NCBI GenBank assembly: GCA_021820845.1
Contig: JAKADC010000001.1
Span: forward strand, 1-64,000
DNA length: 64,000 bases
Direction: 5' to 3'
DNA from: Pseudomonadota bacterium
GTDB lineage: Bacteria; Pseudomonadota; Gammaproteobacteria; Burkholderiales; Thiobacillaceae
Made by a program: the position numbers and the translations under genes. This document shows, one piece after another, positions 1 to 64,000 of this stretch. Position 1 is the first letter of the stretch. Each line of letters begins with the position of its first letter. The notes under the pieces were generated by a model, which had not been told where the DNA came from, did not search any database, and was given only the letters and a program-made list of their open reading frames with translations.

Positions 1-5
1 CCTTT

Positions 6-120
6 GTCTGACGACCATAGCAGAGTGGAACCACCCCTTCCCATCCCGAACAGGACGGTGAAACGCTCCCGCGCCAATGATAGTAGGCACCTCGCCTGTG
101 AAAGTAGGTCATCGTCAGAC
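6..120 (+). rRNA. rrf: 5S ribosomal RNA
   Basis: The first and last nine bases (GTCTGACGA and TCGTCAGAC) are perfectly complementary, forming 5S helix I. The interior carries the conserved stretches around CCATCCCGAACA and GATAGTAGG that typify bacterial 5S rRNA. The length is 115 nt. It is the last gene of an rRNA operon whose 16S and 23S genes lie outside the window on the left. The ORF-track entry 4..507 runs through it and is spurious. Confidence 0.95.
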
Positions 121-129
121 TCCTTATCC

Positions 130-158
130 ATGCCCTTGGGTAGCCGTACCAAAGGCAT
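130..158 (+). other. imperfect hairpin after 5S rRNA
   Basis: ATGCCCTTGGGTA and TACCAAAGGCAT are nearly complementary around a GCCG loop. It sits between the mature 5S 3' end and the terminator, so it may be a processing or protection hairpin of the rRNA transcript tail (inference). Confidence 0.45.
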
Positions 159-162
159 ACAG

Positions 163-193
163 AAACCCCCTCCCAACCAGGAGGGGGTTTTTT
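163..193 (+). terminator. rRNA operon intrinsic terminator
   Basis: AAACCCCCTCC and GGAGGGGGTTT form a perfect 11-bp stem with a six-base loop, followed directly by a run of T. This is a classic rho-independent terminator. It ends the rRNA transcript before birA. Confidence 0.93.
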
Positions 194-220
194 ATTGCAG
201 GAATTGCACAGCCAGGCCTG

Positions 221-226
221 TAAAAT
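221..226 (+). promoter_or_regulatory. TAAAAT, candidate -10 of birA
   Basis: TAAAAT lies six bases before the GTG start of birA, with no Shine-Dalgarno sequence between them. No well-spaced -35 is obvious. If it is a -10 element, the birA transcript would be leaderless or nearly so. The same TA(A/G/C)AAT element followed by CG-rich bases precedes several other genes in this window. Confidence 0.35.
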
Positions 227-232
227 CCACCC

Positions 233-1225
233 GTGCACACCCGATCTCACAAAGCGCTGTTTCCGCTTCTGCGCCGTCTGTCCGACGGCCGCTTTCATTC
301 GGGCCAGGCCTTGGCGCACGAATTCGGCCTGTCGCGCGCGAGCATCTTCAACCTGCTGACGCAGGCCGAGGCCATGGGCGTGGCGATCCACGCGGTGCGG
401 GGGCGGGGTTACCGTATTCCCGAGGCAATAGAGTGGCTCGACGCGGGCGCGATCATGGGTCATCTGGCGGCGGCGGACGGGACCTACGCGATCCAAGTGC
501 TGGATAGCGCGGGCTCGACGAATACGAGGCTGATGGCCGCAGCGCTGGATGGCGCCGCGGACGGCACCGTGTTTTGCGCGGAACACCAACACGCCGGCCG
601 GGGTCGCCGCGGCCGCGGATGGCATTCGGTGCTCGGAGGAAGCCTCACGTTTTCGGTGCTGTGGCGCTTCGATACGGGTCTGCAATCGCTCGCGGGCTTA
701 AGCCTCGTCGTAGGCCTGGCCATCGCGCGAGCCGTCAATCGTCACAGCCGCCACACCGCGCGCTTGAAGTGGCCGAACGATATTCTCGTGGACTACCGCA
801 AGCTGGCGGGAATTCTTGTCGAGGTCCAGGGCGACATGCATGGTGCCGCTTTCGCCGTTGTCGGCGTCGGGTTGAACGTCAGGTTATCCGAAGCCCAACG
901 CGATGCGGTCGACCAGGCCGTGGTCGACCTGGCCGAAATGGGCGTGATGGTTGGACGCAATCAACTGCTTGCGGATTGCCTGCGGGAACTCGACGCCGCG
1001 CTCGGCGTCTTTCGCCAGCATGGCTTCGGGGCCTTGCGCGACGCGTGGCTCGCGCTCGATGCTTATGCAGGCCGGGGCGTCGCGCTGGCGCTGCCGGATG
1101 CGCGGCGCGTCCTGGGCATCGCATGCGGCGTGGATGAAAGCGGGGCTTTTCTGCTGCGCGACACGAGCTCGGTATTGAGTCCTTACAGCGGCGGCGAGAT
1201 CAGCCTCCGTCTGGAGGACGCGTGA
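233..1225 (+). CDS. birA: Bifunctional biotin operon repressor / biotin--[acetyl-CoA-carboxylase] ligase
   Basis: Activates biotin to biotinyl-5'-AMP and transfers it to the acetyl-CoA carboxylase BCCP subunit. The N-terminal ~60 residues look like the winged-helix DNA-binding domain (GQALAHEFGLSRASIFNLL), so this is the repressor-type BirA rather than the short ligase. The ligase core shows the family signatures DSAGSTNTRL, GRGRRGRGW around residue 125 (adenylate loop), and LKWPNDILV with GILVEVQG. The C-terminal SH3-like domain follows. The length of 330 aa is normal. The start is a GTG without a Shine-Dalgarno. The stop overlaps coaX (GTGATG), so the two are translationally coupled. I am confident of the enzyme; repressor activity is inferred from the HTH. 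Confidence 0.95.
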   Translation: MHTRSHKALFPLLRRLSDGRFHSGQALAHEFGLSRASIFNLLTQAEAMGVAIHAVRGRGYRIPEAIEWLDAGAIMGHLAAADGTYAIQVLDSAGSTNTRLMAAALDGAADGTVFCAEHQHAGRGRRGRGWHSVLGGSLTFSVLWRFDTGLQSLAGLSLVVGLAIARAVNRHSRHTARLKWPNDILVDYRKLAGILVEVQGDMHGAAFAVVGVGLNVRLSEAQRDAVDQAVVDLAEMGVMVGRNQLLADCLRELDAALGVFRQHGFGALRDAWLALDAYAGRGVALALPDARRVLGIACGVDESGAFLLRDTSSVLSPYSGGEISLRLEDA

Positions 1226-1959
1226 TGGGCGAGCGCCGCCTGTTGCTCGATGCCGGGAATACCAGCCTGAAATGGGCCGTGGTCGAGAACGGGTCCTGGC
1301 GGACGAGCGGTCGCAGCGACTATGCCGAGTGGACGGCCTTGGCCGCGCACCTGAAGGCGGGTACCGATTGTTTCATCGCGAGCGTGGCATCGGCAGGCCA
1401 CGAACAGCGGATCGCCCGGCTGCTGGAACGCGCCGGCATCACGCCCACCTGGCTTGCCGCGGAGCCGGGCTTCGGGGACGTGAAAAATGCCTATCTCGAC
1501 CCGGCGCAACTGGGCGTGGACCGCTGGATGGCTCTGATCGCCGCGCGCAAGCATACGCGCGAAGCGGTCCTGGTCGTATCGGCAGGCACGGCGATGACGG
1601 TGGACGCGCTGTCGGCTGCGGGCGAGTTTCTCGGGGGCGTGATCGTGCCCGGCGTGCGTCTGATGCGGGAGTCGCTGCAGGCGGGAACGGCGCGAATCGA
1701 CGGTGCATCGGGCGACTGGCAGGCTTTTCCGCGCACCACGGCCGACGCGGTGCAAAGCGGGATCATCGCCGCGCTGTGCGGCGCGGTCGAGCAGCAGCAC
1801 GCGCGCCTTGCCGCACGCGAAGGTACGCCGCCGCGTTGTCTCGTGACCGGCGGCGACGCACAAACGCTGCTGCCTTACCTGAATGTGACGGCCAGCCATG
1901 TGCCCGCGCTGGTGCTGGAAGGAATCGATTGTGTTGCGCGAGGGGCTATCTCTAGATGA
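1225..1959 (+). CDS. coaX: Type III pantothenate kinase
   Basis: Phosphorylates pantothenate, the first step of coenzyme A synthesis, in the cytoplasm. The N-terminal LLLDAGNTSLKW is the ASKHA phosphate-binding DxGNT motif. LGVDRWMALIAA carries the GxDR motif and VVSAGTAMTVD the second phosphate motif. The 244-aa length fits CoaX. I take the ATG at 1225, which has GGAGG seven bases upstream, over the in-frame GTG at 1222. The pairing with birA is a recurring betaproteobacterial arrangement. The stop codon overlaps the ATG of the next gene (ATGA). Confidence 0.94.
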   Translation: MGERRLLLDAGNTSLKWAVVENGSWRTSGRSDYAEWTALAAHLKAGTDCFIASVASAGHEQRIARLLERAGITPTWLAAEPGFGDVKNAYLDPAQLGVDRWMALIAARKHTREAVLVVSAGTAMTVDALSAAGEFLGGVIVPGVRLMRESLQAGTARIDGASGDWQAFPRTTADAVQSGIIAALCGAVEQQHARLAAREGTPPRCLVTGGDAQTLLPYLNVTASHVPALVLEGIDCVARGAISR

Positions 1960-2597
1960 AATGGATTGCATGGACATTGCTGGCGGCCAATCTCGCGGTC
2001 GCGGGATTCTTCCTCTCCGGCGCCCAGTGGCCGCAGGGAAGTGGAACCCAGCAGGCCTCGCTGAACGTGGAGCGCCTCAGTCTGCGCAGCCAGTCGACGC
2101 CGAGCGTCCCCGACATCGCACCCGCCGCGCCGCCGGCCCTGTGCATCGAATGGCGCGGGCTGAACCCGGACGAGTTCGCGCAGGTGCGTCAGCAACTTAA
2201 ATCCCTCGTGAGCGAGCGCGTGATGTCGTTCACGGAAGTGCCGTTGAGCACCCGGCAATGGGTCATCTTCCCACCCTTGCCGAGCGCCGAGGCGGCGTCA
2301 GCGAAGTTGAACGAACTGATGGCGGCAGGCCTGAAAGACGCCTTCGTGGTCAAGTCGGGCGCGTGGCGCAACGCCATTTCGCTCGGCCTTTTCGCCGACG
2401 CCGACGCGGCTCAGCGGCGCGTTCTCGAAGCGGAGAGCAAGGGCGTGCTCGGTACGCGCGTCGAAGTGCTGCCCCGGAAGGGCACGGATTTCTACTTCGT
2501 GATCCGGAGCGAGGATCCCGACGCCCTCAAAAGCCTGAGCGGGATCAAGCAGGCCTATCCCAACAGTCGCCAGTCGCGCGTAGCCTGTCCATCATAA
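1956..2597 (+). CDS. Membrane-anchored SPOR-like domain protein
   Basis: One N-terminal hydrophobic segment (about residues 4-22) anchors a periplasmic domain of roughly 190 residues. Residues ~125-165 ([26 protein letters not shown]) resemble the SPOR fold, which binds denuded peptidoglycan at division sites; the match is moderate. The gene overlaps the coaX stop by four bases and closes the birA-coaX operon. It ends tail to tail with ubiA, overlapping it by a few bases. The function is unassigned beyond probable cell-envelope binding. Confidence 0.75.
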
Positions 2598-3461
2598 GTT
2601 GCGCAGCGCGAAGTCGCTCGCGATGCCGCCGAACACGGCGGCGCCGAACCAGGTATTGTGCAGAAAGGCGCGGAAGCACTGCCTCGGATCGCGCCCCCGG
2701 ATCAGATACATGTGGTAGAGCGCAACCGCCGCCGCCGCCGCCAACCCGCCGTAATAGGCCGCGCCCATCCCCCGCAGCCAGCCCACCCAGGCAAGCAACC
2801 CCAGCGTTGCAACGTAGCACAGGGCGATGGCGACGAGGTCGTAGCGGCCGAAGGTGATGGCAGACGTCTTGATCCCGATCTTGAGATCATCCGCGCGGTC
2901 GACGAGCGCATACTCGGTGTCGTAGGCGATCGCCCAGAAGACGTTGGCGGCCAGCAGCATCCATCCTTCAAAGGGAACGTCGCCCCGCAGCGCGGCGTAG
3001 CTCATCGGGATGCCGAAGCCGAACGCGATCCCGAGATACGCCTGCGGGATCGCGAAAAAACGCTTGGTGAACGGATAACTCGCGGCCAGAAACAGGGCGA
3101 CGACCGACAACTTCAGCACCAGCGTGTTGAGCGGAAGGATCAGCAGGAACGCCAGCAGCGACAACCCGGCCGCCAGCAGCAGTGCTTCCTTGGGCGACAC
3201 TTTGCCGGAAGCCAGCGGGCGTTCGCGCGTGCGCGCCACATGGGGGTCGAAATCGCGGTCGGCGTAATCGTTGATGACGCAGCCCGCCGAGCGCATCAGC
3301 ACCACGCCGATCACGAAAATCCACAGGATCAGCCAGTTCGGACTGCCGTTGGCGGCGAGCCACTGTGCCCAAAGCGTCGGCCACATCAGCAGCAGGATGC
3401 CGATCGGCTTGTCGAGGCGCATCAGTTTTTCGTAAAGGGAGAGACGTTCGATCAGGGTCAT
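2592..3461 (-). CDS. ubiA: 4-hydroxybenzoate polyprenyltransferase
   Basis: Integral membrane enzyme that prenylates 4-hydroxybenzoate in ubiquinone biosynthesis. The first Asp-rich motif appears as [20 protein letters not shown] and the second as [20 protein letters not shown], both Mg2+-diphosphate binding. Multiple hydrophobic helices fill the rest. The ORF track extends this frame to 3968, but the conserved start is [19 protein letters not shown] at 3461, giving 289 aa, the usual UbiA length. That ATG overlaps the ubiC stop (ATGA), so the substrate-making lyase and the prenyltransferase are coupled. Confidence 0.95.
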
Positions 3462-3988
3462 GGCGCGTAGGCGTCGGGCAGGAAAACCTCGGTCACGAGG
3501 AGCGGATGACGGTTGAGACAGAAAATGGAGCGGCGCGCCCACAGGGCGTCGGCCTCCGCGCGCGGCCCGATCGCGGCGCGGTACAGCGGATGTTCGCGCC
3601 GCACCCGGCGGTAAGCCAGAGACTGACGCTCGACACGATGGTCGCTGAACAGGACTTCGCCGAGAGAGCGGCTGCCGAGCCGGGTGACGCGGTTCCAGCC
3701 GCCGCGCAGGCCGCCCGTCGGCAGCACGCTGTGAGCGAACACCACCGGCACCTCGTTGCACAGCAGCAGAACCTCGCGCACATAGACGCGGGTCTCCGGC
3801 GCGACGCCCAGCAGTGCGTACTCGTCCGGATTGGCGCGCGCCTGGCCCGTTGCGAGCGGCAGCACGCGAAACGACGCGCAGCACGATTTCAGGTGCTGCG
3901 TGAGCGAGCCGTGGTCGCTGAGCAAAGGGCGCAATGCGCGCGGAAGCGAGAAGGGATGGGCAAGCCATCCCCGCCGGAAATCGGTCAC
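3458..3988 (-). CDS. ubiC: Chorismate lyase (chorismate--pyruvate lyase)
   Basis: Converts chorismate to 4-hydroxybenzoate and pyruvate, the committed step to ubiquinone. The 176-aa protein has the UbiC pattern: an N-terminal SLTQHLKSC region, YVREVLL in the middle, RSLGEVLF, and a C-terminal [23 protein letters not shown]. The Arg and Glu positions there match the known product-binding residues (family knowledge). The start is GTG. It lies 57 bp after recG on the same strand and overlaps ubiA by four bases. Confidence 0.92.
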
Positions 3989-4045
3989 GGCACGAAGCAG
4001 GATGCGGAAAACGGCATTATGCCGCAGCCGCGCGGCGAACGCGCC

Positions 4046-6082
4046 CTAGATCGACGTCAGCGCCTGGCGCGGGCCGATCCAGCGCTCCATGTGGCGTGCG
4101 GCGACGTCGGGATGGTCGACGAGACAGCGTCGCGCGAGGTCGCGTGCCGCCTCCAGCAGCGCGACGTCGCGTTCGAGGTCGGCGAAGCGGAGCATCGGCA
4201 GCCCGCTCTGGCGGTGCCCGAGCAGTTCGCCCGGCCCGCGCAGCAGAAGGTCCTGGCGCGCGATCTCGAACCCGTCGGTGAGCTCGAAGATCACCTTGAG
4301 GCGCGCGCGCGCGAGGTCCGACAGCGGCGTCTCGTACAGCAGCACGCACACCGACTCGCGGCTGCCGCGCCCGACCCGTCCGCGCAGCTGATGCAACTGC
4401 GCGAGGCCCATGCGTTCGGCGTGCTCGATCACCATCAGCGCAGCGTTCGGCACGTCGACGCCGACCTCGATCACGGTGGTGGCGACCAGCAGGTCGATTT
4501 CGTGTGCCTGGAAAGCGGCCATCACCGCCTGTTTCTCGTCCGGCTTCAGCCGGCCGTGCACGAGGCCGATGCGAAGCTCGGACAACTGCTCGGACAGGGC
4601 CGCCCAGGTATCCTGCGCGGTCTGCAACTGCAGCTTTTCCGATTCCTCAATCAGGGGGCACACCCAGTACGCCTGGCCACCCGCCAGGCACGCCTCGCGC
4701 ACCCGCGCCAGCACGTCGTCGCGGCGCGCGGCGCCCACGAGCTTCGTCACGATCGGGGTGCGGCCGGGCGGCAATTCGTCGATCACCGAAACATCGAGGT
4801 CGGCCAGAAAGCTCATCGCGAGCGTGCGTGGAATCGGCGTCGCGCTCATCATCAACTGATGCGGCTCGGCGCCCTTCTGCATCAGCGCCAGCCGTTGCCC
4901 GACGCCGAAGCGGTGCTGCTCGTCGACGACCACGAGCCCCAGCGCACGAAAACTGCCGGCCTCCTGGAACAGCGCATGGGTGCCGAACGCGAGGTCGGCT
5001 TCGCCGCCTGCGATCGCCTCCCATGCCGCCGCGCGTTCCGCCTTGCGCTGGCCGCCCGATACCCAGGCGCAGCGAATGCCGAGGGCAGACAGGCCTGGCG
5101 CGAGCTTGCGGTAGTGCTGTTCGGCGAGGATCTCGGTCGGCGCCATGAAGGCGGCCTGGAAACCGTTTTCGATCGCCTGCAGGCAGGCCAGCGCCGCCAC
5201 CACGGTCTTGCCGCTCCCGACGTCGCCCTGCAGCAGGCGGCGCATCGGGTGCGGCAGCGCGAGATCGCTGCTGATCTCCTGCCACGCGCGCGCCTGTGCC
5301 GGGGTCAGCGCAAACGGCAGCGCACGCGCGAACGCCGTGGTCAGACGCGCGCGCGGCGACAGCGGCGGGCTCCGGCGCGACGTACGCTGCCGGCGCGCGG
5401 CGGCGAGCGAAAGCTGCTGCGCGAGCAGTTCGTCGAAGGCGAGGCGCTGCCACGCCGGATGGCGACGCGACTCGAGTTCACTTAGCGCGCATTCGAGCGG
5501 CGGGCGGTGCAGCAGGCGGATGCTGGGTTCGAGTTCCGGCAGGTCCAGCTCGGCCAGCCACTCGGCGGGCAGGGTGTCGGCGATCGGGGCCGCCAGCGCA
5601 CGGTCGACCAGCTTGCGCAGCGTGGCCTGGCCGAGTCCGGCCGTGGTGGGATAGACCGGCGTCAGTTGAGTCGGCAGGGGCGTCTCGTCATCCGCCTTGA
5701 CGAAGCGCGGATGCACCATTTCCAGTCCCAGAAACCCGCCGCGCACCTCGCCGCTGAAGCGGAGGCTCGCGCCCGGCTGGAACAGCTTGACGTGGCTGGG
5801 ATAGAAATTCAGGAAGCGGATCCCGAGTACGCCGCTCGCGTCCTCGACCGTCACCGTGAGCATGCGACGCGGGCGGTAGGCGACGCTCGCTTCCGTCACC
5901 ACCGCCTGCACCTGGGCGGTCTCGCCGGGCAGCAGGTCGCGGATCGGCGTAATGCGGGTTTCGTCCTCCCAGCGCAGCGGCAGGTGCAGCACCAGGTCGG
6001 CGTCGCGGGTGAGGCCGAGTTTGGCGAGTTTGGCGGCGAGTGCCGGACTGACCGGGAAGGAAAACGGCGACGCCGATTTCAA
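4046..6082 (-). CDS. recG: ATP-dependent DNA helicase RecG
   Basis: Double-stranded DNA translocase that regresses stalled replication forks and branch-migrates recombination intermediates. Order of parts: an N-terminal OB-fold wedge domain (residues ~1-170, including VTVEDASGVLGIRFLNFYPSH); helicase domain 1 with Walker A GDVGSGKT and a DEQH box in VVVDEQHRFG; then helicase domain 2 with VATTVIEVGVDVPNA and LRGRVGRGS. The length of 678 aa is normal. It starts four bases after the ridA stop, so it is probably co-transcribed with the spoT-ridA genes. Confidence 0.96.
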   Translation of the reverse strand: MKSASPFSFPVSPALAAKLAKLGLTRDADLVLHLPLRWEDETRITPIRDLLPGETAQVQAVVTEASVAYRPRRMLTVTVEDASGVLGIRFLNFYPSHVKLFQPGASLRFSGEVRGGFLGLEMVHPRFVKADDETPLPTQLTPVYPTTAGLGQATLRKLVDRALAAPIADTLPAEWLAELDLPELEPSIRLLHRPPLECALSELESRRHPAWQRLAFDELLAQQLSLAAARRQRTSRRSPPLSPRARLTTAFARALPFALTPAQARAWQEISSDLALPHPMRRLLQGDVGSGKTVVAALACLQAIENGFQAAFMAPTEILAEQHYRKLAPGLSALGIRCAWVSGGQRKAERAAAWEAIAGGEADLAFGTHALFQEAGSFRALGLVVVDEQHRFGVGQRLALMQKGAEPHQLMMSATPIPRTLAMSFLADLDVSVIDELPPGRTPIVTKLVGAARRDDVLARVREACLAGGQAYWVCPLIEESEKLQLQTAQDTWAALSEQLSELRIGLVHGRLKPDEKQAVMAAFQAHEIDLLVATTVIEVGVDVPNAALMVIEHAERMGLAQLHQLRGRVGRGSRESVCVLLYETPLSDLARARLKVIFELTDGFEIARQDLLLRGPGELLGHRQSGLPMLRFADLERDVALLEAARDLARRCLVDHPDVAARHMERWIGPRQALTSI

Positions 6083-6086
6083 ATGG

Positions 6087-6467
6087 CTAGTCCAGCGCCA
6101 TCACCGCGTCGGCCTCGACGAGCGCGCCGCGCGGCAGCGCCGCGACGCCTACCGCGGCGCGCGCAGGATAGGGCTCGCTGAAGTAGCCCGCCATGATCTC
6201 GTTGACCCGGGGGAAGTGGGCGAGATCGGTGAGGAACACGTTCAGCTTGACCACGTCGGCCAGCGAGCCGCCGGCAGCGGCGGCGACTGCGGAGAGGTTC
6301 TTGAACACCTGGTGGATCTGCGCGTCAATGCCGTCGACGAGCTGCATCGAGGCGGGGTCGAGGCCGATCTGGCCGGACAGGTAGACGGTGTGGCCGACCC
6401 GCACGGCCTGCGAATAGGTGCCGATTGCGGCGGGCGCGTCGGCGGTCTGGATGATGCGTTTGTTCAT
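6087..6467 (-). CDS. ridA: RidA family reactive enamine/imine deaminase
   Basis: Hydrolyses reactive 2-aminoacrylate-type enamines released by PLP enzymes. The 126-aa protein starts [22 protein letters not shown] and carries the family hallmarks [17 protein letters not shown], the central [10 protein letters not shown] region and the C-terminal [21 protein letters not shown] with the substrate-binding Arg. The ORF track embeds it in a much longer shadow ORF (6087..8435); the true start is the ATG at 6467. It sits 20 bp after spoT, a gene order conserved in betaproteobacteria. Confidence 0.94.
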
Positions 6468-6487
6468 GCTGGAGTCCTGGTGCGTGA

Positions 6488-8707
6488 TTATTGGGCTTGC
6501 GGCGCGCGGCCGTCCTTCCTGCCCTTGATGCGGAAGATCCGGATCACGTCGGACAGCGCGCGCAGGCCGCGCATGACGCGCGCGAGATGCATGCGGTTTT
6601 CCACCTGGACGGTGAAGAACAGCACGGTGTACGGGCTGCCGTCTTCCTCTTCCATCGAGACGTTGCCGATATTGGAGCCCTGTTCGGCGATCGCCGCCGC
6701 GACCTTGGCGAGCACGCCGCGCTGGTTGCCGACGACGACCTTGATCGAGACGTCGAACATGTGCCCGGGCTCGGCCTCCCATTCGACGTCCAGCCATTTG
6801 TCGGGATCGGTGCGGAAGGCGCGGATCGACGGGCAATCGTGGGTGTGGATGATGAGGCCGCGATCCTTGTGGATGAAGCCGAGAATGGGGTCGCCGGGAA
6901 TCGGGTGGCAGCATTGCGCCAGTTCCACCGCGATGCCTTCGGTGCCGCGGATGCTGATGGCGTGGGGATGCGCCGGCTCGCCGGTCTTTTCGCCGCGAAC
7001 GTGCAACAGCTGATGGGCCACCACCAGCGGCAGCTTCCTTCCGAGCCCGATTCCGGAGAGCAGTTCCTGGCGGGTCTGCAGGCCGTAGTCCTTGACCACG
7101 CGTTCCCACACCGCTTCGTCGGGCTCGGTGGCCTCGGGATTGAGCGCGGCGATGGCGTTGTTGAGCAGGCGCTCGCCCAGCGCGGCGGCTTCTTCCACGC
7201 GGGTGTTGCGCAGGTAGTTGCGGATATGCGAGCGTGCCTTGCCGGTGACGACGAAATTGAGCCAGGCCGCGTTGGGGCTGGCGGTGGCCGACGTGAGAAT
7301 CTCGACGTGGTCGCCGTTGCGGAGCTGGGTGCGCAGCGGCATCAGCTCGTAATTGATCTTCACCGCGATGCAGTGGCGGCCCACGTCGGTGTGCACGGCA
7401 AAGGCGAAGTCCACCGCGGTCGCCCCGCGGGGCAGCGCCATGATCTTGCCCTTGGGCGTGAAGACGTAGACCTCGTCGGGAAAGAGGTCGACCTTGATGT
7501 GTTCGAGGAATTCGGGCGAATCGCCGTGGTCGGCCTGGATGTCGAGGAGCGATTGCAGCCAGCGGTGCGTGCGCGTCTGGACGTCGTTCAGTGCCGCGTC
7601 GGCCGATTTGTACATCCAGTGCGAGGCGACGCCGGATTCGGCCAGCCGGTTCATGTCGGTGGTGCGGATCTGGACCTCGATCGGCGTGCCGTTGGGGCCG
7701 AACAGGATCGAATGCAGCGACTGGTAGCCGTTGGCCTTGGGAATCGCGATGTAGTCCTTGAACTTGCCGGGAATCGGCTTGTACAGCGCGTGCAGCGCAC
7801 CCAGCGCCAGGTAGCAGTTCGGCTGGTCGCGCACCACCACGCGGAATCCGTAGATGTCGAACACCTCGGAGAAGGCGAGGTTCTTTTCCTGCATCTTGCG
7901 GTAGATGCTGTAGAGGTGTTTTTCGCGGCCGGTGATGGTCGCTTCGATCTTGCACTGGTCGAGCTTCTCCTGCAGCGCAATCCGGATCTTGTCGACCAGC
8001 TCGCGGCGGTTGCCGCGCGCGGCCTTCACCGCCTTGGCGAATACCTGGTAGCGGTTGGGATGGCTGTAGCGGAAGCCGAGATCCTCCAGTTCCTGGTAGA
8101 CCGAGTGCAGTCCCAGGCGGTTGGCGATCGGCGCATAGATCTCCAGCGTCTCGACGGCGATGCGGCGCCGCTTGTCGGGCGGCATCGCGCCCATGGTGTG
8201 CATGTTGTGCAGGCGGTCGGCGAGCTTGACCAGGATGACCCGCACGTCCTGCGCCATCGCCAGCAGCATCTTGCGGAAGTTTTCGGCCTGCGCGTGCTGT
8301 TCCGAGGCGAACGCCAGGCGGTCGAGCTTGGAGACGCCCTCGACCAGCAGCGCGACGGGCTTGCCGAAGCGCGCCTCGAGTTCGCTCGCCGTGGCGGGGG
8401 TGTCCTCCACCACGTCGTGCAGCAGGGCGGCGCACAGGGTCTGCGCGTCGAGATGCCAGCCGGCGAGGATGCCGGCTACGGCGAGCGGATGGGAGATGTA
8501 AGGTTCGCCGCTCTTGCGGAACTGGCCCTCGTGGGCGCGGCGGCTGAATTCGTAGGCGTCTGCGACGGTGCCGATTTCATCGGGCGTCAGATAGGACAGG
8601 GCCGGACGCAGCGATTCGAACTCGTGCGTCATCGACGGCGGGCGTCGCGCCTGCGCCGTCTCGTGCTCGTGCGAGGGCTCAGGCACGGCCCCGGTTGAGG
8701 ATCTCAC
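6488..8707 (-). CDS. spoT: Bifunctional (p)ppGpp synthetase/hydrolase (RelA/SpoT family)
   Basis: Makes and degrades the alarmone (p)ppGpp. Domains in order: an HD hydrolase domain with intact HDVVEDT (~residues 97-103) and [12 protein letters not shown]; a synthetase domain with ANGYQSLHS and EVQIRT; a TGS domain ([12 protein letters not shown]); and a C-terminal ACT domain after a Cys-containing linker (QCCHPIPGD). The loop preceding YIAIPKANG reads KFKD, close to the RxKD form of bifunctional enzymes rather than the EXDD of RelA. The start is uncertain: GTG at 8707 overlaps rpoZ by 29 bp, and an ATG at 8632 (MTHEFESL) would remove 25 low-complexity residues. Confidence 0.94.
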
Positions 8708-8882
8708 GGCCGACCTTGCCGGCGGCGATCTCGCGCAGCGCGGTAACGATCGATTTGTCTCTCGATTCGACCATCGGCTGCGAGCCCTGGGCGAGCTGGC
8801 GCGCGCGGTAGGTCACGGCGAGGGTCAGCTCGAAGCGGTTCGGGAACATGTCGATGCAATCATCAACGGTGATGCGGGCCAT
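8679..8882 (-). CDS. rpoZ: DNA-directed RNA polymerase omega subunit
   Basis: Small subunit that helps assemble RNA polymerase and, in proteobacteria, forms part of a ppGpp site. [23 protein letters not shown] is the typical N-terminus, followed by RARQL and [16 protein letters not shown]. The start is the ATG at 8882 with GGAG upstream; the ORF-track start nine codons earlier is not supported. At 67 aa it is a short version of omega. The position between gmk and spoT is the standard proteobacterial order. Confidence 0.95.
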
Positions 8883-8905
8883 GCGAATACTCCTGCGTCG
8901 GGGTG

Positions 8906-10443
<1,538 letters not shown>

Positions 10444-10525
10444 GAAGGATGGTCAGGCAGGTCGTTGAGAAGGGTGCCGGCGTGCGGCCGGCGGCAGGTT
10501 TGGCCGGCAGGCCTGGCTAGGAAAA

Positions 10526-10531
10526 GATAAT
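10526..10531 (+). promoter_or_regulatory. GATAAT, candidate -10 for the kinase gene
   Basis: GATAAT sits 12 bases upstream of the kinase ATG in an A-rich stretch of an otherwise GC-rich gap. A TTGGCC at 10500 is 20 bp upstream, longer than ideal. No Shine-Dalgarno is visible, so a very short leader is possible. Confidence 0.3.
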
Positions 10532-10543
10532 AGACGTTCGATT

Positions 10544-11488
10544 ATGGCGACTCAACCCAACCAGGCGCTTCCAAACGGATACCGGCTGAACGAATACACC
10601 ATCGTGCGCAAGATCGGCGGCGGCGGCTTCAGCATGGTCTATCTGGCGCGCGACGACAGCAACCGCTCGGTGGCGATCAAGGAGTACCTGCCGGGCGCGC
10701 TGGTGCTGCGCACCGAGGGGTCGGTCATCGTGCAGGCCAACTCGACCGAAAACAACAACATCTTCCGCCACGGCATGAAGTGTTTCTTCGAGGAGGGCCG
10801 GGCGCTCGCGCTCATCGACCATCCGAACGTCGTGCGCGTCGTCAACTTCTTTCGCGCCAACGACACCGTATACATGGTCATGCGCTTCGAGCGCGGCAAG
10901 ACCTTGCAGCAGCACATCCAGGCCAACCGTGGCACCATCGGCGAAAGCTTCATCCGCCGCGTGTTCGCGCAGCTCCTGAACGGGCTGCGCGAGGTGCACA
11001 CGCACAAGCTGCTGCATCTCGACATCAAGCCGTCGAATCTCTACATCCGCCTGGACGGCTCGCCCGTTCTGATCGACTTCGGCGCGGCGCGACAGACGTT
11101 GACGCAGGAGGAAACCCGGCTTCAGCCCATGTACACCCCGGGATTCGCCGCGCCCGAGCAGTATCACAACCGCGAGCGGCTGGGGCCGTGGACCGATATC
11201 TACAGCGTGGGCGCCAGCCTGTACGCCTGTCTGGCCGGCTATCCTCCGCAGGCCGCCGACGCGCGGCTGCTCAACGACAAGCTCGTTCCCGCGACGGTGC
11301 ACTGGCGCGGCACCTACTCGGACCAGCTGCTGGAAACCGTCGACCAGTGTCTGAAGCTCAATTACATGGAGCGCCCGCAGAGCGTCTTCAGCCTGCAGAA
11401 AGTGCTGATGGACCGCAGCGCGATGACCTCGCCGCGCGCTTCCTTGCTGTCCAGCATCAAGCGTTCGCTGAACCGCGAGTTGTTCTGA
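10544..11488 (+). CDS. Hanks-type serine/threonine protein kinase
   Basis: Soluble eukaryotic-like kinase of 314 aa without a membrane segment. Visible elements: glycine loop GGGGFSMVYLA (~residues 26-36), VAIKEY lysine, catalytic loop HLDIKPSN, metal-binding DFGAAR and activation-segment end APEQY. The catalytic loop reads HLD instead of HRD, so it is a non-RD kinase. A PP2C phosphatase gene follows after 19 bp, suggesting a reversible phosphorylation switch. The pair lies between yicC and rph, an order I associate with betaproteobacteria. Substrates are not deducible from the sequence. Confidence 0.9.
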   Translation: MATQPNQALPNGYRLNEYTIVRKIGGGGFSMVYLARDDSNRSVAIKEYLPGALVLRTEGSVIVQANSTENNNIFRHGMKCFFEEGRALALIDHPNVVRVVNFFRANDTVYMVMRFERGKTLQQHIQANRGTIGESFIRRVFAQLLNGLREVHTHKLLHLDIKPSNLYIRLDGSPVLIDFGAARQTLTQEETRLQPMYTPGFAAPEQYHNRERLGPWTDIYSVGASLYACLAGYPPQAADARLLNDKLVPATVHWRGTYSDQLLETVDQCLKLNYMERPQSVFSLQKVLMDRSAMTSPRASLLSSIKRSLNRELF

Positions 11489-11507
11489 CGATGGCACCCG
11501 GACTGAA

Positions 11508-12416
11508 ATGAAATTCACCATCTACCAGGCGTCGCGCCAGGGCGGCCGCAAGAACAACCAGGACAGGGTCGCCTATTCCTACAGCCGGGAGGCGCTGCTG
11601 ATGGTCGTGGCGGACGGCATGGGCGGCCACCTGCACGGCGAGCTCGCCGCGCAGATCACGGTCCAGACGCTGACCGACCAGTTCCAGAAAATGGCGCGGC
11701 CCCGCCTCGACGACCCGATGGCGTTCCTCGCCGACACGACGACGCGCGCGCATTTCGCCATCAACGATTACGCGGTCGACGAGGATCTGCTCGAGATTCC
11801 CCACACGACGGTGGTCGCGGCCATCGTGCAGGACAACGTCGCCTACTGGGCGCACGTGGGCGATTCCCGCCTGTATCTGTTCAGCGACGGCCAGCTGATC
11901 GCGCGCACCGAAGACCACACGGCGGTCGCGCAACTGGTGCGCGACGGCATCATCAGCGAGGAAGAGGCCGGCCACCACCCGGAACGCAACAGGGTGTCCA
12001 ACTGCCTGGGCGGCTATGTGACGCCGCAGGTGGAATGCAGCGCGCCGATCCCGCTGCACGACGCCGACACCATGCTGCTGTGCACCGACGGCATCTGGGG
12101 CATGATCAACATCCCGGAAGTGTCGGCGCTGCTGCATGCGTACACGCTGGAAGACGCGGTGCGCCATCTGATGGACCACGCCGAATTCCGCGGCGGCGAG
12201 CACGGCGACAACCTCAGCCTCATCGCCATGACGTGGGGCGAGGCGCGCATGCCGAGCAAGGATTCGATCTCCACGCTCGCGCTGCCGGACGGCGGCGTCA
12301 CCACGCAGATCAACGCGCTGCGCCCCATGCACGGCGCGCCGGCGGTGTCCGACGACGAGATCGAGCGCGCCATCGCCGAAATCCAGCAGGCGATCCAGAA
12401 GATTTCCCGCAAATGA
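11508..12416 (+). CDS. PP2C-family protein serine/threonine phosphatase
   Basis: Metal-dependent phosphatase likely opposing the upstream kinase. Motifs: NNQDR near residue 20, VADGMGGH (metal-binding Asp and Gly) around residue 37, [20 protein letters not shown] and GDNLSLIAM with the last metal Asp. These cover the PP2C core within about 245 residues. The C-terminal ~55 residues are a linker with charged helix and no recognisable domain. Length 302 aa. It is cytoplasmic, with no signal or transmembrane segment. Confidence 0.92.
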
Positions 12417-12469
12417 TGCGGGCGCGGAGGGCGCCGGGCGGCAAAACCCGTCCGGCAGGCGGGACGCGG

Positions 12470-12475
12470 TAAAAT
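12470..12475 (+). promoter_or_regulatory. TAAAAT, candidate -10 of rph
   Basis: GGTAAAATCGCG lies 30 bp before the rph ATG. It shares the TAAAAT(N)CG pattern seen before birA and the DUF302 gene. No convincing -35 is visible. Confidence 0.35.
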
Positions 12476-12504
12476 CGCGTTTTCCGTTTCCATCCCGTTT
12501 CGCC

Positions 12505-13248
12505 ATGTCCGATCTGAACGTCCCGCCCGGCACCCGGCCGAGCGGCCGCGCGCCCGACGCGCTGCGCCCGCTGTCTTTCACCCGCGGCTTTACCAAGCAC
12601 GCCGAAGGCTCGGTCCTCGTCGCCATGGGCGATACCCGCGTGCTGTGCACCGCCAGCGTGCTCGACAGGATTCCGCCGCACAAGAAGGGCAGCGGCGAAG
12701 GCTGGGTCACCGCCGAATACGGCATGCTGCCGCGATCGACCCATACCCGCAGCGACCGCGAAGCCGCGCGCGGCAAGCAGTCCGGCCGCACGCAGGAAAT
12801 CCAGCGCCTGATCGGGCGCAGCCTGCGCGCCGTGGTCGACCTCAAGAAGCTCGGCGAACGCACGCTGCACATCGACTGCGACGTGCTGCAGGCCGACGGC
12901 GGCACCCGCTGCGCCAGCATCTGCGGCGCCTACGTCGCGGTGGCCGACGCCGTCGCCTGGCTCGTGCGCGAAGGCGCGCTCGCCGAAACCCCGCTCGTCG
13001 ACAGCGTCGCCGCCGTCTCGGTCGGCGTCTTCCGGGGGCGGCCGGTGCTCGACCTCGATTACGTCGAAGATTCCGACTGCGATACCGACATGAACGTGGT
13101 GATGACCGGCAGCGGCGGCATCGTCGAAGTGCAGGGCACCGCCGAGGGCGCGCCGTTTTCGCGCGCCACGCTCGAAGCGCTGCTCGATCTGGCCGCCGCG
13201 GGCATCCAGCGGATCGCCGCGGCTCAGCGCGAGGCACTGCAATCATGA
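12505..13248 (+). CDS. rph: Ribonuclease PH
   Basis: Phosphorolytic 3'-5' exoribonuclease that trims tRNA 3' ends and r[32 protein letters not shown] is the N-terminal PH-fold signature. [21 protein letters not shown] contains the conserved RNA-binding Arg cluster, and [30 protein letters not shown] and [12 protein letters not shown] follow in the family order. Length 247 aa, slightly above the usual ~238 because of an N-terminal Pro-rich extension. Its stop overlaps rdgB (ATGA). Confidence 0.96.
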
Positions 13249-13844
13249 GCAAGCTCGTCATCGCCTCCGGCAACGCCGGCAAGCTGCGCGAGATCGCGCG
13301 CATCCTCGCCCCGCTCGAAATCGAAGCGGTGCCGCAGTCCGAGTTCAGCGTTCCCGACTGCCCCGAGCCGCACGTCACCTTCGTCGAGAACTGCCTCGCC
13401 AAGGCGCGTCACGCCAGCGCCCACAGCGGCCTGCCCGCGCTGGCGGACGATTCGGGCATCTGCGTCGAGGCCCTCGACGGCGCGCCGGGCGTCTATTCCG
13501 CGCGCTACGCGGGCGAGCCGAAATCGGACGCGCGCAACAACGAGAAGCTCGTCGCCGCACTGAAGGGCGTGGCCAACCGCCGCGCGCACTACACCTGCGT
13601 CATGGTCTACGTGCGCCATCCCGACGACCCCGAGCCGGTAATCGCCGAGGGCCGCTGGTACGGCGAGATCATCGACACGCCGCGCGGCCATAACGGCTTC
13701 GGCTACGATCCCTATTTCCTCGACACCGAGTTCGGCAAGACCGGCGCCGAGCTCGACGAGGACACCAAGAACGCCGTCAGCCATCGCGGCCAGGCGCTGC
13801 GCGATCTGGTCGATAAACTGAAGCGGCTCCGGCGGCTTGGCTGA
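13245..13844 (+). CDS. rdgB: RdgB/HAM1 family non-canonical purine NTP pyrophosphatase
   Basis: Hydrolyses dITP, ITP and XTP to monophosphates, keeping deaminated purines out of nucleic acids. [17 protein letters not shown] carries the SGNxGK nucleotide motif. [32 protein letters not shown] and the C-terminal SHRGQAL (base-recognition SHR) are all intact. The ORF track starts this frame at 12645; the ATG at 13245 gives 199 aa, the normal length. It overlaps rph by four bases and hemW by eight. Confidence 0.96.
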
Positions 13845-15015
13845 GGCAGTCATCCGCTTCGGCGGTCGCGGCCTCGACGTCCCGCCGCCGCTGTCGCTCT
13901 ACGTCCACCTGCCGTGGTGCGTGAAGAAGTGCCCGTACTGCGATTTCAATTCGCATGCCGCGCAGCGCATCCCCGAAGCCGCCTACATCGACGCGCTGCT
14001 CGCCGACCTGGAGCGCGCGCTGCCCGACATCCGGGGACGCAAAGTCCACACGGTGTTTTTCGGCGGCGGCACGCCCAGCCTGTTTTCGGCGGAGGGGATC
14101 GACCGCATCCTGGCCGGCGTGCGCGCGTTGACCTCGCTCGCGCCCGGCGCGGAAATCACGCTGGAAGCCAACCCCGGCACGGTCGAGGCGGCCCGGTTCG
14201 CCGGCTTTCGCGAAGCCGGCGTGACGCGCGTTTCGCTCGGCATCCAGAGCTTCAATTCGCGCCACCTGCAGGCGCTCGGCCGCATCCACGACGACGGCGA
14301 AGCGCGCCGCGCCGCCGAACTCGCCGCCACGCACTTCGAAACCTTCAACCTCGACCTGATGTTCGCCCTGCCTGGGCAGACGCTGGCCGAGGCGCTGGCC
14401 GACATCGACACCGCGCTGACTTTTCAGCCGCCGCATCTGTCGGCCTACCACCTGACGCTGGAACCCAACACGCCCTTCGGCCACACCGCACCGGCGAATC
14501 TGCCCGACGACGACCTCGCCGCCGACATGCAACTGGCGATCGAAGCGCGGCTGGGCGAGGCCGGCATGCAGCACTACGAAACCTCGGCGTACGCGCGGCC
14601 CGGCCATGCCAGCCGCCACAACCTCAATTACTGGCAGTTCGGCGACTACCTCGGCATCGGCTCCGGCGCGCACAGCAAGCTGTCGTTCCACGACCGCATC
14701 GTGCGCCAGATGCGGACCAAGCATCCGCAGCAATACATGGATGCGGTGAAGCAGGGCACGCATGTCGCCGACACGCGCATCCTCTCGCGTCACGACCTGC
14801 CGTTCGAATTCGTGATGAACGCCTTGCGCCTCAACGAGGGCGTGCCGGCGGCACTGTTCGAGGAACGCACCGGCCTGCCGCTGAGCGTCTGCGCGTCGGC
14901 GCTCGAACGGGCGCGTGAGCGCGGCCTGCTGGAAACCGATTTCACCCGCCTCGAGCCGACGCAGCGGGGCCAGCGCTTCCTGAACGACTTGCTGGAACTC
15001 TTCTTGCCGGAATGA
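13837..15015 (+). CDS. hemW: Radical SAM family heme chaperone HemW
   Basis: Binds heme and a [4Fe-4S] cluster and is thought to deliver heme to respiratory enzymes; formerly annotated as HemN-like coproporphyrinogen oxidase. The radical-SAM motif is CVKKCPYC (CxxxCxxC, ~residues 26-33), followed by FFGGGTPS and a SAM-binding EANPGTV. The C-terminal HemN-type domain follows (HNLNYWQFGDYLGIGSGAHS). The start is a TTG at 13837 overlapping the rdgB end; no better start exists before the cluster motif. Length 392 aa. Confidence 0.93.
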   Translation: MAEAVIRFGGRGLDVPPPLSLYVHLPWCVKKCPYCDFNSHAAQRIPEAAYIDALLADLERALPDIRGRKVHTVFFGGGTPSLFSAEGIDRILAGVRALTSLAPGAEITLEANPGTVEAARFAGFREAGVTRVSLGIQSFNSRHLQALGRIHDDGEARRAAELAATHFETFNLDLMFALPGQTLAEALADIDTALTFQPPHLSAYHLTLEPNTPFGHTAPANLPDDDLAADMQLAIEARLGEAGMQHYETSAYARPGHASRHNLNYWQFGDYLGIGSGAHSKLSFHDRIVRQMRTKHPQQYMDAVKQGTHVADTRILSRHDLPFEFVMNALRLNEGVPAALFEERTGLPLSVCASALERARERGLLETDFTRLEPTQRGQRFLNDLLELFLPE

Positions 15016-15091
15016 TCCGCGACCGCGATCGCCGTCACGACCGGCGGCTAAGCTGAAAGCCCGTTGCCGGTGAAGCCGCGATCGCGCGCGG

Positions 15092-15121
15092 TTGTGACTG
15101 GCGCCGGCGACGCGGTATGCT
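15092..15121 (+). promoter_or_regulatory. Candidate sigma70 promoter for the dienelactone hydrolase operon
   Basis: TTGTGA and TATGCT are separated by 18 bp, 36 bp before the ATG at 15157. The 141-bp gap after hemW also holds two copies of GCGATCGC 53 bp apart. Confidence 0.45.
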
Positions 15122-15156
15122 TTCGAACCGTCCTGCCCCCGACCCCGGAGACGCTT

Positions 15157-15945
15157 ATGAAAACTGCAGTTGCCTTGTCGTTGTTCCTCTTCAGTTCGTC
15201 CGCCCTTGCCGCCGTGGTCGTCAAGGACGTCACCTACAAGGCGGGCGACACCGCCATGAAGGGATTCCTGGCGTATGACGATGCGGCCAAGGCCAGGCGG
15301 GCCGGCGTGCTGGTCGTGCCCGAGTGGTGGGGCGCCAACGCGTATGCCCGCAAGCGCGCGCACATGCTGGCAAGCGAAGGCTACGTCGCGCTCGTCGTCG
15401 ATATGTACGGCAACGGCCGGACGACCGACGATCCCAAGGTGGCGGGCGCGCTGTCGGAGGGCGTGAACAAGAATCCGGCCCAGCGGCTGGCGCGTTTCCG
15501 CGCGGCAGAAAGTTTTCTCGCTGCGCAGCCCAACGTCAAAAAAGGCGAGATCGCCGCGCTTGGCTACTGCTTCGGCGGGGGCGTGGTGCTCAACATGGCA
15601 CGTGCGGGCGAGCCGCTCAAGGCGGTGATCACCTACCACGGCGTGCTGGCCACCGACACGCCGGCGAAGCCGGGGGACATCAAGGCGAAGCTCGCCATCT
15701 TCCACGGCGAAGCCGATCCCATCGTGCCGGCGGCGCAGCTCGCGGCGTTCAAGGCCGAGATGGACAACGCCCAGGTCGATTACATGCTGGTGACCTATCC
15801 CGGCGCCAAGCATGCCTTCACCAACCGCGAAGCCGACAGCTACGCGGCCGAGTACGGCCTGCCGGTCAAATACGACCCGGCGGCCGACAAGGATTCCTGG
15901 ACACGGACGCTCGAGTTCCTGCGGGCGACGCTCGACAATGACTGA
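15157..15945 (+). CDS. Secreted dienelactone hydrolase family protein
   Basis: Alpha/beta-hydrolase of 262 aa with a Sec signal peptide (MKTAVALSLFLFSSSALAA), so probably periplasmic. The nucleophile elbow GYCFGGG has the Cys typical of dienelactone hydrolase. HGEADPIVP supplies the Asp and GAKHAFTN the His of the Cys-Asp-His triad. GGAG lies six bases before the ATG at 15157; the ORF-track start at 15064 is not needed. It overlaps the next gene by eight bases. The physiological substrate is unknown; the family includes carboxymethylenebutenolidase and general esterases. Confidence 0.88.
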   Translation: MKTAVALSLFLFSSSALAAVVVKDVTYKAGDTAMKGFLAYDDAAKARRAGVLVVPEWWGANAYARKRAHMLASEGYVALVVDMYGNGRTTDDPKVAGALSEGVNKNPAQRLARFRAAESFLAAQPNVKKGEIAALGYCFGGGVVLNMARAGEPLKAVITYHGVLATDTPAKPGDIKAKLAIFHGEADPIVPAAQLAAFKAEMDNAQVDYMLVTYPGAKHAFTNREADSYAAEYGLPVKYDPAADKDSWTRTLEFLRATLDND

Positions 15946-16585
15946 CGCCTGCGATCACGACGACTGCCATGCGCCGCCCGGCCCCGGCAGCCTCGGCATT
16001 CCGCAGGTCGGGCCATTCGACCCCGCCGCGTTCGAACGCGCGGTGAACGACATGCTCGTGGCCTGCGGTGTGGCGCCCGATTCGGTGCATACCGGACGCA
16101 CCGCGCAGCGGGTGCGCGAGCTGTGGCAGCGCCGCCTGCTCGGCGGCTATGCGATCTCGCCCGCCGAGGCGCTGGGCGAGGGCTTTGCCGATGCGCGCGA
16201 CGACATGGTGGTGGTGCGCGGGATCGCGGTGCACGGCGTGTGCCCGCACCACCTCGTGCCGTTCCGCGGCGTCGCCCACGTCGCCTACATCCCCGGCGGG
16301 CGATTGCACGGCTTCGGGCGCATCGCGCGCATGGTCGACGCGATCGGGCACCGCTTCACGTACCAGGAGTGGATGACGCGCGACATCGCTGAAGCACTGG
16401 TGACGCACGGGCACGCCCGGGGCGCCGCATGCATCGTCGAAGCCGAGCAGTTGTGCCTGCTCCTGGGCGAGGACCGGCGCGGCGACGAGCGCGTGGTCAC
16501 GCAGGCCTTCACGGGCTGCTTCAGGACGAGCGACCAGCAGCGGAACGAATTTCTGCGTGCCGTGGCGCAATCCGATTTGCGCTGA
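15938..16585 (+). CDS. Divergent GTP cyclohydrolase I family protein
   Basis: A 215-aa protein that aligns without gaps to E. coli FolE over its catalytic half (recalled sequence). Retained: zinc ligands Cys102, His105 and Cys173; His104; the guanine-recognition pair Gln143-Glu144; Arg58 and Arg131. Replaced: the CEHH motif is CPHH; the position of FolE His179 is Gln171; Ser135-Lys136 is Gly127-Arg128; Arg185 is Gly177; Lys68 is Glu61. His179 is needed for the full reaction in E. coli, and the others bind the triphosphate. The fold is FolE, but classical GTP-to-dihydroneopterin triphosphate chemistry is doubtful. It overlaps the dienelactone hydrolase gene by eight bases. Confidence 0.8.
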   Translation: MTDACDHDDCHAPPGPGSLGIPQVGPFDPAAFERAVNDMLVACGVAPDSVHTGRTAQRVRELWQRRLLGGYAISPAEALGEGFADARDDMVVVRGIAVHGVCPHHLVPFRGVAHVAYIPGGRLHGFGRIARMVDAIGHRFTYQEWMTRDIAEALVTHGHARGAACIVEAEQLCLLLGEDRRGDERVVTQAFTGCFRTSDQQRNEFLRAVAQSDLR

Positions 16586-16692
16586 GGGTGGGATGCGCGG
16601 GCCGGGCAGCTCCGGCTGCGCCGGGGTGCGCCGATGGGGAAGGGTGCGGCCAGAAACCGGACGCACTCCCGTGCTGAGGTAAGTTTCAGGGC

Positions 16693-16720
16693 TTGACACA
16701 TACCAACCGGTATGTATGAT
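16693..16720 (+). promoter_or_regulatory. Sigma70 promoter of the tetR operon
   Basis: TTGACA and TATGAT are separated by 16 bp, a near-consensus pair, seven bases upstream of the tetR ATG at 16727. It is the best promoter match in the window. The operator palindrome fills the spacer. Confidence 0.85.
16698..16715 (+). promoter_or_regulatory. TetR-type palindromic operator
   Basis: ACATACC-AACC-GGTATGT is a perfect 7-bp inverted repeat around a four-base spacer. It spans from the last base of the -35 to the first base of the -10, so bound repressor would block RNA polymerase. Position and symmetry indicate autoregulation by the adjacent TetR gene. Confidence 0.82.
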
Positions 16721-16726
16721 TCGGCC

Positions 16727-17332
16727 ATGAACGTCACAGGCAAAACCCCCGACCGCACCCGGCAAAGACTGCTGGAGGCCGCGTTCGCAGAAATCCATCG
16801 CAACGGCTTCCAGGCGGCGTCCATCACGCAGATTCTGGCGGACACCGGACTCACCAAAGGCGCGCTGTACCACCATTTCCCGGACAAGAAGGCGCTTGGC
16901 CTGGCCGTCGTCGACGAGATGATCCGGCCTGCGATCGCCGCAATGATGTTCACGCCGCTGGCGGACACGCGGCAACCTTTGGCCGCGTTGCAGGCGCTGC
17001 TCGCTGCCAAGGCGGCGGAGACGGACCCCGAGGTCCTCACCCTGGGCTGCCCGCTCAACAACCTGATCCAGGAGATGAGTCCGGTCGACGAGAGCTTCCG
17101 CCTGCGGCTGAACGCCGTCTTCCAGGCCTGGGTCGAAGTGGTGGCCACGGCACTCGAGCGCGGCAAGGCGAGCGGCGAGGTGCGCACCGACATCGACGCG
17201 GCAGCCGCGGGGTTCTTCATCGTGTCGGCGCTCGAAGGCTGCGTCGGCATGAGCAAGAACACGCAATCCGTCGCGGCCTACCGCAGCTGCCTGGCGCAGC
17301 TCGGCAGTTTTCTGGACACGCTGAAACGCTGA
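16727..17332 (+). CDS. TetR/AcrR family transcriptional regulator
   Basis: The N-terminal ~55 residues form the TetR HTH (RQRLLEAAFAEIHRNGFQAASITQILADTGLTKGALYHHFPDKKAL). The C-terminal ligand domain resembles the TetR_C group found with YxaF/LmrA-like regulators (DPEVLTLGCPLNNLIQEMSP); that assignment is tentative. The start is the ATG at 16727; the ORF-track start at 16712 would lie inside the operator. Length 201 aa. It probably represses its own operon, which continues with a short ORF, a methyltransferase-like protein and a carboxymuconolactone decarboxylase-like protein. Confidence 0.9.
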   Translation: MNVTGKTPDRTRQRLLEAAFAEIHRNGFQAASITQILADTGLTKGALYHHFPDKKALGLAVVDEMIRPAIAAMMFTPLADTRQPLAALQALLAAKAAETDPEVLTLGCPLNNLIQEMSPVDESFRLRLNAVFQAWVEVVATALERGKASGEVRTDIDAAAAGFFIVSALEGCVGMSKNTQSVAAYRSCLAQLGSFLDTLKR

Positions 17333-17341
17333 GGAAACACC

Positions 17342-17398
17342 ATGCATCCAGTCAGCGAGGCCATCGCGGCCGGACGCTTCGCAGAGGAGGCACGATGA
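17342..17398 (+). CDS. Possible 18-residue leader ORF
   Basis: ATG at 17342 is preceded by GAGGAAACACC, a good Shine-Dalgarno at normal distance. The frame reads MHPVSEAIAAGRFAEEAR and stops in TGA overlapping the ATG of the next gene (ATGA). GAGGAGG near its end serves the downstream start. It may be a translational-coupling leader or the worn remnant of a gene. It is too short for the ORF track. No homology can be claimed. Confidence 0.35.
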   Translation: MHPVSEAIAAGRFAEEAR

Positions 17399-17865
17399 AG
17401 GACGAATTGCGGCGTCCCCGCACCCTGATCCTGCCGCCCGCACCCTATGCCGCGGCGATATTCGCCGGCTGGTGGCTGGACCGCACGCAACGCCCGCTGC
17501 CGCTGGATCTCGGCACGGCGACGCGCCCGCTGGGCTGGCTCGCGGTCGCCGCCGGGCTGGCGCTTTTCGCGTGGACCGTGCGGACTTTCGCGCGGCACCG
17601 CACGACGGTCAATCCCTATGGAGGCGCATCCAGCCTCTGCACGAGCGGCCCGTTCCGCTTCAGCCGCAACCCGATCTATCTCGGCGACTGGTTCCTTCTC
17701 GCCGGCGTGACGCTCCTGCTCGGCACGTTCTGGCCGCTCGCGTTCGCACCGCTCATCTGGATCATGATTCGCTTCGGCGTGATCCGGCACGAAGAAGCCC
17801 ACCTCGAAGCGAAATTCGGCGACGCCTACCGCGACTACAAGACCCGCGTCCGGCGTTGGATCTAA
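17395..17865 (+). CDS. Isoprenylcysteine carboxyl methyltransferase (ICMT/PEMT) family membrane protein
   Basis: A 156-aa integral membrane protein with about four hydrophobic segments. The C-terminal half has the PEMT/ICMT signature: GPFRFSRNPIYLGDWFLLAGV followed by HEEAHLEAKFGDAYRDYKTRVRRWI. In characterised members this region binds SAM and methylates lipids or prenyl-cysteine. The bacterial substrate is unknown. It sits in the TetR operon, so expression is probably induced by the TetR ligand. The ATG at 17395 has GAGGAGG seven bases upstream. Confidence 0.85.
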   Translation: MKDELRRPRTLILPPAPYAAAIFAGWWLDRTQRPLPLDLGTATRPLGWLAVAAGLALFAWTVRTFARHRTTVNPYGGASSLCTSGPFRFSRNPIYLGDWFLLAGVTLLLGTFWPLAFAPLIWIMIRFGVIRHEEAHLEAKFGDAYRDYKTRVRRWI

Positions 17866-17883
17866 ACGCAACTGGAGTCCTTC

Positions 17884-18417
17884 ATGAGCATTCTGCAGAC
17901 CGTCAAGCCCGAGGCCGCAACCGGCGAAGTCGCCGAAATCTACGCGCAGATTCAAAAAGCCTGGGGACACGTGCCAGCCGCGATCCAGGTGTTCAGCGCC
18001 AACCCTTTCCTGCTGAGGCACCAGTGGGAGTACTACGGCAGCGTCATGCAGCATCCGACGCTTTCGCTGGCGCTGACGGCGTGCATCCGGATGCTGGTGT
18101 CGCAGGCCGGCCATTGCGACTACTGCATCGACATGAACGCTGGCTTGCTGATCAACGCGGCCGGGTGGACGCCGGAGCAGGTCGCCGCCACCCGCGCCGA
18201 CTTCAACGCCAGCCCCCTGAGCGCGGCAGAGAAGACGCTGCTGGCCCTCGTGCTGAAGGCGACGCGCGATTCCAGCACCGTGACCGAGGCGGATCTGCGG
18301 GGCGCCCGCGCCGCCGGCTGGTCGGACGGCGACATCCTGGACGCCGTCAATCACGGTGCGCGCATGGTTGCGGGCGACATCGTCATCAACGGCTTCAAGG
18401 TCGAACGCGATTTCTGA
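17884..18417 (+). CDS. Carboxymuconolactone decarboxylase/AhpD-like family protein
   Basis: A 177-aa all-helical protein of the CMD/AhpD fold. The active-site region reads HCDYCIDMN (Cys78, Cys81). Redox-active AhpD-type members have CxxCxxxH; here the fourth residue after the second Cys is Asn85, so the His of the proton relay is missing. C-terminal DILDAVNHGARMVAGDIVINGF is typical of the alkylhydroperoxidase-like group. It is the last gene of the TetR operon, 18 bp after the ICMT-like gene with a GGAG site. Peroxidase activity is uncertain because of the His loss. Confidence 0.82.
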   Translation: MSILQTVKPEAATGEVAEIYAQIQKAWGHVPAAIQVFSANPFLLRHQWEYYGSVMQHPTLSLALTACIRMLVSQAGHCDYCIDMNAGLLINAAGWTPEQVAATRADFNASPLSAAEKTLLALVLKATRDSSTVTEADLRGARAAGWSDGDILDAVNHGARMVAGDIVINGFKVERDF

Positions 18418-18423
18418 GGCGTC

Positions 18424-18447
18424 GGCCGGCGCCCAGGCGCGCCGGCC
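18424..18447 (+). terminator. GC-rich hairpin after the TetR operon
   Basis: GGCCGGCGC and GCGCCGGCC form a perfect 9-bp stem with a six-base loop, seven bases after the last stop codon. No T-run follows, so it could be a transcript 3'-end stabiliser or a weak terminator. Confidence 0.5.
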
Positions 18448-18697
18448 TGCACGGACCGTGCCGCTGGCGTAGGGGGCAGGGACACCCGGGCGGAGGATTC
18501 CCCGCTGGCTAACGTCAACTCCGAACGAAAAGCCTTACCCAAGCCCGTGCTCATCCAAGGATTGGTGGGCGTGCGGGACCGGCGCCGCCGCTTCGTTAAC
18601 GGCCGATTTCGGACGCTTTTCTGGATGTTGTTTATCCGGCGGGCTACGGACTTTATTTTGACTTCGGCGGGAACAAGGCACACCATGGCCCGCCAAT

Positions 18698-19798
18698 ATG
18701 AATAAAGTTGACGATTCTTTACAATCCGCGCGCCTTGAATTGGGGCAATCCCACATCAGGGTATTCGTCGCGTTGCCCATCCTGATCGGCTGGTACCTGT
18801 TCTGGAATCAGCACTCGCCGAGCACCGAAGCAAAGACCGGCCTGACAGGCCTGGTTGTGTTCTATGCCTTCTCGCTGTTGCAATGGGCTCACGTGAAACG
18901 CTATCCGGGCGTCTACCCCCTGCGCCGGGTCGTGACGATCACGATGGACCAGATGGGCTGCTTCATGGCAATGCTGCTCACCCGGGAGTTGGGTGCGGTC
19001 GTCGTTTTTTTGAATCTTTGGATATCGCTCGGCAACGGGATCCGCTTCGGCGTGAAATGGATGGCCCTGTCCGCAGCCCTCGCGAATATCGGTCTGATCG
19101 TCCTGAGCATGATGTCGGATTACTGGAGCCGTTATCCCATCTGGCTTACGAGCCTCTTGTTGCTGAACACGGCGATTCCGGCCTACATGGCGACCCTGAT
19201 CCGGGGCTTTCACCACGGTCGGGCCCGGCTCGCCGAGTACGCCGACCACATGGAAAAAATGGCGTTGAAGGATGCGCTCACCGGTTTGCCGAACCGGTCG
19301 GCGCTGTTCGAGGCGTTCGAGCGGGCCGTTTCCTTTGCCCAGCGAGAGAACTCGGCCATCGCCGTCCTGTACTTCGATCTCGATGGATTCAAGGGGGTCA
19401 ACGATACGCTTGGCCACGCGCAGGGCGACATGCTGCTCAAGGAGACGGCAATTCGCGTGGGCTCGGTCCTGAGAAGCGGGGAGGTGCTGGCCCGGTTCGG
19501 CGGCGATGAGTTCGTCGCGCTGCTGCAGGTGCGCGACTCGGGTAAACAGGCCCGCAGGGTTGCGGAGCGGATTCGGGAAACCGTCGCTTCCATCGAGTCC
19601 ATCGACGGCAACCGGGTCGAGATCACCGCCTCGGTCGGGATCGTGGTCGTGGATGGTCAGGATGCGGCCCGGATGGGAGCCGAACGGATCGTGCACGAAG
19701 CCGACCTGAACATGTATGCGGCCAAGAAGGACGGCAAGAACCAGATCGTGCTGACCGCGTTGTCGAACGACATCACCCTGGGTGCGCGGCGGGCTTAG
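18698..19798 (+). CDS. Membrane-bound diguanylate cyclase (GGDEF)
   Basis: Makes cyclic di-GMP. Residues ~20-170 contain about six hydrophobic segments, forming an N-terminal membrane sensor domain without recognisable ligand motif. A GGDEF domain occupies residues ~190-350 with LTGLPNRSALFE, YFDLDGFKGVND, and an intact RFGGDEF (~residues 266-272). The inhibitory RxxD site is altered: the equivalent position reads RSGE. There is no EAL domain. No Shine-Dalgarno is visible before the ATG. A TTGACT 35 bp upstream could be a -35. The stop overlaps the convergent tatD-like gene's stop. Confidence 0.9.
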   Translation: MNKVDDSLQSARLELGQSHIRVFVALPILIGWYLFWNQHSPSTEAKTGLTGLVVFYAFSLLQWAHVKRYPGVYPLRRVVTITMDQMGCFMAMLLTRELGAVVVFLNLWISLGNGIRFGVKWMALSAALANIGLIVLSMMSDYWSRYPIWLTSLLLLNTAIPAYMATLIRGFHHGRARLAEYADHMEKMALKDALTGLPNRSALFEAFERAVSFAQRENSAIAVLYFDLDGFKGVNDTLGHAQGDMLLKETAIRVGSVLRSGEVLARFGGDEFVALLQVRDSGKQARRVAERIRETVASIESIDGNRVEITASVGIVVVDGQDAARMGAERIVHEADLNMYAAKKDGKNQIVLTALSNDITLGARRA

Positions 19799-20643
19799 GC
19801 CCGCCCCGGCGAAGCGCTTCCTGCGCGAGGAAGCGCTTCGCCGGCCAGGCCGAGCACCGCGCGCGCATTGCGCGTGGTCGCCTCGGCCACTTCTTCCACG
19901 CTGATGCCGCGCAATTCGGCGAGTACCTGCGCGACGCGCGGCAATTCGCCCGGCGCGTTGCGGCCGCGCCCGATCCACGCGGGCGGAATGTCGGGGCTGT
20001 CGGTTTCCAGCACGATGGCTTCCAGCGGCAGCCCGGTTGCCAGCCGCCGCAGGTTATTGGCGCGCGGCCAGGTGAAGGCGCCGCCGAAACCCAGCTTGAA
20101 TCCCAGCCTGACGAATTCGGTCGCCTGTTGAGGGCTGCCGTTGAAGGCGTGGGCGATGCCGCCGCGCATCCCGATCCTGCGCAGGTGCTTCAGCAACTGA
20201 TCGTTGGCCTTGCGGCAATGCAGCAGCACCGGCAGGTCGAATTCCTGCGCGATCTTCAGTTGTTCGACGAGAAAGAATTCCTGCGTGGCGGGGTCGAGGT
20301 CCTTGACGAACAGGTCGAGGCCGATCTCGCCGATGGCGACCGGCCGCTGCGCCGCGATCTGCGCGCGCAGGTCGGCGAGGTGCTCGGGGCGGTGCACATG
20401 GATGTACATCGGGTGCAGGCCCCACGCCGGCAGGCAGCCGGGATAGCGCGCGCAGGTGGCGGCCACGGCTGCGAAGTTGTCGCGGCTGACGGCCGGGACG
20501 ACCTGTATGCCGACGCCGCCGGCGATCGCGCGTGCGTATTCGGCGTCGCGGTCGGCGTCGAACTCGGCCGCGTCGAGATGGCAGTGGGTGTCGATAAAAA
20601 ACGGCGCCCCTGAAGACGCCGTTTCGCTTGCCGAGGCCATCAA
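19795..20643 (-). CDS. TatD family metal-dependent hydrolase (DNase)
   Basis: Amidohydrolase-fold nuclease of 282 aa. FIDTHCHLDAAEF carries the first metal-binding HxH; GEIGLDLF the metal Glu; LPVLLHCRKAND and GIAHAFNGS the further His residues; and LETDSPDIPP the catalytic Asp. The TatD family includes 3'-5' exonucleases involved in DNA repair. The 3' end contains a 39-base perfect hairpin described separately. It converges on the GGDEF gene with overlapping stop codons and lies just downstream of the Bax-inhibitor-1 gene. Confidence 0.9.
   Translation of the reverse strand: MMASASETASSGAPFFIDTHCHLDAAEFDADRDAEYARAIAGGVGIQVVPAVSRDNFAAVAATCARYPGCLPAWGLHPMYIHVHRPEHLADLRAQIAAQRPVAIGEIGLDLFVKDLDPATQEFFLVEQLKIAQEFDLPVLLHCRKANDQLLKHLRRIGMRGGIAHAFNGSPQQATEFVRLGFKLGFGGAFTWPRANNLRRLATGLPLEAIVLETDSPDIPPAWIGRGRNAPGELPRVAQVLAELRGISVEEVAEATTRNARAVLGLAGEALPRAGSASPGRA
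19806..19844 (+). repeat. Perfect 17-bp inverted repeat inside the tatD-like 3' end
   Basis: CCGGCGAAGCGCTTCCT and AGGAAGCGCTTCGCCGG are exact reverse complements around GCGCG. It begins eight bases after the GGDEF stop and lies within the last codons of the convergent gene. There is no T-run, so it is not a canonical terminator. It may stop or protect the GGDEF transcript. Confidence 0.85.
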
Positions 20644-20646
20644 GGC

Positions 20647-21312
20647 TCAGTCGTTGCTGGCGAAGCCCAGCAGTTGCAGCAGGCTGGTGAACAGGTTGAA
20701 AATCGCGACGAACAGCGTCACCGTCGCCATGATGTAGTTGGTCTCGCCGCCGTGGATGATGTTGCTGGTCTCGTACAGGATGAGGCCGGACATCAGCAGC
20801 ACGAACATCGCCGACACCGCCAGCGACAGGCCGGGCATATGGAAGAAGATCGCGCCCAGGCCCGCGAGGAAGGCGACCAGGATGCCGACCATGAGGAAGC
20901 CGCCCATGAAGCTGAAGTCCTTGCGGGTGGTCATCACGTAGGCCGACAGGCCGAGGAAGATCGCGGCGGTGCCGCCCATCGCCATCATCACCACCTGGCC
21001 GCCATTGGGCAGCGCGAGATACGCGCTGACGATCGGCCCGAGCGTATAGCCCATGAAGCCGGTGAGGCCGAACACGAAGGCGATGCCGAGCCCGCTGTCG
21101 CGGAATTTGGTGGTCAGGAACAGCAGGCCGTAATAGCCGACCAGGGTGAGGATGATGCCGGGATGCGGCAGGTGCAGCGCCATCGCCGCGCCTGCCGTCA
21201 ACGCGGAAAACGCCAGCGTCATCGACAGCAGCATGTAGGTGTTGCGCACGACCTTGTTGGCGGACAGCGCGGCAGACTGGCTGCGGCCCAGGGTGGTGAC
21301 TTGTTGGTTCAT
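20647..21312 (-). CDS. Bax inhibitor-1/YccA family membrane protein
   Basis: A 221-aa protein with seven hydrophobic segments, the BI-1 (TMBIM) topology. The N-terminus has the conserved VVRNTYMLLSMTLAFSALTAG. The C-terminal YETSNIIHGGETNYIMATVTLFVAIFNLFTSLLQLLG is diagnostic of the YccA/YbhL branch, including Asp/Glu positions linked to Ca2+ leak in characterised homologues. A strong GGAGGTT ribosome site precedes the ATG. Its role is probably in membrane protein quality control or ion leak (family inference). Confidence 0.92.
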   Translation of the reverse strand: MNQQVTTLGRSQSAALSANKVVRNTYMLLSMTLAFSALTAGAAMALHLPHPGIILTLVGYYGLLFLTTKFRDSGLGIAFVFGLTGFMGYTLGPIVSAYLALPNGGQVVMMAMGGTAAIFLGLSAYVMTTRKDFSFMGGFLMVGILVAFLAGLGAIFFHMPGLSLAVSAMFVLLMSGLILYETSNIIHGGETNYIMATVTLFVAIFNLFTSLLQLLGFASND

Positions 21313-21471
21313 TTAACCTCCGCGAACTTATTCAAAACAAGGTAACAACTCAGAGTCGACCTGATTGGTACGAGTTCCCGGGCGTGCCCGGGATCAAGGG
21401 TGAGCATACCGTGATGCGGGGCAGGTTGCCACCCGCGACCTTGCACGCCAGGGTTTTCGGGGCAGTGCGCG

Positions 21472-22227
21472 CTATTCGCCCGGTTTCATGCCGCGCTGCA
21501 GCATGTTCAGCAGGTCGCCCGGCGGAAAGACGATGGTGTTCGTCTTGTCGTTCGCGATGTCGGAGACCGTCTGCAGATAGCGCAGCAGCATGGCCTGCGG
21601 CCTTGCGGAGAGGACGTCCGCGGCCGCCAGCAGCTTCTCGGAAGCCTGCAGTTCGCCTTCGGCATGGATCACCTTGGCGCGCCGCTCGCGTTCGGCCTCG
21701 GCCTGGCGGGCGATGGCGCGCACCATCGTTTCGTCGATGTCGACGTGCTTGATCTCGACGTTCGAGACCTTGATGCCCCAGGCGTCGGTCTGCGTATCCA
21801 GCAATTGCTGGATGTCCTGGTTCAGGCGTTCGCGCTCGGCCAGCATTTCGTCGAGTTCATGCTTGCCCAGCACCGCGCGCAAGGTGGTCTGCGCCAGCTG
21901 GCTGGTGGCGTTCATGAAATCCTCCACCTGCAGGATGCATTTGGCCGGGTCGATGACGCGGAAATACACGACCGCGTTGACCTTCACCGAGACGTTGTCG
22001 CGCGAGATCACGTCCTGGCTCGGCACGTCGAACACCATCGTCCGCAGGTCCACCCGCGCCATCTGCTGGATGCCGGGCAGGACGACGACCAGGCCCGGCC
22101 CCTTCACCCGCCAGAAGCGCCCGAGCATGAACACCACACCGCGCTCGTATTCGCGCAGGATGCGCAGGCTCGATACGGCCAGCACGATGACCACAAACAC
22201 GATGGTGATGCCGCTGAATTCAAACAT
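21472..22227 (-). CDS. Slipin/stomatin family SPFH-domain protein
   Basis: A single N-terminal hydrophobic segment (~residues 5-22) anchors an SPFH domain (REYERGVVFMLGRFWRVKGPGLVVVLP), which ends in a coiled-coil with AEAERERRAKVIHAEGE. The C-terminal stomatin signature LRYLQTVSDIANDKTNTIVFP is intact. Such proteins form membrane microdomain scaffolds. The gene overlaps the NfeD/protease gene by eight bases. Slipin plus NfeD pairing is a known module in which the protease cleaves the stomatin partner. Confidence 0.93.
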   Translation of the reverse strand: MFEFSGITIVFVVIVLAVSSLRILREYERGVVFMLGRFWRVKGPGLVVVLPGIQQMARVDLRTMVFDVPSQDVISRDNVSVKVNAVVYFRVIDPAKCILQVEDFMNATSQLAQTTLRAVLGKHELDEMLAERERLNQDIQQLLDTQTDAWGIKVSNVEIKHVDIDETMVRAIARQAEAERERRAKVIHAEGELQASEKLLAAADVLSARPQAMLLRYLQTVSDIANDKTNTIVFPPGDLLNMLQRGMKPGE

Positions 22228-23521
22228 GGTCGTTCTCCTTGTCCGGTTCCACGTCCAGGATCAGGTCGTGCCGCGCGAGCACCCGCACCGGACTGCCGCG
22301 CTTCAGCGGCACGCTGCTGCGCACGCGCCATTGCTCGCTGTGGACGCGCGCCCAGCCCTCGTGTTCCATGTCCTCGATGATTTCGCCGGGCGCGCCGATC
22401 AGCTCCTCGGTCCCGGTCACGACCGGCCGCCGGCGCGCGCGCAGCGCCATGCTCGCAACGAAAAAGCTGAACAGCGCGCTGGCGGCCGCCACGGGAACGA
22501 TGAGTGCCCACGGCAGCCCGTAGCCCGGCTGGCCGGTGTCGACCAGCATGATCGAGCCGATGATGAAGGCGGCGACGCCGCCCAGGCCGAGCGCGCCGAA
22601 GCTCGCCACGAAAGCCTCCGCGATCATGAGGGCGATGCCCAGCAGGATCAGCGCCAGGCCGGCGTAGCTGATCGGCATCACCTGCAGCGCGAACAGCCCG
22701 AGCAGCAGGCAGATGCCGCCGACCACGCCCGGAAGCACCATGCCGGGACTGGCGAATTCGTAGATCAGGCCGTAGATGCCGACCAGCATCAGGATGTAGG
22801 CGATGCTCGGATCGCCGATCACCGCCAGGAGGCGGCTGCGCCAGTCGGGCATGACGCGCTCGACGGTTGCGTGGGCGGTGTGCAGGGTGACGGTCCGGCC
22901 GTTCAGCTCGATGCTGCGGCCGTCGATCTGCCGCAGCAGGTCGTCGAGGTCGGCGGCGATCACGTCGATCACGCCGCGCTTCAGTGCCTCGGACGCCGGC
23001 AGGCTGACCGCCTCGCGCACCGCGCGTTCCGCCCAGTCGGCATTGCGCCCCCGCAGCTCGGCGAGGCCGCGGATGTAGGCGGCGGCGTCCTGGACCACCT
23101 TGCGCGTCTTGGCGTCGGCGGGCGCGGCGCCGGGCGCGAGTTCCACAGGGGTCGCCGCGCCCAGGTTGGTGGCCGGCGCCATCGCAGCAACGTGGCTCGC
23201 GTACAGGATGTAGGTTCCCGCGCTGGCGGCCCGCGCGCCGCGCGGCGAAACGTAGGCGGCGACCGGCACGGGCGAGGCGAGGATGGCTTTGATGATGTCG
23301 CGCATCGAGGTATCCAGGCCGCCCGGGGTATCGAGTTCGATGACGACGAGGCCGGCCTTGTCCGCAATCGCCTTGTCGAAGCCGCGCAGCAGATAGTCGG
23401 CGGCCGCCGGTCCGATCGCGCCCTGTATCGTCAATACCCGAACGGTGTCCGCCTTTGCGGCGAGAGGCAGGATCAGGCACGCGAACAGCACGAAGCGTGG
23501 CAGGGACCGAAGCGCGTTCAT
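22220..23521 (-). CDS. NfeD-family membrane serine protease (ClpP-class, long form)
   Basis: Long NfeD protein of 433 aa. A signal peptide (residues 1-24) is followed by a ClpP-like protease domain: LDTPGGLDTSMRDIIKAI, then SPRGARAASAGTYILYASH with the nucleophilic Ser. Lys residues are present for a Ser-Lys dyad. Then come a four-helix membrane region (residues ~235-370) and a C-terminal OB-fold NfeD domain (GWARVHSEQWRVRS). It is expected to process the co-encoded slipin (family knowledge from archaeal homologues). It is the first gene of the pair, 61 bp downstream of the antiporter gene on the same strand. Confidence 0.92.
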   Translation of the reverse strand: MNALRSLPRFVLFACLILPLAAKADTVRVLTIQGAIGPAAADYLLRGFDKAIADKAGLVVIELDTPGGLDTSMRDIIKAILASPVPVAAYVSPRGARAASAGTYILYASHVAAMAPATNLGAATPVELAPGAAPADAKTRKVVQDAAAYIRGLAELRGRNADWAERAVREAVSLPASEALKRGVIDVIAADLDDLLRQIDGRSIELNGRTVTLHTAHATVERVMPDWRSRLLAVIGDPSIAYILMLVGIYGLIYEFASPGMVLPGVVGGICLLLGLFALQVMPISYAGLALILLGIALMIAEAFVASFGALGLGGVAAFIIGSIMLVDTGQPGYGLPWALIVPVAAASALFSFFVASMALRARRRPVVTGTEELIGAPGEIIEDMEHEGWARVHSEQWRVRSSVPLKRGSPVRVLARHDLILDVEPDKENDHV

Positions 23522-23582
23522 TCCACCTACTGTAGACCCTATCCGGAACGCCCGCGGGAGCTGTCCGGCGTCGCTGGGCAGG

Positions 23583-24746
23583 CTATTTCACCGGCACCGC
23601 CTCGGGGTGCCAGCCCAGCACGAGATAAAGCGTGGTGAATCCGAGCACGTAGGCTGCCGGCACGTGCCAGCCCTCGCGCATCCACGCGAGCGTGTCCTTC
23701 GCCTGTGGGTAGAGGTTCGACATGGCCACGCCCGCGCTGGACCCGAACCAGATCATCGAGCCGCCGAAGCCGACCGCGAAGGCCAGCATGCCCCAGTCGT
23801 AGCCGCCCTGGTACAAGGCCAGCGCGGTGAGCGGGATATTGTCGAAGACGGCGGACACGAAGCCGAGGCCGAAGGTCGTGTGGGCCGAAGGCAAGGGCAG
23901 CTCCCGGACCGGCATCAGGCTGGCCGACAGCACCAGCGCAACCAGGAACAGCGCGCCTTTCACCGACTTGCTGACTTCCCGCCAGGGCGTCGGGCGGATG
24001 AAGCCGCCGAGGATGATCGCGGCCCACACGCCGGCCGCGGGAAAGTCGAGGCCGATGTTGGCGACGATTGCGCCGCCGATGATGAGCATCACGATCGCCA
24101 GCTGGCCCCAGTCCAGGTGCAGGTGCGCAGGCGGATTCTTCATGACCGGGTGGTAGCGCTGCTGCGCCTTGGCCGCGACGATTCCCGAAAAGATCACGGC
24201 CACGGTCGACGCGATGAAGGCGTCCGCCACGTGGATCGCCGGCACGCCCGCGATCCACATCATGGTCGTGGTGGTGTCGCCCACCACCGAGCCGGCGCCG
24301 CCGGCGTTGCTCGCCGCCACGATTCCCGCCAGGTAGCCGACGCTGACCTTGTGCCTGTAGACGTGTCCCGCGACCACGCCGCCGATGATGGCCGCCGCGA
24401 TGTTGTCGAGAAAGGTCGATATCAGCGCAACCAGCACGAGCAGCACGAAGCCGCCCTTCCAGTCGTCGGGCAGGAAGCGCGGCAGCCAGTCCGGCACTCT
24501 CGACAGTTCGAAGTGCCGCGCCAGGATGGCGAAGCCGAGCAGCAGCCCGAGCAGGTTCAGGACGAGTCTTTCCTCGTGCAGGAAATGCGCGATCAGGTCC
24601 ATGTCCTGCGCGACCAGTCCCTTGTAGAGCGTGATGGCGACAAGCCCGCCCACCGCGACCTCGAGGTTGCGCCGGTGAAAGACCGCCACGCCCAGCAAGG
24701 TGAGGGCGAACAGGAAGAATTCGACGGGTATGTTCAGCAGCGGCAT
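23583..24746 (-). CDS. NhaD/ArsB-type ion transporter superfamily membrane protein
   Basis: A 387-aa polytopic protein with about ten to eleven hydrophobic segments. ISTFLDNIAAAIIGG and SAVFDNIPLTAL are the two repeated Asp-Asn motifs of the ion transporter (IT) superfamily, and ASNAGGAGSVVGDTTTTMMWIAG matches the NhaD Na+/H+ antiporter pattern. Na+(or Li+)/H+ exchange is the most likely activity; a citrate/dicarboxylate transporter label is the alternative. It ends the minus-strand antiporter pair, starting eight bp after the CPA2 gene. Confidence 0.82.
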   Translation of the reverse strand: MPLLNIPVEFFLFALTLLGVAVFHRRNLEVAVGGLVAITLYKGLVAQDMDLIAHFLHEERLVLNLLGLLLGFAILARHFELSRVPDWLPRFLPDDWKGGFVLLVLVALISTFLDNIAAAIIGGVVAGHVYRHKVSVGYLAGIVAASNAGGAGSVVGDTTTTMMWIAGVPAIHVADAFIASTVAVIFSGIVAAKAQQRYHPVMKNPPAHLHLDWGQLAIVMLIIGGAIVANIGLDFPAAGVWAAIILGGFIRPTPWREVSKSVKGALFLVALVLSASLMPVRELPLPSAHTTFGLGFVSAVFDNIPLTALALYQGGYDWGMLAFAVGFGGSMIWFGSSAGVAMSNLYPQAKDTLAWMREGWHVPAAYVLGFTTLYLVLGWHPEAVPVK

Positions 24747-24753
24747 GGCAGAA

Positions 24754-25980
24754 TCAGGTCGGGGCGAGGCGTGAATAATAAGCCTTCAGCAGGAACGGCG
24801 GCGCGACCGTGGTGAGTGCGATGACGATCAGCAGCGCGGCGTAGGTCTCGGCGTCGAGGATGCCCTGGTTGAGCCCCAGCTGCGCGAAGATCAGGCCGAC
24901 CTCGCCGCGCGGAATCATCGACAGGCCGATCGCGGCCTGGCGGAAGCGCGATTCGCGAATGAAAAACCCGGCGGCGAGCTTGCCGGCGAAGGCCACCGCG
25001 ATCAGCGCGCCGCCCAATTGCCACACGCGCGGCGAACTCCAGTCCACCGTGTTGAGGTTGAGCGACACGCCGACCATCACGAAGAACAGCGGCGCGAAGG
25101 TGTGGATCAGCGGCCGCATCTGCTCTTCCAGCCGGTGCGCCATCTGCGGGCTGGGGGCGAACCAGCGGTCGAGCGCGGGCAGGCCGAGGCGGTGCATCAC
25201 GTTGAAGCGGAAATGCTGCGACAGCGCGATGCCCGCGGCGAAGCCGCCCATGATGAGCGGCGCGCCGACCGCATGCGCCAGCCAGGAAAACAGCAGGATC
25301 AACGCGAGCGCCATCGTGATCAGCAGGCCGGGCGTGGCTGCCTTCCGGTCGTAGTGGTCGATGATGCCGCCCGTCAGCTTGGCGACGAGCGGGGAGAGCA
25401 GCATGAACAGCACGATGAAGATCGCGACCGTTCCCGTCGCGGCGAGCGAGACCGCGCCCTGGACGGCGAACTGGTAGAGAAAGGCGAGCGCCAGCACACC
25501 GAGGATGTCGTCCAGGACCGCCGCGCCGATCACGATCTGGGCCTCGTCGGATTGCCGTCTCCCGAGGTCGTCGAGCACGCGCACGGTGATGCCGATGCTG
25601 GTCGCGGTCAGCGTGCCGCCGATGAACAGCGCCACCAGGTTGTCGAGCCCGAATCCCCAGCGGCAGACGGCGTAGCCGAGCACGAAAGGCAGGACAAAGC
25701 CGACCGTCGCCACCACGAAGGGCTTGATGCCGGCGCGGGCGAGACGGAACAGGTCGGTGTCCATGCCGACCTCGAACAGCAGCAGGATGATGCCGATTTC
25801 CGCCAGCAGCTTCATCGTCTCGTCGGGCGAGATCCAGCCCAGCAGGGACGGCCCGACCAGAAGCCCGGCCAGCAGTTCGCCGATCACCGAGGGAATGCCC
25901 TGACGTCCGGCGATCTCGGAGAAGAGACGCGCGGCGATGAGGATGACGGCGAGATAAAGAAAGAATTGGTGAAGTTCCAT
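24754..25980 (-). CDS. CPA2-family cation:proton antiporter (Kef-type membrane domain)
   Basis: A 408-aa membrane antiporter with about 12 hydrophobic segments and no RCK/TrkA-N domain. GIPSVIGELLAGLLVGPSLLG is the typical first core motif. IVIGAAVLDDILGVLALAF supplies the conserved Asp pair of the ion site, and SMIPRGEVGLIFAQLGL is the C-terminal CPA signature. Substrate is probably K+ or Na+ against H+. It is divergent from the sucrose cluster across a 398-bp gap and adjacent to another antiporter gene, suggesting linked ion and osmotic control. Confidence 0.9.
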   Translation of the reverse strand: MELHQFFLYLAVILIAARLFSEIAGRQGIPSVIGELLAGLLVGPSLLGWISPDETMKLLAEIGIILLLFEVGMDTDLFRLARAGIKPFVVATVGFVLPFVLGYAVCRWGFGLDNLVALFIGGTLTATSIGITVRVLDDLGRRQSDEAQIVIGAAVLDDILGVLALAFLYQFAVQGAVSLAATGTVAIFIVLFMLLSPLVAKLTGGIIDHYDRKAATPGLLITMALALILLFSWLAHAVGAPLIMGGFAAGIALSQHFRFNVMHRLGLPALDRWFAPSPQMAHRLEEQMRPLIHTFAPLFFVMVGVSLNLNTVDWSSPRVWQLGGALIAVAFAGKLAAGFFIRESRFRQAAIGLSMIPRGEVGLIFAQLGLNQGILDAETYAALLIVIALTTVAPPFLLKAYYSRLAPT

Positions 25981-26378
25981 GCGTGTCCTGTCGGGGTGGG
26001 CGCAAGCGGGTGTCTGGTTTGTTGTCGTTCGGGGTTCGCGGGCGATGCCGCTGCGCCTATCTTAACGTGCGGGGCGGATTGCCAGGCTTGCGCGCCGCAA
26101 TGATTTTGTGCAAACATAAAAACGGCCGGCTCGGCCCGGTGCCAACAACCTGACCGGGGAGGGCGCAGGCCGGAACGCGTTGGCGCGAGCAGCCAGGCAA
26201 GCGCCGTTCCCGGTGTTTTTCTTCCCGGCGACGGCCCGGCCGGCGCCTTCCCGGCCCGAGCGGGCGCGATTTCAGCGGCATGTGCGAGTTTTCCGCGGCA
26301 AAGCGCCATCCCCCGGAAAGCTTCGGCCAGCTGCCCCGCCAGCCAATATTATTGTGCAATATATATGTGAGGTTCAGC
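25981..26378. other. Divergent intergenic region between antiporter and sucrose genes
   Basis: The longest gene-free stretch in the window. On the minus strand, TAAGAT at 26064-26059 could be a -10 for the antiporter pair. The right end is unusually AT-rich for this genome (26343-26366) and holds TATTAT, TATATAT and a small palindrome directly before fructokinase. The middle is GC-rich without a credible ORF; a 17-codon frame at 26100 lacks a ribosome site. Confidence 0.5.
26350..26361 (+). promoter_or_regulatory. TATTG-TG-CAATA palindrome upstream of fructokinase
   Basis: Five-base inverted repeat around two bases, embedded in the only AT-rich patch of the intergenic region, 18 bp before the fructokinase ATG and overlapping TATTAT. 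It could be an operator or part of the promoter. Evidence is positional only. Confidence 0.35.
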
Positions 26379-27350
26379 ATGGACACGCCGATCGAGGCGA
26401 CCACAAGGCGTCCCCACGCGGCGCTCCGCTCCGAAGACCCGGTGGTGATCACCTTTGGCGAAACCCTGGTGGACGCGTTTCACGACCGTGAAGTGCTCGG
26501 CGGCGCGCCCTTCAACGTGACGTGCCACCTCGGCGCGCTCGGGGCGCATCCCGTCCTGGTGACGCGGGCTGGCAACGACCTGCCGGGCGAGCGACTGCTG
26601 CGGGCGATGCGCGAGCGCGGCCTCGACGTACGCGGCGTCCAGCGCGACCCGGCGCGTCCGACGGGCCGCGTGACCGTGAGCGAGACGCCCGCCGGCCATA
26701 CGTTCGACATCTTGCCCGACCGCGCCTACGACCACATTCAGCCCCTTCCGGCGCGCAAGCTCGGCCGCACGCTGCATCCGCGGATGGTCTACTTCGGCAC
26801 GCTGGCTCAGCGCGGCGACTCCCGCCGCGCCCTGCATGCGCTGCTCGGCGCGGTCGACGCGTGCCTGTTCCTCGACGTCAACCTGCGCGATCCCTGGGTC
26901 GACACCGAAACGCTGCTCTGGTCGCTTCGGCAGGCGGACGTGATCAAGCTCAACGAGGACGAACTGTCGCGGATCGGCGACCTTCTCAGGCTGGCGGGCG
27001 CGACGCCGCACGCGCGTGCCGCTGCGCTGATGACCCGCTTCGGACTTGATCGCGTGGTCGTGACCTGCGGTGCCGCCGGCGCCTGGGCGCTCGATGGTTC
27101 GGGCCGCGTCGAATCGGTCGCGGGCGCGCCGCTGCCGCGGACGGTCGACGCCGTCGGCGCGGGCGACGGCTTCGCCGCGGTGTTCATGCTCGGCATGCTG
27201 CGCGGCTGGACCGTCGCCGAGCAGTTGCAGCGCGCCGACGCCTTCGGCCGCGCGCTCTGCGGGATCCGCGGCGCGGTGCCGGCCACGTCCGCTTTCTACG
27301 AACCCTTCATCCACGACTGGAAACTCGAAACGGAGGTGGCGCGTGCGTGA
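26379..27350 (+). CDS. PfkB-family fructokinase
   Basis: Ribokinase-fold sugar kinase of 323 aa. VITFGETLVDAFHDREVLGGAPFNVTCHLGALGA is the N-terminal PfkB signature. The C-terminal VDAVGAGDGFAAVF holds the catalytic base Asp and anion hole (GAGD). Next to sucrose genes it most likely phosphorylates fructose released by sucrose synthase; other PfkB sugars cannot be excluded from sequence. I use the ATG at 26379 with GAGG six bases upstream; the ORF-track start at 26280 would place the AT-rich promoter region inside the gene. It overlaps the next gene by eight bases. Confidence 0.88.
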   Translation: MDTPIEATTRRPHAALRSEDPVVITFGETLVDAFHDREVLGGAPFNVTCHLGALGAHPVLVTRAGNDLPGERLLRAMRERGLDVRGVQRDPARPTGRVTVSETPAGHTFDILPDRAYDHIQPLPARKLGRTLHPRMVYFGTLAQRGDSRRALHALLGAVDACLFLDVNLRDPWVDTETLLWSLRQADVIKLNEDELSRIGDLLRLAGATPHARAAALMTRFGLDRVVVTCGAAGAWALDGSGRVESVAGAPLPRTVDAVGAGDGFAAVFMLGMLRGWTVAEQLQRADAFGRALCGIRGAVPATSAFYEPFIHDWKLETEVARA

Positions 27351-29505
27351 CCTATACGTGCTGATGCTGAGCGTGCACGGGCTGTTGCGCGGACATGACC
27401 TGGAACTGGGGCGCGACGCCGACACCGGCGGCCAGACCCTGTATGTGATCGAACTGGCCCGCGCGCTCGGGCGCCACGCGCGCGTCGAGCAGGTCGACGT
27501 GCTGACGCGCCTCGTCGACGACCCCGCCGTCTCGCCCGACTATGCGACGCCGGGCGAGACGCTCGGCGAGCGTGCGCGGCTCGTGAGGCTGCCGTGCGGT
27601 CCCCGGCGCTACCTGCGCAAGGAAAGCCTGTGGAACCACCTCGACCAGTTCGTCGACCGCACCATCAGCTACCTGCGCCAGCAGCCGCGCCTGCCGGACG
27701 TGATTCACAGTCACTATGCCGACGCCGGTTACGTCGGCGTGCAGTTGTCGCAACTGCTCGGGATTCCGCTGGTGCACACCGGCCATTCGCTGGGGCGCTG
27801 CAAGCGCCAGCGCCTGCTCGATCACGGCCGCAAGGCGCAGACGATCGACCGCCAGTTCAATTTCGCCCGCCGCATCGCCGCCGAGGAAAGCGTGCTCGAA
27901 CACGCCGCGCTCGTGGTGACGAGCACCGTGCAGGAAAGCAGCGAGCAGTACGCTCGCTACGATAACCATCAGCCGGCGCGCATGATGGTGATCGCGCCGG
28001 GCACCGACACTTCGCGTTTCGCGCCGCCGGGGCGCGCGCCGGTCCCGCCGCACGTGCCCGCGCTCGTCGACCGCTTTTTCGCGCAGCCGAAAAAGCCGCT
28101 CATCCTCGCCATCTGCCGCCCCGAAATACGCAAGAACCTGCGGCGGCTCGTCGCCGCGTTCGGAGAAACCCCGGAACTGCGCGCGCGGGCGAATCTCGCG
28201 ATCGTCGCCGGCCATCGCGGCGACATCCGCAGCATGGACGAGAGCCAGGCCGCCGTGCTGAGCGATCTGCTGCTCGATGTCGACCGCTACGATCTCTGGG
28301 GCAGCGTGGCGCTGCCCAAGCAGCATCAGCAGGACGATGTCCCCGCGCTCTATCGGCTCGCGGCGCAGCGGCGCGGCGTGTTCGTCAATCCGGCGCTGAC
28401 CGAGCCGTTCGGCCTCACCCTGATCGAAGCGGCGGCGAGCGGCCTGCCCGTCGTCGCGACGCACGACGGCGGCCCGCGCGACATTCTCGCGCACTGCGAA
28501 AACGGCGTGCTGGTCGATCCGCTCGACAGCGGCGACCTCGCGCGCGGTCTGCTTTCCGTGATCGCGGACGCCCGCACCTGGCAGCGCTACGCCCGGCGCG
28601 GCATCAGCGGCGTCGCGCGCCATTACACGTGGGACGCGCACGTCGAGAAATACCTGAAGGCGGTCCAGCGCGTGGTCCATCGCACCCGCAAGCAGGTCCG
28701 GCGCGAACGGGTGGTGCAGCGACCGGCGCGCAACCCCATGCCCTACGTGCATCGCATGCTGGTGAGCGACATCGACAACACGCTGCTCGGCGACCGCCAG
28801 GGACTCGCCGCGCTGCTCCGCCTGCTGCGCGAAAGGCCGCGCGGATTCGGTTTCGGCGTGGCGACCGGGCGCTGCCTGCCGAGCGCGCTCGAGGTCCTGC
28901 GGCAGGCGCGGGTGCCGCTGCCCGACGTCTTCATCACCGCCGTCGGCAGCGAAATCCATTACGGCCCCGACATGCGCCCGGACACCGGCTGGCAGCGCCA
29001 CATCCAGCACCTGTGGCGGCGCGATGCGCTGGCCGCGCTGTTCGACGGGGTGCCGGGGCTGACGCTGCAGTCGCCCGACCAGCAAAGCGAATTCAAGCTG
29101 AGCTTCAACCTCGATCGCGAGACCGCGCCGGGCCTGCGCGAGCTCGAGGTGCGCGTGCGCCAGGCGCGGCTGCACGCCAACCTCATCTATTCGCACGACG
29201 CCTATCTCGACGTGCTGCCGATTCGCGCATCCAAGGGCCAGGCCATCCGCTACCTCGCCTATAAATGGGGCCTGCCGCTGCGCGCCTTCCTCGTCGCGGG
29301 CGATTCGGGCAACGATCTCGAAATGCTGGTCGGGGACACGCAGGCCGTGGTGGTCTCCAACCACAGCGCCGAACTCGAGAAACTGCGCGGTCTCGAACAG
29401 GTCTATTTCGCGGAGTCGTCCCATGCGTCGGGGATTCTCGAGGGCATGGCGCACTACGGCTTCGAGTGGAAACCCGCGTCGGCCTTGCAGCGCGAGGCCG
29501 CCTGA
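27343..29505 (+). CDS. sps: Bifunctional sucrose-phosphate synthase / sucrose-phosphate phosphatase
   Basis: Makes sucrose-6-phosphate from a nucleotide-glucose and fructose-6-phosphate and probably dephosphorylates it. Residues ~1-450 are a GT-B/GT4 synthase: LELGRDADTGGQTLYVIELARAL, HTGHSLGRCKRQRLL, and the EX7E region [21 protein letters not shown]. Residues ~465-715 are a HAD phosphatase domain with all motifs visible: DIDNT (~474), GVATGR, the Lys in ASKGQAIRYL and GDSGNDLEM (~653). The GTG start at 27343 has GGAGG six bases upstream. The ORF-track start at 27070 is inside fructokinase. Length 720 aa. Confidence 0.92.
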   Translation: MRDLYVLMLSVHGLLRGHDLELGRDADTGGQTLYVIELARALGRHARVEQVDVLTRLVDDPAVSPDYATPGETLGERARLVRLPCGPRRYLRKESLWNHLDQFVDRTISYLRQQPRLPDVIHSHYADAGYVGVQLSQLLGIPLVHTGHSLGRCKRQRLLDHGRKAQTIDRQFNFARRIAAEESVLEHAALVVTSTVQESSEQYARYDNHQPARMMVIAPGTDTSRFAPPGRAPVPPHVPALVDRFFAQPKKPLILAICRPEIRKNLRRLVAAFGETPELRARANLAIVAGHRGDIRSMDESQAAVLSDLLLDVDRYDLWGSVALPKQHQQDDVPALYRLAAQRRGVFVNPALTEPFGLTLIEAAASGLPVVATHDGGPRDILAHCENGVLVDPLDSGDLARGLLSVIADARTWQRYARRGISGVARHYTWDAHVEKYLKAVQRVVHRTRKQVRRERVVQRPARNPMPYVHRMLVSDIDNTLLGDRQGLAALLRLLRERPRGFGFGVATGRCLPSALEVLRQARVPLPDVFITAVGSEIHYGPDMRPDTGWQRHIQHLWRRDALAALFDGVPGLTLQSPDQQSEFKLSFNLDRETAPGLRELEVRVRQARLHANLIYSHDAYLDVLPIRASKGQAIRYLAYKWGLPLRAFLVAGDSGNDLEMLVGDTQAVVVSNHSAELEKLRGLEQVYFAESSHASGILEGMAHYGFEWKPASALQREAA

Positions 29506-29581
29506 GCGACGCACGGCAGGACGAACGCCGGACGCGCGAGGGCGTCGACGCGGCACGGAATTTCCTGTCTGAGGAGAGTTC

Positions 29582-31969
29582 ATGATCGAGACATTGAAAG
29601 TATGGACGGCGGAGCATCGCGACCCGGTGGACGCCTTCCTGCGCCGCTGCTTCGCCGAGAACCGGGTGCTGCTGCTGCAAAGCGATCTCTGCCGCGTGCT
29701 CGACGCCCTGGTCGCCGAGTCCGCCAGCGCGCTCGCCGGCACGCCGCTGCAGCGCGCCGTGCAACGTTTCCAGGAAGGCGTGTTCCAGCGTCCGTGGGCC
29801 TATTTCGCCTTGCGCGAAGGCGCGGGGCGCTGGCAATACGTGCGCATGCACCAGGAACAGCTCGTTCCAGAAACCGTGTCGGTGAGCGAATTTCTCGCCT
29901 CCAAGGAGCAGGTCGTGAAACCGCCGGCCGACGGCGAAAGCGTGCTGGAGATCGACTTCGAGCCCTTCGGCCGGCATGTGCCGCGGCTGCAGGAAACGCG
30001 CTCGATCGGACAGGGCGTGCTGCATCTCAACCGGCACCTGGCGAGCGCCATGTTCACGCGGCCCGAGGTCGGCCACGTCCGGATGCTCAATTTCCTGCGC
30101 AAGCACACGATCGACGGCCGCCACCTGATGCTCGCGCCGCGCATCCGCGACGTCGCCGCCCTGCGCGACGCCCTGCGCCAGGCGCTGGCGCACGTCGACA
30201 CGCTCGACCCCGCGACGCCGTGGGCGGCGATCGCGGAGCCGCTCGGTGCCCTGGGGTTCGAGCCAGGGTGGGGCGCCACCGCCGAGCGGGTGAGCGAAAC
30301 CATGGGCATGCTCGTCGACATCCTGGAAGCGCCGTCCCCCGGCGTGCTCGAAGCCTTCCTGGCCCGCATTCCCATGATCTCGCGCCTGCTCATCCTGTCG
30401 CCGCACGGCTACTTCGGCCAGGACGACGTGCTCGGGCGGCCCGACACCGGCGGCCAGGTGGTGTACATCCTCGACCAGGTGCGCGCGCTCGAGCACGAGA
30501 TGCGCGAGCGGATGGCGGTCCAGGGCGTCCACGTCGACCCGCGGATCATCGTCGTGACGCGCCTGATTCCCGATTCGGAAGGCACGACGTGCAACCAGCC
30601 GCTCGAGAAGATCCAGGGGACGGACCACGCCTGCATCGTCCGCGTGCCGTTCCATCATCCGAACGGCGAGATCGTTCGGCAGTGGGTGTCGCGCTTCGAG
30701 ATCTGGCCGTATCTCGAATCGTTCGCGGTCCACGTCGAGCGCGAAGCGCTTGCCCAGCTCGGCGGCCGGCCCGATCTCATCATCGGCAACTACTCCGACG
30801 GCAACCTCGTCGCGAGCCTGCTGTCGGAGCGTCTCGGCGTGACCCAGTGCAACATCGCGCACGCCCTGGAACAGACCAAATACCTGCACTCGGCGCTCTA
30901 CTGGGAGGACAACGACCCGACGTATCACTTCGCCTGCCAGTACACCGCGGATCTGATCGGCATGAACCGCGCCGATTTCATCATCACCAGCACCTACCAG
31001 GAAATCGCCGGCACGCCGCAGAGCATCGGCCAGTACGAGAGCTACCGCGCGTACACGCTGCCGGGGCTGTATCGCGTGGTCAACGGCATCGACCTGTTCG
31101 ACCCCAAGTTCAACATCGTCTCGCCGGGCGCCGACGCGGATATCTATTTTCCCTACACAGACACGTCGAGGCGCCTTCACTCGCTGATGCCGGAGATCGA
31201 ACGCCTGCTCTACGCGCCCGACCCCGGCGTGCCGCATCGCGGCCGGTTCGACGACCCCGACCGCCCGCTGATCTTCACGATGGCGCGGCTCGACCGCATC
31301 AAGAACCTGTCCGGCCTGACCGAATGGTTCGGCGCCAGCGAACGCCTCGCCGGGATGGCCAACCTGCTGGTGATCGGCGGCCACGTCGACGCCGCCGCCT
31401 CGTCCGACGAGGAGGAGAAGTCCGAGATCGCGCGCATGCACGCGCTGATGGACGGCGCCGGCCTCGACGGCAGAATGCGCTGGCTCGGCGCGCGGCTCGA
31501 CAAGAACCTGGCGGGCGAGCTCTATCGCCACGTCGCCGACCGCCGCGGCATCTTCGTCCAGCCGGCGCTGTTCGAAGCGTTCGGTCTCACCCTGATCGAG
31601 GCGATGGCATCCGGCCTGCCGGTCTTCGCCACGCGCTACGGCGGCCCGCTCGAAATCATCCAGAACGGGATCTCGGGCTTCCACATCGACCCCAACGACG
31701 GCGCGGCCGCCGCCGACGCGATCGCCGATTTCCTGGAGCAGTGCGCCGCCGATCCGGCACGCTGGCAGCGTATCTCCGAGGGCGCGCTCGCGCGCGTGGC
31801 GGCGCGGTATACGTGGCGGCTGTATGCCGAGCGGATGATGACGCTGTCGCGCATCTACGGCTTCTGGAAATTCGTCAGCGACCTCGAACGCGAGGAGGCC
31901 GCGCGTTACCTGCAGCTGTTTCATCACCTGCAATATCGTCCGCTGGCGCGGGCGATCGGGGGAGGCTGA
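29582..31969 (+). CDS. sus: Sucrose synthase
   Basis: Reversibly converts sucrose and a nucleoside diphosphate (ADP or UDP) to fructose and NDP-glucose. The 795-aa length and architecture match sucrose synthases: an N-terminal regulatory region (~1-260), then a GT-B core with [66 protein letters not shown], and [38 protein letters not shown] is also characteristic. GAGGAGAG lies upstream of the ATG, 76 bp after the sps gene. With fructokinase and SPS it forms a cycle that makes and remobilises sucrose, possibly feeding NDP-glucose to glycogen. Confidence 0.95.
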
Positions 31970-31973
31970 ACCG

Positions 31974-32939
31974 ATGCTTGCGGATGCCCTGAATACGATG
32001 GGAACCTATCTCGGCGAATGGCGTGCCGTGGTCTCGAGCGCGCTGCACGTCGTGCTGGTGCTGGCGCTCGCGTGGGCCGCGCTGCGCGTGTCGCACAACG
32101 CAATCGCGCGGCTGCGGGCCCACCTTCAGCGCGACCTCGACGATCCGGAGCGGATCAAGCGGCTCAACACGCTGGAGCAGGTCTTCCGCTACACCGTCGG
32201 CGTGACCGTCACGCTGGTCGCCGCGATGCTCGTGCTGAGCGAAGTCGGCATCTCGATCGCTCCCATTCTCGCCGCCGCCGGCGTGCTCGGCATCGCGGTC
32301 GGCTTCGGCGCGCAAAGCCTGGTGAAGGACTACTTCACCGGGCTGTTCCTTCTGCTCGAAAACCAGGTGCGCCAGGGCGACGTCGTCGAAGTCGCCGGCA
32401 AGGGCGGACTGGTCGAGGAAATGACGCTGCGCTACATCCGGCTGCGCGATTACGAGGGCAGCGTGCATTACATTCCCAACGGCCACGTCGATACCGTGAC
32501 CAACCGCAGCCGCGGTTTCGCCTACGCGGTGATCAACGTCGGTGTCGCCTACCGCGAGGACATCGACGAGGTGTACGTCCTGATGCGCAAGGTCGCCGCC
32601 GAGCTGCGCGCCGATCCGGTGCTCGCCGACAAGATCGTGGACGACATGGAGATCGCCGGCGTCGACCAGTGGGCGGAGTCGTCGGTCGTGATCGTCTGCC
32701 GCTTCAAGGTGATGCCGCTCGAGCAGTGGGGCGTGCGGCGGGAGTTCCTGTACCGCCTGAAAAAGGCGTTCGACGCCGCCGGCGTCGAGATCCCCTACCC
32801 GCATCTCACCGTCTACGCCGGCCAGGACAAGGACGGCGGCGCGCCGCCGCTGCGTCTGCTGCATGAACGCAGTGCCGCGGGGATGCCGGACGAGGGGCTT
32901 GCAGAGGCAGCCGTCATCCGCAGGCGGGCGGCGTCCTGA
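31974..32939 (+). CDS. MscS-family mechanosensitive ion channel
   Basis: Small-conductance mechanosensitive channel type, 321 aa. Two to three N-terminal hydrophobic segments lead into the pore helix LAAAGVLGIAVGFGAQSLVKDYFTGLFLLLE, the MscS TM3 signature, then the beta domain (GDVVEVAGKGGLVEEMTLRYIRLRDYEG) and an alpha/beta vestibule. It starts four bases after sucrose synthase with GGGGGAGG upstream, so it is translated from the same message. Linkage to sucrose genes suggests release of solute on hypo-osmotic shock (inference). Confidence 0.92.
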   Translation: MLADALNTMGTYLGEWRAVVSSALHVVLVLALAWAALRVSHNAIARLRAHLQRDLDDPERIKRLNTLEQVFRYTVGVTVTLVAAMLVLSEVGISIAPILAAAGVLGIAVGFGAQSLVKDYFTGLFLLLENQVRQGDVVEVAGKGGLVEEMTLRYIRLRDYEGSVHYIPNGHVDTVTNRSRGFAYAVINVGVAYREDIDEVYVLMRKVAAELRADPVLADKIVDDMEIAGVDQWAESSVVIVCRFKVMPLEQWGVRREFLYRLKKAFDAAGVEIPYPHLTVYAGQDKDGGAPPLRLLHERSAAGMPDEGLAEAAVIRRRAAS

Positions 32940-33051
32940 CGACGGTCGCGGCCCGGCGCCGTCGGCGCAACGCTTCTTCGAAACGCGCGTATCGGCTACA
33001 TTTTTGGCGTGGCGCCGTGCCCCGATTCCTGGAGTCGCATTTCCCGCACCC

Positions 33052-34068
33052 ATGCAGGACCTCGCCGTCATCTGGCTTTCCCTGGCCGCCTGCCTCGCCG
33101 CGATCGGCGTGGCGGGCGTCAGGCTCTCGCGCTACGGTGACGTCATTGCCGAAAAAAGCGGCCTCAGCCGGGGCTGGCTCGGGCTCGTCCTGCTGGCCAC
33201 GGTCACGTCGCTGCCGGAACTCGTCACCGGGCTGTCGTCGGTCACGGTCGCCCGGGTTCCGGACATCGCCGTCGGCGACATCATGGGCAGCTGCGTGTTC
33301 AATCTGCTCATCATCGTGCTGCTCGATTTTCTGTCGCGCGGCGAATCCGTCTACACGCGCGCACGGCAGGGCAACGTGCTGTCCGCCAGCTTCGGTGTCG
33401 CGCTGATCGGCTTCACCGGCTTCAACCTGCTGCTCTACCGCGCCGGCGCGGTTCCGTCGTTCGGCCACGTCGGCCTTTACACGCCGGTCATCCTGCTGCT
33501 CTATCTGCTGGCCATGCGCGCGCTCTACCGCTACGAGCAGGCGCAAGTCAGCGAGTACGTGGAAGACCGCGTCGAGCGCTATCCCGGGACGAGCCTCAAG
33601 CGGGCGATTCAGGGCTATGCCGTGGCCTCGGTCGTCGTCGTCGCGGCCGGCGTCTGGCTGCCCTTCATCGCCAAAGATCTCGCGGGGGCGATGGCCTGGG
33701 AGCAGAGCTTCGTCGGCACGCTGTTCGTCGCGGCGGTGACGTCCGCCCCCGAGGTCGTGGTCACGGTCGCGGCCCTGCGCATCGGCGCGGTCGATCTCGC
33801 CATCGGCAACCTCTTCGGCAGCAACCTGTTCAATATCGCCATCCTCGCCATCGACGACCTCGCCTACCTGCCCGGGCCGTTGCTCGCCGACGTGTCGCTC
33901 ACCCATGCCGCGTCGGCGTTCTCGGCGATGATGATGAGCGGGCTCGCAGTGGTCGGGCTGGTGCTGCGGCCCGCTTCGCGCGTGTTCCGGTCGATCAGCT
34001 GGATCAGCCTGCTGTTGCTCGTCGTCTATCTGCTGAATTCCCTGTTCCTCTATCTTCATGGCCACTGA
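33052..34068 (+). CDS. Sodium/calcium exchanger family membrane protein
   Basis: A 338-aa protein with ~10 hydrophobic segments in two homologous halves. Each half carries the CaCA alpha-repeat: LLATVTSLPELVTGLSSV with GDIMGSCVFNLLI, and FVAAVTSAPEVVVTVAALRIGAVDLAIGNLFGSNLFNIAIL. These Glu and Asn residues form the cation site in YrbG/NCX-like exchangers. Ca2+/cation exchange is likely. The start is the ATG at 33052 with a weak upstream ribosome site; the ORF track begins earlier at 32863 within mscS. Its last 11 bases overlap the P-type ATPase gene, so the two cation exporters are coupled. Confidence 0.88.
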   Translation: MQDLAVIWLSLAACLAAIGVAGVRLSRYGDVIAEKSGLSRGWLGLVLLATVTSLPELVTGLSSVTVARVPDIAVGDIMGSCVFNLLIIVLLDFLSRGESVYTRARQGNVLSASFGVALIGFTGFNLLLYRAGAVPSFGHVGLYTPVILLLYLLAMRALYRYEQAQVSEYVEDRVERYPGTSLKRAIQGYAVASVVVVAAGVWLPFIAKDLAGAMAWEQSFVGTLFVAAVTSAPEVVVTVAALRIGAVDLAIGNLFGSNLFNIAILAIDDLAYLPGPLLADVSLTHAASAFSAMMMSGLAVVGLVLRPASRVFRSISWISLLLLVVYLLNSLFLYLHGH

Positions 34069-36694
34069 CCCGGACGCGCGCCCCTGGCATTGCCTCGACA
34101 CGCGCGTGGCCGCCGCGCGGCTCGGCAGCGACGTCGATGCCGGCCTGAGCGCCGAGGCCGCTGCCCTGCTGCTCGAGCGGCACGGGCCCAACCGGCTCGG
34201 CGAGGCCGCCCGGCGCTCGCCGCTCGTCATGCTCGCGTCGCAGTTCAGCGATTTCATGATCCTGGTGCTGATCGCCGCCGCGATCGTCGCCGGCGTCATT
34301 GGCGAGCCGCAGGACGCCATCGCCATCGTCGTGATCGTGTTCCTCAACGGGATCATCGGCTTCGTGCAGGAATACCGTGCCGAGCGCGCGATGGCGGCAC
34401 TGAAGAAGATGTCGAGTCCCCGGGCGCGCGTGATCCGCGACGGCCGCAGTGCCTCGATCGACGCCGCGGCGCTGGTGCCGGGCGATCTGGTGGAACTCGA
34501 AGCCGGCAACGTCCTGCCGGCCGATCTCCGCCTGACCGAGCTGGCCTCGCTGAAGGTCGACGAATCCGCGCTGACCGGGGAATCGCAGCCGGTCGAAAAG
34601 CGGACGGCAAGGCTCGACGACGTCGAGCTCCCGCTGGGCGACCGCGTCAACCTCGCCTACAAGGGCACGATCGCCACCTACGGGCGCGCGCGCGGCCTGG
34701 TCGTCGCGACCGGCATGCAGACCGAACTGGGAAAGATCGCCACGCTGCTGTCGGGCGAATCCGGCAAGACGCCGCTGCAAAAGCGCCTGGCCCGTTTCGG
34801 CCAGCATCTCGCGCTGGTCGTGCTGGCGATCTGCGCGATCATCTTCGTCGCCGGCTGGCTGCGCGGCGAGCCGCCGCTCGCGATGCTGCTCACCGCCGTC
34901 AGCCTGGCCGTCGCCGCCATTCCCGAGGCGCTGCCCGCCGTGGTCACCATCTCGCTGGCGCTGGGCGCCGCGCGCATGGTGCGGCAGAACGCGCTGATCC
35001 GCCGCCTGCCCGCGGTGGAAACGCTCGGTTCGGTCACCTTCATCTGCTCCGACAAGACGGGCACGCTGACGCAGAACCGCATGCAGGTCGACCGCCTGCT
35101 CGCGGCCGAGGAAGCGCTGCCGCGCCTGCCGCGCGACGCGGCTTCGCCGTGGCGCGAGCTGGGCCTGGCGATGGCCCTGTGCAACGACGCCGAGCTGGAC
35201 GCGGACGGCCGCGCCACCGGCGATCCCACCGAGACCGCGCTGCTCGACGCTGCCCGTTCCGCCGGCTTCGACAAGCCGGCAATGCAGGCATCCCGGCCGC
35301 GCCTGGCGGAAATTCCCTTCGATTCCGAGCGCGCGCGCATGAGCACGCTGCATCGCGAAGGCGACGGCGTGCTCGTGCTGGTGAAGGGCGCCCCCGAGGG
35401 CGTGCTGGCGCTGTGCGCCGACCGGCTGGACGCGGGCGGCGTCGCGGCGATCGACCGGGCGGCGCTGCAGGACACCGCCGAAGGCATGGCCGCAGAGGGA
35501 CTGCGCGTGCTCGCGTTCGCGCTGAAACGCCTGCCGCATCTTCCGGAAACGCTCGACGCGGCGACAATGGAGGCGGATCTCACCTTCGTCGGGCTGGCCG
35601 GCCTGATCGATCCGCCGCGTGCCGAGGCAGCGGACGCGGTCGCCGCGTGCAAGGCCGCGGGCATCGTCCCGGTGATGATCACCGGCGACCATCCCGCCAC
35701 CGCGCGGGCCGTCGCGACCCGGCTCGGCATCGTCGAGGATGGCGGCAAGGTCCTCACCGGCGGCGAGCTGGCGCGGCTCTCGCTGGCGGAATTCGAGCGC
35801 GAGGTGGAGTCGGTGCGGGTCTACGCGCGCATCAACCCGGAGCAGAAGATCAGGATCGTGCAGGCGCTGCAGGACAAGGGCGAGTTCGTCGCGATGACCG
35901 GCGACGGCGTGAACGATGCGCCGGCGCTGAAGCGCGCCGACATCGGCGTCGCGATGGGGAAGGGCGGCACCGACGTCGCGCGGGAGGCGGCGCACATGAC
36001 CCTGCTCGACGACAACTTCGCCACCATCGTCCACGCCGTGCGCGAAGGCCGCCGCATCTTCGACAACATCCGCAAGTTCGTCAAATACACGATGACGAGC
36101 AATTCGGGCGAGATCTGGACGATTTTCCTCGCCCCCTTTCTCGGCCTGCCGATTCCGCTCTTGCCGATCCACATCCTGTGGATCAACCTCGTCACCGACG
36201 GCCTCCCGGGGCTTGCGCTCGCGGGCGAAGGGGCCGAGCGCGACATCATGCGGCGGCCGCCGCGTCCGCCGCGGGAAAGCATCTTCGCCCGCGGCATGTG
36301 GCAGCACATCCTGTGGGTGGGCTTGCTGATGGGCGGCGTGTCGCTGCTGACCCAGGCGTGGGCGATCCACGTCGGCACGGCGCACTGGCAGAGTATGGTG
36401 TTCACCGTGCTCACGCTGTCGCAGTTGGGGCACGTGCTGGCGATCCGGTCCGAGCGCGAATCGCTTTTTACGCAGGGCGTGCTGTCCAACGCTGCACTCG
36501 CCGGCGCGCTGCTGCTGACTTTCTTCCTGCAGATGGCCGTCCTCTACGTCCCCTGGCTCAATCCCGTCTTCAAGACCGCGCCCTTGAGCCTGGCCGAGCT
36601 CGCCGCGTGCCTGGCCCTGTCGTCGGTCGTGTTCGCCGGCGTGGAGCTCGAGAAGGCGCTGGTGCGGCGCGGCTGGCTGTACGCGGCCGCCTAG
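34058..36694 (+). CDS. P2-type cation-transporting ATPase (Ca2+-ATPase-like)
   Basis: An 878-aa P-type pump. Parts in order: N-terminal cation-ATPase domain (LSAEAAALLLERHGPNRL); actuator TGES motif in DESALTGESQPVEK; M4 VAAIPEALP, close to the PEGLP of Ca2+ pumps; phosphorylation site CSDKTGTLTQN; nucleotide domain KGAPEGVL; hinge TGDGVNDAPALKRADIGVAMG; and six C-terminal membrane helices with NLVTDGLPGLAL. The subtype resembles SERCA/PMR1-like Ca2+ pumps, though Na+ or Mn2+ is possible. It closes the sucrose/ion run and converges on the marR gene 27 bp away. Confidence 0.9.
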   Translation: MATDPDARPWHCLDTRVAAARLGSDVDAGLSAEAAALLLERHGPNRLGEAARRSPLVMLASQFSDFMILVLIAAAIVAGVIGEPQDAIAIVVIVFLNGIIGFVQEYRAERAMAALKKMSSPRARVIRDGRSASIDAAALVPGDLVELEAGNVLPADLRLTELASLKVDESALTGESQPVEKRTARLDDVELPLGDRVNLAYKGTIATYGRARGLVVATGMQTELGKIATLLSGESGKTPLQKRLARFGQHLALVVLAICAIIFVAGWLRGEPPLAMLLTAVSLAVAAIPEALPAVVTISLALGAARMVRQNALIRRLPAVETLGSVTFICSDKTGTLTQNRMQVDRLLAAEEALPRLPRDAASPWRELGLAMALCNDAELDADGRATGDPTETALLDAARSAGFDKPAMQASRPRLAEIPFDSERARMSTLHREGDGVLVLVKGAPEGVLALCADRLDAGGVAAIDRAALQDTAEGMAAEGLRVLAFALKRLPHLPETLDAATMEADLTFVGLAGLIDPPRAEAADAVAACKAAGIVPVMITGDHPATARAVATRLGIVEDGGKVLTGGELARLSLAEFEREVESVRVYARINPEQKIRIVQALQDKGEFVAMTGDGVNDAPALKRADIGVAMGKGGTDVAREAAHMTLLDDNFATIVHAVREGRRIFDNIRKFVKYTMTSNSGEIWTIFLAPFLGLPIPLLPIHILWINLVTDGLPGLALAGEGAERDIMRRPPRPPRESIFARGMWQHILWVGLLMGGVSLLTQAWAIHVGTAHWQSMVFTVLTLSQLGHVLAIRSERESLFTQGVLSNAALAGALLLTFFLQMAVLYVPWLNPVFKTAPLSLAELAACLALSSVVFAGVELEKALVRRGWLYAAA

Positions 36695-36721
36695 GGCGGA
36701 AAACCGGAAGGCGCGGCCGGG

Positions 36722-37195
36722 TCAGATTTCCGACAGGGGCTTTTGCGCGTCGCGCGTGTCGACTTTGCCCATGTGCGCGATCAGCGTCGCGAGGTCCTGG
36801 TTGAGGCGGGACAGGGCATCGTCCGAAAGCTGCCCCAGGGCATGGGTCAGGATGCCGGTCAGCGGTTGCGGCGCTTTGCCCAGCGCCTTTTCCCCGGCCT
36901 CGGTGAGATACAGGCGCACGACGCGCTGATCCGCGCTGTTGCGTTCGCGCCGGATCAGCCCGGCGTTTTCGATCTTGTCGAGCAGGTTGCTCGCGGTGGA
37001 CGCGTGGATCGACAAGGCCTGGGCCAGCTCGGACACCTTCATGCCCGGCGTCTGGCGCAGCGCCGCCAGGGCCCAGATCTGTGCCCCGCTCACGCCGCAG
37101 GCTTTTTCAACGGCCTGGAAGTGCTGGCGAACGGCGCCGAAGATCACGCGAAACTGGCGCAAGGCTTCGCGGGCGGCGATGGCGTTGGGGCTCAA
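36722..37195 (-). CDS. MarR family transcriptional regulator
   Basis: A 157-aa winged-helix regulator. The HTH and wing are visible as GMKVSELAQALSIHASTASNLLDKIENAGLIRRERNSADQRVVRLYLTEAG, the MarR-type recognition helix and DxRxxx wing. Flanking helices give the dimer interface. It follows glnE on the same strand after 44 bp and faces the P-type ATPase tail to tail. Target genes and ligand are not evident; no palindromic operator stood out nearby. Confidence 0.9.
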   Translation of the reverse strand: MSPNAIAAREALRQFRVIFGAVRQHFQAVEKACGVSGAQIWALAALRQTPGMKVSELAQALSIHASTASNLLDKIENAGLIRRERNSADQRVVRLYLTEAGEKALGKAPQPLTGILTHALGQLSDDALSRLNQDLATLIAHMGKVDTRDAQKPLSEI

Positions 37196-37239
37196 GATGA
37201 CTCTCCGGATACGGCAATGCGCTAATCATGGCAGGAATT

Positions 37240-39927
37240 TCAGGCGTCCGCGCCCATGACGTGCGTCCACAGCCTGCCGACCGTCTCGCGCACCTGCTCC
37301 AGCGCCGGTGCCGGCACGCGGGCGTATTCCGACCCGCTGAGCTTGATCGCGTGCTGCTGCCGGCGCAGCTCGCGGTAGGCATCCACCGCGGCAAGCGCGA
37401 GGTCGGCGGGGACGAGTCCAGCCGTGCCGGCGCGCTGCAGCAGCGCGATGTTGCCGACGTTGTCGGCGAGCTCGGGGTGGGCGGCGCAATGCCGCAGCAC
37501 GAGGTACTGCACGCAGAACTCGACGTCGACGATGCCGCCGCGATCGTGCTTCAGGTCGAACAGGCCGCTTGCGTTGACGTGGCCGGCGTGCATTTTTTCG
37601 CGCATCGCCAGAACGTCGGCGCGCAGTTTCGCCGGGTCGCGCGCCGCGCTCAGCACCTCGCGGCGCAGCCCTTCGAAGACTTCGCCGATCGCCGCGTCGC
37701 CGCACACGAAGCGGGCGCGCGTCAGCGCCTGGTGCTCCCATACCCAGGCGTGATGCAACTGGTAGTCGCGGAAGGCGTCGGTCGAGCTCACCAGCAGGCC
37801 GGAGGCCCCGTCGGGGCGCAGGCGCAGGTCGGTCTCGTAGAGGATGCCGGCCGGGGTGAGGGTGCCGAGCCAGGTGTTGATGCGCTGCGCGAGTCGCGCG
37901 TAGATTTCCTGCGCGTGCTCGTCGGGGTCGTCGTAGAGGAAGACCAGATCGAGGTCGGAGGCGTAGCCCAGCTCCTTGCCGCCGAGCTTGCCGTAGCCGA
38001 CGATGGCGAAGCGCGGGACGTCGCGGTGCCGCGTCTTCAGCCCCGCCCAGCAGCGCGCCAGGGTTTCCGCGAGCAGCGTGTCGGCCAGGTACGACAGGTG
38101 ATCGGACAGCGCTTCGAGCGTCAGCCGGCCCGCCACGTCCTGCGCCAGCAGGTGCAGTGTCTGCACCTGCTTGAAGCGGCGCAGCGCATCCATCTGCGCC
38201 TCGGTGTCGCCCGGATGCGCGTCGAGCTCCCCGCGCAACTGGGCTGCGAGTTGCGCCCAGTCGGGCAGGCGCATCAGATGCTGCGGCGCGATCAGTTCGT
38301 CCAGCAGTTGCGGCTGCCGCGTGATCAGCTGCGCGGCCCAGGGACTCGCCGCCAGCAGGCGCACGAGTTGGCGCAGCGCCGCGGGATATTCGGCGAGCAG
38401 CGCGAGATAGGTCGCGCGGCGGGCGACGGCCTGGACGAGCGCGGCGAACCGCTCGAGCGTCGCCACGGGATCGGCCTGGCCGCCGATGATTTCGAGCGCG
38501 GGCGGCAGCAGGGCGCTGAGCCTGAGCTGGGTCGACTCGGGCAGGCGCGCCGCGTTGTGGCGCAGCGCGTCGAGCGTCGCGAGCACGCGCGACGGATCGG
38601 CGTAGCCGGCGTTTTCCAGCAGCGCGCCGGTCGTCGCGGCGTCCGCGGTTCCGTTGCTCACGGCGGCGAGCGGGTGCCCCATCTGGTCGGTCTGCGGCGC
38701 GGCGAACACCTGCTCGAAATGGCGGGTGACCTTGTGGCGATGCCGGTCGAGCGCGGCGAGAAGCGCCGCGTGGTCGGGAAAATCCATCGCGTCGGCGAGC
38801 ATGGCCTGCGACTCGGCGTCGTCGGGCAGCAGCTGGGTCTGGGCGTCGTCGAGATACTGGATGCGGTGTTCCAGCCGTCGCAGGAAATCGTAGGCCGCGG
38901 CGAGTTCCTGCTGCGCGTCGGCCGTCATCAGACCGGCCTTCGCCAGTTCGGCCAGCACGACGAGCGTCGGCCGCTGCTGCAACGCGGCGATCTGGCCGCC
39001 GCGGATGAGCTGGAACACCTGCGCGGTGAATTCGATTTCGCGGATGCCGCCCGGTCCCAGCTTGACGTTGTGGGCCATGTCGCGGCGCGCGACCTCGCGG
39101 CGGATCTGCACGTGCAGGTCGCGGATCGCGGCGAAGGCCCCGAAATCGAGATATTTGCGGAACACGAAAGGCCGCACGATCTGCATCAGTTCGTCGTGGC
39201 GGCTTCCAGTGAGCGGACGCGCCTTGATCCAGGCGTAGCGTTCCCACGGGCGCCCCTGCGCCACCAGGTAGTCCTCGAGCATCGCGTAGCCCATCGCGAA
39301 CGGACCGGATTCGCCCCACGGCCGCAGCCGCAGGTCGACGCGGAAGACGTAGCCGTCGGCGGTGTTTTCCCCCAGCGCGGCGGTGAGCCTGCGGCCCAGG
39401 CGTACGAAGAATTCATGGTTGCTGATCGGCTTGACCGCGGGGTCGTCCGGGGCGGTCTCGCCTTCCTCGGGGTAGAGGTAGATGAGGTCGATGTCCGACG
39501 AGACGTTGAGCTCGCCGCCGCCGAGCTTGCCCATGCCGACCACGACCATCCGCTGCGGCATGCCGTGTTCGCCGCGCGGCTCGCCGTGCCGCGCGGCGAG
39601 GGCGGCATGATGGAAATCGAGTGCGGCGGCGATGCAGACCTCGGCGAGCGTGCTCCAGGTGGCGACGACCTCGGCGACGCCGGCCTCGCCGGAAAGGTCG
39701 CGTGCGGTCGCGACCAGCCAGACGCGCTGGCGCAATTGCCGCAGCCGCTGGTGCAGCGCGGCCTCGTCGGCGCACGGCGGCTCGGCGAGGAAGGCCTGCA
39801 TCGCCGCTCGGTCGAAAGGCCGTTCGAACGCGTTCGCGAGCGTTTCGGCGAGCTGCGGCTGCGCCGAGAGCAGGCGCCGGCCATAACGGGAGCAGCGGGC
39901 GAGGCGCGCGAGTGCGGGAGGGCTCAT
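37240..39927 (-). CDS. glnE: Bifunctional glutamine synthetase adenylyltransferase / adenylyl-removing enzyme
   Basis: Controls glutamine synthetase by adding AMP to, and phosphorolytically removing it from, a Tyr residue. Both nucleotidyltransferase domains are present: the N-terminal adenylyl-removing domain with [23 protein letters not shown] (~residue 130) and the C-terminal adenylyltransferase domain with [23 protein letters not shown] (~645). Between them lies the helical regulatory region. The length of 895 aa is somewhat shorter than E. coli GlnE (about 946). It is divergent from acs across 52 bp. Confidence 0.96.
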
Positions 39928-39935
39928 GGCTGGAT

Positions 39936-39941
39936 TAGAAT
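39936..39941 (+). promoter_or_regulatory. TAGAAT, candidate -10 of acs
   Basis: GATTAGAATGGCGG lies 38 bp before the acs ATG and overlaps the divergent glnE start region. It matches the TA(A/G/C)AAT-plus-CG pattern of other starts here. No clear -35 is visible. Confidence 0.35.
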
Positions 39942-39979
39942 GGCGGTTTATCGCAACACTCTATCAGCGGAGAGACTGT

Positions 39980-41947
<1,968 letters not shown>

Positions 41948-42013
41948 GGCCGCGCCCGCTTCGCCCGGCCCCGATTTCGATCAGTCATTGATTCATTACC
42001 CGAAAGGAAGCTT

Positions 42014-42403
42014 ATGTCGCACTACCACGCAGTCGTCTGGCTCGACCACAACGAAGCCCGCGTCATGCACGTCAGCCCGGACGATGTCGAGAAATCGGTC
42101 GTGCATCCGGCGAACCCGCCGCGCCACCTGCAGCGCAAGCGCGGCTCGGTCAGCGGCGGCCGCCAGCCGGAAGACCAGCAGTACTACCATGAAGTCGTGG
42201 AAGCGCTCGCCGGCGCCGCCGAGATCCTCATCGTCGGCCCCGGCCACGCCAAGCTCGAACTGATCAAGCATATCCACGCGCACGATCACGGCGTCGTGGA
42301 CAAGGTGGTCGGCGTCGAGACCGTCGATCATCCCGGCGACGGCCAACTGGTCGCCTTCGCCCGCAAGTATTTTGCCGCCAAGGACAGAATGCTCGCGCAG
42401 TGA
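42014..42403 (+). CDS. eRF1/Pelota-like small protein ('translational machinery protein' family)
   Basis: A 129-aa soluble protein beginning MSHYHAVVWLDHNEARVMHV and rich in His and Asp. The central EILIVGPGHAKLELIKHIHAHD and VDKVVGVETVDHPGDGQLVAFARKYF resemble the middle domain of eRF1/Pelota-like proteins, and homologues are labelled 'translational machinery protein' in databases (from memory). The stalk GGQ motif of release factors is absent. It stands alone between acs and a strong terminator, with AAGGAAGC as ribosome site. Function is unknown. Confidence 0.7.
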   Translation: MSHYHAVVWLDHNEARVMHVSPDDVEKSVVHPANPPRHLQRKRGSVSGGRQPEDQQYYHEVVEALAGAAEILIVGPGHAKLELIKHIHAHDHGVVDKVVGVETVDHPGDGQLVAFARKYFAAKDRMLAQ

Positions 42404-42425
42404 GCGTCCGCGCATGCAGGTTCGC

Positions 42426-42450
42426 AAGCACCCTTCGGGGTGCTTTTTTT
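42426..42450 (+). terminator. Intrinsic terminator with TTCG tetraloop
   Basis: AAGCACCC-TTCG-GGGTGCTT forms a perfect 8-bp stem followed by seven T. It ends the eRF1-like gene transcript. The last T residues also encode the TAA stop of the convergent FMN reductase gene. Confidence 0.95.
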
Positions 42451-43018
42451 ATCCCTGCTTCAGCGCGGCGGTGGCCTTGACCAGTTCCAGCATCAGCGCG
42501 TGCAGGCGCGCGGGGGACTTCAGCGCGCCGGTTTCCGCGTCGAAGGCGGTCTCGGCGTGCGGCAGCGAAAACTGGCCGGGCAGCACGAGCACGCCCAGGG
42601 CATTCAGGATCTGGCGCAGGTGCGGCAGCATGCGCATGCCGCCGAACGTGCCAGGCGAGGCGGATGCGATCGCGGCGACCTTGCCGTGGTAGGGGACCAG
42701 GCCCGATTCGCCCTGCCATTCGCGCGACACCCAGTCGATCGTGTTTTTCAGGAGCGGGGGCATCGAGCTGTTGTACTCGGGGCTCGCGATCAGCAGCGCG
42801 TCGTGTTCCTTGAACAGGGCCTTGAGCCGCTGCGCGTTGTCGGGCACGCCGTCGCGTTCCTCGAGGTCGCCGTCGTAGAGCGGCAGCGGGTAGTCCGCCA
42901 GGTCGATCAGGCTGACGTCGCCGCCGGCGGCGCGCGCGGCGTCCGCGGCGGACTGGATGAGCTTGCGATTCCAGGAGTCGCGTCGGGTGCTGCCGGAAAA
43001 GGCGAGAATCTTGGGCAT
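42449..43018 (-). CDS. NADPH-dependent FMN reductase family protein
   Basis: A 189-aa flavodoxin-fold oxidoreductase. FSGSTRRDSWNRKLIQ is the phosphate-binding loop for FMN, and IASPEYNSSMPPLLKNTIDWVSR is the second flavin motif typical of the NADPH-dependent FMN/azo/quinone reductases. The ATG at 43018 (MPKILAFSGS) has AAGGA six bases upstream; the longer track start is not supported. It follows pirin after 61 bp on the same strand, likely one transcript controlled by the divergent LysR regulator. Its electron acceptor is probably a quinone or azo/nitro compound. Confidence 0.9.
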   Translation of the reverse strand: MPKILAFSGSTRRDSWNRKLIQSAADAARAAGGDVSLIDLADYPLPLYDGDLEERDGVPDNAQRLKALFKEHDALLIASPEYNSSMPPLLKNTIDWVSREWQGESGLVPYHGKVAAIASASPGTFGGMRMLPHLRQILNALGVLVLPGQFSLPHAETAFDAETGALKSPARLHALMLELVKATAALKQG

Positions 43019-43079
43019 GGGGCGTCCTTGCATGAAGTGAGAAAAGGGCGTGGCCGCGCCGGAACGCGGCCGCGCGGAT

Positions 43080-43778
43080 TCAGGGGAGATCGAAACCGAC
43101 GAGCTCGCTGGGTTCCAGCGCCTCGATCTCGACCGAGGATTCGAAGCGGATCGCCAGCGCGTCGCCGGCTTCGAGCGGATAGCCCCGGACCGTGACGCGG
43201 CCGGTCGCGACGTGCAGCCACGCGCGCCGCCCGGGCGCCAGATCCAGGGTGACGCGGTCGCCCGCCGCGAGCCGGCCGGCGCGAACCGTCGCGTCCTGAT
43301 GGATCGTCACCGAGCCGTCGCGTCCGTCGTTCGACGCGATCAGCCGCAAGCGGCCCGCCAGGGCGTCGGGGGCGAAGGCGACCTGTTCGTAGCCCGGCTC
43401 CAGGCCGTAGGCGTCCGGCTCGATCCAGATTTGCAGAAAGTGCACCGGCTCGGTCGTCGAGGCGTTGTATTCGCTATGGGTGATGCCGTGCCCGGCCCGC
43501 ATGCGCTGCAGTTCGCCGGGGCGGATCACGCCGCCGTTGCCGAGCGAATCCTTGTGCTCGAGCGCACCCGCGAGCACCCAGCTGATGATCTCCATGTCCT
43601 CGTGGCTGTGGGCGGGGAAGCCCGCGCCGGGCGCGACGCGGTCCTCGTTGATCACGCGCAGCGGACCGAAGCCCATCCAGTCCGGATTGCGGTAGCCGGC
43701 AAACGAGAAGGTGTGATAACTGTCGAGCCAGCCATGGTCGGCGTGGCCGCGTTCGGACGATTTGCGTACGGTCAGCAT
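43080..43778 (-). CDS. Pirin family protein (YhhW-type)
   Basis: A bicupin of 232 aa. The N-terminal cupin carries the metal ligands in FPAHSHEDMEII and HGITHSEYN (His, His, His, Glu), and RVINEDRVAPGAGF is conserved in pirins. Some homologues have quercetin 2,3-dioxygenase activity; others are redox sensors. The C-terminal half is the pirin_C-like second cupin. It heads a pirin-FMN reductase pair divergent from a LysR gene, an arrangement seen for electrophile or quinone response genes. Confidence 0.93.
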   Translation of the reverse strand: MLTVRKSSERGHADHGWLDSYHTFSFAGYRNPDWMGFGPLRVINEDRVAPGAGFPAHSHEDMEIISWVLAGALEHKDSLGNGGVIRPGELQRMRAGHGITHSEYNASTTEPVHFLQIWIEPDAYGLEPGYEQVAFAPDALAGRLRLIASNDGRDGSVTIHQDATVRAGRLAAGDRVTLDLAPGRRAWLHVATGRVTVRGYPLEAGDALAIRFESSVEIEALEPSELVGFDLP

Positions 43779-43799
43779 GGGGTCTCTGCCTTTTGATGT

Positions 43800-43807
43800 T
43801 CAATCGA
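43800..43807. promoter_or_regulatory. Left half of a spaced inverted repeat in the pirin/lysR gap
   Basis: TCAATCGA is the exact reverse complement of TCGATTGA at 43854-43861, which overlaps the LysR box. The 46-bp separation would allow a looped or tetrameric LysR complex across the divergent promoters (inference). Confidence 0.4.
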
Positions 43808-43856
43808 TGGGGTGAATATAGGCCTGGCTCCGCCCGAGAAAAATGGGCACAATTCG

Positions 43857-43871
43857 ATTGAGTCATTCAAT
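43857..43871. promoter_or_regulatory. LysR-type T-N11-A binding box
   Basis: ATTGA-GTCAT-TCAAT is a perfect dyad containing T-N11-A, the hallmark of LysR recognition sites. It ends 10 bp before the ATG at 43882, supporting that start over the track start at 43843. It lies in the divergent pirin/lysR gap. Confidence 0.65.
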
Positions 43872-43881
43872 ATTTTCGAAC

Positions 43882-44787
43882 ATGCCGCTGACCCTGGAGG
43901 CGCTGACGGTTCTCGACGCGATCGACCGCAGAGGTTCGTTCGCGCGCGCCGCCGAGGAACTCGGACGCGCGCCCTCGTCGCTGACCTATACCGTGCAGCA
44001 GATCGAAGCCGAACTGGACGTGCTGCTGTTCGATCGCTCGGGTCACCGCGCGCGCTTCACGCCGGCGGGCCGCCTGCTGCTGGACGAGGGACGGGCGCTG
44101 CTGGGCGCCGCGCAGGCACTGGAAAACAGGGCGCGGGAGGTGGCAGGCGGATGGGAGCTGCGCTTTACCCTCGCCCTGGAAGGCATCCTGCCGCTTGCCC
44201 CGCTGCTCCCCGTGCTCGACGCGTTTTACCGCACCGGGCGGACGACCGAGATCAAGCTGCGCCACGAGGTGCTGGCGGGCAGCTGGGACGCGCTCGCTTC
44301 CGGATGCGCCGATCTTGCGATCGCGGGCGGCGACGCGCCCGCCGGCGCCGGCATCCGCACCCGCGCGCTGGGAAGCGTCGAATTCGTGTTCTGCGTGGCG
44401 CCGCAACACCCGCTCGCGCGCCTCGAGCGGCCGCTTGGCCAGGCGGACCTGGCGGCGCACCGCGCCGTCGTGATTGCCGATACCGCGCGCAATCTGCCGC
44501 TGCGCAGCGCGGGCTGGCTGCAGCAGCAGGCGCGCCTGACGGTCGCCGACCTGCCGAGCAAGCTCGCCGCCCAGCAAGCCGGCCTCGGGGTCGGTTCGCT
44601 GCCGCGCTGGCTCGCCGAGCCGGAGGTGGCGGCCGGCCGCCTCGTGCGTTGCGCCTGGGCGGGCGGCAATCCGCGGGAAACCCTGCATCTGGCCTGGCGC
44701 AGCGGCGAATCGGGGCGGGCGCTCGAGTGGTTCGTCCGGGCTTTGACGAGGCCCGGGGTGTTCGAGGGGGTGATCGATGCCGGCTGA
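43882..44787 (+). CDS. LysR family transcriptional regulator
   Basis: The N-terminal winged helix reads MPLTLEALTVLDAIDRRGSFARAAEELGRAPSSLTYTVQQIEAELDVLLFDRSG, a standard LysR HTH followed by the linker helix. The C-terminal ~200 residues are the periplasmic-binding-protein-like effector domain. With the start at 43882 it has 301 aa, the family norm. It is divergent from pirin and probably controls pirin and the FMN reductase. Its 3' end overlaps hslR by 11 bases. Confidence 0.92.
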   Translation: MPLTLEALTVLDAIDRRGSFARAAEELGRAPSSLTYTVQQIEAELDVLLFDRSGHRARFTPAGRLLLDEGRALLGAAQALENRAREVAGGWELRFTLALEGILPLAPLLPVLDAFYRTGRTTEIKLRHEVLAGSWDALASGCADLAIAGGDAPAGAGIRTRALGSVEFVFCVAPQHPLARLERPLGQADLAAHRAVVIADTARNLPLRSAGWLQQQARLTVADLPSKLAAQQAGLGVGSLPRWLAEPEVAAGRLVRCAWAGGNPRETLHLAWRSGESGRALEWFVRALTRPGVFEGVIDAG

Positions 44788-45175
44788 CAGGACCCCACTC
44801 GAGCGGATGCGGCTCGACAAATGGCTGTGGGCCGCGCGCTTTTTCAAGACCCGCAGCCTGGCCACGCAGGCGATCGACAATGGGCGCGTCAAGCTCAACG
44901 GCGAGCGCGTCAAGCCCGCGCGCGACGTGAAGCCCGGCGACCGGCTCGAGCTTCGCATCGGCGAGGCCGACTGGGTGCTCACGGTGCGGGCCCTGGCGCT
45001 GCAGCGCGGGCCGGCCCCGGTGGCGCAGGCGCTGTACGAGGAAGACGCCGCGAGCCGCGCACGCCGCGAGCAGCAGGCAAGCGACCGCAGGCTGACCGCC
45101 GATCTCGCTGCCGCAGGCAAGGGGCGGCCCACCAAGCGCGACCGGAGACAGATCCATCGCTTCACGGGGGACTGA
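44777..45175 (+). CDS. hslR: S4-domain RNA-binding heat shock protein Hsp15
   Basis: Binds free 50S subunits carrying nascent chains, helping rescue stalled ribosomes. The S4 domain is clear: MRLDKWLWAARFFKTRSLATQAIDNGRVKLNGERVKPARDVKPGDRLEL. The C-terminal tail is basic (KGRPTKRDRRQIHRF), as in E. coli Hsp15. Length 132 aa. The ATG lies inside the end of the lysR gene, so translation is probably coupled. Confidence 0.93.
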   Translation: MPADRTPLERMRLDKWLWAARFFKTRSLATQAIDNGRVKLNGERVKPARDVKPGDRLELRIGEADWVLTVRALALQRGPAPVAQALYEEDAASRARREQQASDRRLTADLAAAGKGRPTKRDRRQIHRFTGD

Positions 45176-45224
45176 AAGCCGGAATTTAGCTGTGCGCCGG
45201 CGACGCAAGATGCGGGTAAACGCA

Positions 45225-45230
45225 TAGAAT
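45225..45230 (+). promoter_or_regulatory. TAGAAT, candidate -10 of yhdP
   Basis: CATAGAATCTGCGG precedes the yhdP ATG by 24 bp. It follows the same pattern as other candidate -10 elements in this window. A palindrome lies between it and the start codon. Confidence 0.35.
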
Positions 45231-45233
45231 CTG

Positions 45234-45248
45234 CGGTTCCGAGAACCG
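45234..45248 (+). promoter_or_regulatory. CGGTTC-CGA-GAACCG palindrome in the yhdP leader
   Basis: Perfect six-base arms around CGA, six bases before the yhdP ATG, exactly where a Shine-Dalgarno would normally be. It could form an RNA hairpin that limits initiation, or be a DNA operator downstream of the -10. Confidence 0.5.
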
Positions 45249-45254
45249 TACCCT

Positions 45255-48200
45255 ATGACCGTTTCCCCCGCCCTGATCCTGATTCTGCGCCGGGCCTCCC
45301 GCTGGCTCGCGGCATTGCTGGCGCTGGCGGCCGTGGGTTTTGCGACGGTGGCGTCGCTGATGTTTTTCTGGGTGTTGCCGAACATCGCCGATCACCGCGA
45401 CACGGTGGCGAGCCTGATGTCGCGCGCGCTGGGGCAGCGGGTGACGCTCGAGGCGGTCTCGGGTGCATGGCACCAGACGCACCCCGACTTCCGTCTCACC
45501 GGGGTGCGCCTGTACGACCAGCAGGGACATCCTGCCCTGTATCTGCCCGATCTCGAGGCGACCTTCGCCTGGCGTTCGCTGCTGTTCCTGGAGCCCCGCT
45601 TCACGCGGATCGAACTGCAGGGATTGGTGCTCGAGGTGCGGCGCGCCCGCGACGGGCATTTCTACGTCGGCGGCATCCCGGTCAACCCGGCCGAACCCGG
45701 CAGCGGATTTTCGAACTGGCTGCTGCGGCAGAGGCAGGTGCACGCGGGCAGCGTCACGCTCACCTGGCTCGACGAAGTCCGCAACGCCCCGCCGCTCACG
45801 CTGACGGCGGTCGAATTGTCGCTCGCGAACGTGCGCCGCGCGCATCGCCTCCAGCTGCGGGCCGTCCCGCCACCGAGCCTGGCGCGGCCGCTCGAAGTCG
45901 TGGCGAAGCTGCGCGCGCGCCGTGTCGACGACGTCAAGAGCTGGGACGGGACCATCGATGCGAGCGTGCCGGGCGTGTCGTTTCCGCGTCTTGCCACCTG
46001 GCTTTCGCTGCCGTATCAGCCGCAAGAGGGCTGGGGCGCGCTGAACATGCAGTTCGAGATGGCGCGCGGCGCGCTCGTCAGCGCCGGGGCCGCATTCGAG
46101 CTGCACGACGTGGCCGCGTCGCTCGGCGAGGCGCTGCCGCCCTTGCGGCTGGCGCAGGCGCGCGGCCGCGCGCTGTGGCAGCGCAGTCCCGCCGGCCAGC
46201 GCGTTTCATTCGAGAACCTGCGCGTGGCGCGTCCCGGCGCCGCGCTCGGCGCGCCGTTCAGCGCCGGCCTGTCGTGGGGCGGCGCGTCGCGCGAGATCAC
46301 GGCCCAGGCGTTCAGTCTGGGTGGGTGGCAGTCGCTGCTGCCGAGCCTGCCGATGGACGCGGCGCTGCGTGCGCGCCTGCAAACCCTGCAGCCGCAGGGG
46401 CGATTCGACCAGTTGCGGCTCGGCTGGAGCGGCGCCCAGCCCGGGCTGGACAATTTCAGCGTGGCCGCGCGCTTCAGCGGCGTTGGCGTCGCGTCGGTCG
46501 GCAACCAGCCGGGGCTCACCAACCTCAGCGGACGCATCGAAGGGGACGCGCGGGCCGGCGCGTTCGAGATCGATGCGCAGCGGATGAAGCTGAGCCTGCC
46601 CGAGCTGTTCCGCGATCCCGAATTCGAGATCGACAGCCTGCACGCGCTCGGCAAGTGGCAAAAAACCGCGCATGGCCACCGCCTCGCGCTCGACGACATG
46701 ACGTTCGCGAACGCGGACATGGCCGGAACGGCGAAGGGCGCCTACGAGTTCATTCCGGGACAGCGCGGCATCATCGATCTGACCGCGCACCTGAGCCGCG
46801 CCGACGGAACGGCGGTCTATCGCTACCTGCCGACGACGGTCGGCGATGCTACGGTCGAGTGGGTGAAGCGGGCCGTTGTGGCCGGGCATTCGGACAACGT
46901 GCAATTGAACCTGAAGGGCGATCTGGCGCACTTTCCGTTCGACCAGGGCAATGGCGTATTCCGCGTCGACGCGCAGGTGAAGGACGGCGTGCTCGACTAC
47001 GTGCCGGGCTGGCCGCGCATCGACGGCATCGACGCGCGGCTGCTGTTCCAGGGCAGGGCGATGGAAGTGACCGCCAACGAGGCGCGCATCTACGAGACCG
47101 CGCTGTCGCAGGTCGACGCCTCGATTCCCGACCTGCTGCACCACGACGAACGGCTGCACATCGACGGCCAGGCCAGCGGCCCGGTCCGGAACTTCATTCA
47201 ATTTGCCAATGCCAGCCCGGTCGGCACACGGCTGCGCGGCTTCACCGAGGGCGTGGACGGCAACGGGCCGATGAAGCTCGCGCTGAGCCTCGAGGTGCCG
47301 CTGCGTCGGAGCCATGAGACGACCGTCGCCGGCCGCCTGTCGTTTCAGGGGGATACGCTGCTGCCGTCCGGTTGGCCGCGTCTCGAGCAGGTGAGCGGCG
47401 ACGTCGATTTCACCCGCGACAGCCTGGAAGCGAAGAAAGTCGCCGCACAGTTTCTCGGCGGCCCGCTGCAAGTGAGCCTCGAGACGCGGTCCGGCCAGGT
47501 CCAGGCGCTGGTCCAAGGGCGCGCGACGGCGGCGAACCTGACGGCCTGGATCGGCGGCGGGTGGCGGGACCGGCTGTCGGGACAGACGAACTGGCGCGGG
47601 CAGATCGACATCATGCCGGCGGGAGAACGCATCCGCATCGAATCCGATCTGGTCGGGCTCGGCAGCAGCCTGCCTGCGCCGCTGGCAAAAACGGCCGCGC
47701 AGCCGCTGCCGCTGGTGGCGACCAGCCAGCCGCTCAGCGGCGGTTTTTTGCACGAGGTGCAACTCGGCCAGGTCGTGGGCGCGATCTGGCGCAGCACCGC
47801 GGACGAAGGTTTCGGGCGCGGCGAAATCCATTTCGGCGGACGGGCCGTGTTGCCCCGCGAACCGGGACTGCGCCTCGCGGGCAGCGGGCGCGGGCTGGAT
47901 ATCTCCGGCTGGCTGGGCCTGTTGCCCGGCGGCAAAAGCGGCGTGGCGCTGCCGCTGTCGTCGATCGATCTTGGCTTCGATTCGTTTGATTTGATGGGGC
48001 GCCGCTACGCCGATGTGCACGTGCGCGGGCGCGGCCAGGACGGCCTGCTTCGTGCCCAGGTGAGCGGTCGCGGCGTGAACGGCGTTCTCACCTATCGCGC
48101 CGCCGGCGACCAGCCCGCGAAGGTGTCGGCGCAATTCAAGGAGCTGACGATTCCTGCGCGGCTGGCTGCCGCGGCCAACGTGACGGGCATCAACCTGAAG

Positions 48201-49043
48201 GCCTCGGATTTTCCGATGCTCGACGTGGCGGTGAACGATTTTCGCCTGGAGGACCGGCCGCTCGGCCGGCTCGACGCCACCGCGCACGGGGCGCCGCAAG
48301 GGCTGGTGATCGACAGGCTGCAACTGACGCATCCCGACAGCGTGTTTCGCATGAGCGGCCTGTGGCGCGACGGCGGCGCGAGCGAGACCCGCGCCGACAT
48401 CAGCCTCAACGTGCGCGACGCGGGCAAGCTGCTGGCGCGCTTCGGCTATCCCGACGCGCTGAGGCGCGGCACCGCGGACATCCAGGGCACGGCCACGTGG
48501 GAAGGCTCGCCCGCCGATTTCGCGCTGGCCTCGCTCGCCGGCCAGATGGATTTCAAGGCGCGCGGCGGGCAGTTTCTCAAGATCGACCCCGGTGCCGGCA
48601 AGCTGCTCGGGGTGCTGAGCCTGCAATCCTTGCCGCGCCGGCTCAACTTCGATTTCCGTGATATCTTCAATCAAGGCTATGCATTCGATGACATCGCGGC
48701 GACGCTGCGGATCGCGCGCGGCGTGGTCTACAGCGACGATTTCAAGATGCGGGGGCCGGCAGCCAAGGTCAACATGTCGGGCCTGGCAGACCTCAACCAG
48801 GAATCCGTGCAGCTGCGGGTGAAGGTGATCCCGAAACTGTCCGAAGGCGTGGCGGTGGCGGGCGCGCTCCTGGGGGGGCCGCTGGCGGGGGTGGGCGCGC
48901 TGGCCGCGCAGAAGCTGCTGCGCGACCCGATCGAGGAGGTCATCAGCCAGGAATACATGGTGACCGGACCGTGGCAGGCGCCCGATGTCCATCGACTGCC
49001 GAAGGCAAAAGCCAATACTGAAAACACAGTGCCCGAACCCTGA
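45255..49043 (+). CDS. yhdP: YhdP family AsmA-like envelope protein
   Basis: A very large (1262 aa) inner-membrane-anchored protein of the AsmA-like family, which includes TamB and YhdP and is implicated in moving phospholipids to the outer membrane. One N-terminal transmembrane segment (~residues 12-42) is followed by a long periplasmic beta-rich domain. The C-terminal region (FKARGGQFLKIDPGAGKLLGVLSLQSLPRRLNFDFRDIFNQGYAFDDI) is the diagnostic YhdP/TIGR02099 end. It starts a conserved yhdP-nitrilase-tldD operon; its stop shares a base with the next ATG. No Shine-Dalgarno is seen. Confidence 0.92.
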   Translation: MTVSPALILILRRASRWLAALLALAAVGFATVASLMFFWVLPNIADHRDTVASLMSRALGQRVTLEAVSGAWHQTHPDFRLTGVRLYDQQGHPALYLPDLEATFAWRSLLFLEPRFTRIELQGLVLEVRRARDGHFYVGGIPVNPAEPGSGFSNWLLRQRQVHAGSVTLTWLDEVRNAPPLTLTAVELSLANVRRAHRLQLRAVPPPSLARPLEVVAKLRARRVDDVKSWDGTIDASVPGVSFPRLATWLSLPYQPQEGWGALNMQFEMARGALVSAGAAFELHDVAASLGEALPPLRLAQARGRALWQRSPAGQRVSFENLRVARPGAALGAPFSAGLSWGGASREITAQAFSLGGWQSLLPSLPMDAALRARLQTLQPQGRFDQLRLGWSGAQPGLDNFSVAARFSGVGVASVGNQPGLTNLSGRIEGDARAGAFEIDAQRMKLSLPELFRDPEFEIDSLHALGKWQKTAHGHRLALDDMTFANADMAGTAKGAYEFIPGQRGIIDLTAHLSRADGTAVYRYLPTTVGDATVEWVKRAVVAGHSDNVQLNLKGDLAHFPFDQGNGVFRVDAQVKDGVLDYVPGWPRIDGIDARLLFQGRAMEVTANEARIYETALSQVDASIPDLLHHDERLHIDGQASGPVRNFIQFANASPVGTRLRGFTEGVDGNGPMKLALSLEVPLRRSHETTVAGRLSFQGDTLLPSGWPRLEQVSGDVDFTRDSLEAKKVAAQFLGGPLQVSLETRSGQVQALVQGRATAANLTAWIGGGWRDRLSGQTNWRGQIDIMPAGERIRIESDLVGLGSSLPAPLAKTAAQPLPLVATSQPLSGGFLHEVQLGQVVGAIWRSTADEGFGRGEIHFGGRAVLPREPGLRLAGSGRGLDISGWLGLLPGGKSGVALPLSSIDLGFDSFDLMGRRYADVHVRGRGQDGLLRAQVSGRGVNGVLTYRAAGDQPAKVSAQFKELTIPARLAAAANVTGINLKASDFPMLDVAVNDFRLEDRPLGRLDATAHGAPQGLVIDRLQLTHPDSVFRMSGLWRDGGASETRADISLNVRDAGKLLARFGYPDALRRGTADIQGTATWEGSPADFALASLAGQMDFKARGGQFLKIDPGAGKLLGVLSLQSLPRRLNFDFRDIFNQGYAFDDIAATLRIARGVVYSDDFKMRGPAAKVNMSGLADLNQESVQLRVKVIPKLSEGVAVAGALLGGPLAGVGALAAQKLLRDPIEEVISQEYMVTGPWQAPDVHRLPKAKANTENTVPEP

Positions 49044-50005
49044 TGGTGAATTCGAACGTGACGACAAAAAAACCCGTTAAAACAACCACCGTGGCGCGCT
49101 CCAAGGGCGCGCAAGTCAAGAAGCCGGCCCCGCAGGCGGGCACCGTACGCGTGGCGGCCATCCAGATGGCGTCCGGCCCGAACGTTTCGGCGAATCTGGC
49201 CGAGACCGAACGCCTGATCGAGCTGGCCGTCGAGGCGGGGGCGCGGCTGGTCGTGCTGCCCGAGTTTTTCTGCATCATGGGCATGAAGGACGCCGACGTG
49301 GTGAAGGTGCGCGAGGCCGAAGGCGACGGCCCGATCCAGGCGTTCCTCGCACGCATGGCGAAGAAGCACCGCATCTGGCTGGTCGGCGGCTCGGTGCCGC
49401 TGAAAGCCGGCGCGGCGAACAAGGTGCGCAACAGCTGCCTCGTCTACGACGAACGCGGCAAGCAGGTGGCCCGCTACGACAAGATCCACCTGTTCGGCCT
49501 CGACCTCGGCAACGAGCGCTACCAGGAATCCAAGCTGATCGAGCCGGGCGACAAGGTCGTCGTCGTCAACAGCCCGTTCGGCCGCATCGGCCTGTCGATC
49601 TGCTACGACCTGCGCTTCCCCGAGCTGTATCGCGCCATGCCCGACGCCGACATCATCGTGGTGCCGTCGGCGTTCACCGCGACCACCGGCCGCGCGCATT
49701 TCGAGACGCTGATCCGCGCGCGCGCGATCGAGAACCTCGCCTACGTGATCGCCCCGGCGCAGGGCGGCTACCATCTGTCCGGCCGCGAAACCCACGGCGA
49801 CAGCATGATCGTCGATCCCTGGGGCGTCGTGCTCGACCGCCTGCCGCGCGGTTCCGGCGTGGTCATCGCCAACATCAATCCGGCCTACCAGGCCAGCCTG
49901 CGCAAGAGCCTGCCGGCGCTGCAGCACCGCTTCATCCGTTGCCAGCAGATCGACGTCGACGTGATCGAGCGCCGCGCGGTGGCGAAGCGTGAACCCGGCA
50001 AGTAA
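49043..50005 (+). CDS. Carbon-nitrogen hydrolase (nitrilase superfamily, Nit-type amidase)
   Basis: Probably hydrolyses an amide such as deaminated glutathione or an omega-amide. The Glu-Lys-Cys triad is visible: [21 protein letters not shown] and [14 protein letters not shown]. After [10 protein letters not shown] the sequence follows the Nit1/Nit2/YbeM branch. The first ~33 residues form a Lys/Thr-rich extension ([18 protein letters not shown]) not usual for the family. The ATG is translationally coupled to yhdP (TGATG). A GTG at VAAIQM is the only later alternative. Length 320 aa. Confidence 0.9.
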
Positions 50006-50030
50006 ATCCGTGTCCATACAGGATATCGCC

Positions 50031-51503
50031 ATGAACCCCACTGACGCCTTCGTTCCCATCCAGACCGCCGAGCAGCTGTTCCAGTCCGCCGAAGCCACGC
50101 TGCTGACGCCGAACGGCCTCGACGCCAGCAAGCTCGCTCCGGTGTTCGGCCGGCTGCTGACGCACGACGTCGACTATGCCGACCTGTATTTCCAGTACTC
50201 GCGCTCGGAAGGCTGGAGTCTCGAGGAAGGCCGGGTCAAATCGGGCAGCTTCAACATCGACCAGGGCGTCGGCGTACGCGCGGTGTGCGGCGAGAAGACC
50301 GCATTCGCCTATTCCGACGACATCAGCCTCGAAGCGCTCGGCACCGCCGCCGATGCCACCCGCGCGATCGCGCGCGCCGGGCAGAACCGCAGCTTCGGCG
50401 TGGCGCGGCGCGGCGAGGGGCGCGTGCTGTACAACGCGGTCGATCCGCTGGCCTCGCTGGCAGACGCCGACAAGGTCGCGCTGCTCGAGCGCCTGGAGAA
50501 GAAGGCGCGCGCGATGGACCCGCGCGTCATCCAGGTGATGGCGAGCCTCGCTTCCGAATACGAGGTGATCTTCGTCGCCCGTTCCGACGGCCACCTCGCG
50601 GCCGACGTGCGCCCGCTGGTGCGCCTGTCGCTGCAGGTCATCGCCGAAAAGGACGGCCGCCGCGAGCAAGGCAGCGGCGGCGGGGGCGGCCGCTTCGACT
50701 ACAGTTACTTCACCGACGACATCCTCGAAAAATACGCCCGCCAGGCCGTCCACCAGGCGATCGTGAACCTCGACGCCCGCCCCGCGCCGGCCGGCACCAT
50801 GACCGTCGTGCTCGGCGCCGGCTGGCCCGGCATCCTGCTGCACGAAGCGATCGGCCACGGCCTCGAAGGCGACTTCAACCGCAAGGGCAGTTCGGCGTTC
50901 TCGGGCCGCATCGGCGAGCGCGTCGCGGCGCCCGGCGTCACGGTCATCGACGACGGCACGATCCCGCTGCGCCGCGGATCGCTCAACGTCGACGACGAAG
51001 GCAATCCGACCCAGCGCACGACGCTGATCGAAGACGGCATCCTCACCGGCTACATGCAGGACATGATGAACGCGCGCCTGATGGGCATGCCGATCACCGG
51101 CAACGCGAGGCGCGAATCGTATGCGCACCTCACCATGCCGCGCATGACCAACACCCTCATGCTCGGCGGCGACAAGCCTCCGCACGAGATCATCGCCTCG
51201 GTGAAGAACGGGCTCTACGCCGTCAACTTCGGCGGCGGCCAGGTCGACATCACCAGCGGCAAGTTCGTCTTCTCCGCCGCCGAGGCATACAGGATCGAAG
51301 ACGGCAAGATCACCTATCCCGTCAAGGGCGCGACCCTCATCGGCAACGGCCCCGACGCGCTCACGCGCGTCTCCATGATCGGCAACGACATGGAAATGGA
51401 CTCGGGCGTGGGGACCTGCGGCAAGGAAGGGCAGAGCGTGCCGGTCGGCGTCGGCCAGCCGACGCTGCGGATCGATGGCCTCACCGTGGGCGGCACGGCC
51501 TGA
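50031..51503 (+). CDS. tldD: Metalloprotease TldD
   Basis: Zinc metalloprotease that acts with PmbA/TldE to degrade or process peptides such as microcin precursors and CcdA. The HExxxH motif is seen in [18 protein letters not shown] with downstream [23 protein letters not shown] and the C-terminal [29 protein letters not shown]. Length 490 aa from the ATG at 50031, which has AGGA seven bases upstream. The partner pmbA is also in this window but about 10 kb away on the other strand. A strong terminator follows. Confidence 0.95.
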
Positions 51504-51533
51504 GGGTCGAAAACACCGCGCTTCGCCTCGAGC

Positions 51534-51560
51534 AAACGCCACCGTCGAGGTGGCGTTTTT
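51534..51560 (+). terminator. Intrinsic terminator after tldD
   Basis: AAACGCCACC-GTCGA-GGTGGCGTTT is a perfect 10-bp stem with a five-base loop ending in five T. It closes the yhdP-nitrilase-tldD transcript. Confidence 0.93.
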
Positions 51561-51642
51561 GCATCGCGAGCCGGATCTCCTTCGGTCGCGGTGAAGCCGG
51601 CGGATTTTCCGCCGCGCCGCCAATCGTGAAAACATCCGGCCC

Positions 51643-52383
51643 ATGGTCAGCGCCACTTTCCGCTTCCACGACGAACTGAACGACTTTCTCGCGCCCTTCC
51701 GCCGCGGGCACGAATTCACGGTGCCGTGCGCGGAGGCTGCGACGACCAAGCACATGATCGAGGCGCTGGGCGTGCCGCACACCGAGGTGGCGCGGATCCT
51801 GGTGAACGGCGAGCCGGCGGGTTTCGACCGCCTGCTGCGTGAAGGCGACCGCGTGACGGTGCATCCCCGCGCCGGGGCGATGGACGCGCCGCTGCTGCAC
51901 GGGCACGCCACGCGCGATCCCCGCTTCGTCGCCGACGCGCATCTGGGCGGACTGGCGCGCATGCTGCGCATGCTGGGATTCGACACGCTGTACGACAACC
52001 ACGCTCATGATGACGCCATCGTGGAAATCTGCGAGCGCGACGGCCGCATCGTGCTGACGCGCGATCGCGAATTGCTGAAGCGGCGTGCGGTGGCGCGCGG
52101 CTGCTACGTGCATGCGCTGAAGTCGGAAGATCAGTTGCGCGAGATCGTCGAACGGCTCGACCTCGCGCGCAGCGCCCGGCCGTTCACGCGGTGCCTGCAC
52201 TGCAACGTGCCGCTGCGGCCAGTCGACAAGGCGAGCGTGCTGGATCGCCTGCCGCCCAGGGTGCGCGAGCACTACGCGCATTTTTCCACCTGCGACGCGT
52301 GCGGGCGGGTCTACTGGGAAGGCTCGCACTGGCGCAACATGCGGCGCATGCTGGACGGCCTGCTGAATAACGAAGACACTTGA
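51643..52383 (+). CDS. Mut7-C RNase domain protein with N-terminal ubiquitin-like domain
   Basis: A 246-aa three-part protein. Residues ~1-80 match the Mut7-C ubiquitin-like domain (VNGEPAGFDRLLREGDRVTVHP). Residues ~90-165 match the PIN-like Mut7-C/DUF82 RNase fold with acidic residues in RFVADAHLGGLARMLRMLGFDTLY, HDDAIVEI and RIVLTRDRELL. A zinc ribbon follows (RCLHCNVPL and TCDACGRVYWEGSH). Probably an RNA-processing nuclease; the substrate is unknown. Confidence 0.88.
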   Translation: MVSATFRFHDELNDFLAPFRRGHEFTVPCAEAATTKHMIEALGVPHTEVARILVNGEPAGFDRLLREGDRVTVHPRAGAMDAPLLHGHATRDPRFVADAHLGGLARMLRMLGFDTLYDNHAHDDAIVEICERDGRIVLTRDRELLKRRAVARGCYVHALKSEDQLREIVERLDLARSARPFTRCLHCNVPLRPVDKASVLDRLPPRVREHYAHFSTCDACGRVYWEGSHWRNMRRMLDGLLNNEDT

Positions 52384-52421
52384 GGGCCGCGGCGAAGTCC
52401 TGCCGCGCCGAAAGAATCCCG

Positions 52422-52889
52422 ATGCCTGACTTGAAACCGCGAGCGCTTGCGCTCATGCTCGCCGGGCTGATGCTGACCGCCTGCGACAAGACGCCTTCCG
52501 GCGGGGACGCCGGCGGCGCTGCGCCGCTCGTTCCCAGACCGGACCCGGCCCAGGTGGCGCGCGGCCGGATCGTCTATACGAAGCATTGCCTGGAATGCCA
52601 CGGCGTCGCGGGCAAGGGACCGCCGGGCGACTGGCGCATCCGCGATGCGGATGGCTACTTCCCGCCGCCTCCGCTGGACGACAGCGCCCATGCCTGGCAT
52701 CACCCCACCGCCGCGCTGCTGGCAACGATCCGCGACGGCAGCCCGCAGGGGCAGGGCAGGATGCCGGCCTGGAAGGGCAAGCTCTCCGAGCAGGAGATGC
52801 AGGACGTCGTGGCCTACATCAAGTCGCTGTGGTCCGAGCCGGTCTACGGGCTGTGGTCGAAAATGGAGCAACAATCGCTGGAACCCTGA
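52422..52889 (+). CDS. c-type cytochrome lipoprotein
   Basis: A 155-aa precursor with lipobox LMLTAC near residue 20, so it is lipid-anchored, probably facing the periplasm. One heme-binding motif is present: KHCLECHGVAGKGPPGD. The distal ligand is probably the Met in GQGRMPAWKGKLSEQEMQDVVAYIKSLW, a class I cytochrome c C-terminus. The ATG at 52422 is used; the track start at 52380 overlaps the previous gene and lacks support. It stands alone with respect to oxidases, so its electron partner is unknown. Confidence 0.9.
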   Translation: MPDLKPRALALMLAGLMLTACDKTPSGGDAGGAAPLVPRPDPAQVARGRIVYTKHCLECHGVAGKGPPGDWRIRDADGYFPPPPLDDSAHAWHHPTAALLATIRDGSPQGQGRMPAWKGKLSEQEMQDVVAYIKSLWSEPVYGLWSKMEQQSLEP

Positions 52890-52921
52890 GCGGGCTGTGG
52901 GCTCTCTCTTGTCGGGGCGGC

Positions 52922-52927
52922 TAAAAT
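52922..52927 (+). promoter_or_regulatory. TAAAAT, candidate -10 of the DUF302 gene
   Basis: GGCTAAAATTCCGCC lies 37 bp before the ATG at 52965. It is the third TAAAAT element in the window placed just upstream of a gene. No clear -35 is visible. Confidence 0.4.
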
Positions 52928-52964
52928 TCCGCCAGTGAAATCATTTCAACCGGGAGCAACAAAC

Positions 52965-53360
52965 ATGAGCGAATACGGATTCGATACCCAGATCAGCGGC
53001 CCCTTCAACGCAGCCGTGGAGAAGGTCACCGCCGCACTCAAGAGCGAAGGCTTCGGCGTGCTGACCGACATCGACGTGCAGGCCACCATGAAGGCCAAGC
53101 TCAACGTCGAGGGCCGCCCTTACCGCATCCTCGGCGCGTGCAACCCGCCGCTCGCGCATCAGGCCATCACGGCGGAGCCCGACGTCGGCATGCTGCTGCC
53201 CTGCAACGTCGTCGTGCGCGAGGAAGCCGACGGCAAGGTGACCGTGTCCTTCCTCGATCCCGGCATCATGGTCAAGCTGGTGAGCAACACCGCCGTGCAC
53301 GGCGTCGCGAGCGAAGCGCGCGCGCGCCTGATGCGCGTGAAGGACGCGCTGGCCGCCTGA
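52965..53360 (+). CDS. DUF302 domain-containing protein
   Basis: A 131-aa cytoplasmic protein. [41 protein letters not shown] is the DUF302 N-terminus, and [33 protein letters not shown] with its Cys and His residues is the conserved core. DUF302 proteins are small alpha/beta folds often linked to sulfur or stress genes; function is not established. The ATG at 52965 has GGGAG eight bases upstream. A strong terminator follows, so it is a single-gene transcript. Confidence 0.92.
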
Positions 53361-53376
53361 GCCGCCCGACCGCCGC

Positions 53377-53410
53377 GACGAGGCCCGCGCTTGCGCGGGC
53401 CTCGTCGTTT
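53377..53410 (+). terminator. Long GC-rich hairpin terminator after the DUF302 gene
   Basis: GACGAGGCCCGCGC and GCGCGGGCCTCGTC are exact complements separated by TT, giving a very stable stem, followed by GTTT. It is a likely rho-independent terminator with a weak T-run. Confidence 0.8.
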
Positions 53411-53624
53411 CTGCGGTCAAGAAAAACTTCACGTGGATGTCACCGGAATGTCTTTGCGCCGGACTAGGGTATCCGGGCAGCCTGCTGCATCGTCCCCGCA
53501 CATCGTCTACGGGGACCGGCCGGGCAGAGGCCGCGCCCCGACAGGATGAGGACGGGAGCACACAGCGATTCGCTCGCCCGGAAATCGAGTTGTTCCCACA
53601 CAACCCACGCAAAGGACATCAAGC

Positions 53625-55406
53625 ATGCACCCGAACACCCTGCCCCGGCTGTCCCTGATGGCGCTGAGCATCGCCCTCATCGGCCATGTTCCGCCGCTCC
53701 ATGCCGCCGACGCGACTCCGGAACACCGCCCGCACACGCTCACGCCGATCGAACACGTCATCGTGATCATGGGCGAGAACCACACCTTCGACAACGTGTA
53801 CGGCGGCTACCGCCCGCCGCGGGGCGAGTCGGTCAGAAACCTGCTGTCGGAGGGCATCATCAACGCCGACGGCAGCCCCGGCCCCAACTTTTCCAAGGCC
53901 GCGCAGCAACAGGCCAGCAATCCGAACCTCTACAGCCTCGATCCCTCGCAGACCGGCGCCTACGCCACGCTGCCGCAGCCGAACACCACCTACGCCACCG
54001 GCCAGACGCCGGGCGTGCCGGACCCGCGCTTTCCGGCCGACCTTCCGAACGGGCCGTTCCAGATCACGAAGTACGTGAGCTACGACGCGCACGTGGGGGA
54101 TCCGGTGCACCGCTTCTTCCAGATGTGGCAACAGCACGACAAGGGTAGGAACGACCTGTTTCCCTGGGTCGCCGAAACGGTCGGCATCGGTCCCCAGAAC
54201 GATCCGCCTCTCACGCCCGCCAACACCTATCAGGGCGGCGTCTCGATGGGCTTCTACAACATGAGCACCGGCGACGCGCCCTATTTCAAGGCGCTCGCCG
54301 AGCGCTACGCGATGAGCGACAACTACCACCAGTCGATCATGGGGGGGACGGGCGCGAACTTCATCGCGATCGTCACCGGCGACGTGGCCTACCACAACAC
54401 GAACGGCGTCGCCGACATGCCGCCGGCGAACCAGATCGAGAATCCGAACCCGCAAGCCGGGACCAACAATTTCTACCAGCAGGACGGCTACCGCGGCGGC
54501 TCCTACGTCAATTGCGCCGATGCGAGCCAGCCCGGCGTGAGCGCGATCATGGACTACATCAACGGCCTGCCGGGCGAAGCGTTCCGCGGCGGCAACTGCG
54601 CGCCGGGCCACTATTACCTCCTCAACAACTACGGCCTCGGCTACACGGCGACGGGACAGGCCAAGCCGCTCGGGGCGGAACTCTTCACGCTGCCGCCGCA
54701 GACCCTGCCGACGATCGCGGACGCGCTGTCCGCCAGGGCCGTTTCCTGGAAGTGGTACAGCGGCGGCCGCAACAACGGCAACCCGACGGACGAGTATTGT
54801 TCGATCTGCGACCCGCTGACCGGCTTCAAGTCGGTCATGACCACGTCGCTCAAGGACAACCTGCAGGACGTGACCCAGTTCTACCAGGACGTGCGCGACG
54901 AGAAGCGCATGCCGGCGGTCGCCTTCATCCGTCCCTTCGAAAGCGCGGCCGGCCATCCGGCCAACTCGACGATGGCGGGCTACGAGAATTTCGTGAAGGA
55001 CATCATCAGCCGCGTGAAAAGCAACAAGAAGCTCTGGGCGAGGACGGCGATTCTCATCACGATGGATGAAGGCGGCGGCTACTATGACAGTGGCTATGTC
55101 CAGCCCGTCGACTTCTTCGGGGACGGCACGCGCATTCCGATGGTTGTCGTCTCGCCGTTCGCGAAGAAAGGCCACGTGGACCACAGCTACAGCGACCACG
55201 CCTCGATCCTGAAATTCATCGAGAAGAACTGGCGCCTGCAGCCGTTGTCGGCGCGCAGCCGCGACAACCTGCCCGACCCCGTCGCGAGCGCCCAGGATCC
55301 CTATGTGCCGCTCAACCGGCCGGCGACCGGCGACCTGATGGGCATGTTCTCGTTCGAGCATGCCGCCGACGCGTCGCGCGATCAGGCCGGCAACGACGAC
55401 GACTGA
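53625..55406 (+). CDS. Secreted phosphoesterase family protein (AcpA / phospholipase C type)
   Basis: A 593-aa exported hydrolase with signal peptide (cleavage near LHA-ADA, residue ~27). IEHVIVIMGENHTFDNVYGGYRP contains the metal-binding Glu-Asn of the phosphoesterase family that includes acid phosphatase AcpA and non-haemolytic phospholipases C. ILITMDEGGGYYDS and DHSYSDHASILKFIEKNW supply the later Asp and His ligands. The substrate (phosphomonoester or phospholipid) cannot be told from sequence. It is preceded by 264 bp with one hairpin terminator and followed by another terminator, so it is monocistronic. Confidence 0.88.
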   Translation: MHPNTLPRLSLMALSIALIGHVPPLHAADATPEHRPHTLTPIEHVIVIMGENHTFDNVYGGYRPPRGESVRNLLSEGIINADGSPGPNFSKAAQQQASNPNLYSLDPSQTGAYATLPQPNTTYATGQTPGVPDPRFPADLPNGPFQITKYVSYDAHVGDPVHRFFQMWQQHDKGRNDLFPWVAETVGIGPQNDPPLTPANTYQGGVSMGFYNMSTGDAPYFKALAERYAMSDNYHQSIMGGTGANFIAIVTGDVAYHNTNGVADMPPANQIENPNPQAGTNNFYQQDGYRGGSYVNCADASQPGVSAIMDYINGLPGEAFRGGNCAPGHYYLLNNYGLGYTATGQAKPLGAELFTLPPQTLPTIADALSARAVSWKWYSGGRNNGNPTDEYCSICDPLTGFKSVMTTSLKDNLQDVTQFYQDVRDEKRMPAVAFIRPFESAAGHPANSTMAGYENFVKDIISRVKSNKKLWARTAILITMDEGGGYYDSGYVQPVDFFGDGTRIPMVVVSPFAKKGHVDHSYSDHASILKFIEKNWRLQPLSARSRDNLPDPVASAQDPYVPLNRPATGDLMGMFSFEHAADASRDQAGNDDD

Positions 55407-55432
55407 CGGCGATTCGTCGCCTGGGTAGCGGG

Positions 55433-55462
55433 ACAGCCGGAGCGGGAGTTCCGGCTGTTTTT
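55433..55462 (+). terminator. Intrinsic terminator after the phosphoesterase gene
   Basis: ACAGCCGGA and TCCGGCTGT form a 9-bp stem with an eight-base loop followed by TTTTT. The final T residues belong to the TAA stop codon of the convergent DUF2288 gene. Confidence 0.9.
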
Positions 55463-55775
55463 ACTTCGAACCCAGTTCCTTCAGTACTTCCTGCACCAGC
55501 ACCCACGGCGCCACCACCACGGCCCAGAACATCGGCTGGCGCGCGTGCCAGTCCTCGGCGTCGGCGAGGTCGGCGCGGGCGATGCGCCCGTCGGCGAGCC
55601 AGGCCTGCACCGAAGCGCTGTCGTTTTCGGCGACGCGCAGCGCGACATCGACCAGATCCAGGCCGGGGGCAACCTTGATGACGTCGCCGCGTGCGAAGTG
55701 GCGTTCGAGTTCGGGCCACGCGAGCTGGGCGGTTTCGAGGTTGAGCTTGGCGCGGAGGAGGTCGCTGGGCGTCAT
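55461..55775 (-). CDS. DUF2288 domain-containing protein
   Basis: A 104-aa protein beginning [33 protein letters not shown] and ending with [20 protein letters not shown]. These are the DUF2288 features, including the conserved WPELERHFA and APWVLVQE segments. No catalytic motif is evident. The gene follows ygiQ after 25 bp on the same strand and converges on the phosphoesterase gene. Function unknown. Confidence 0.85.
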
Positions 55776-55800
55776 GTCGGTGGCAGGTTATGCGCAGGAA

Positions 55801-58071
55801 TCAGCGCGACTTGCCGCCGCCGCGGCGCTGGCTCAGGGGATGCCTGGGCACCTGCGGCGGACGGCCGCGGTCGGCGGGCGCGGGCTTGCCGGGGGCCGGC
55901 TTGGCGGCGGCGCCCTCCGCGCCCGCCTTGGTCTGTGCGGGTTTGGCCGAACCGGGTTTGCCGGACGCCGAGCGCGTCCGCCCGCAGCCGCCGCGCGGCG
56001 CGCGCGTGCCTTCCGGCTGCCTGCCGGTGCCGGCGGGCTGGTACGAGGGAATGAGGTGCTTCTTGCTGTTGCCGATGAGATCCTCGCGCCCCATTTCCTT
56101 CAGCGCCTCGCGCAGGAGCGGCCAGTTGTCGGGGTCGTGGTAGCGCAGGAAGGCCTTGTGCAGCCGCCGCGTGCGGCCCTGCCTGACGACAGGCACCGCT
56201 TCGGCCTTGCCGCCGAGCACCTTCTTCAGCGGGTTCTTTTCCGTGTGGTACATCGCCGTCGCCAGCGCCATCGGCGTCGGCAGGAAGGTCTGCACCTGGT
56301 CGAGGCGGAAATCGTGCTTCTTCAGCCACAGCGCGAGATTGAGCATGTCCTCGTCGGTGGTTCCCGGGTGCGCGGCGATGAAGTAGGGGATGAGGTACTG
56401 CTTCTTGCCGACCGCCTTCGACGCCGCCTCGAACATGTCCTTGAAGCGGTCGTAGGCGCCCATGCCGGGCTTCATCATCTTGGACAGCGGCCCCGCCTCG
56501 GTGTGCTCGGGCGCGATCTTGAGATAGCCGCCGACGTGGTGCTGCACGAGTTCCTTCACGTACTCGGGCGAGCGCACCGCGAGGTCGTAGCGCAGCCCGG
56601 AGCTGATCTGGATTTTCTTGATGCCGGGAATGGCGCGCGCACGGCGGTACATGTGGATGAGCGGCGTGTGGTCGGTGACCATGTTGTCGCAGATGTCCGG
56701 GAACACGCACGACAGCCGGCGGCACGACTGCTCGATCGTCTTCGACCTGCACGCCATGCGGTACATGTTCGCGGTCGGTCCGCCGAGGTCGGAGATGACG
56801 CCGGTGAAGCCGGGGGTCTTGTCGCGGATCGCCTCGATCTCGCGGATCACCGAGTCTTCGGAGCGGCTCTGGATGATGCGGCCCTCGTGCTCGGTGATCG
56901 AACAGAAGGTGCAGCCGCCGAAGCAGCCGCGCATGATGTTGATCGAGAAGCGGATCATCTCCCACGCCGGGATCTTCGCGTCGCCGTAGCTCGGGTGTGG
57001 CGCGCGCGCGTACGGCAGGTCGTAGACCGCGTCGATCTCGGGCGTGACGAGCGGGATCGGCGGCGGGTTGAGCCAGACGTCGCGCTCGCCATGTCCCTGG
57101 CGCAGGGCGCGCGCGTTGCCCGGGTTGGATTCGAGGTGGAACACGCGCGAGGCATGCGCGTACAGCACCGGGTTGTTCTTCACCTGGTCGTAGTCGGGCA
57201 GGCGGATGACGGTGCGTGCGCGCAGTTCCTGCCGCGCGGCGAGGCGCTCGGCCTTCGGCACGATGCGCACCGGCGCCGTGCCTTCCGGCGTCTGCGCGGT
57301 GGGTCCCGTCGGCGTCATCGCGTACGGATCGACGTGGGCGTCGATCACGCCGGGCGTGTCGAGCTCGGTCGAGAGGATCTCGATCCAGTTTTCCGCGGGC
57401 TTCCAGTCCTGCGGCACCATGAAGCCGGTGCCGCGCACGTCGCGGATGTCGCCGATCTTCTCGCCGCGGCCCAGGCGATGCGCGATCTCGAGCAGCGCGC
57501 GCTCGGCGTTGCCGTAGATCAAAAGATCGGCCTTGGAGTCGGGCAGCACCGAGCGGCGCACCGTGTCGGACCAGTAGTCGTAGTGCGCGATGCGGCGCAG
57601 GCTCGCCTCGATCGAGCCGATGATGATCGGCGTCCCGGCGTAGGCCTCGCGGCAGCGCTGGGCGTAGACGGTGACCGCGCGATCGGGCCGCTTGTTCGGC
57701 TCGGCGTTGGCCGTGTAGGCGTCGTCGGAGCGGATTTTCCGGTCGGAGGTGTAGCGGTTGACCATCGAATCCATGTTGCCGGCGGTGACACCGAAAAACA
57801 GCGTCGGCTGGCCGAGCGCGCGGAAGGGGTCGGCCGAATGCCAGTCGGGCTGGCTGATGATGCCGACCCGGTAGCCCTGCGCCTCCAGCACCCGGCCGAC
57901 GAGCGCCATGCCGAAGCTCGGATGGTCGATGTAGGCGTCGCCGGTGACGAGGATCACGTCGCACGCGTCCCAGCCGAGCGCGGCCATCTCGGCGCGCGAC
58001 ATCGGCAGGAAGGGGGCGGTGCCAAGGCGGGCCGCCCAGTGCTTGCGGTGGGAGAACAGGGGCTGGGTCAT
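55801..58071 (-). CDS. ygiQ: YgiQ family radical SAM protein
   Basis: A 756-aa iron-sulfur enzyme. The N-terminal ~360 residues form the UPF0313 domain ([36 protein letters not shown]). The radical-SAM cluster motif is CFGGCTFC (CxxxCxxC) near residue 390, preceded by INIMRG and followed by SITEHEGR. The C-terminal ~100 residues are an Ala/Pro/Gly/Lys-rich tail that looks disordered. The reaction is not established for the family. It lies 28 bp after the FKBP gene. Confidence 0.93.
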
Positions 58072-58099
58072 GGGAACTCCGCGGACTGCGGAGCGCGGC

Positions 58100-58426
58100 T
58101 CAGTTGACGCCCAGGAGCTCGACTTCGAACACCAGCGTCGCGTTCGGCGGAATCACGCCGCCGGCGCCGCGCGCGCCGTAGCCCAGCTCGGGCGGAATCG
58201 TCAGCTTGCGCTTGCCGCCGACCTGCATGCCGGCCACGCCCTCGTCCCAGCCGCGGATGACCTGGCCCGTGCCGAGGCGGAATTCGAAGGGATCGTTGCG
58301 GTCGAGGCTGGAATCGAACTTCTGGCCGTTGGTGAGCCAGCCGGTGTAGTGCACCGACACGTACTGGCCGGCCTTCGCGGTGTCGCCGCTTCCGGTGACG
58401 AGGTCTTCGATGATGAGTTCGCTCAT
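58100..58426 (-). CDS. FKBP-type peptidyl-prolyl cis-trans isomerase
   Basis: A 108-aa single-domain FKBP with no signal peptide. Active-site residues of the FK506 fold are visible: [49 protein letters not shown], and [16 protein letters not shown]. It lacks the IF-domain insertion of SlyD/FkpB types, so it resembles minimal FKBP12-like bacterial PPIases. It is cytoplasmic. It follows the TRAP permease gene after 84 bp on the same strand. Confidence 0.94.
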
Positions 58427-58510
58427 GGGTTCAGTCCTGAAAGGTGAGGTTGCGATGGGCGCGCACGGGCAGGCGATGCGCGAAGCCGCTCATTTTCTCA
58501 CGTTTCGGGA

Positions 58511-59917
58511 TCAGCGCCACTCGGCCGGCAGGTAGCCCGTATCGGGGTCGACGTCGAGGGGAATGTCGGTGACGCTGCTCGTTTCCGGCGGCGCGTTGCG
58601 CAGCACGACCTGCGGAAAGCCCAGCACGACGACGACCATGATCAGCTGGATCAGCAGGAAGGGAATCGCGCCGCGGTAGATGTCGCCGGTGCGGACGGAT
58701 TTGGGCGCGACGCTCCTCAGGTAGAACAGCGCGAAGCCGAAGGGCGGGTGCATGAACGCCGTCTGCATGTTGACCGCGAGCATGACGCCGAACCAGATCG
58801 GGTCGATGCCGAGCTTGGCGGCGATGGGGCCGACCAGCGGCACCACGATGAAGGCGATCTCGAAGAAATCGAGAAAGAAAGCCAGCACGAACACCAGCAG
58901 GTTGACCGCGACGAGGAAGCCGAGTGCGCCGCCCGGCAGCTGCGTGAACAGATGCTCGACCCACACGTCGCCGTCCAGTCCGCGGAACACGAGGGTGAAG
59001 ATCGTCGAACCGATGAGGATGAAGATGACGAAGGTGGTGAGCCGCGTGGTGCTGTCCATCGCCTGGGTCAGCTGCAGACGGGAGAGCCGTTTGCGCGAGA
59101 GCGCGAGCAGCAGGGCGCCCGCCGCGCCCATCGCGCCGCCTTCGGTGGGCGTGGCGACACCGAGGAAGATGGTGCCGAGCACGAGAAAGATCAGCACGAG
59201 CGGCGGGGCCAGCGTCGTCGCCACGCGCAGCAGCAGCGCCGCGCCGCGGAGCATACGCGCCGCGGCCGGCATCGCGGGGGCGGCGTTCGGCCGCGCCAGC
59301 GTCGTGCCGAACACGTAGAGCAGATAGAGTCCGACCAGCGCCGAGCCGGGCAGCAGCGCGCCCTTGTACATATCGCCGACGGGCGCGCCCAGCTGGTCGG
59401 CCAGCACGATCAGGACGAGCGAGGGTGGAATGATCTGCGCGAGCGTGCCCGAGGCGGCGATCACGCCGGCGGCGAGTCGCCTGTCGTAGCCGTAGCGCAG
59501 CATCACCGGCATCGAGATCAGCCCCATGGCGATGACCGAGGCGGCAACCACCCCGGTGGTGGCCGCGAGCAGCGCGCCGACGAGGATCACGGCGTAGGCC
59601 AGCCCGCCGCGCAGCGATCCGAACAGCTGGCCGATGGTGTCGAGCAGGTCCTCGGCCATGCCGGAGCGCTCCAGGATCAGCCCCATGAAGGCGAAGAAGG
59701 GGATGGCCAGCAGCGTGGGGTTGGCGACGATGCCGTAGACGCGCTCGGGCAGCGCCTGCAGCAGCGAGGCGTCGAACAGGCCGGCGGCGACACCGATCCC
59801 GGCGAACAGCAGGCCGTTGGCGGCGAGCGCGAACGCCACCGGATAGCCCGAAAGCAGGAACACGACCAGGCCGAGGAACATCAGCGGCGCCATGTTGGCC
59901 AGCAGTGCAGCCTCCAT
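58511..59917 (-). CDS. TRAP transporter large permease subunit (DctM-like)
   Basis: A 468-aa membrane protein with about 12 hydrophobic segments. GYPVAFALAANGLLFAGIGV, NPTLLAIPFFAFMGLILERSGMAEDLLDTI and AASGTLAQIIPPSLVLIVLADQLG are the standard DctM/TRAP-M motifs, and FFLDFFEIAFIVVPLVGPIAAKLGIDPIWFGVMLAVNMQTAFMHPPFGFALFYL covers the C-terminal core. It starts in TGATG overlap with the small permease. No DctP binding protein is encoded nearby. The large subunit is of the type paired with organic acid uptake, possibly 2-oxoacids (tentative). Confidence 0.93.
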   Translation of the reverse strand: MEAALLANMAPLMFLGLVVFLLSGYPVAFALAANGLLFAGIGVAAGLFDASLLQALPERVYGIVANPTLLAIPFFAFMGLILERSGMAEDLLDTIGQLFGSLRGGLAYAVILVGALLAATTGVVAASVIAMGLISMPVMLRYGYDRRLAAGVIAASGTLAQIIPPSLVLIVLADQLGAPVGDMYKGALLPGSALVGLYLLYVFGTTLARPNAAPAMPAAARMLRGAALLLRVATTLAPPLVLIFLVLGTIFLGVATPTEGGAMGAAGALLLALSRKRLSRLQLTQAMDSTTRLTTFVIFILIGSTIFTLVFRGLDGDVWVEHLFTQLPGGALGFLVAVNLLVFVLAFFLDFFEIAFIVVPLVGPIAAKLGIDPIWFGVMLAVNMQTAFMHPPFGFALFYLRSVAPKSVRTGDIYRGAIPFLLIQLIMVVVVLGFPQVVLRNAPPETSSVTDIPLDVDPDTGYLPAEWR

Positions 59918-60456
59918 CACACTTCTTCTTCCGGCGCCTCGCGCGGGAGCACCAGATGGCCGCCCAGCACGCCGAGCCGCTTGATGATTTCGGCCACGCC
60001 CTGCAGCGCGAGCAGGGCGAAACCCGCGGGCAGCAGGAGCTTGACCGGCCAGCGCAGCAGGCCGCCGGCGTCCGGCGAGCGCTCGTGCGTGGCCCAGGCC
60101 TCGTGGAACATCGGCCACGCCAGCCAGGCGAGCAGCACGGCCATCGGCAGCAGGAACAGCAGGCCGCCGACGAGATCGATCCAGGCCTGCCCGCGCGGAC
60201 CCAGGCGGCTGTAGAAAACGTCGATGCGCACGTGGCCGTTGTGCTTCAGCGTGTAGCCCGCGGCCAGCAGGAAGATCGCGCCGAACAGATACCACTGGAT
60301 TTCCAGCCAGGCGTTCGAGCTTTCGCCCAGCGCGTAGCGGGCGAGCGCGTTGCCGGCCGAAATCAGCGTGGCGACGAGTACCAGCCAGATGACGAGACGG
60401 CCGATGCGTTCGTTCAGCGCGTCGATGGCGTGTGCGAATGCGAGCAGCGTCTTCAC
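59917..60456 (-). CDS. TRAP transporter small permease subunit (DctQ-like)
   Basis: A 179-aa protein with four transmembrane segments. RLVIWLVLVATLISAGNALARYALGESSNAWLEIQWYLFGAIFLLAAGYTLKHNGHVRIDVFY is the DctQ signature, including the EIQWYLF and HVRIDV motifs. The start is GTG at 60456, overlapping the esterase stop as GTGA; the ORF track starts this frame far upstream at 60774. It is coupled on both sides, so esterase, small and large permease are one translational unit. Confidence 0.92.
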   Translation of the reverse strand: MKTLLAFAHAIDALNERIGRLVIWLVLVATLISAGNALARYALGESSNAWLEIQWYLFGAIFLLAAGYTLKHNGHVRIDVFYSRLGPRGQAWIDLVGGLLFLLPMAVLLAWLAWPMFHEAWATHERSPDAGGLLRWPVKLLLPAGFALLALQGVAEIIKRLGVLGGHLVLPREAPEEEV

Positions 60457-61064
60457 AGCGCCCCGGCCTCGTGCAGGAATCCGTTCAGCCGTTCGGCGAC
60501 GACGCGATAGCCTGCGGCGTTCGCGTGGATGGGATCGGATTTGAGGCGGTTGTCCCTCAGCACCTGGTTGAAAACGTCGTCTTCCAGCGGCAGCTTCATG
60601 TCCTCGGCGACGCGGGCGTAGAAAGCGGGCGCGCCGCCGAAGAGCCGCGGCTCGGGCACGCCGATCAGCACGACCTCGGCGCCGCTGGCGCGGATCGTCT
60701 GCACCAGCAGGCGCAGGTTGTTCTCGATCATGGAGGCGGGCACCTGGCGCAGCATGTCGTTGCCGCCCAGGCACAGCAGCACCAGGCGCGGCCTGTATTC
60801 GGCCAGCACGCCGGGAAGTCGCTGCAATCCGCTCGCCGTGGTGTCGCCGGGCACTCCCGCGTTGACGATGGTATGGCCGGTAAGCGACGCCAGGACGGCG
60901 GGGTAGGCCGTCTCCTCGCTCGCTCCCGTGCCGCGGGTGAGGCTGTCGCCGAAGGCGACGATGACGTCATGCGGGCCGAGCTTTGGCAGCGTCGGCGCGC
61001 GGCCGCACGCGGCGAGAACGAGGACGGCAACGAGCGCAAATAAATAGCGCTGCGCTGCCTGCAT
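60453..61064 (-). CDS. SGNH/GDSL-type esterase lipoprotein (arylesterase / TesA-like)
   Basis: A 203-aa hydrolase with lipobox VLAAC near residue 20, so a periplasmic lipoprotein. VIVAFGDSLTRGTGA is block I with the Ser nucleophile, VNAGVPGDTT block II (Gly), LLCLGGNDML block III (Asn), and SDPIHANAAGY block V with Asp and His. All SGNH residues are present. It resembles arylesterase/acyl-CoA thioesterase I TesA, though TesA is normally soluble. The ATG directly abuts the pmbA stop. Confidence 0.9.
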   Translation of the reverse strand: MQAAQRYLFALVAVLVLAACGRAPTLPKLGPHDVIVAFGDSLTRGTGASEETAYPAVLASLTGHTIVNAGVPGDTTASGLQRLPGVLAEYRPRLVLLCLGGNDMLRQVPASMIENNLRLLVQTIRASGAEVVLIGVPEPRLFGGAPAFYARVAEDMKLPLEDDVFNQVLRDNRLKSDPIHANAAGYRVVAERLNGFLHEAGAL

Positions 61065-62405
61065 TCAGTTGCCCGCCACCGTCATGTGGTCGATCAGGAT
61101 GGAGCCGACCTGCTTGGAGCTGCGCCGCTCGATGTCCTTGCCGATGGCGACGATGCCCTTGAACATCTCGGCCAGGTTGCCGGCGATGGTGATTTCCTCG
61201 ACCGGGTACCGGATCTCGCCGTTTTCCACCCAGAAGCCGGCCGCGCCGCGCGAGTAGTCGCCGGTGACCATGTTGGCACCCTGGCCGAGCAGTTCGGTGA
61301 CCAGGAGCCCGGTCCCCATCTGCTTCAGCAGGCCGTCGAGGTCGTGCTCGCCGGGCGTGACGATGAGGTTGTGGCTGCCGCCGGCGTTGCCGGTGGTCTG
61401 CATGCCCAGCTTTCTCGCGGAGTAGGTCGACAGGAAGTAACCCTGCAGCACGCCGTCCCTGACGATGTCGCGGTCGAGACAGGCGACGCCTTCGCTGTCG
61501 AAAGGCGCGCTGCCGAGGCCGGACGGCAGGAAGGGCTGCTCGCGGATGTTGACCAGCGGCGCGAACACCTGCCGGCCCAGGCTGTCGGGCAGGAAGGACG
61601 ACTTGCGGTAGAGGCTGCCGCCCGACACGGCGGCGACGAAATTGCCGATGAGACCGGTGGCGATCGGTGCCTCGAACAGCACCGGGCAGGTGCGGGTGTC
61701 GAGCTTGCGGCCGTTCAGGCGGCGCACGGTGCGGGAGCCGGCGATCCGCCCGACGGTCTCGGGCGAATCGAGATCGTTGGCATTGCGGGCGCTGGTGTAC
61801 CAGTAGTCGCGCTGCATGGCGCCCTTGTCTTCGCCGATGACCGCGACGGACATGCCGTGGCGGGAGCCCGCGTAGCCGTTGCAGAAGCCGAGGCTGTTGG
61901 CGTAGACGAACTGCGAGGCATGGAGGCTGACGCCGGCGCCTTCCGAGTTGGTCAGCCGCTTGTCCATCGCCAGCGCCGCCGCCTCGCAGGCCTTGGCGCG
62001 CTCGGCCGCTTCTTCGACGGTGAGCGCCCACGGGTGGTAGAGGTCGAGGTCGGGCACGTCGCGCGCGAGCCGCTCGGCGTCGGGCAGGCCGGCCGCGTCG
62101 TCCTCGGCGGTGTAGCGCGCGATGGTCAGCGCCTTGTCCACCGCGCTCTTCAATGCGGCTTCCGACAGGTCCGAGGTCGAGGCGTGGCCGCGCCGCTGGC
62201 CGATGTAGACGGTGACGCCGGCGCCCTTGTCCTTGTTGTATTCGATGGTCTCGATTTCGCCCTGGCGGACGCTGACGTTCTGGCCGACGCCCTCGGAGAT
62301 CTCGGTATCGGCGGCGGTGGCGCCCTGTCTGGCGGCGTGTTCGATGACGACCCGGGAGAGGGCCATGAGCTGGTCGCGGGTGTAGCTGAATTGGGAGCGG
62401 GACAT
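61065..62405 (-). CDS. pmbA: Metalloprotease PmbA (TldE)
   Basis: Partner of TldD in the heterodimeric TldD/E protease; PmbA itself lacks the HExxH. The 446-aa sequence shows IEYNKDKGAGVTVYIGQRRGHASTSDLS near the N-terminus, HPWALTVEEAAERAKACEAAAL, SFLPDSLGRQVF, and the C-terminal GNLAEMFKGIVAIGKDIERRSSKQVGSILIDHMTVAGN. These are diagnostic. It heads a minus-strand operon with the esterase and TRAP genes, and is divergent from yjgA, a classical proteobacterial arrangement. Confidence 0.96.
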   Translation of the reverse strand: MSRSQFSYTRDQLMALSRVVIEHAARQGATAADTEISEGVGQNVSVRQGEIETIEYNKDKGAGVTVYIGQRRGHASTSDLSEAALKSAVDKALTIARYTAEDDAAGLPDAERLARDVPDLDLYHPWALTVEEAAERAKACEAAALAMDKRLTNSEGAGVSLHASQFVYANSLGFCNGYAGSRHGMSVAVIGEDKGAMQRDYWYTSARNANDLDSPETVGRIAGSRTVRRLNGRKLDTRTCPVLFEAPIATGLIGNFVAAVSGGSLYRKSSFLPDSLGRQVFAPLVNIREQPFLPSGLGSAPFDSEGVACLDRDIVRDGVLQGYFLSTYSARKLGMQTTGNAGGSHNLIVTPGEHDLDGLLKQMGTGLLVTELLGQGANMVTGDYSRGAAGFWVENGEIRYPVEEITIAGNLAEMFKGIVAIGKDIERRSSKQVGSILIDHMTVAGN

Positions 62406-62471
62406 GTCGGGCTCTGGAAAGGAATAAGGATGCGAACGGTTCGAATCGGCGCGCTTTGTCCGGGCGCAAAC

Positions 62472-62477
62472 TACAAT
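62472..62477 (+). promoter_or_regulatory. TACAAT, candidate -10 of yjgA
   Basis: CTACAATGACG lies in the 70-bp pmbA/yjgA divergent gap and overlaps the ORF-track ATG at 62476. If it is a -10, the start at 62482 or later is more likely. Confidence 0.3.
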
Positions 62478-63039
62478 GACGATGATAACAGTAACCGGAA
62501 GCCCTACCGTGCGCCTGATCGACCCCGATGCCGAGCTGGAGTTCGACCCCGACGAGGTCTACGACGGCCCCAGCAAAAGCCAGAAGAAACGCGACGTCGA
62601 GGCGCTGCAGGCGCTGGGCGAGATCCTCGTGAAGCTCCCCGACGCGCAGTTCAAGCGCATCGAGCTGCCGGAAGACCTGCGCGCCGCCGTCGCGGACTGC
62701 CGCAGGATCACGCAGAACGGCGCGCTGCGCCGGCAGAAGCAGTACATCGGCAAGCTGATGCGGTCGATCGACCCGGCGCCGATCCAGGCGCAGATCGACG
62801 CCTTCAACGGCGCCTCGGCCGCCGAAAACGCGAGGCTGCACCAGGCCGAGAAATGGCGCGAGAAGCTGATCGCCGACAACGAAGCGCTGACGCTTTTCCT
62901 CAACAACTATCCCGACAGCGACGCCACGCATCTGCGCCAGCTCATACGCAATGCGCGCGACGAAGCGGCGCGCAACAAACCGCCGAAAGCCTTCCGCGAA
63001 ATCTTCCGCGTGATCCGCGAGGCCTTGCAAGCAAACTAG
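62476..63039 (+). CDS. yjgA: Ribosome biogenesis factor YjgA/DarP (DUF615)
   Basis: Small basic protein that binds 50S precursors late in assembly in E. coli. The 187-aa sequence carries PSKSQKKRDVEALQALGEILVKLP, RRQKQYIGKLMRSIDP and LRQLIRNARDEAARNKPPKAFREIFRVIREAL, all diagnostic of DUF615. The ATG at 62476 overlaps a TACAAT element; the ATG at 62482, two codons later in frame, is an equal or better candidate. It is divergent from pmbA across 70 bp, the conserved arrangement. Confidence 0.94.
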   Translation: MTMITVTGSPTVRLIDPDAELEFDPDEVYDGPSKSQKKRDVEALQALGEILVKLPDAQFKRIELPEDLRAAVADCRRITQNGALRRQKQYIGKLMRSIDPAPIQAQIDAFNGASAAENARLHQAEKWREKLIADNEALTLFLNNYPDSDATHLRQLIRNARDEAARNKPPKAFREIFRVIREALQAN

Positions 63040-63054
63040 ACCAGGAGCCGCAGC

Positions 63055-64000
63055 ATGTGGGGACGCGTCGTCAAAATTGCGCTCAGCCTGCCATTTCTGA
63101 TCGTCGCGGGCCTGTTCGCGCTCTATCTCGTCTTCGGCTTTTTCCTGGTCGACCCGCTCGCGCAGAAGCTGCTGCCCTGGATCGGCGAGAACCAGCTCGC
63201 CAGCCACCTGAGCGCGCGACAGGTCAAGTTCAATCCGCTCACGCTGGAGGCGACGGTGGACGGCCTCACGCTGACCGAAAAAAGCGGAGCGCCGCTGGCG
63301 AGCTTCGAGCGGCTCTACGTCAACCTGGACGCCGTCGGCCTCTTCCGCCTTGCCTGGCGCATCCGCGACATCGAGCTCGACAAGCCGCACGCGACGCTTG
63401 AAATCCGCCGCGGCGGCACGCTGAACTGGGCCGCGCTCATCGCCAAGCTCAACGAGGACAAGAAGCCGCCGTCCGACACGCTCCCGCGGGTGCTGATCGA
63501 CCACATCGGAATCACCGGCGGACACATCGTTTACACCGACGCCAATCGCCCGGGCAAGCCGTTCAATGCCGTGCTGGAACCGCTCGCCCTCGAACTCGAC
63601 GGGCTTTCGACGCTGCCGGAGGATCGCGGCGACTACCTGCTCGCCGCCAAGCTGCCCGAACAGGGCGGCACGCTCAAGTGGAAAGGCGACGTCGGGCTCA
63701 ATCCGCTCGCGTCGAGCGGCGAGATCGGGCTGGAAGGCGTGCGGTTGGGGAGGCTGTTGCGGGTGATCAAGAGCCAGCGCGCCTTCGATCTGCCGTCGGG
63801 CACGCTGGCCGCCGGCCTGCACTACCGCTTCGCCATGGTTCAAGACAAGGCGGGTGAGGACGTGCCCTGGGTACGGGTCGATGGCGCCAACCTGGTCGTG
63901 CAGAACCTGGCGCTTGCGCCGCTCGGCAAGGGCGCCGCAAAGGGCGCCGGCCCGGGCGCGACCGCACAATCGAACGCCCCCGTTCTGCAGCTTGCCGAGG
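63055..64000 (+). CDS. DUF748/AsmA-like envelope protein, 5' part (runs off window)
   Basis: Open frame from ATG 63055 through the last base with no stop, so the ORF track missed it. AGGAG lies seven bases upstream. The 315 visible residues begin MWGRVVKIALSLPFLIVAG with one transmembrane segment (~residues 9-33). Then comes a beta-rich periplasmic domain (HLSARQVKFNPLTLEATVDGLTLTEKSG) with repeats like LNTLDG-type strands (RIRDIELDKPHATLEIRRGGTLNWAALI), typical of DUF748, an AsmA-related family. The protein is likely over 900 aa in full (family size). It probably acts in lipid traffic or envelope maintenance. Confidence 0.85.
   Translation, partial: MWGRVVKIALSLPFLIVAGLFALYLVFGFFLVDPLAQKLLPWIGENQLASHLSARQVKFNPLTLEATVDGLTLTEKSGAPLASFERLYVNLDAVGLFRLAWRIRDIELDKPHATLEIRRGGTLNWAALIAKLNEDKKPPSDTLPRVLIDHIGITGGHIVYTDANRPGKPFNAVLEPLALELDGLSTLPEDRGDYLLAAKLPEQGGTLKWKGDVGLNPLASSGEIGLEGVRLGRLLRVIKSQRAFDLPSGTLAAGLHYRFAMVQDKAGEDVPWVRVDGANLVVQNLALAPLGKGAAKGAGPGATAQSNAPVLQLAE

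Follow-up and report, generated by a model that had tools for sequence, protein, structure and literature searches.

A conserved subfamily of FolE-fold proteins in Burkholderiales with a fixed loss of the second catalytic histidine

In the window, a stretch of 64,000 nucleotides from a genome of the family Thiobacillaceae, we found a gene on the forward strand (15938..16585, ATG to TGA) encoding a FolE-like protein of 215 aa, P0001. FolE is GTP cyclohydrolase IA, the first enzyme of folate synthesis, and ordinary FolE is a homodecamer that converts GTP to dihydroneopterin triphosphate and formate. Profile match, alignment, tree and an AlphaFold2 model placed P0001 in a subfamily of FolE-fold proteins carrying glutamine in place of the catalytic histidine His179 (Q179 subfamily). 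This subfamily with its fixed loss of the catalytic histidine is real, conserved and apparently unnamed; a literature search for a FolE paralogue of this type found no paper. Judged from its sequence, the gene very probably encodes a neofunctionalised FolE paralogue distinct from the folate enzyme, and it would have a single origin as judged from the sampling within Burkholderiales. Our best overall explanation, to which we assign a probability of about 0.5, is that this paralogue is still a predicted zinc hydrolase acting on a guanine-type compound.

Gene identity and annotation

The sole Pfam match of P0001 was PF01227 (E=6.3e-49), and the FolE2 domain PF02649 gave no match. A longer open reading frame starting at 15812 is disfavoured, since relatives share the Met start of P0001 (72 of 84 distinct relatives). 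With the FolE equivalog model TIGR00063, P0001 scored 114.2 bits and thus below the cut-off of 181.6, as did two relatives with 106-112 bits, whereas the controls E. coli FolE (286.7 bits) and an ordinary FolE from Thiobacillus (227 bits) scored above it. P0001 exceeded the cut-offs of two broader NCBIfam subfamily models named FolE, NF006825 (206.1 vs 174) and NF006826 (190.5 vs 162), both of which also match ordinary FolE from other groups, and this explains its likely database annotation. The label "FolE" on P0001 is an over-annotation.

Alignment register and predicted fold

An earlier note on this DNA had described a gap-free alignment to E. coli FolE through the active site, and this was borne out. 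The MAFFT alignment contained no gaps from P0001 residue 84 to the C-terminus, and its register was anchored by 17 residues common to at least 95% of all sequences, including Arg65, Cys110, His112, His113, Arg139, Gln151, Glu152 and Cys181 (three-letter code and E. coli numbering for E. coli FolE, one-letter code for P0001). The E. coli reference sequence is identical at every residue to PDB entry 1fbx. The structural check of the register that the note had proposed was also run. The AlphaFold2 model of P0001 (monomer, from a mixed alignment; pLDDT 87, pTM 0.83) matched solved FolE chains from M. tuberculosis, Thermus, Listeria, human and E. coli, with a best E of 7.5e-19 and an rmsd of 1.4-2.9 Å over about 180-200 residues. 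Given this match of the predicted fold, mis-registration of P0001 on FolE appears unlikely.

P0001 begins with a Cys/His motif, MTDACDHDDCH (residues 1-11, window 15938-15970), which is kept in the subfamily (C5 in 78/84 and H7 in 77/84) and which E. coli FolE does not have. The model is disordered in this region (pLDDT <50), and the motif is possibly an extra metal site.

Active-site residues kept and replaced

In Thermus FolE, His110 (E. coli His112) helps to open the ribose and perhaps to cleave C8-N9, His177 (His179) serves in N7 protonation and promotes N7-C8 cleavage, Ser133 (Ser135) holds the 2' and 3' hydroxyls of the ribose, and Glu150 (Glu152) takes part in guanine reading (PMC4005822). 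The phosphate-binding basic residues in the same structure are Lys134, Arg137, Arg183 and Arg64 (PMC4005822), which correspond by alignment to E. coli Lys136, Arg139, Arg185 and Arg65. Human GCH1 Arg216, equivalent to Arg185, coordinates the beta and gamma phosphates (PMC7750480).

By alignment, the metal and guanine sites are kept in P0001. The motif C102-P103-H104-H105 (16241..16252, forward strand as for all following features) retains the zinc ligands Cys110 and His113 and the catalytic His112, with Glu111 replaced by Pro, and Q143-E144 (16364..16369) is the guanine-reading pair Gln151-Glu152. In Q171-L172-C173 (16448..16456) the zinc ligand Cys181 is kept and Gln stands in for the catalytic His179. 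Further replacements are G127-R128 (16316..16321) for the ribose-binding Ser135 and phosphate-binding Lys136, G177-E178 (16466..16471) for Arg185-Gly186, and E61 for Lys68. Zinc ligands C102, H105 and C173 and catalytic H104 were kept in 84/84 distinct relatives, and G127, R128, Q171, G177 and P103 were likewise invariant in 84/84; the column of E61 held E in 77 and D in 7. The earlier note had named the retained zinc ligands and guanine pair as well as the substitutions of His179, Arg185, Ser135-Lys136, Lys68 and CEHH (now CPHH), and all of these are indeed present.

Two of the substitutions do not mark an altered pocket as the note had assumed. Lys68 to E61 and Glu111 to P103 were dropped as diagnostic evidence because both columns vary in ordinary FolE, with K, R, A, N or E at column 68 and with S or C as well as E at column 111. 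We compared a wider set of 35 FolE-like and 80 ordinary FolE sequences; the ordinary ones were the E. coli enzyme together with proteins encoded in Pseudomonadota genomes and on actinobacterial, rhizobial, cyanobacterial and clostridial replicons. At each of seven columns (108, 135, 136, 149, 179, 185 and 186), all 80 ordinary FolE carried one fixed residue and the subfamily another (34-35/35), His179 thus being present in 80/80. Three of these differences were absent from the earlier note, namely Ser108 to G100, Gln149 to T141 and Gly186 to E178. Ser135 was kept by one distant subfamily member only (L211, among the 35). The 17 residues shared by FolE-like and ordinary FolE proteins include all zinc ligands, His112, Gln151, Glu152, Arg65 and Arg139.

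The note's phrase of a stripped triphosphate pocket is overstated. Arg65 and Arg139 are kept, Lys136 is now Arg and only Arg185 is lost; with three of the four phosphate-binding residues left, the FolE-like protein may still bind GTP. Several residues are newly invariant in the subfamily (H51, H124, H138, Y142, W145 and a GEDRRGDER loop including R180-R181), and together they may form a different pocket. Read from the sequences, zinc-water activation, His112 and guanine reading are retained, and the picture is one of altered sugar and outer-phosphate contacts with the second catalytic histidine missing. We count against our explanation that H51, H124, H138 and R180-R181 could restore the lost functions.

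A single constrained clade

Relatives were collected from 60 related genomes and GTDB contigs, giving 84 distinct proteins from Thiobacillus, Parasulfuritortus, Hydrogenophilaceae including Tepidiphilus, Gallionellaceae, Sulfuricella, Sulfurimicrobium and Sulfuriferula. In a maximum-likelihood tree the subfamily formed one side of a branch with 100/100 support, with a stem of 3.44 changes per site and a shallow crown, so that the substitutions do mark a single clade, a question the earlier note had posed. A long stem under a shallow crown fits one burst of change with strict conservation thereafter. Because the tree is midpoint-rooted and the stem is long, the parent lineage among ordinary FolE is not readable from it.

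The gene was found in 36 of 300 genomes sampled across Burkholderiales, in nine families. In a phylum-wide sample of 398 genomes (E<=1e-45), matches occurred only in the window's genome and in one genome of the same family. Spread by plasmids was rejected, as no plasmid match exceeded 60% identity.

Against nine relatives the FolE-like gene showed dN/dS values of 0.055-0.106, indicating purifying selection. Among 20 holder genomes (190 pairs) the median identity was 78.6% for the FolE-like protein and 79.8% for FolE2, suggesting that it is conserved about as well as this housekeeping folate enzyme. A pseudogene or relaxed paralogue was rejected on the basis of dN/dS and conservation. One relative's copy of the gene contains an internal TGA.

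These data also bear on the earlier note's option of a non-catalytic paralogue, a zinc- or nucleotide-binding protein with a regulatory or structural role. The lost catalytic histidine and the added N-terminal Cys/His motif would fit such a role. The intact zinc site and strictly conserved pocket disfavour it: zinc ligands, His112 and guanine pair do not vary, nor do the residues that replaced others in the pocket, which fits a working site better than a relic, and we regard it as improbable.

Two further observations concern other FolE lineages. Another divergent FolE lineage within Burkholderiales (L201-L203, L246-L253; stem 2.31 changes per site) carries CSHH for CEHH, with His179, Lys136, Arg185 and Ser135 all intact. 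In the genus Thiobacillus, ordinary FolE (L163-L178) occurs as two unrelated types across species and is missing from other species; this patchiness suggests repeated gain and loss.

Other GTP cyclohydrolases in the holder genomes

The window's genome (99.98% complete) encodes one PF01227 gene, that of P0001, and one FolE2 (G000:C17:39541-40290), the latter found by the genome search for a second folE or folE2 that the earlier note had proposed. Together with the clade-defining substitutions, this separate FolE2 supports the note's view that P0001 is not an ordinary FolE. Another GTP cyclohydrolase was present in 54/54 holder genomes checked, FolE2 in 53/54, and the sole holder without FolE2 (G286) carries a further PF01227 gene whose catalytic residues are those of ordinary FolE. 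Since another GTP cyclohydrolase always coexists, the FolE-like protein is not needed for folate.

P0001 could still be a GTP cyclohydrolase I, an additional supplier of dihydroneopterin triphosphate for the synthesis of folate, queuosine or a tetrahydropterin cofactor, with other residues substituting for His179 and Arg185. Its intact zinc site, His112 and guanine pair, three of four phosphate residues, the new invariant histidines H51, H124 and H138, and its passing of two NCBIfam models named FolE would all be consistent with this. We nevertheless consider it unlikely, because His179 is invariant in the 80 ordinary FolE and its replacement abolishes the activity of E. coli FolE (PMC4005822), and because every holder checked has FolE2 or a second FolE. 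Moreover, a pterin-dependent aromatic hydroxylase match was found in 1/36 holders vs 66/264 non-holders, and a PTPS/QueD match in 30/36 holders with 6/36 lacking it, so that the FolE-like gene shows no link to the evident additional outlets for dihydroneopterin triphosphate. A tetrahydropterin cofactor role was rejected, there being no link to PhhA or PTPS.

Gene neighbourhood

The FolE-like gene is preceded by a gene for a secreted dienelactone-hydrolase-family protein (PF01738; 15157..15945), which overlaps its start by 8 bases. It is followed by genes for a TetR-family regulator (PF00440/PF16925, by profile matches; 16727..17332), a PEMT/ICMT-like membrane methyltransferase (PF04191; 17395..17865), which is the commonest neighbour in the subfamily, and a carboxymuconolactone decarboxylase (CMD) or peroxidase-related protein (PF02627; TIGR01926 below cut-off; 17884..18417). 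The coupling to the hydrolase that the earlier note had found odd for a folate gene is real and kept in nearly all Thiobacillus loci, where the hydrolase is likely a co-translated partner, but it is lineage-specific: in other holders a DUF2238 membrane-protein gene or something unrelated lies upstream.

Thiobacillus loci run from the secreted dienelactone hydrolase through the FolE-like protein to the PEMT-type methyltransferase, often with TetR and the CMD peroxidase-like gene between or after. Other lineages have DUF2238 membrane protein, FolE-like protein, PEMT, cytochrome b561 and two YceI lipocalins; this run is conserved at five loci (L083, L084, L097, L100 and L105), with DUF2238 abutting the FolE-like gene. 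In further lineages a nitroreductase and a TetR-CMD pair lie by the FolE-like gene, and the locus is often near hemW. No partner or pathway gene recurred in all of the sampled FolE-like loci.

The methyltransferase lies within 7 kb of the FolE-like gene in 66/101 loci, many of which are close Thiobacillus relatives. It was detected in 12/36 holders vs 17/264 non-holders (odds ratio 7.3, p=2e-5, with genomes counted as independent and relatedness ignored). As 24/36 holder genomes were without it at the threshold, it was rejected as an obligate partner; it is associated, not required.

Downstream of the FolE-like gene lies a promoter-like site, TTGACA-N16-TATGAT (11/12; 16693..16720), with the palindrome ACATACCAACCGGTATGT (16698-16715) between the hexamers. 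This palindrome is kept in many Thiobacillus relatives and at L122, L123, L146 and L161, and it has one perfect copy in the genome. It lies just ahead of the TetR gene and is a likely autorepression operator. Given this site, the TetR operon is probably separate, and the FolE-like gene probably belongs with the hydrolase. Control of the FolE-like gene by TetR was rejected, as the sole perfect palindrome is at the TetR promoter downstream of it.

The neighbours bear on another explanation, in which the protein acts on damaged or unusual guanine nucleotides (e.g. oxidised or deoxy) in defence against peroxides or electrophiles. Such substrates would suit a protein without Ser135, which contacts the ribose 2'/3'-OH, and without Arg185, which contacts the beta and gamma phosphates, and redox-type neighbours occur in several lineages: cytochrome b561 with YceI lipocalins, which in B. 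cenocepacia provide lipid-peroxyl defence (PMC9113575), a CMD peroxidase-like gene, a nitroreductase and a PerR/Irr-like Fur. By analogy with B. cenocepacia, this redox flavour is a lead only. We hold the explanation to be quite improbable, because the neighbours differ by lineage, several holders have none of these genes, and the single perfect palindrome is not at the FolE-like gene.

Elsewhere in the window (10544-12416, forward strand), a Ser/Thr protein kinase gene (PF00069) adjoins a PP2C-phosphatase-like open reading frame, and the pair is flanked by a yicC-like gene and by rph-like, rdgB-like and hemW-like genes; except for the kinase and hemW, these names were given by eye.

Proposed reaction and significance

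For the preferred explanation, a neofunctionalised zinc hydrolase, we propose a guanine-type ring opening without the ordinary His179-dependent release of formate, a mechanism we rate at somewhat under even odds. Zinc-bound water and H104 would cleave C8-N9 in the imidazole ring of a guanine-type nucleotide or nucleoside, and the His179-dependent formate release would not proceed in the ordinary way. Either the end point would be a formamidopyrimidine, or the substrate would be a guanine compound other than GTP, carrying fewer phosphates or another sugar. The formamidopyrimidine end point is proposed by analogy with His179 mutants of E. coli FolE (Bracher 1999), which reportedly stop at a formylamino intermediate. 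That the subfamily represents a natural FolE group with a new cyclohydrolase activity, either opening a non-GTP guanine nucleotide or halting at the formamidopyrimidine, is a tentative proposal that we consider possible rather than probable.

If true, the new activity would feed or clear an undescribed metabolite in sulfur- and iron-oxidising betaproteobacteria, and the subfamily might lead to a novel reaction that opens purines, or to a novel metabolite of pterin-like or pyrimidine type. A natural clade in which loss of His179 is fixed would show how the FolE pocket behaves minus its second catalytic histidine. As standard models call the subfamily FolE, its function is probably misannotated in many genomes.

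Comparison with known systems

The run from DUF2238 to YceI resembles the lcoA-bcnA lipid-peroxyl defence pair and has extra genes. FolE2 (GTP cyclohydrolase IB, PF02649) shares its annotated enzyme class with P0001 and can supply folate in nearly all holders, but P0001 has no PF02649 and FolE2 is a separate gene in the window's genome. With FolE (GTP cyclohydrolase IA; PF01227, TIGR00063) P0001 shares the fold, the zinc ligands, His112, Gln151-Glu152, Arg65 and Arg139. It differs in the changes His179 to Gln, Arg185 to Gly, Ser135 to Gly, Lys136 to Arg, Ser108 to Gly, Gln149 to Thr and Gly186 to Glu, in its TIGR00063 score under the cut-off, and in the second GTP cyclohydrolase always found in the holder genome. 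The His179 mutants of E. coli FolE lack the same histidine as P0001 and supply the model for the formamidopyrimidine end point; they are laboratory point mutants of one enzyme, whereas P0001 belongs to a naturally occurring clade in which six other changes are fixed as well.
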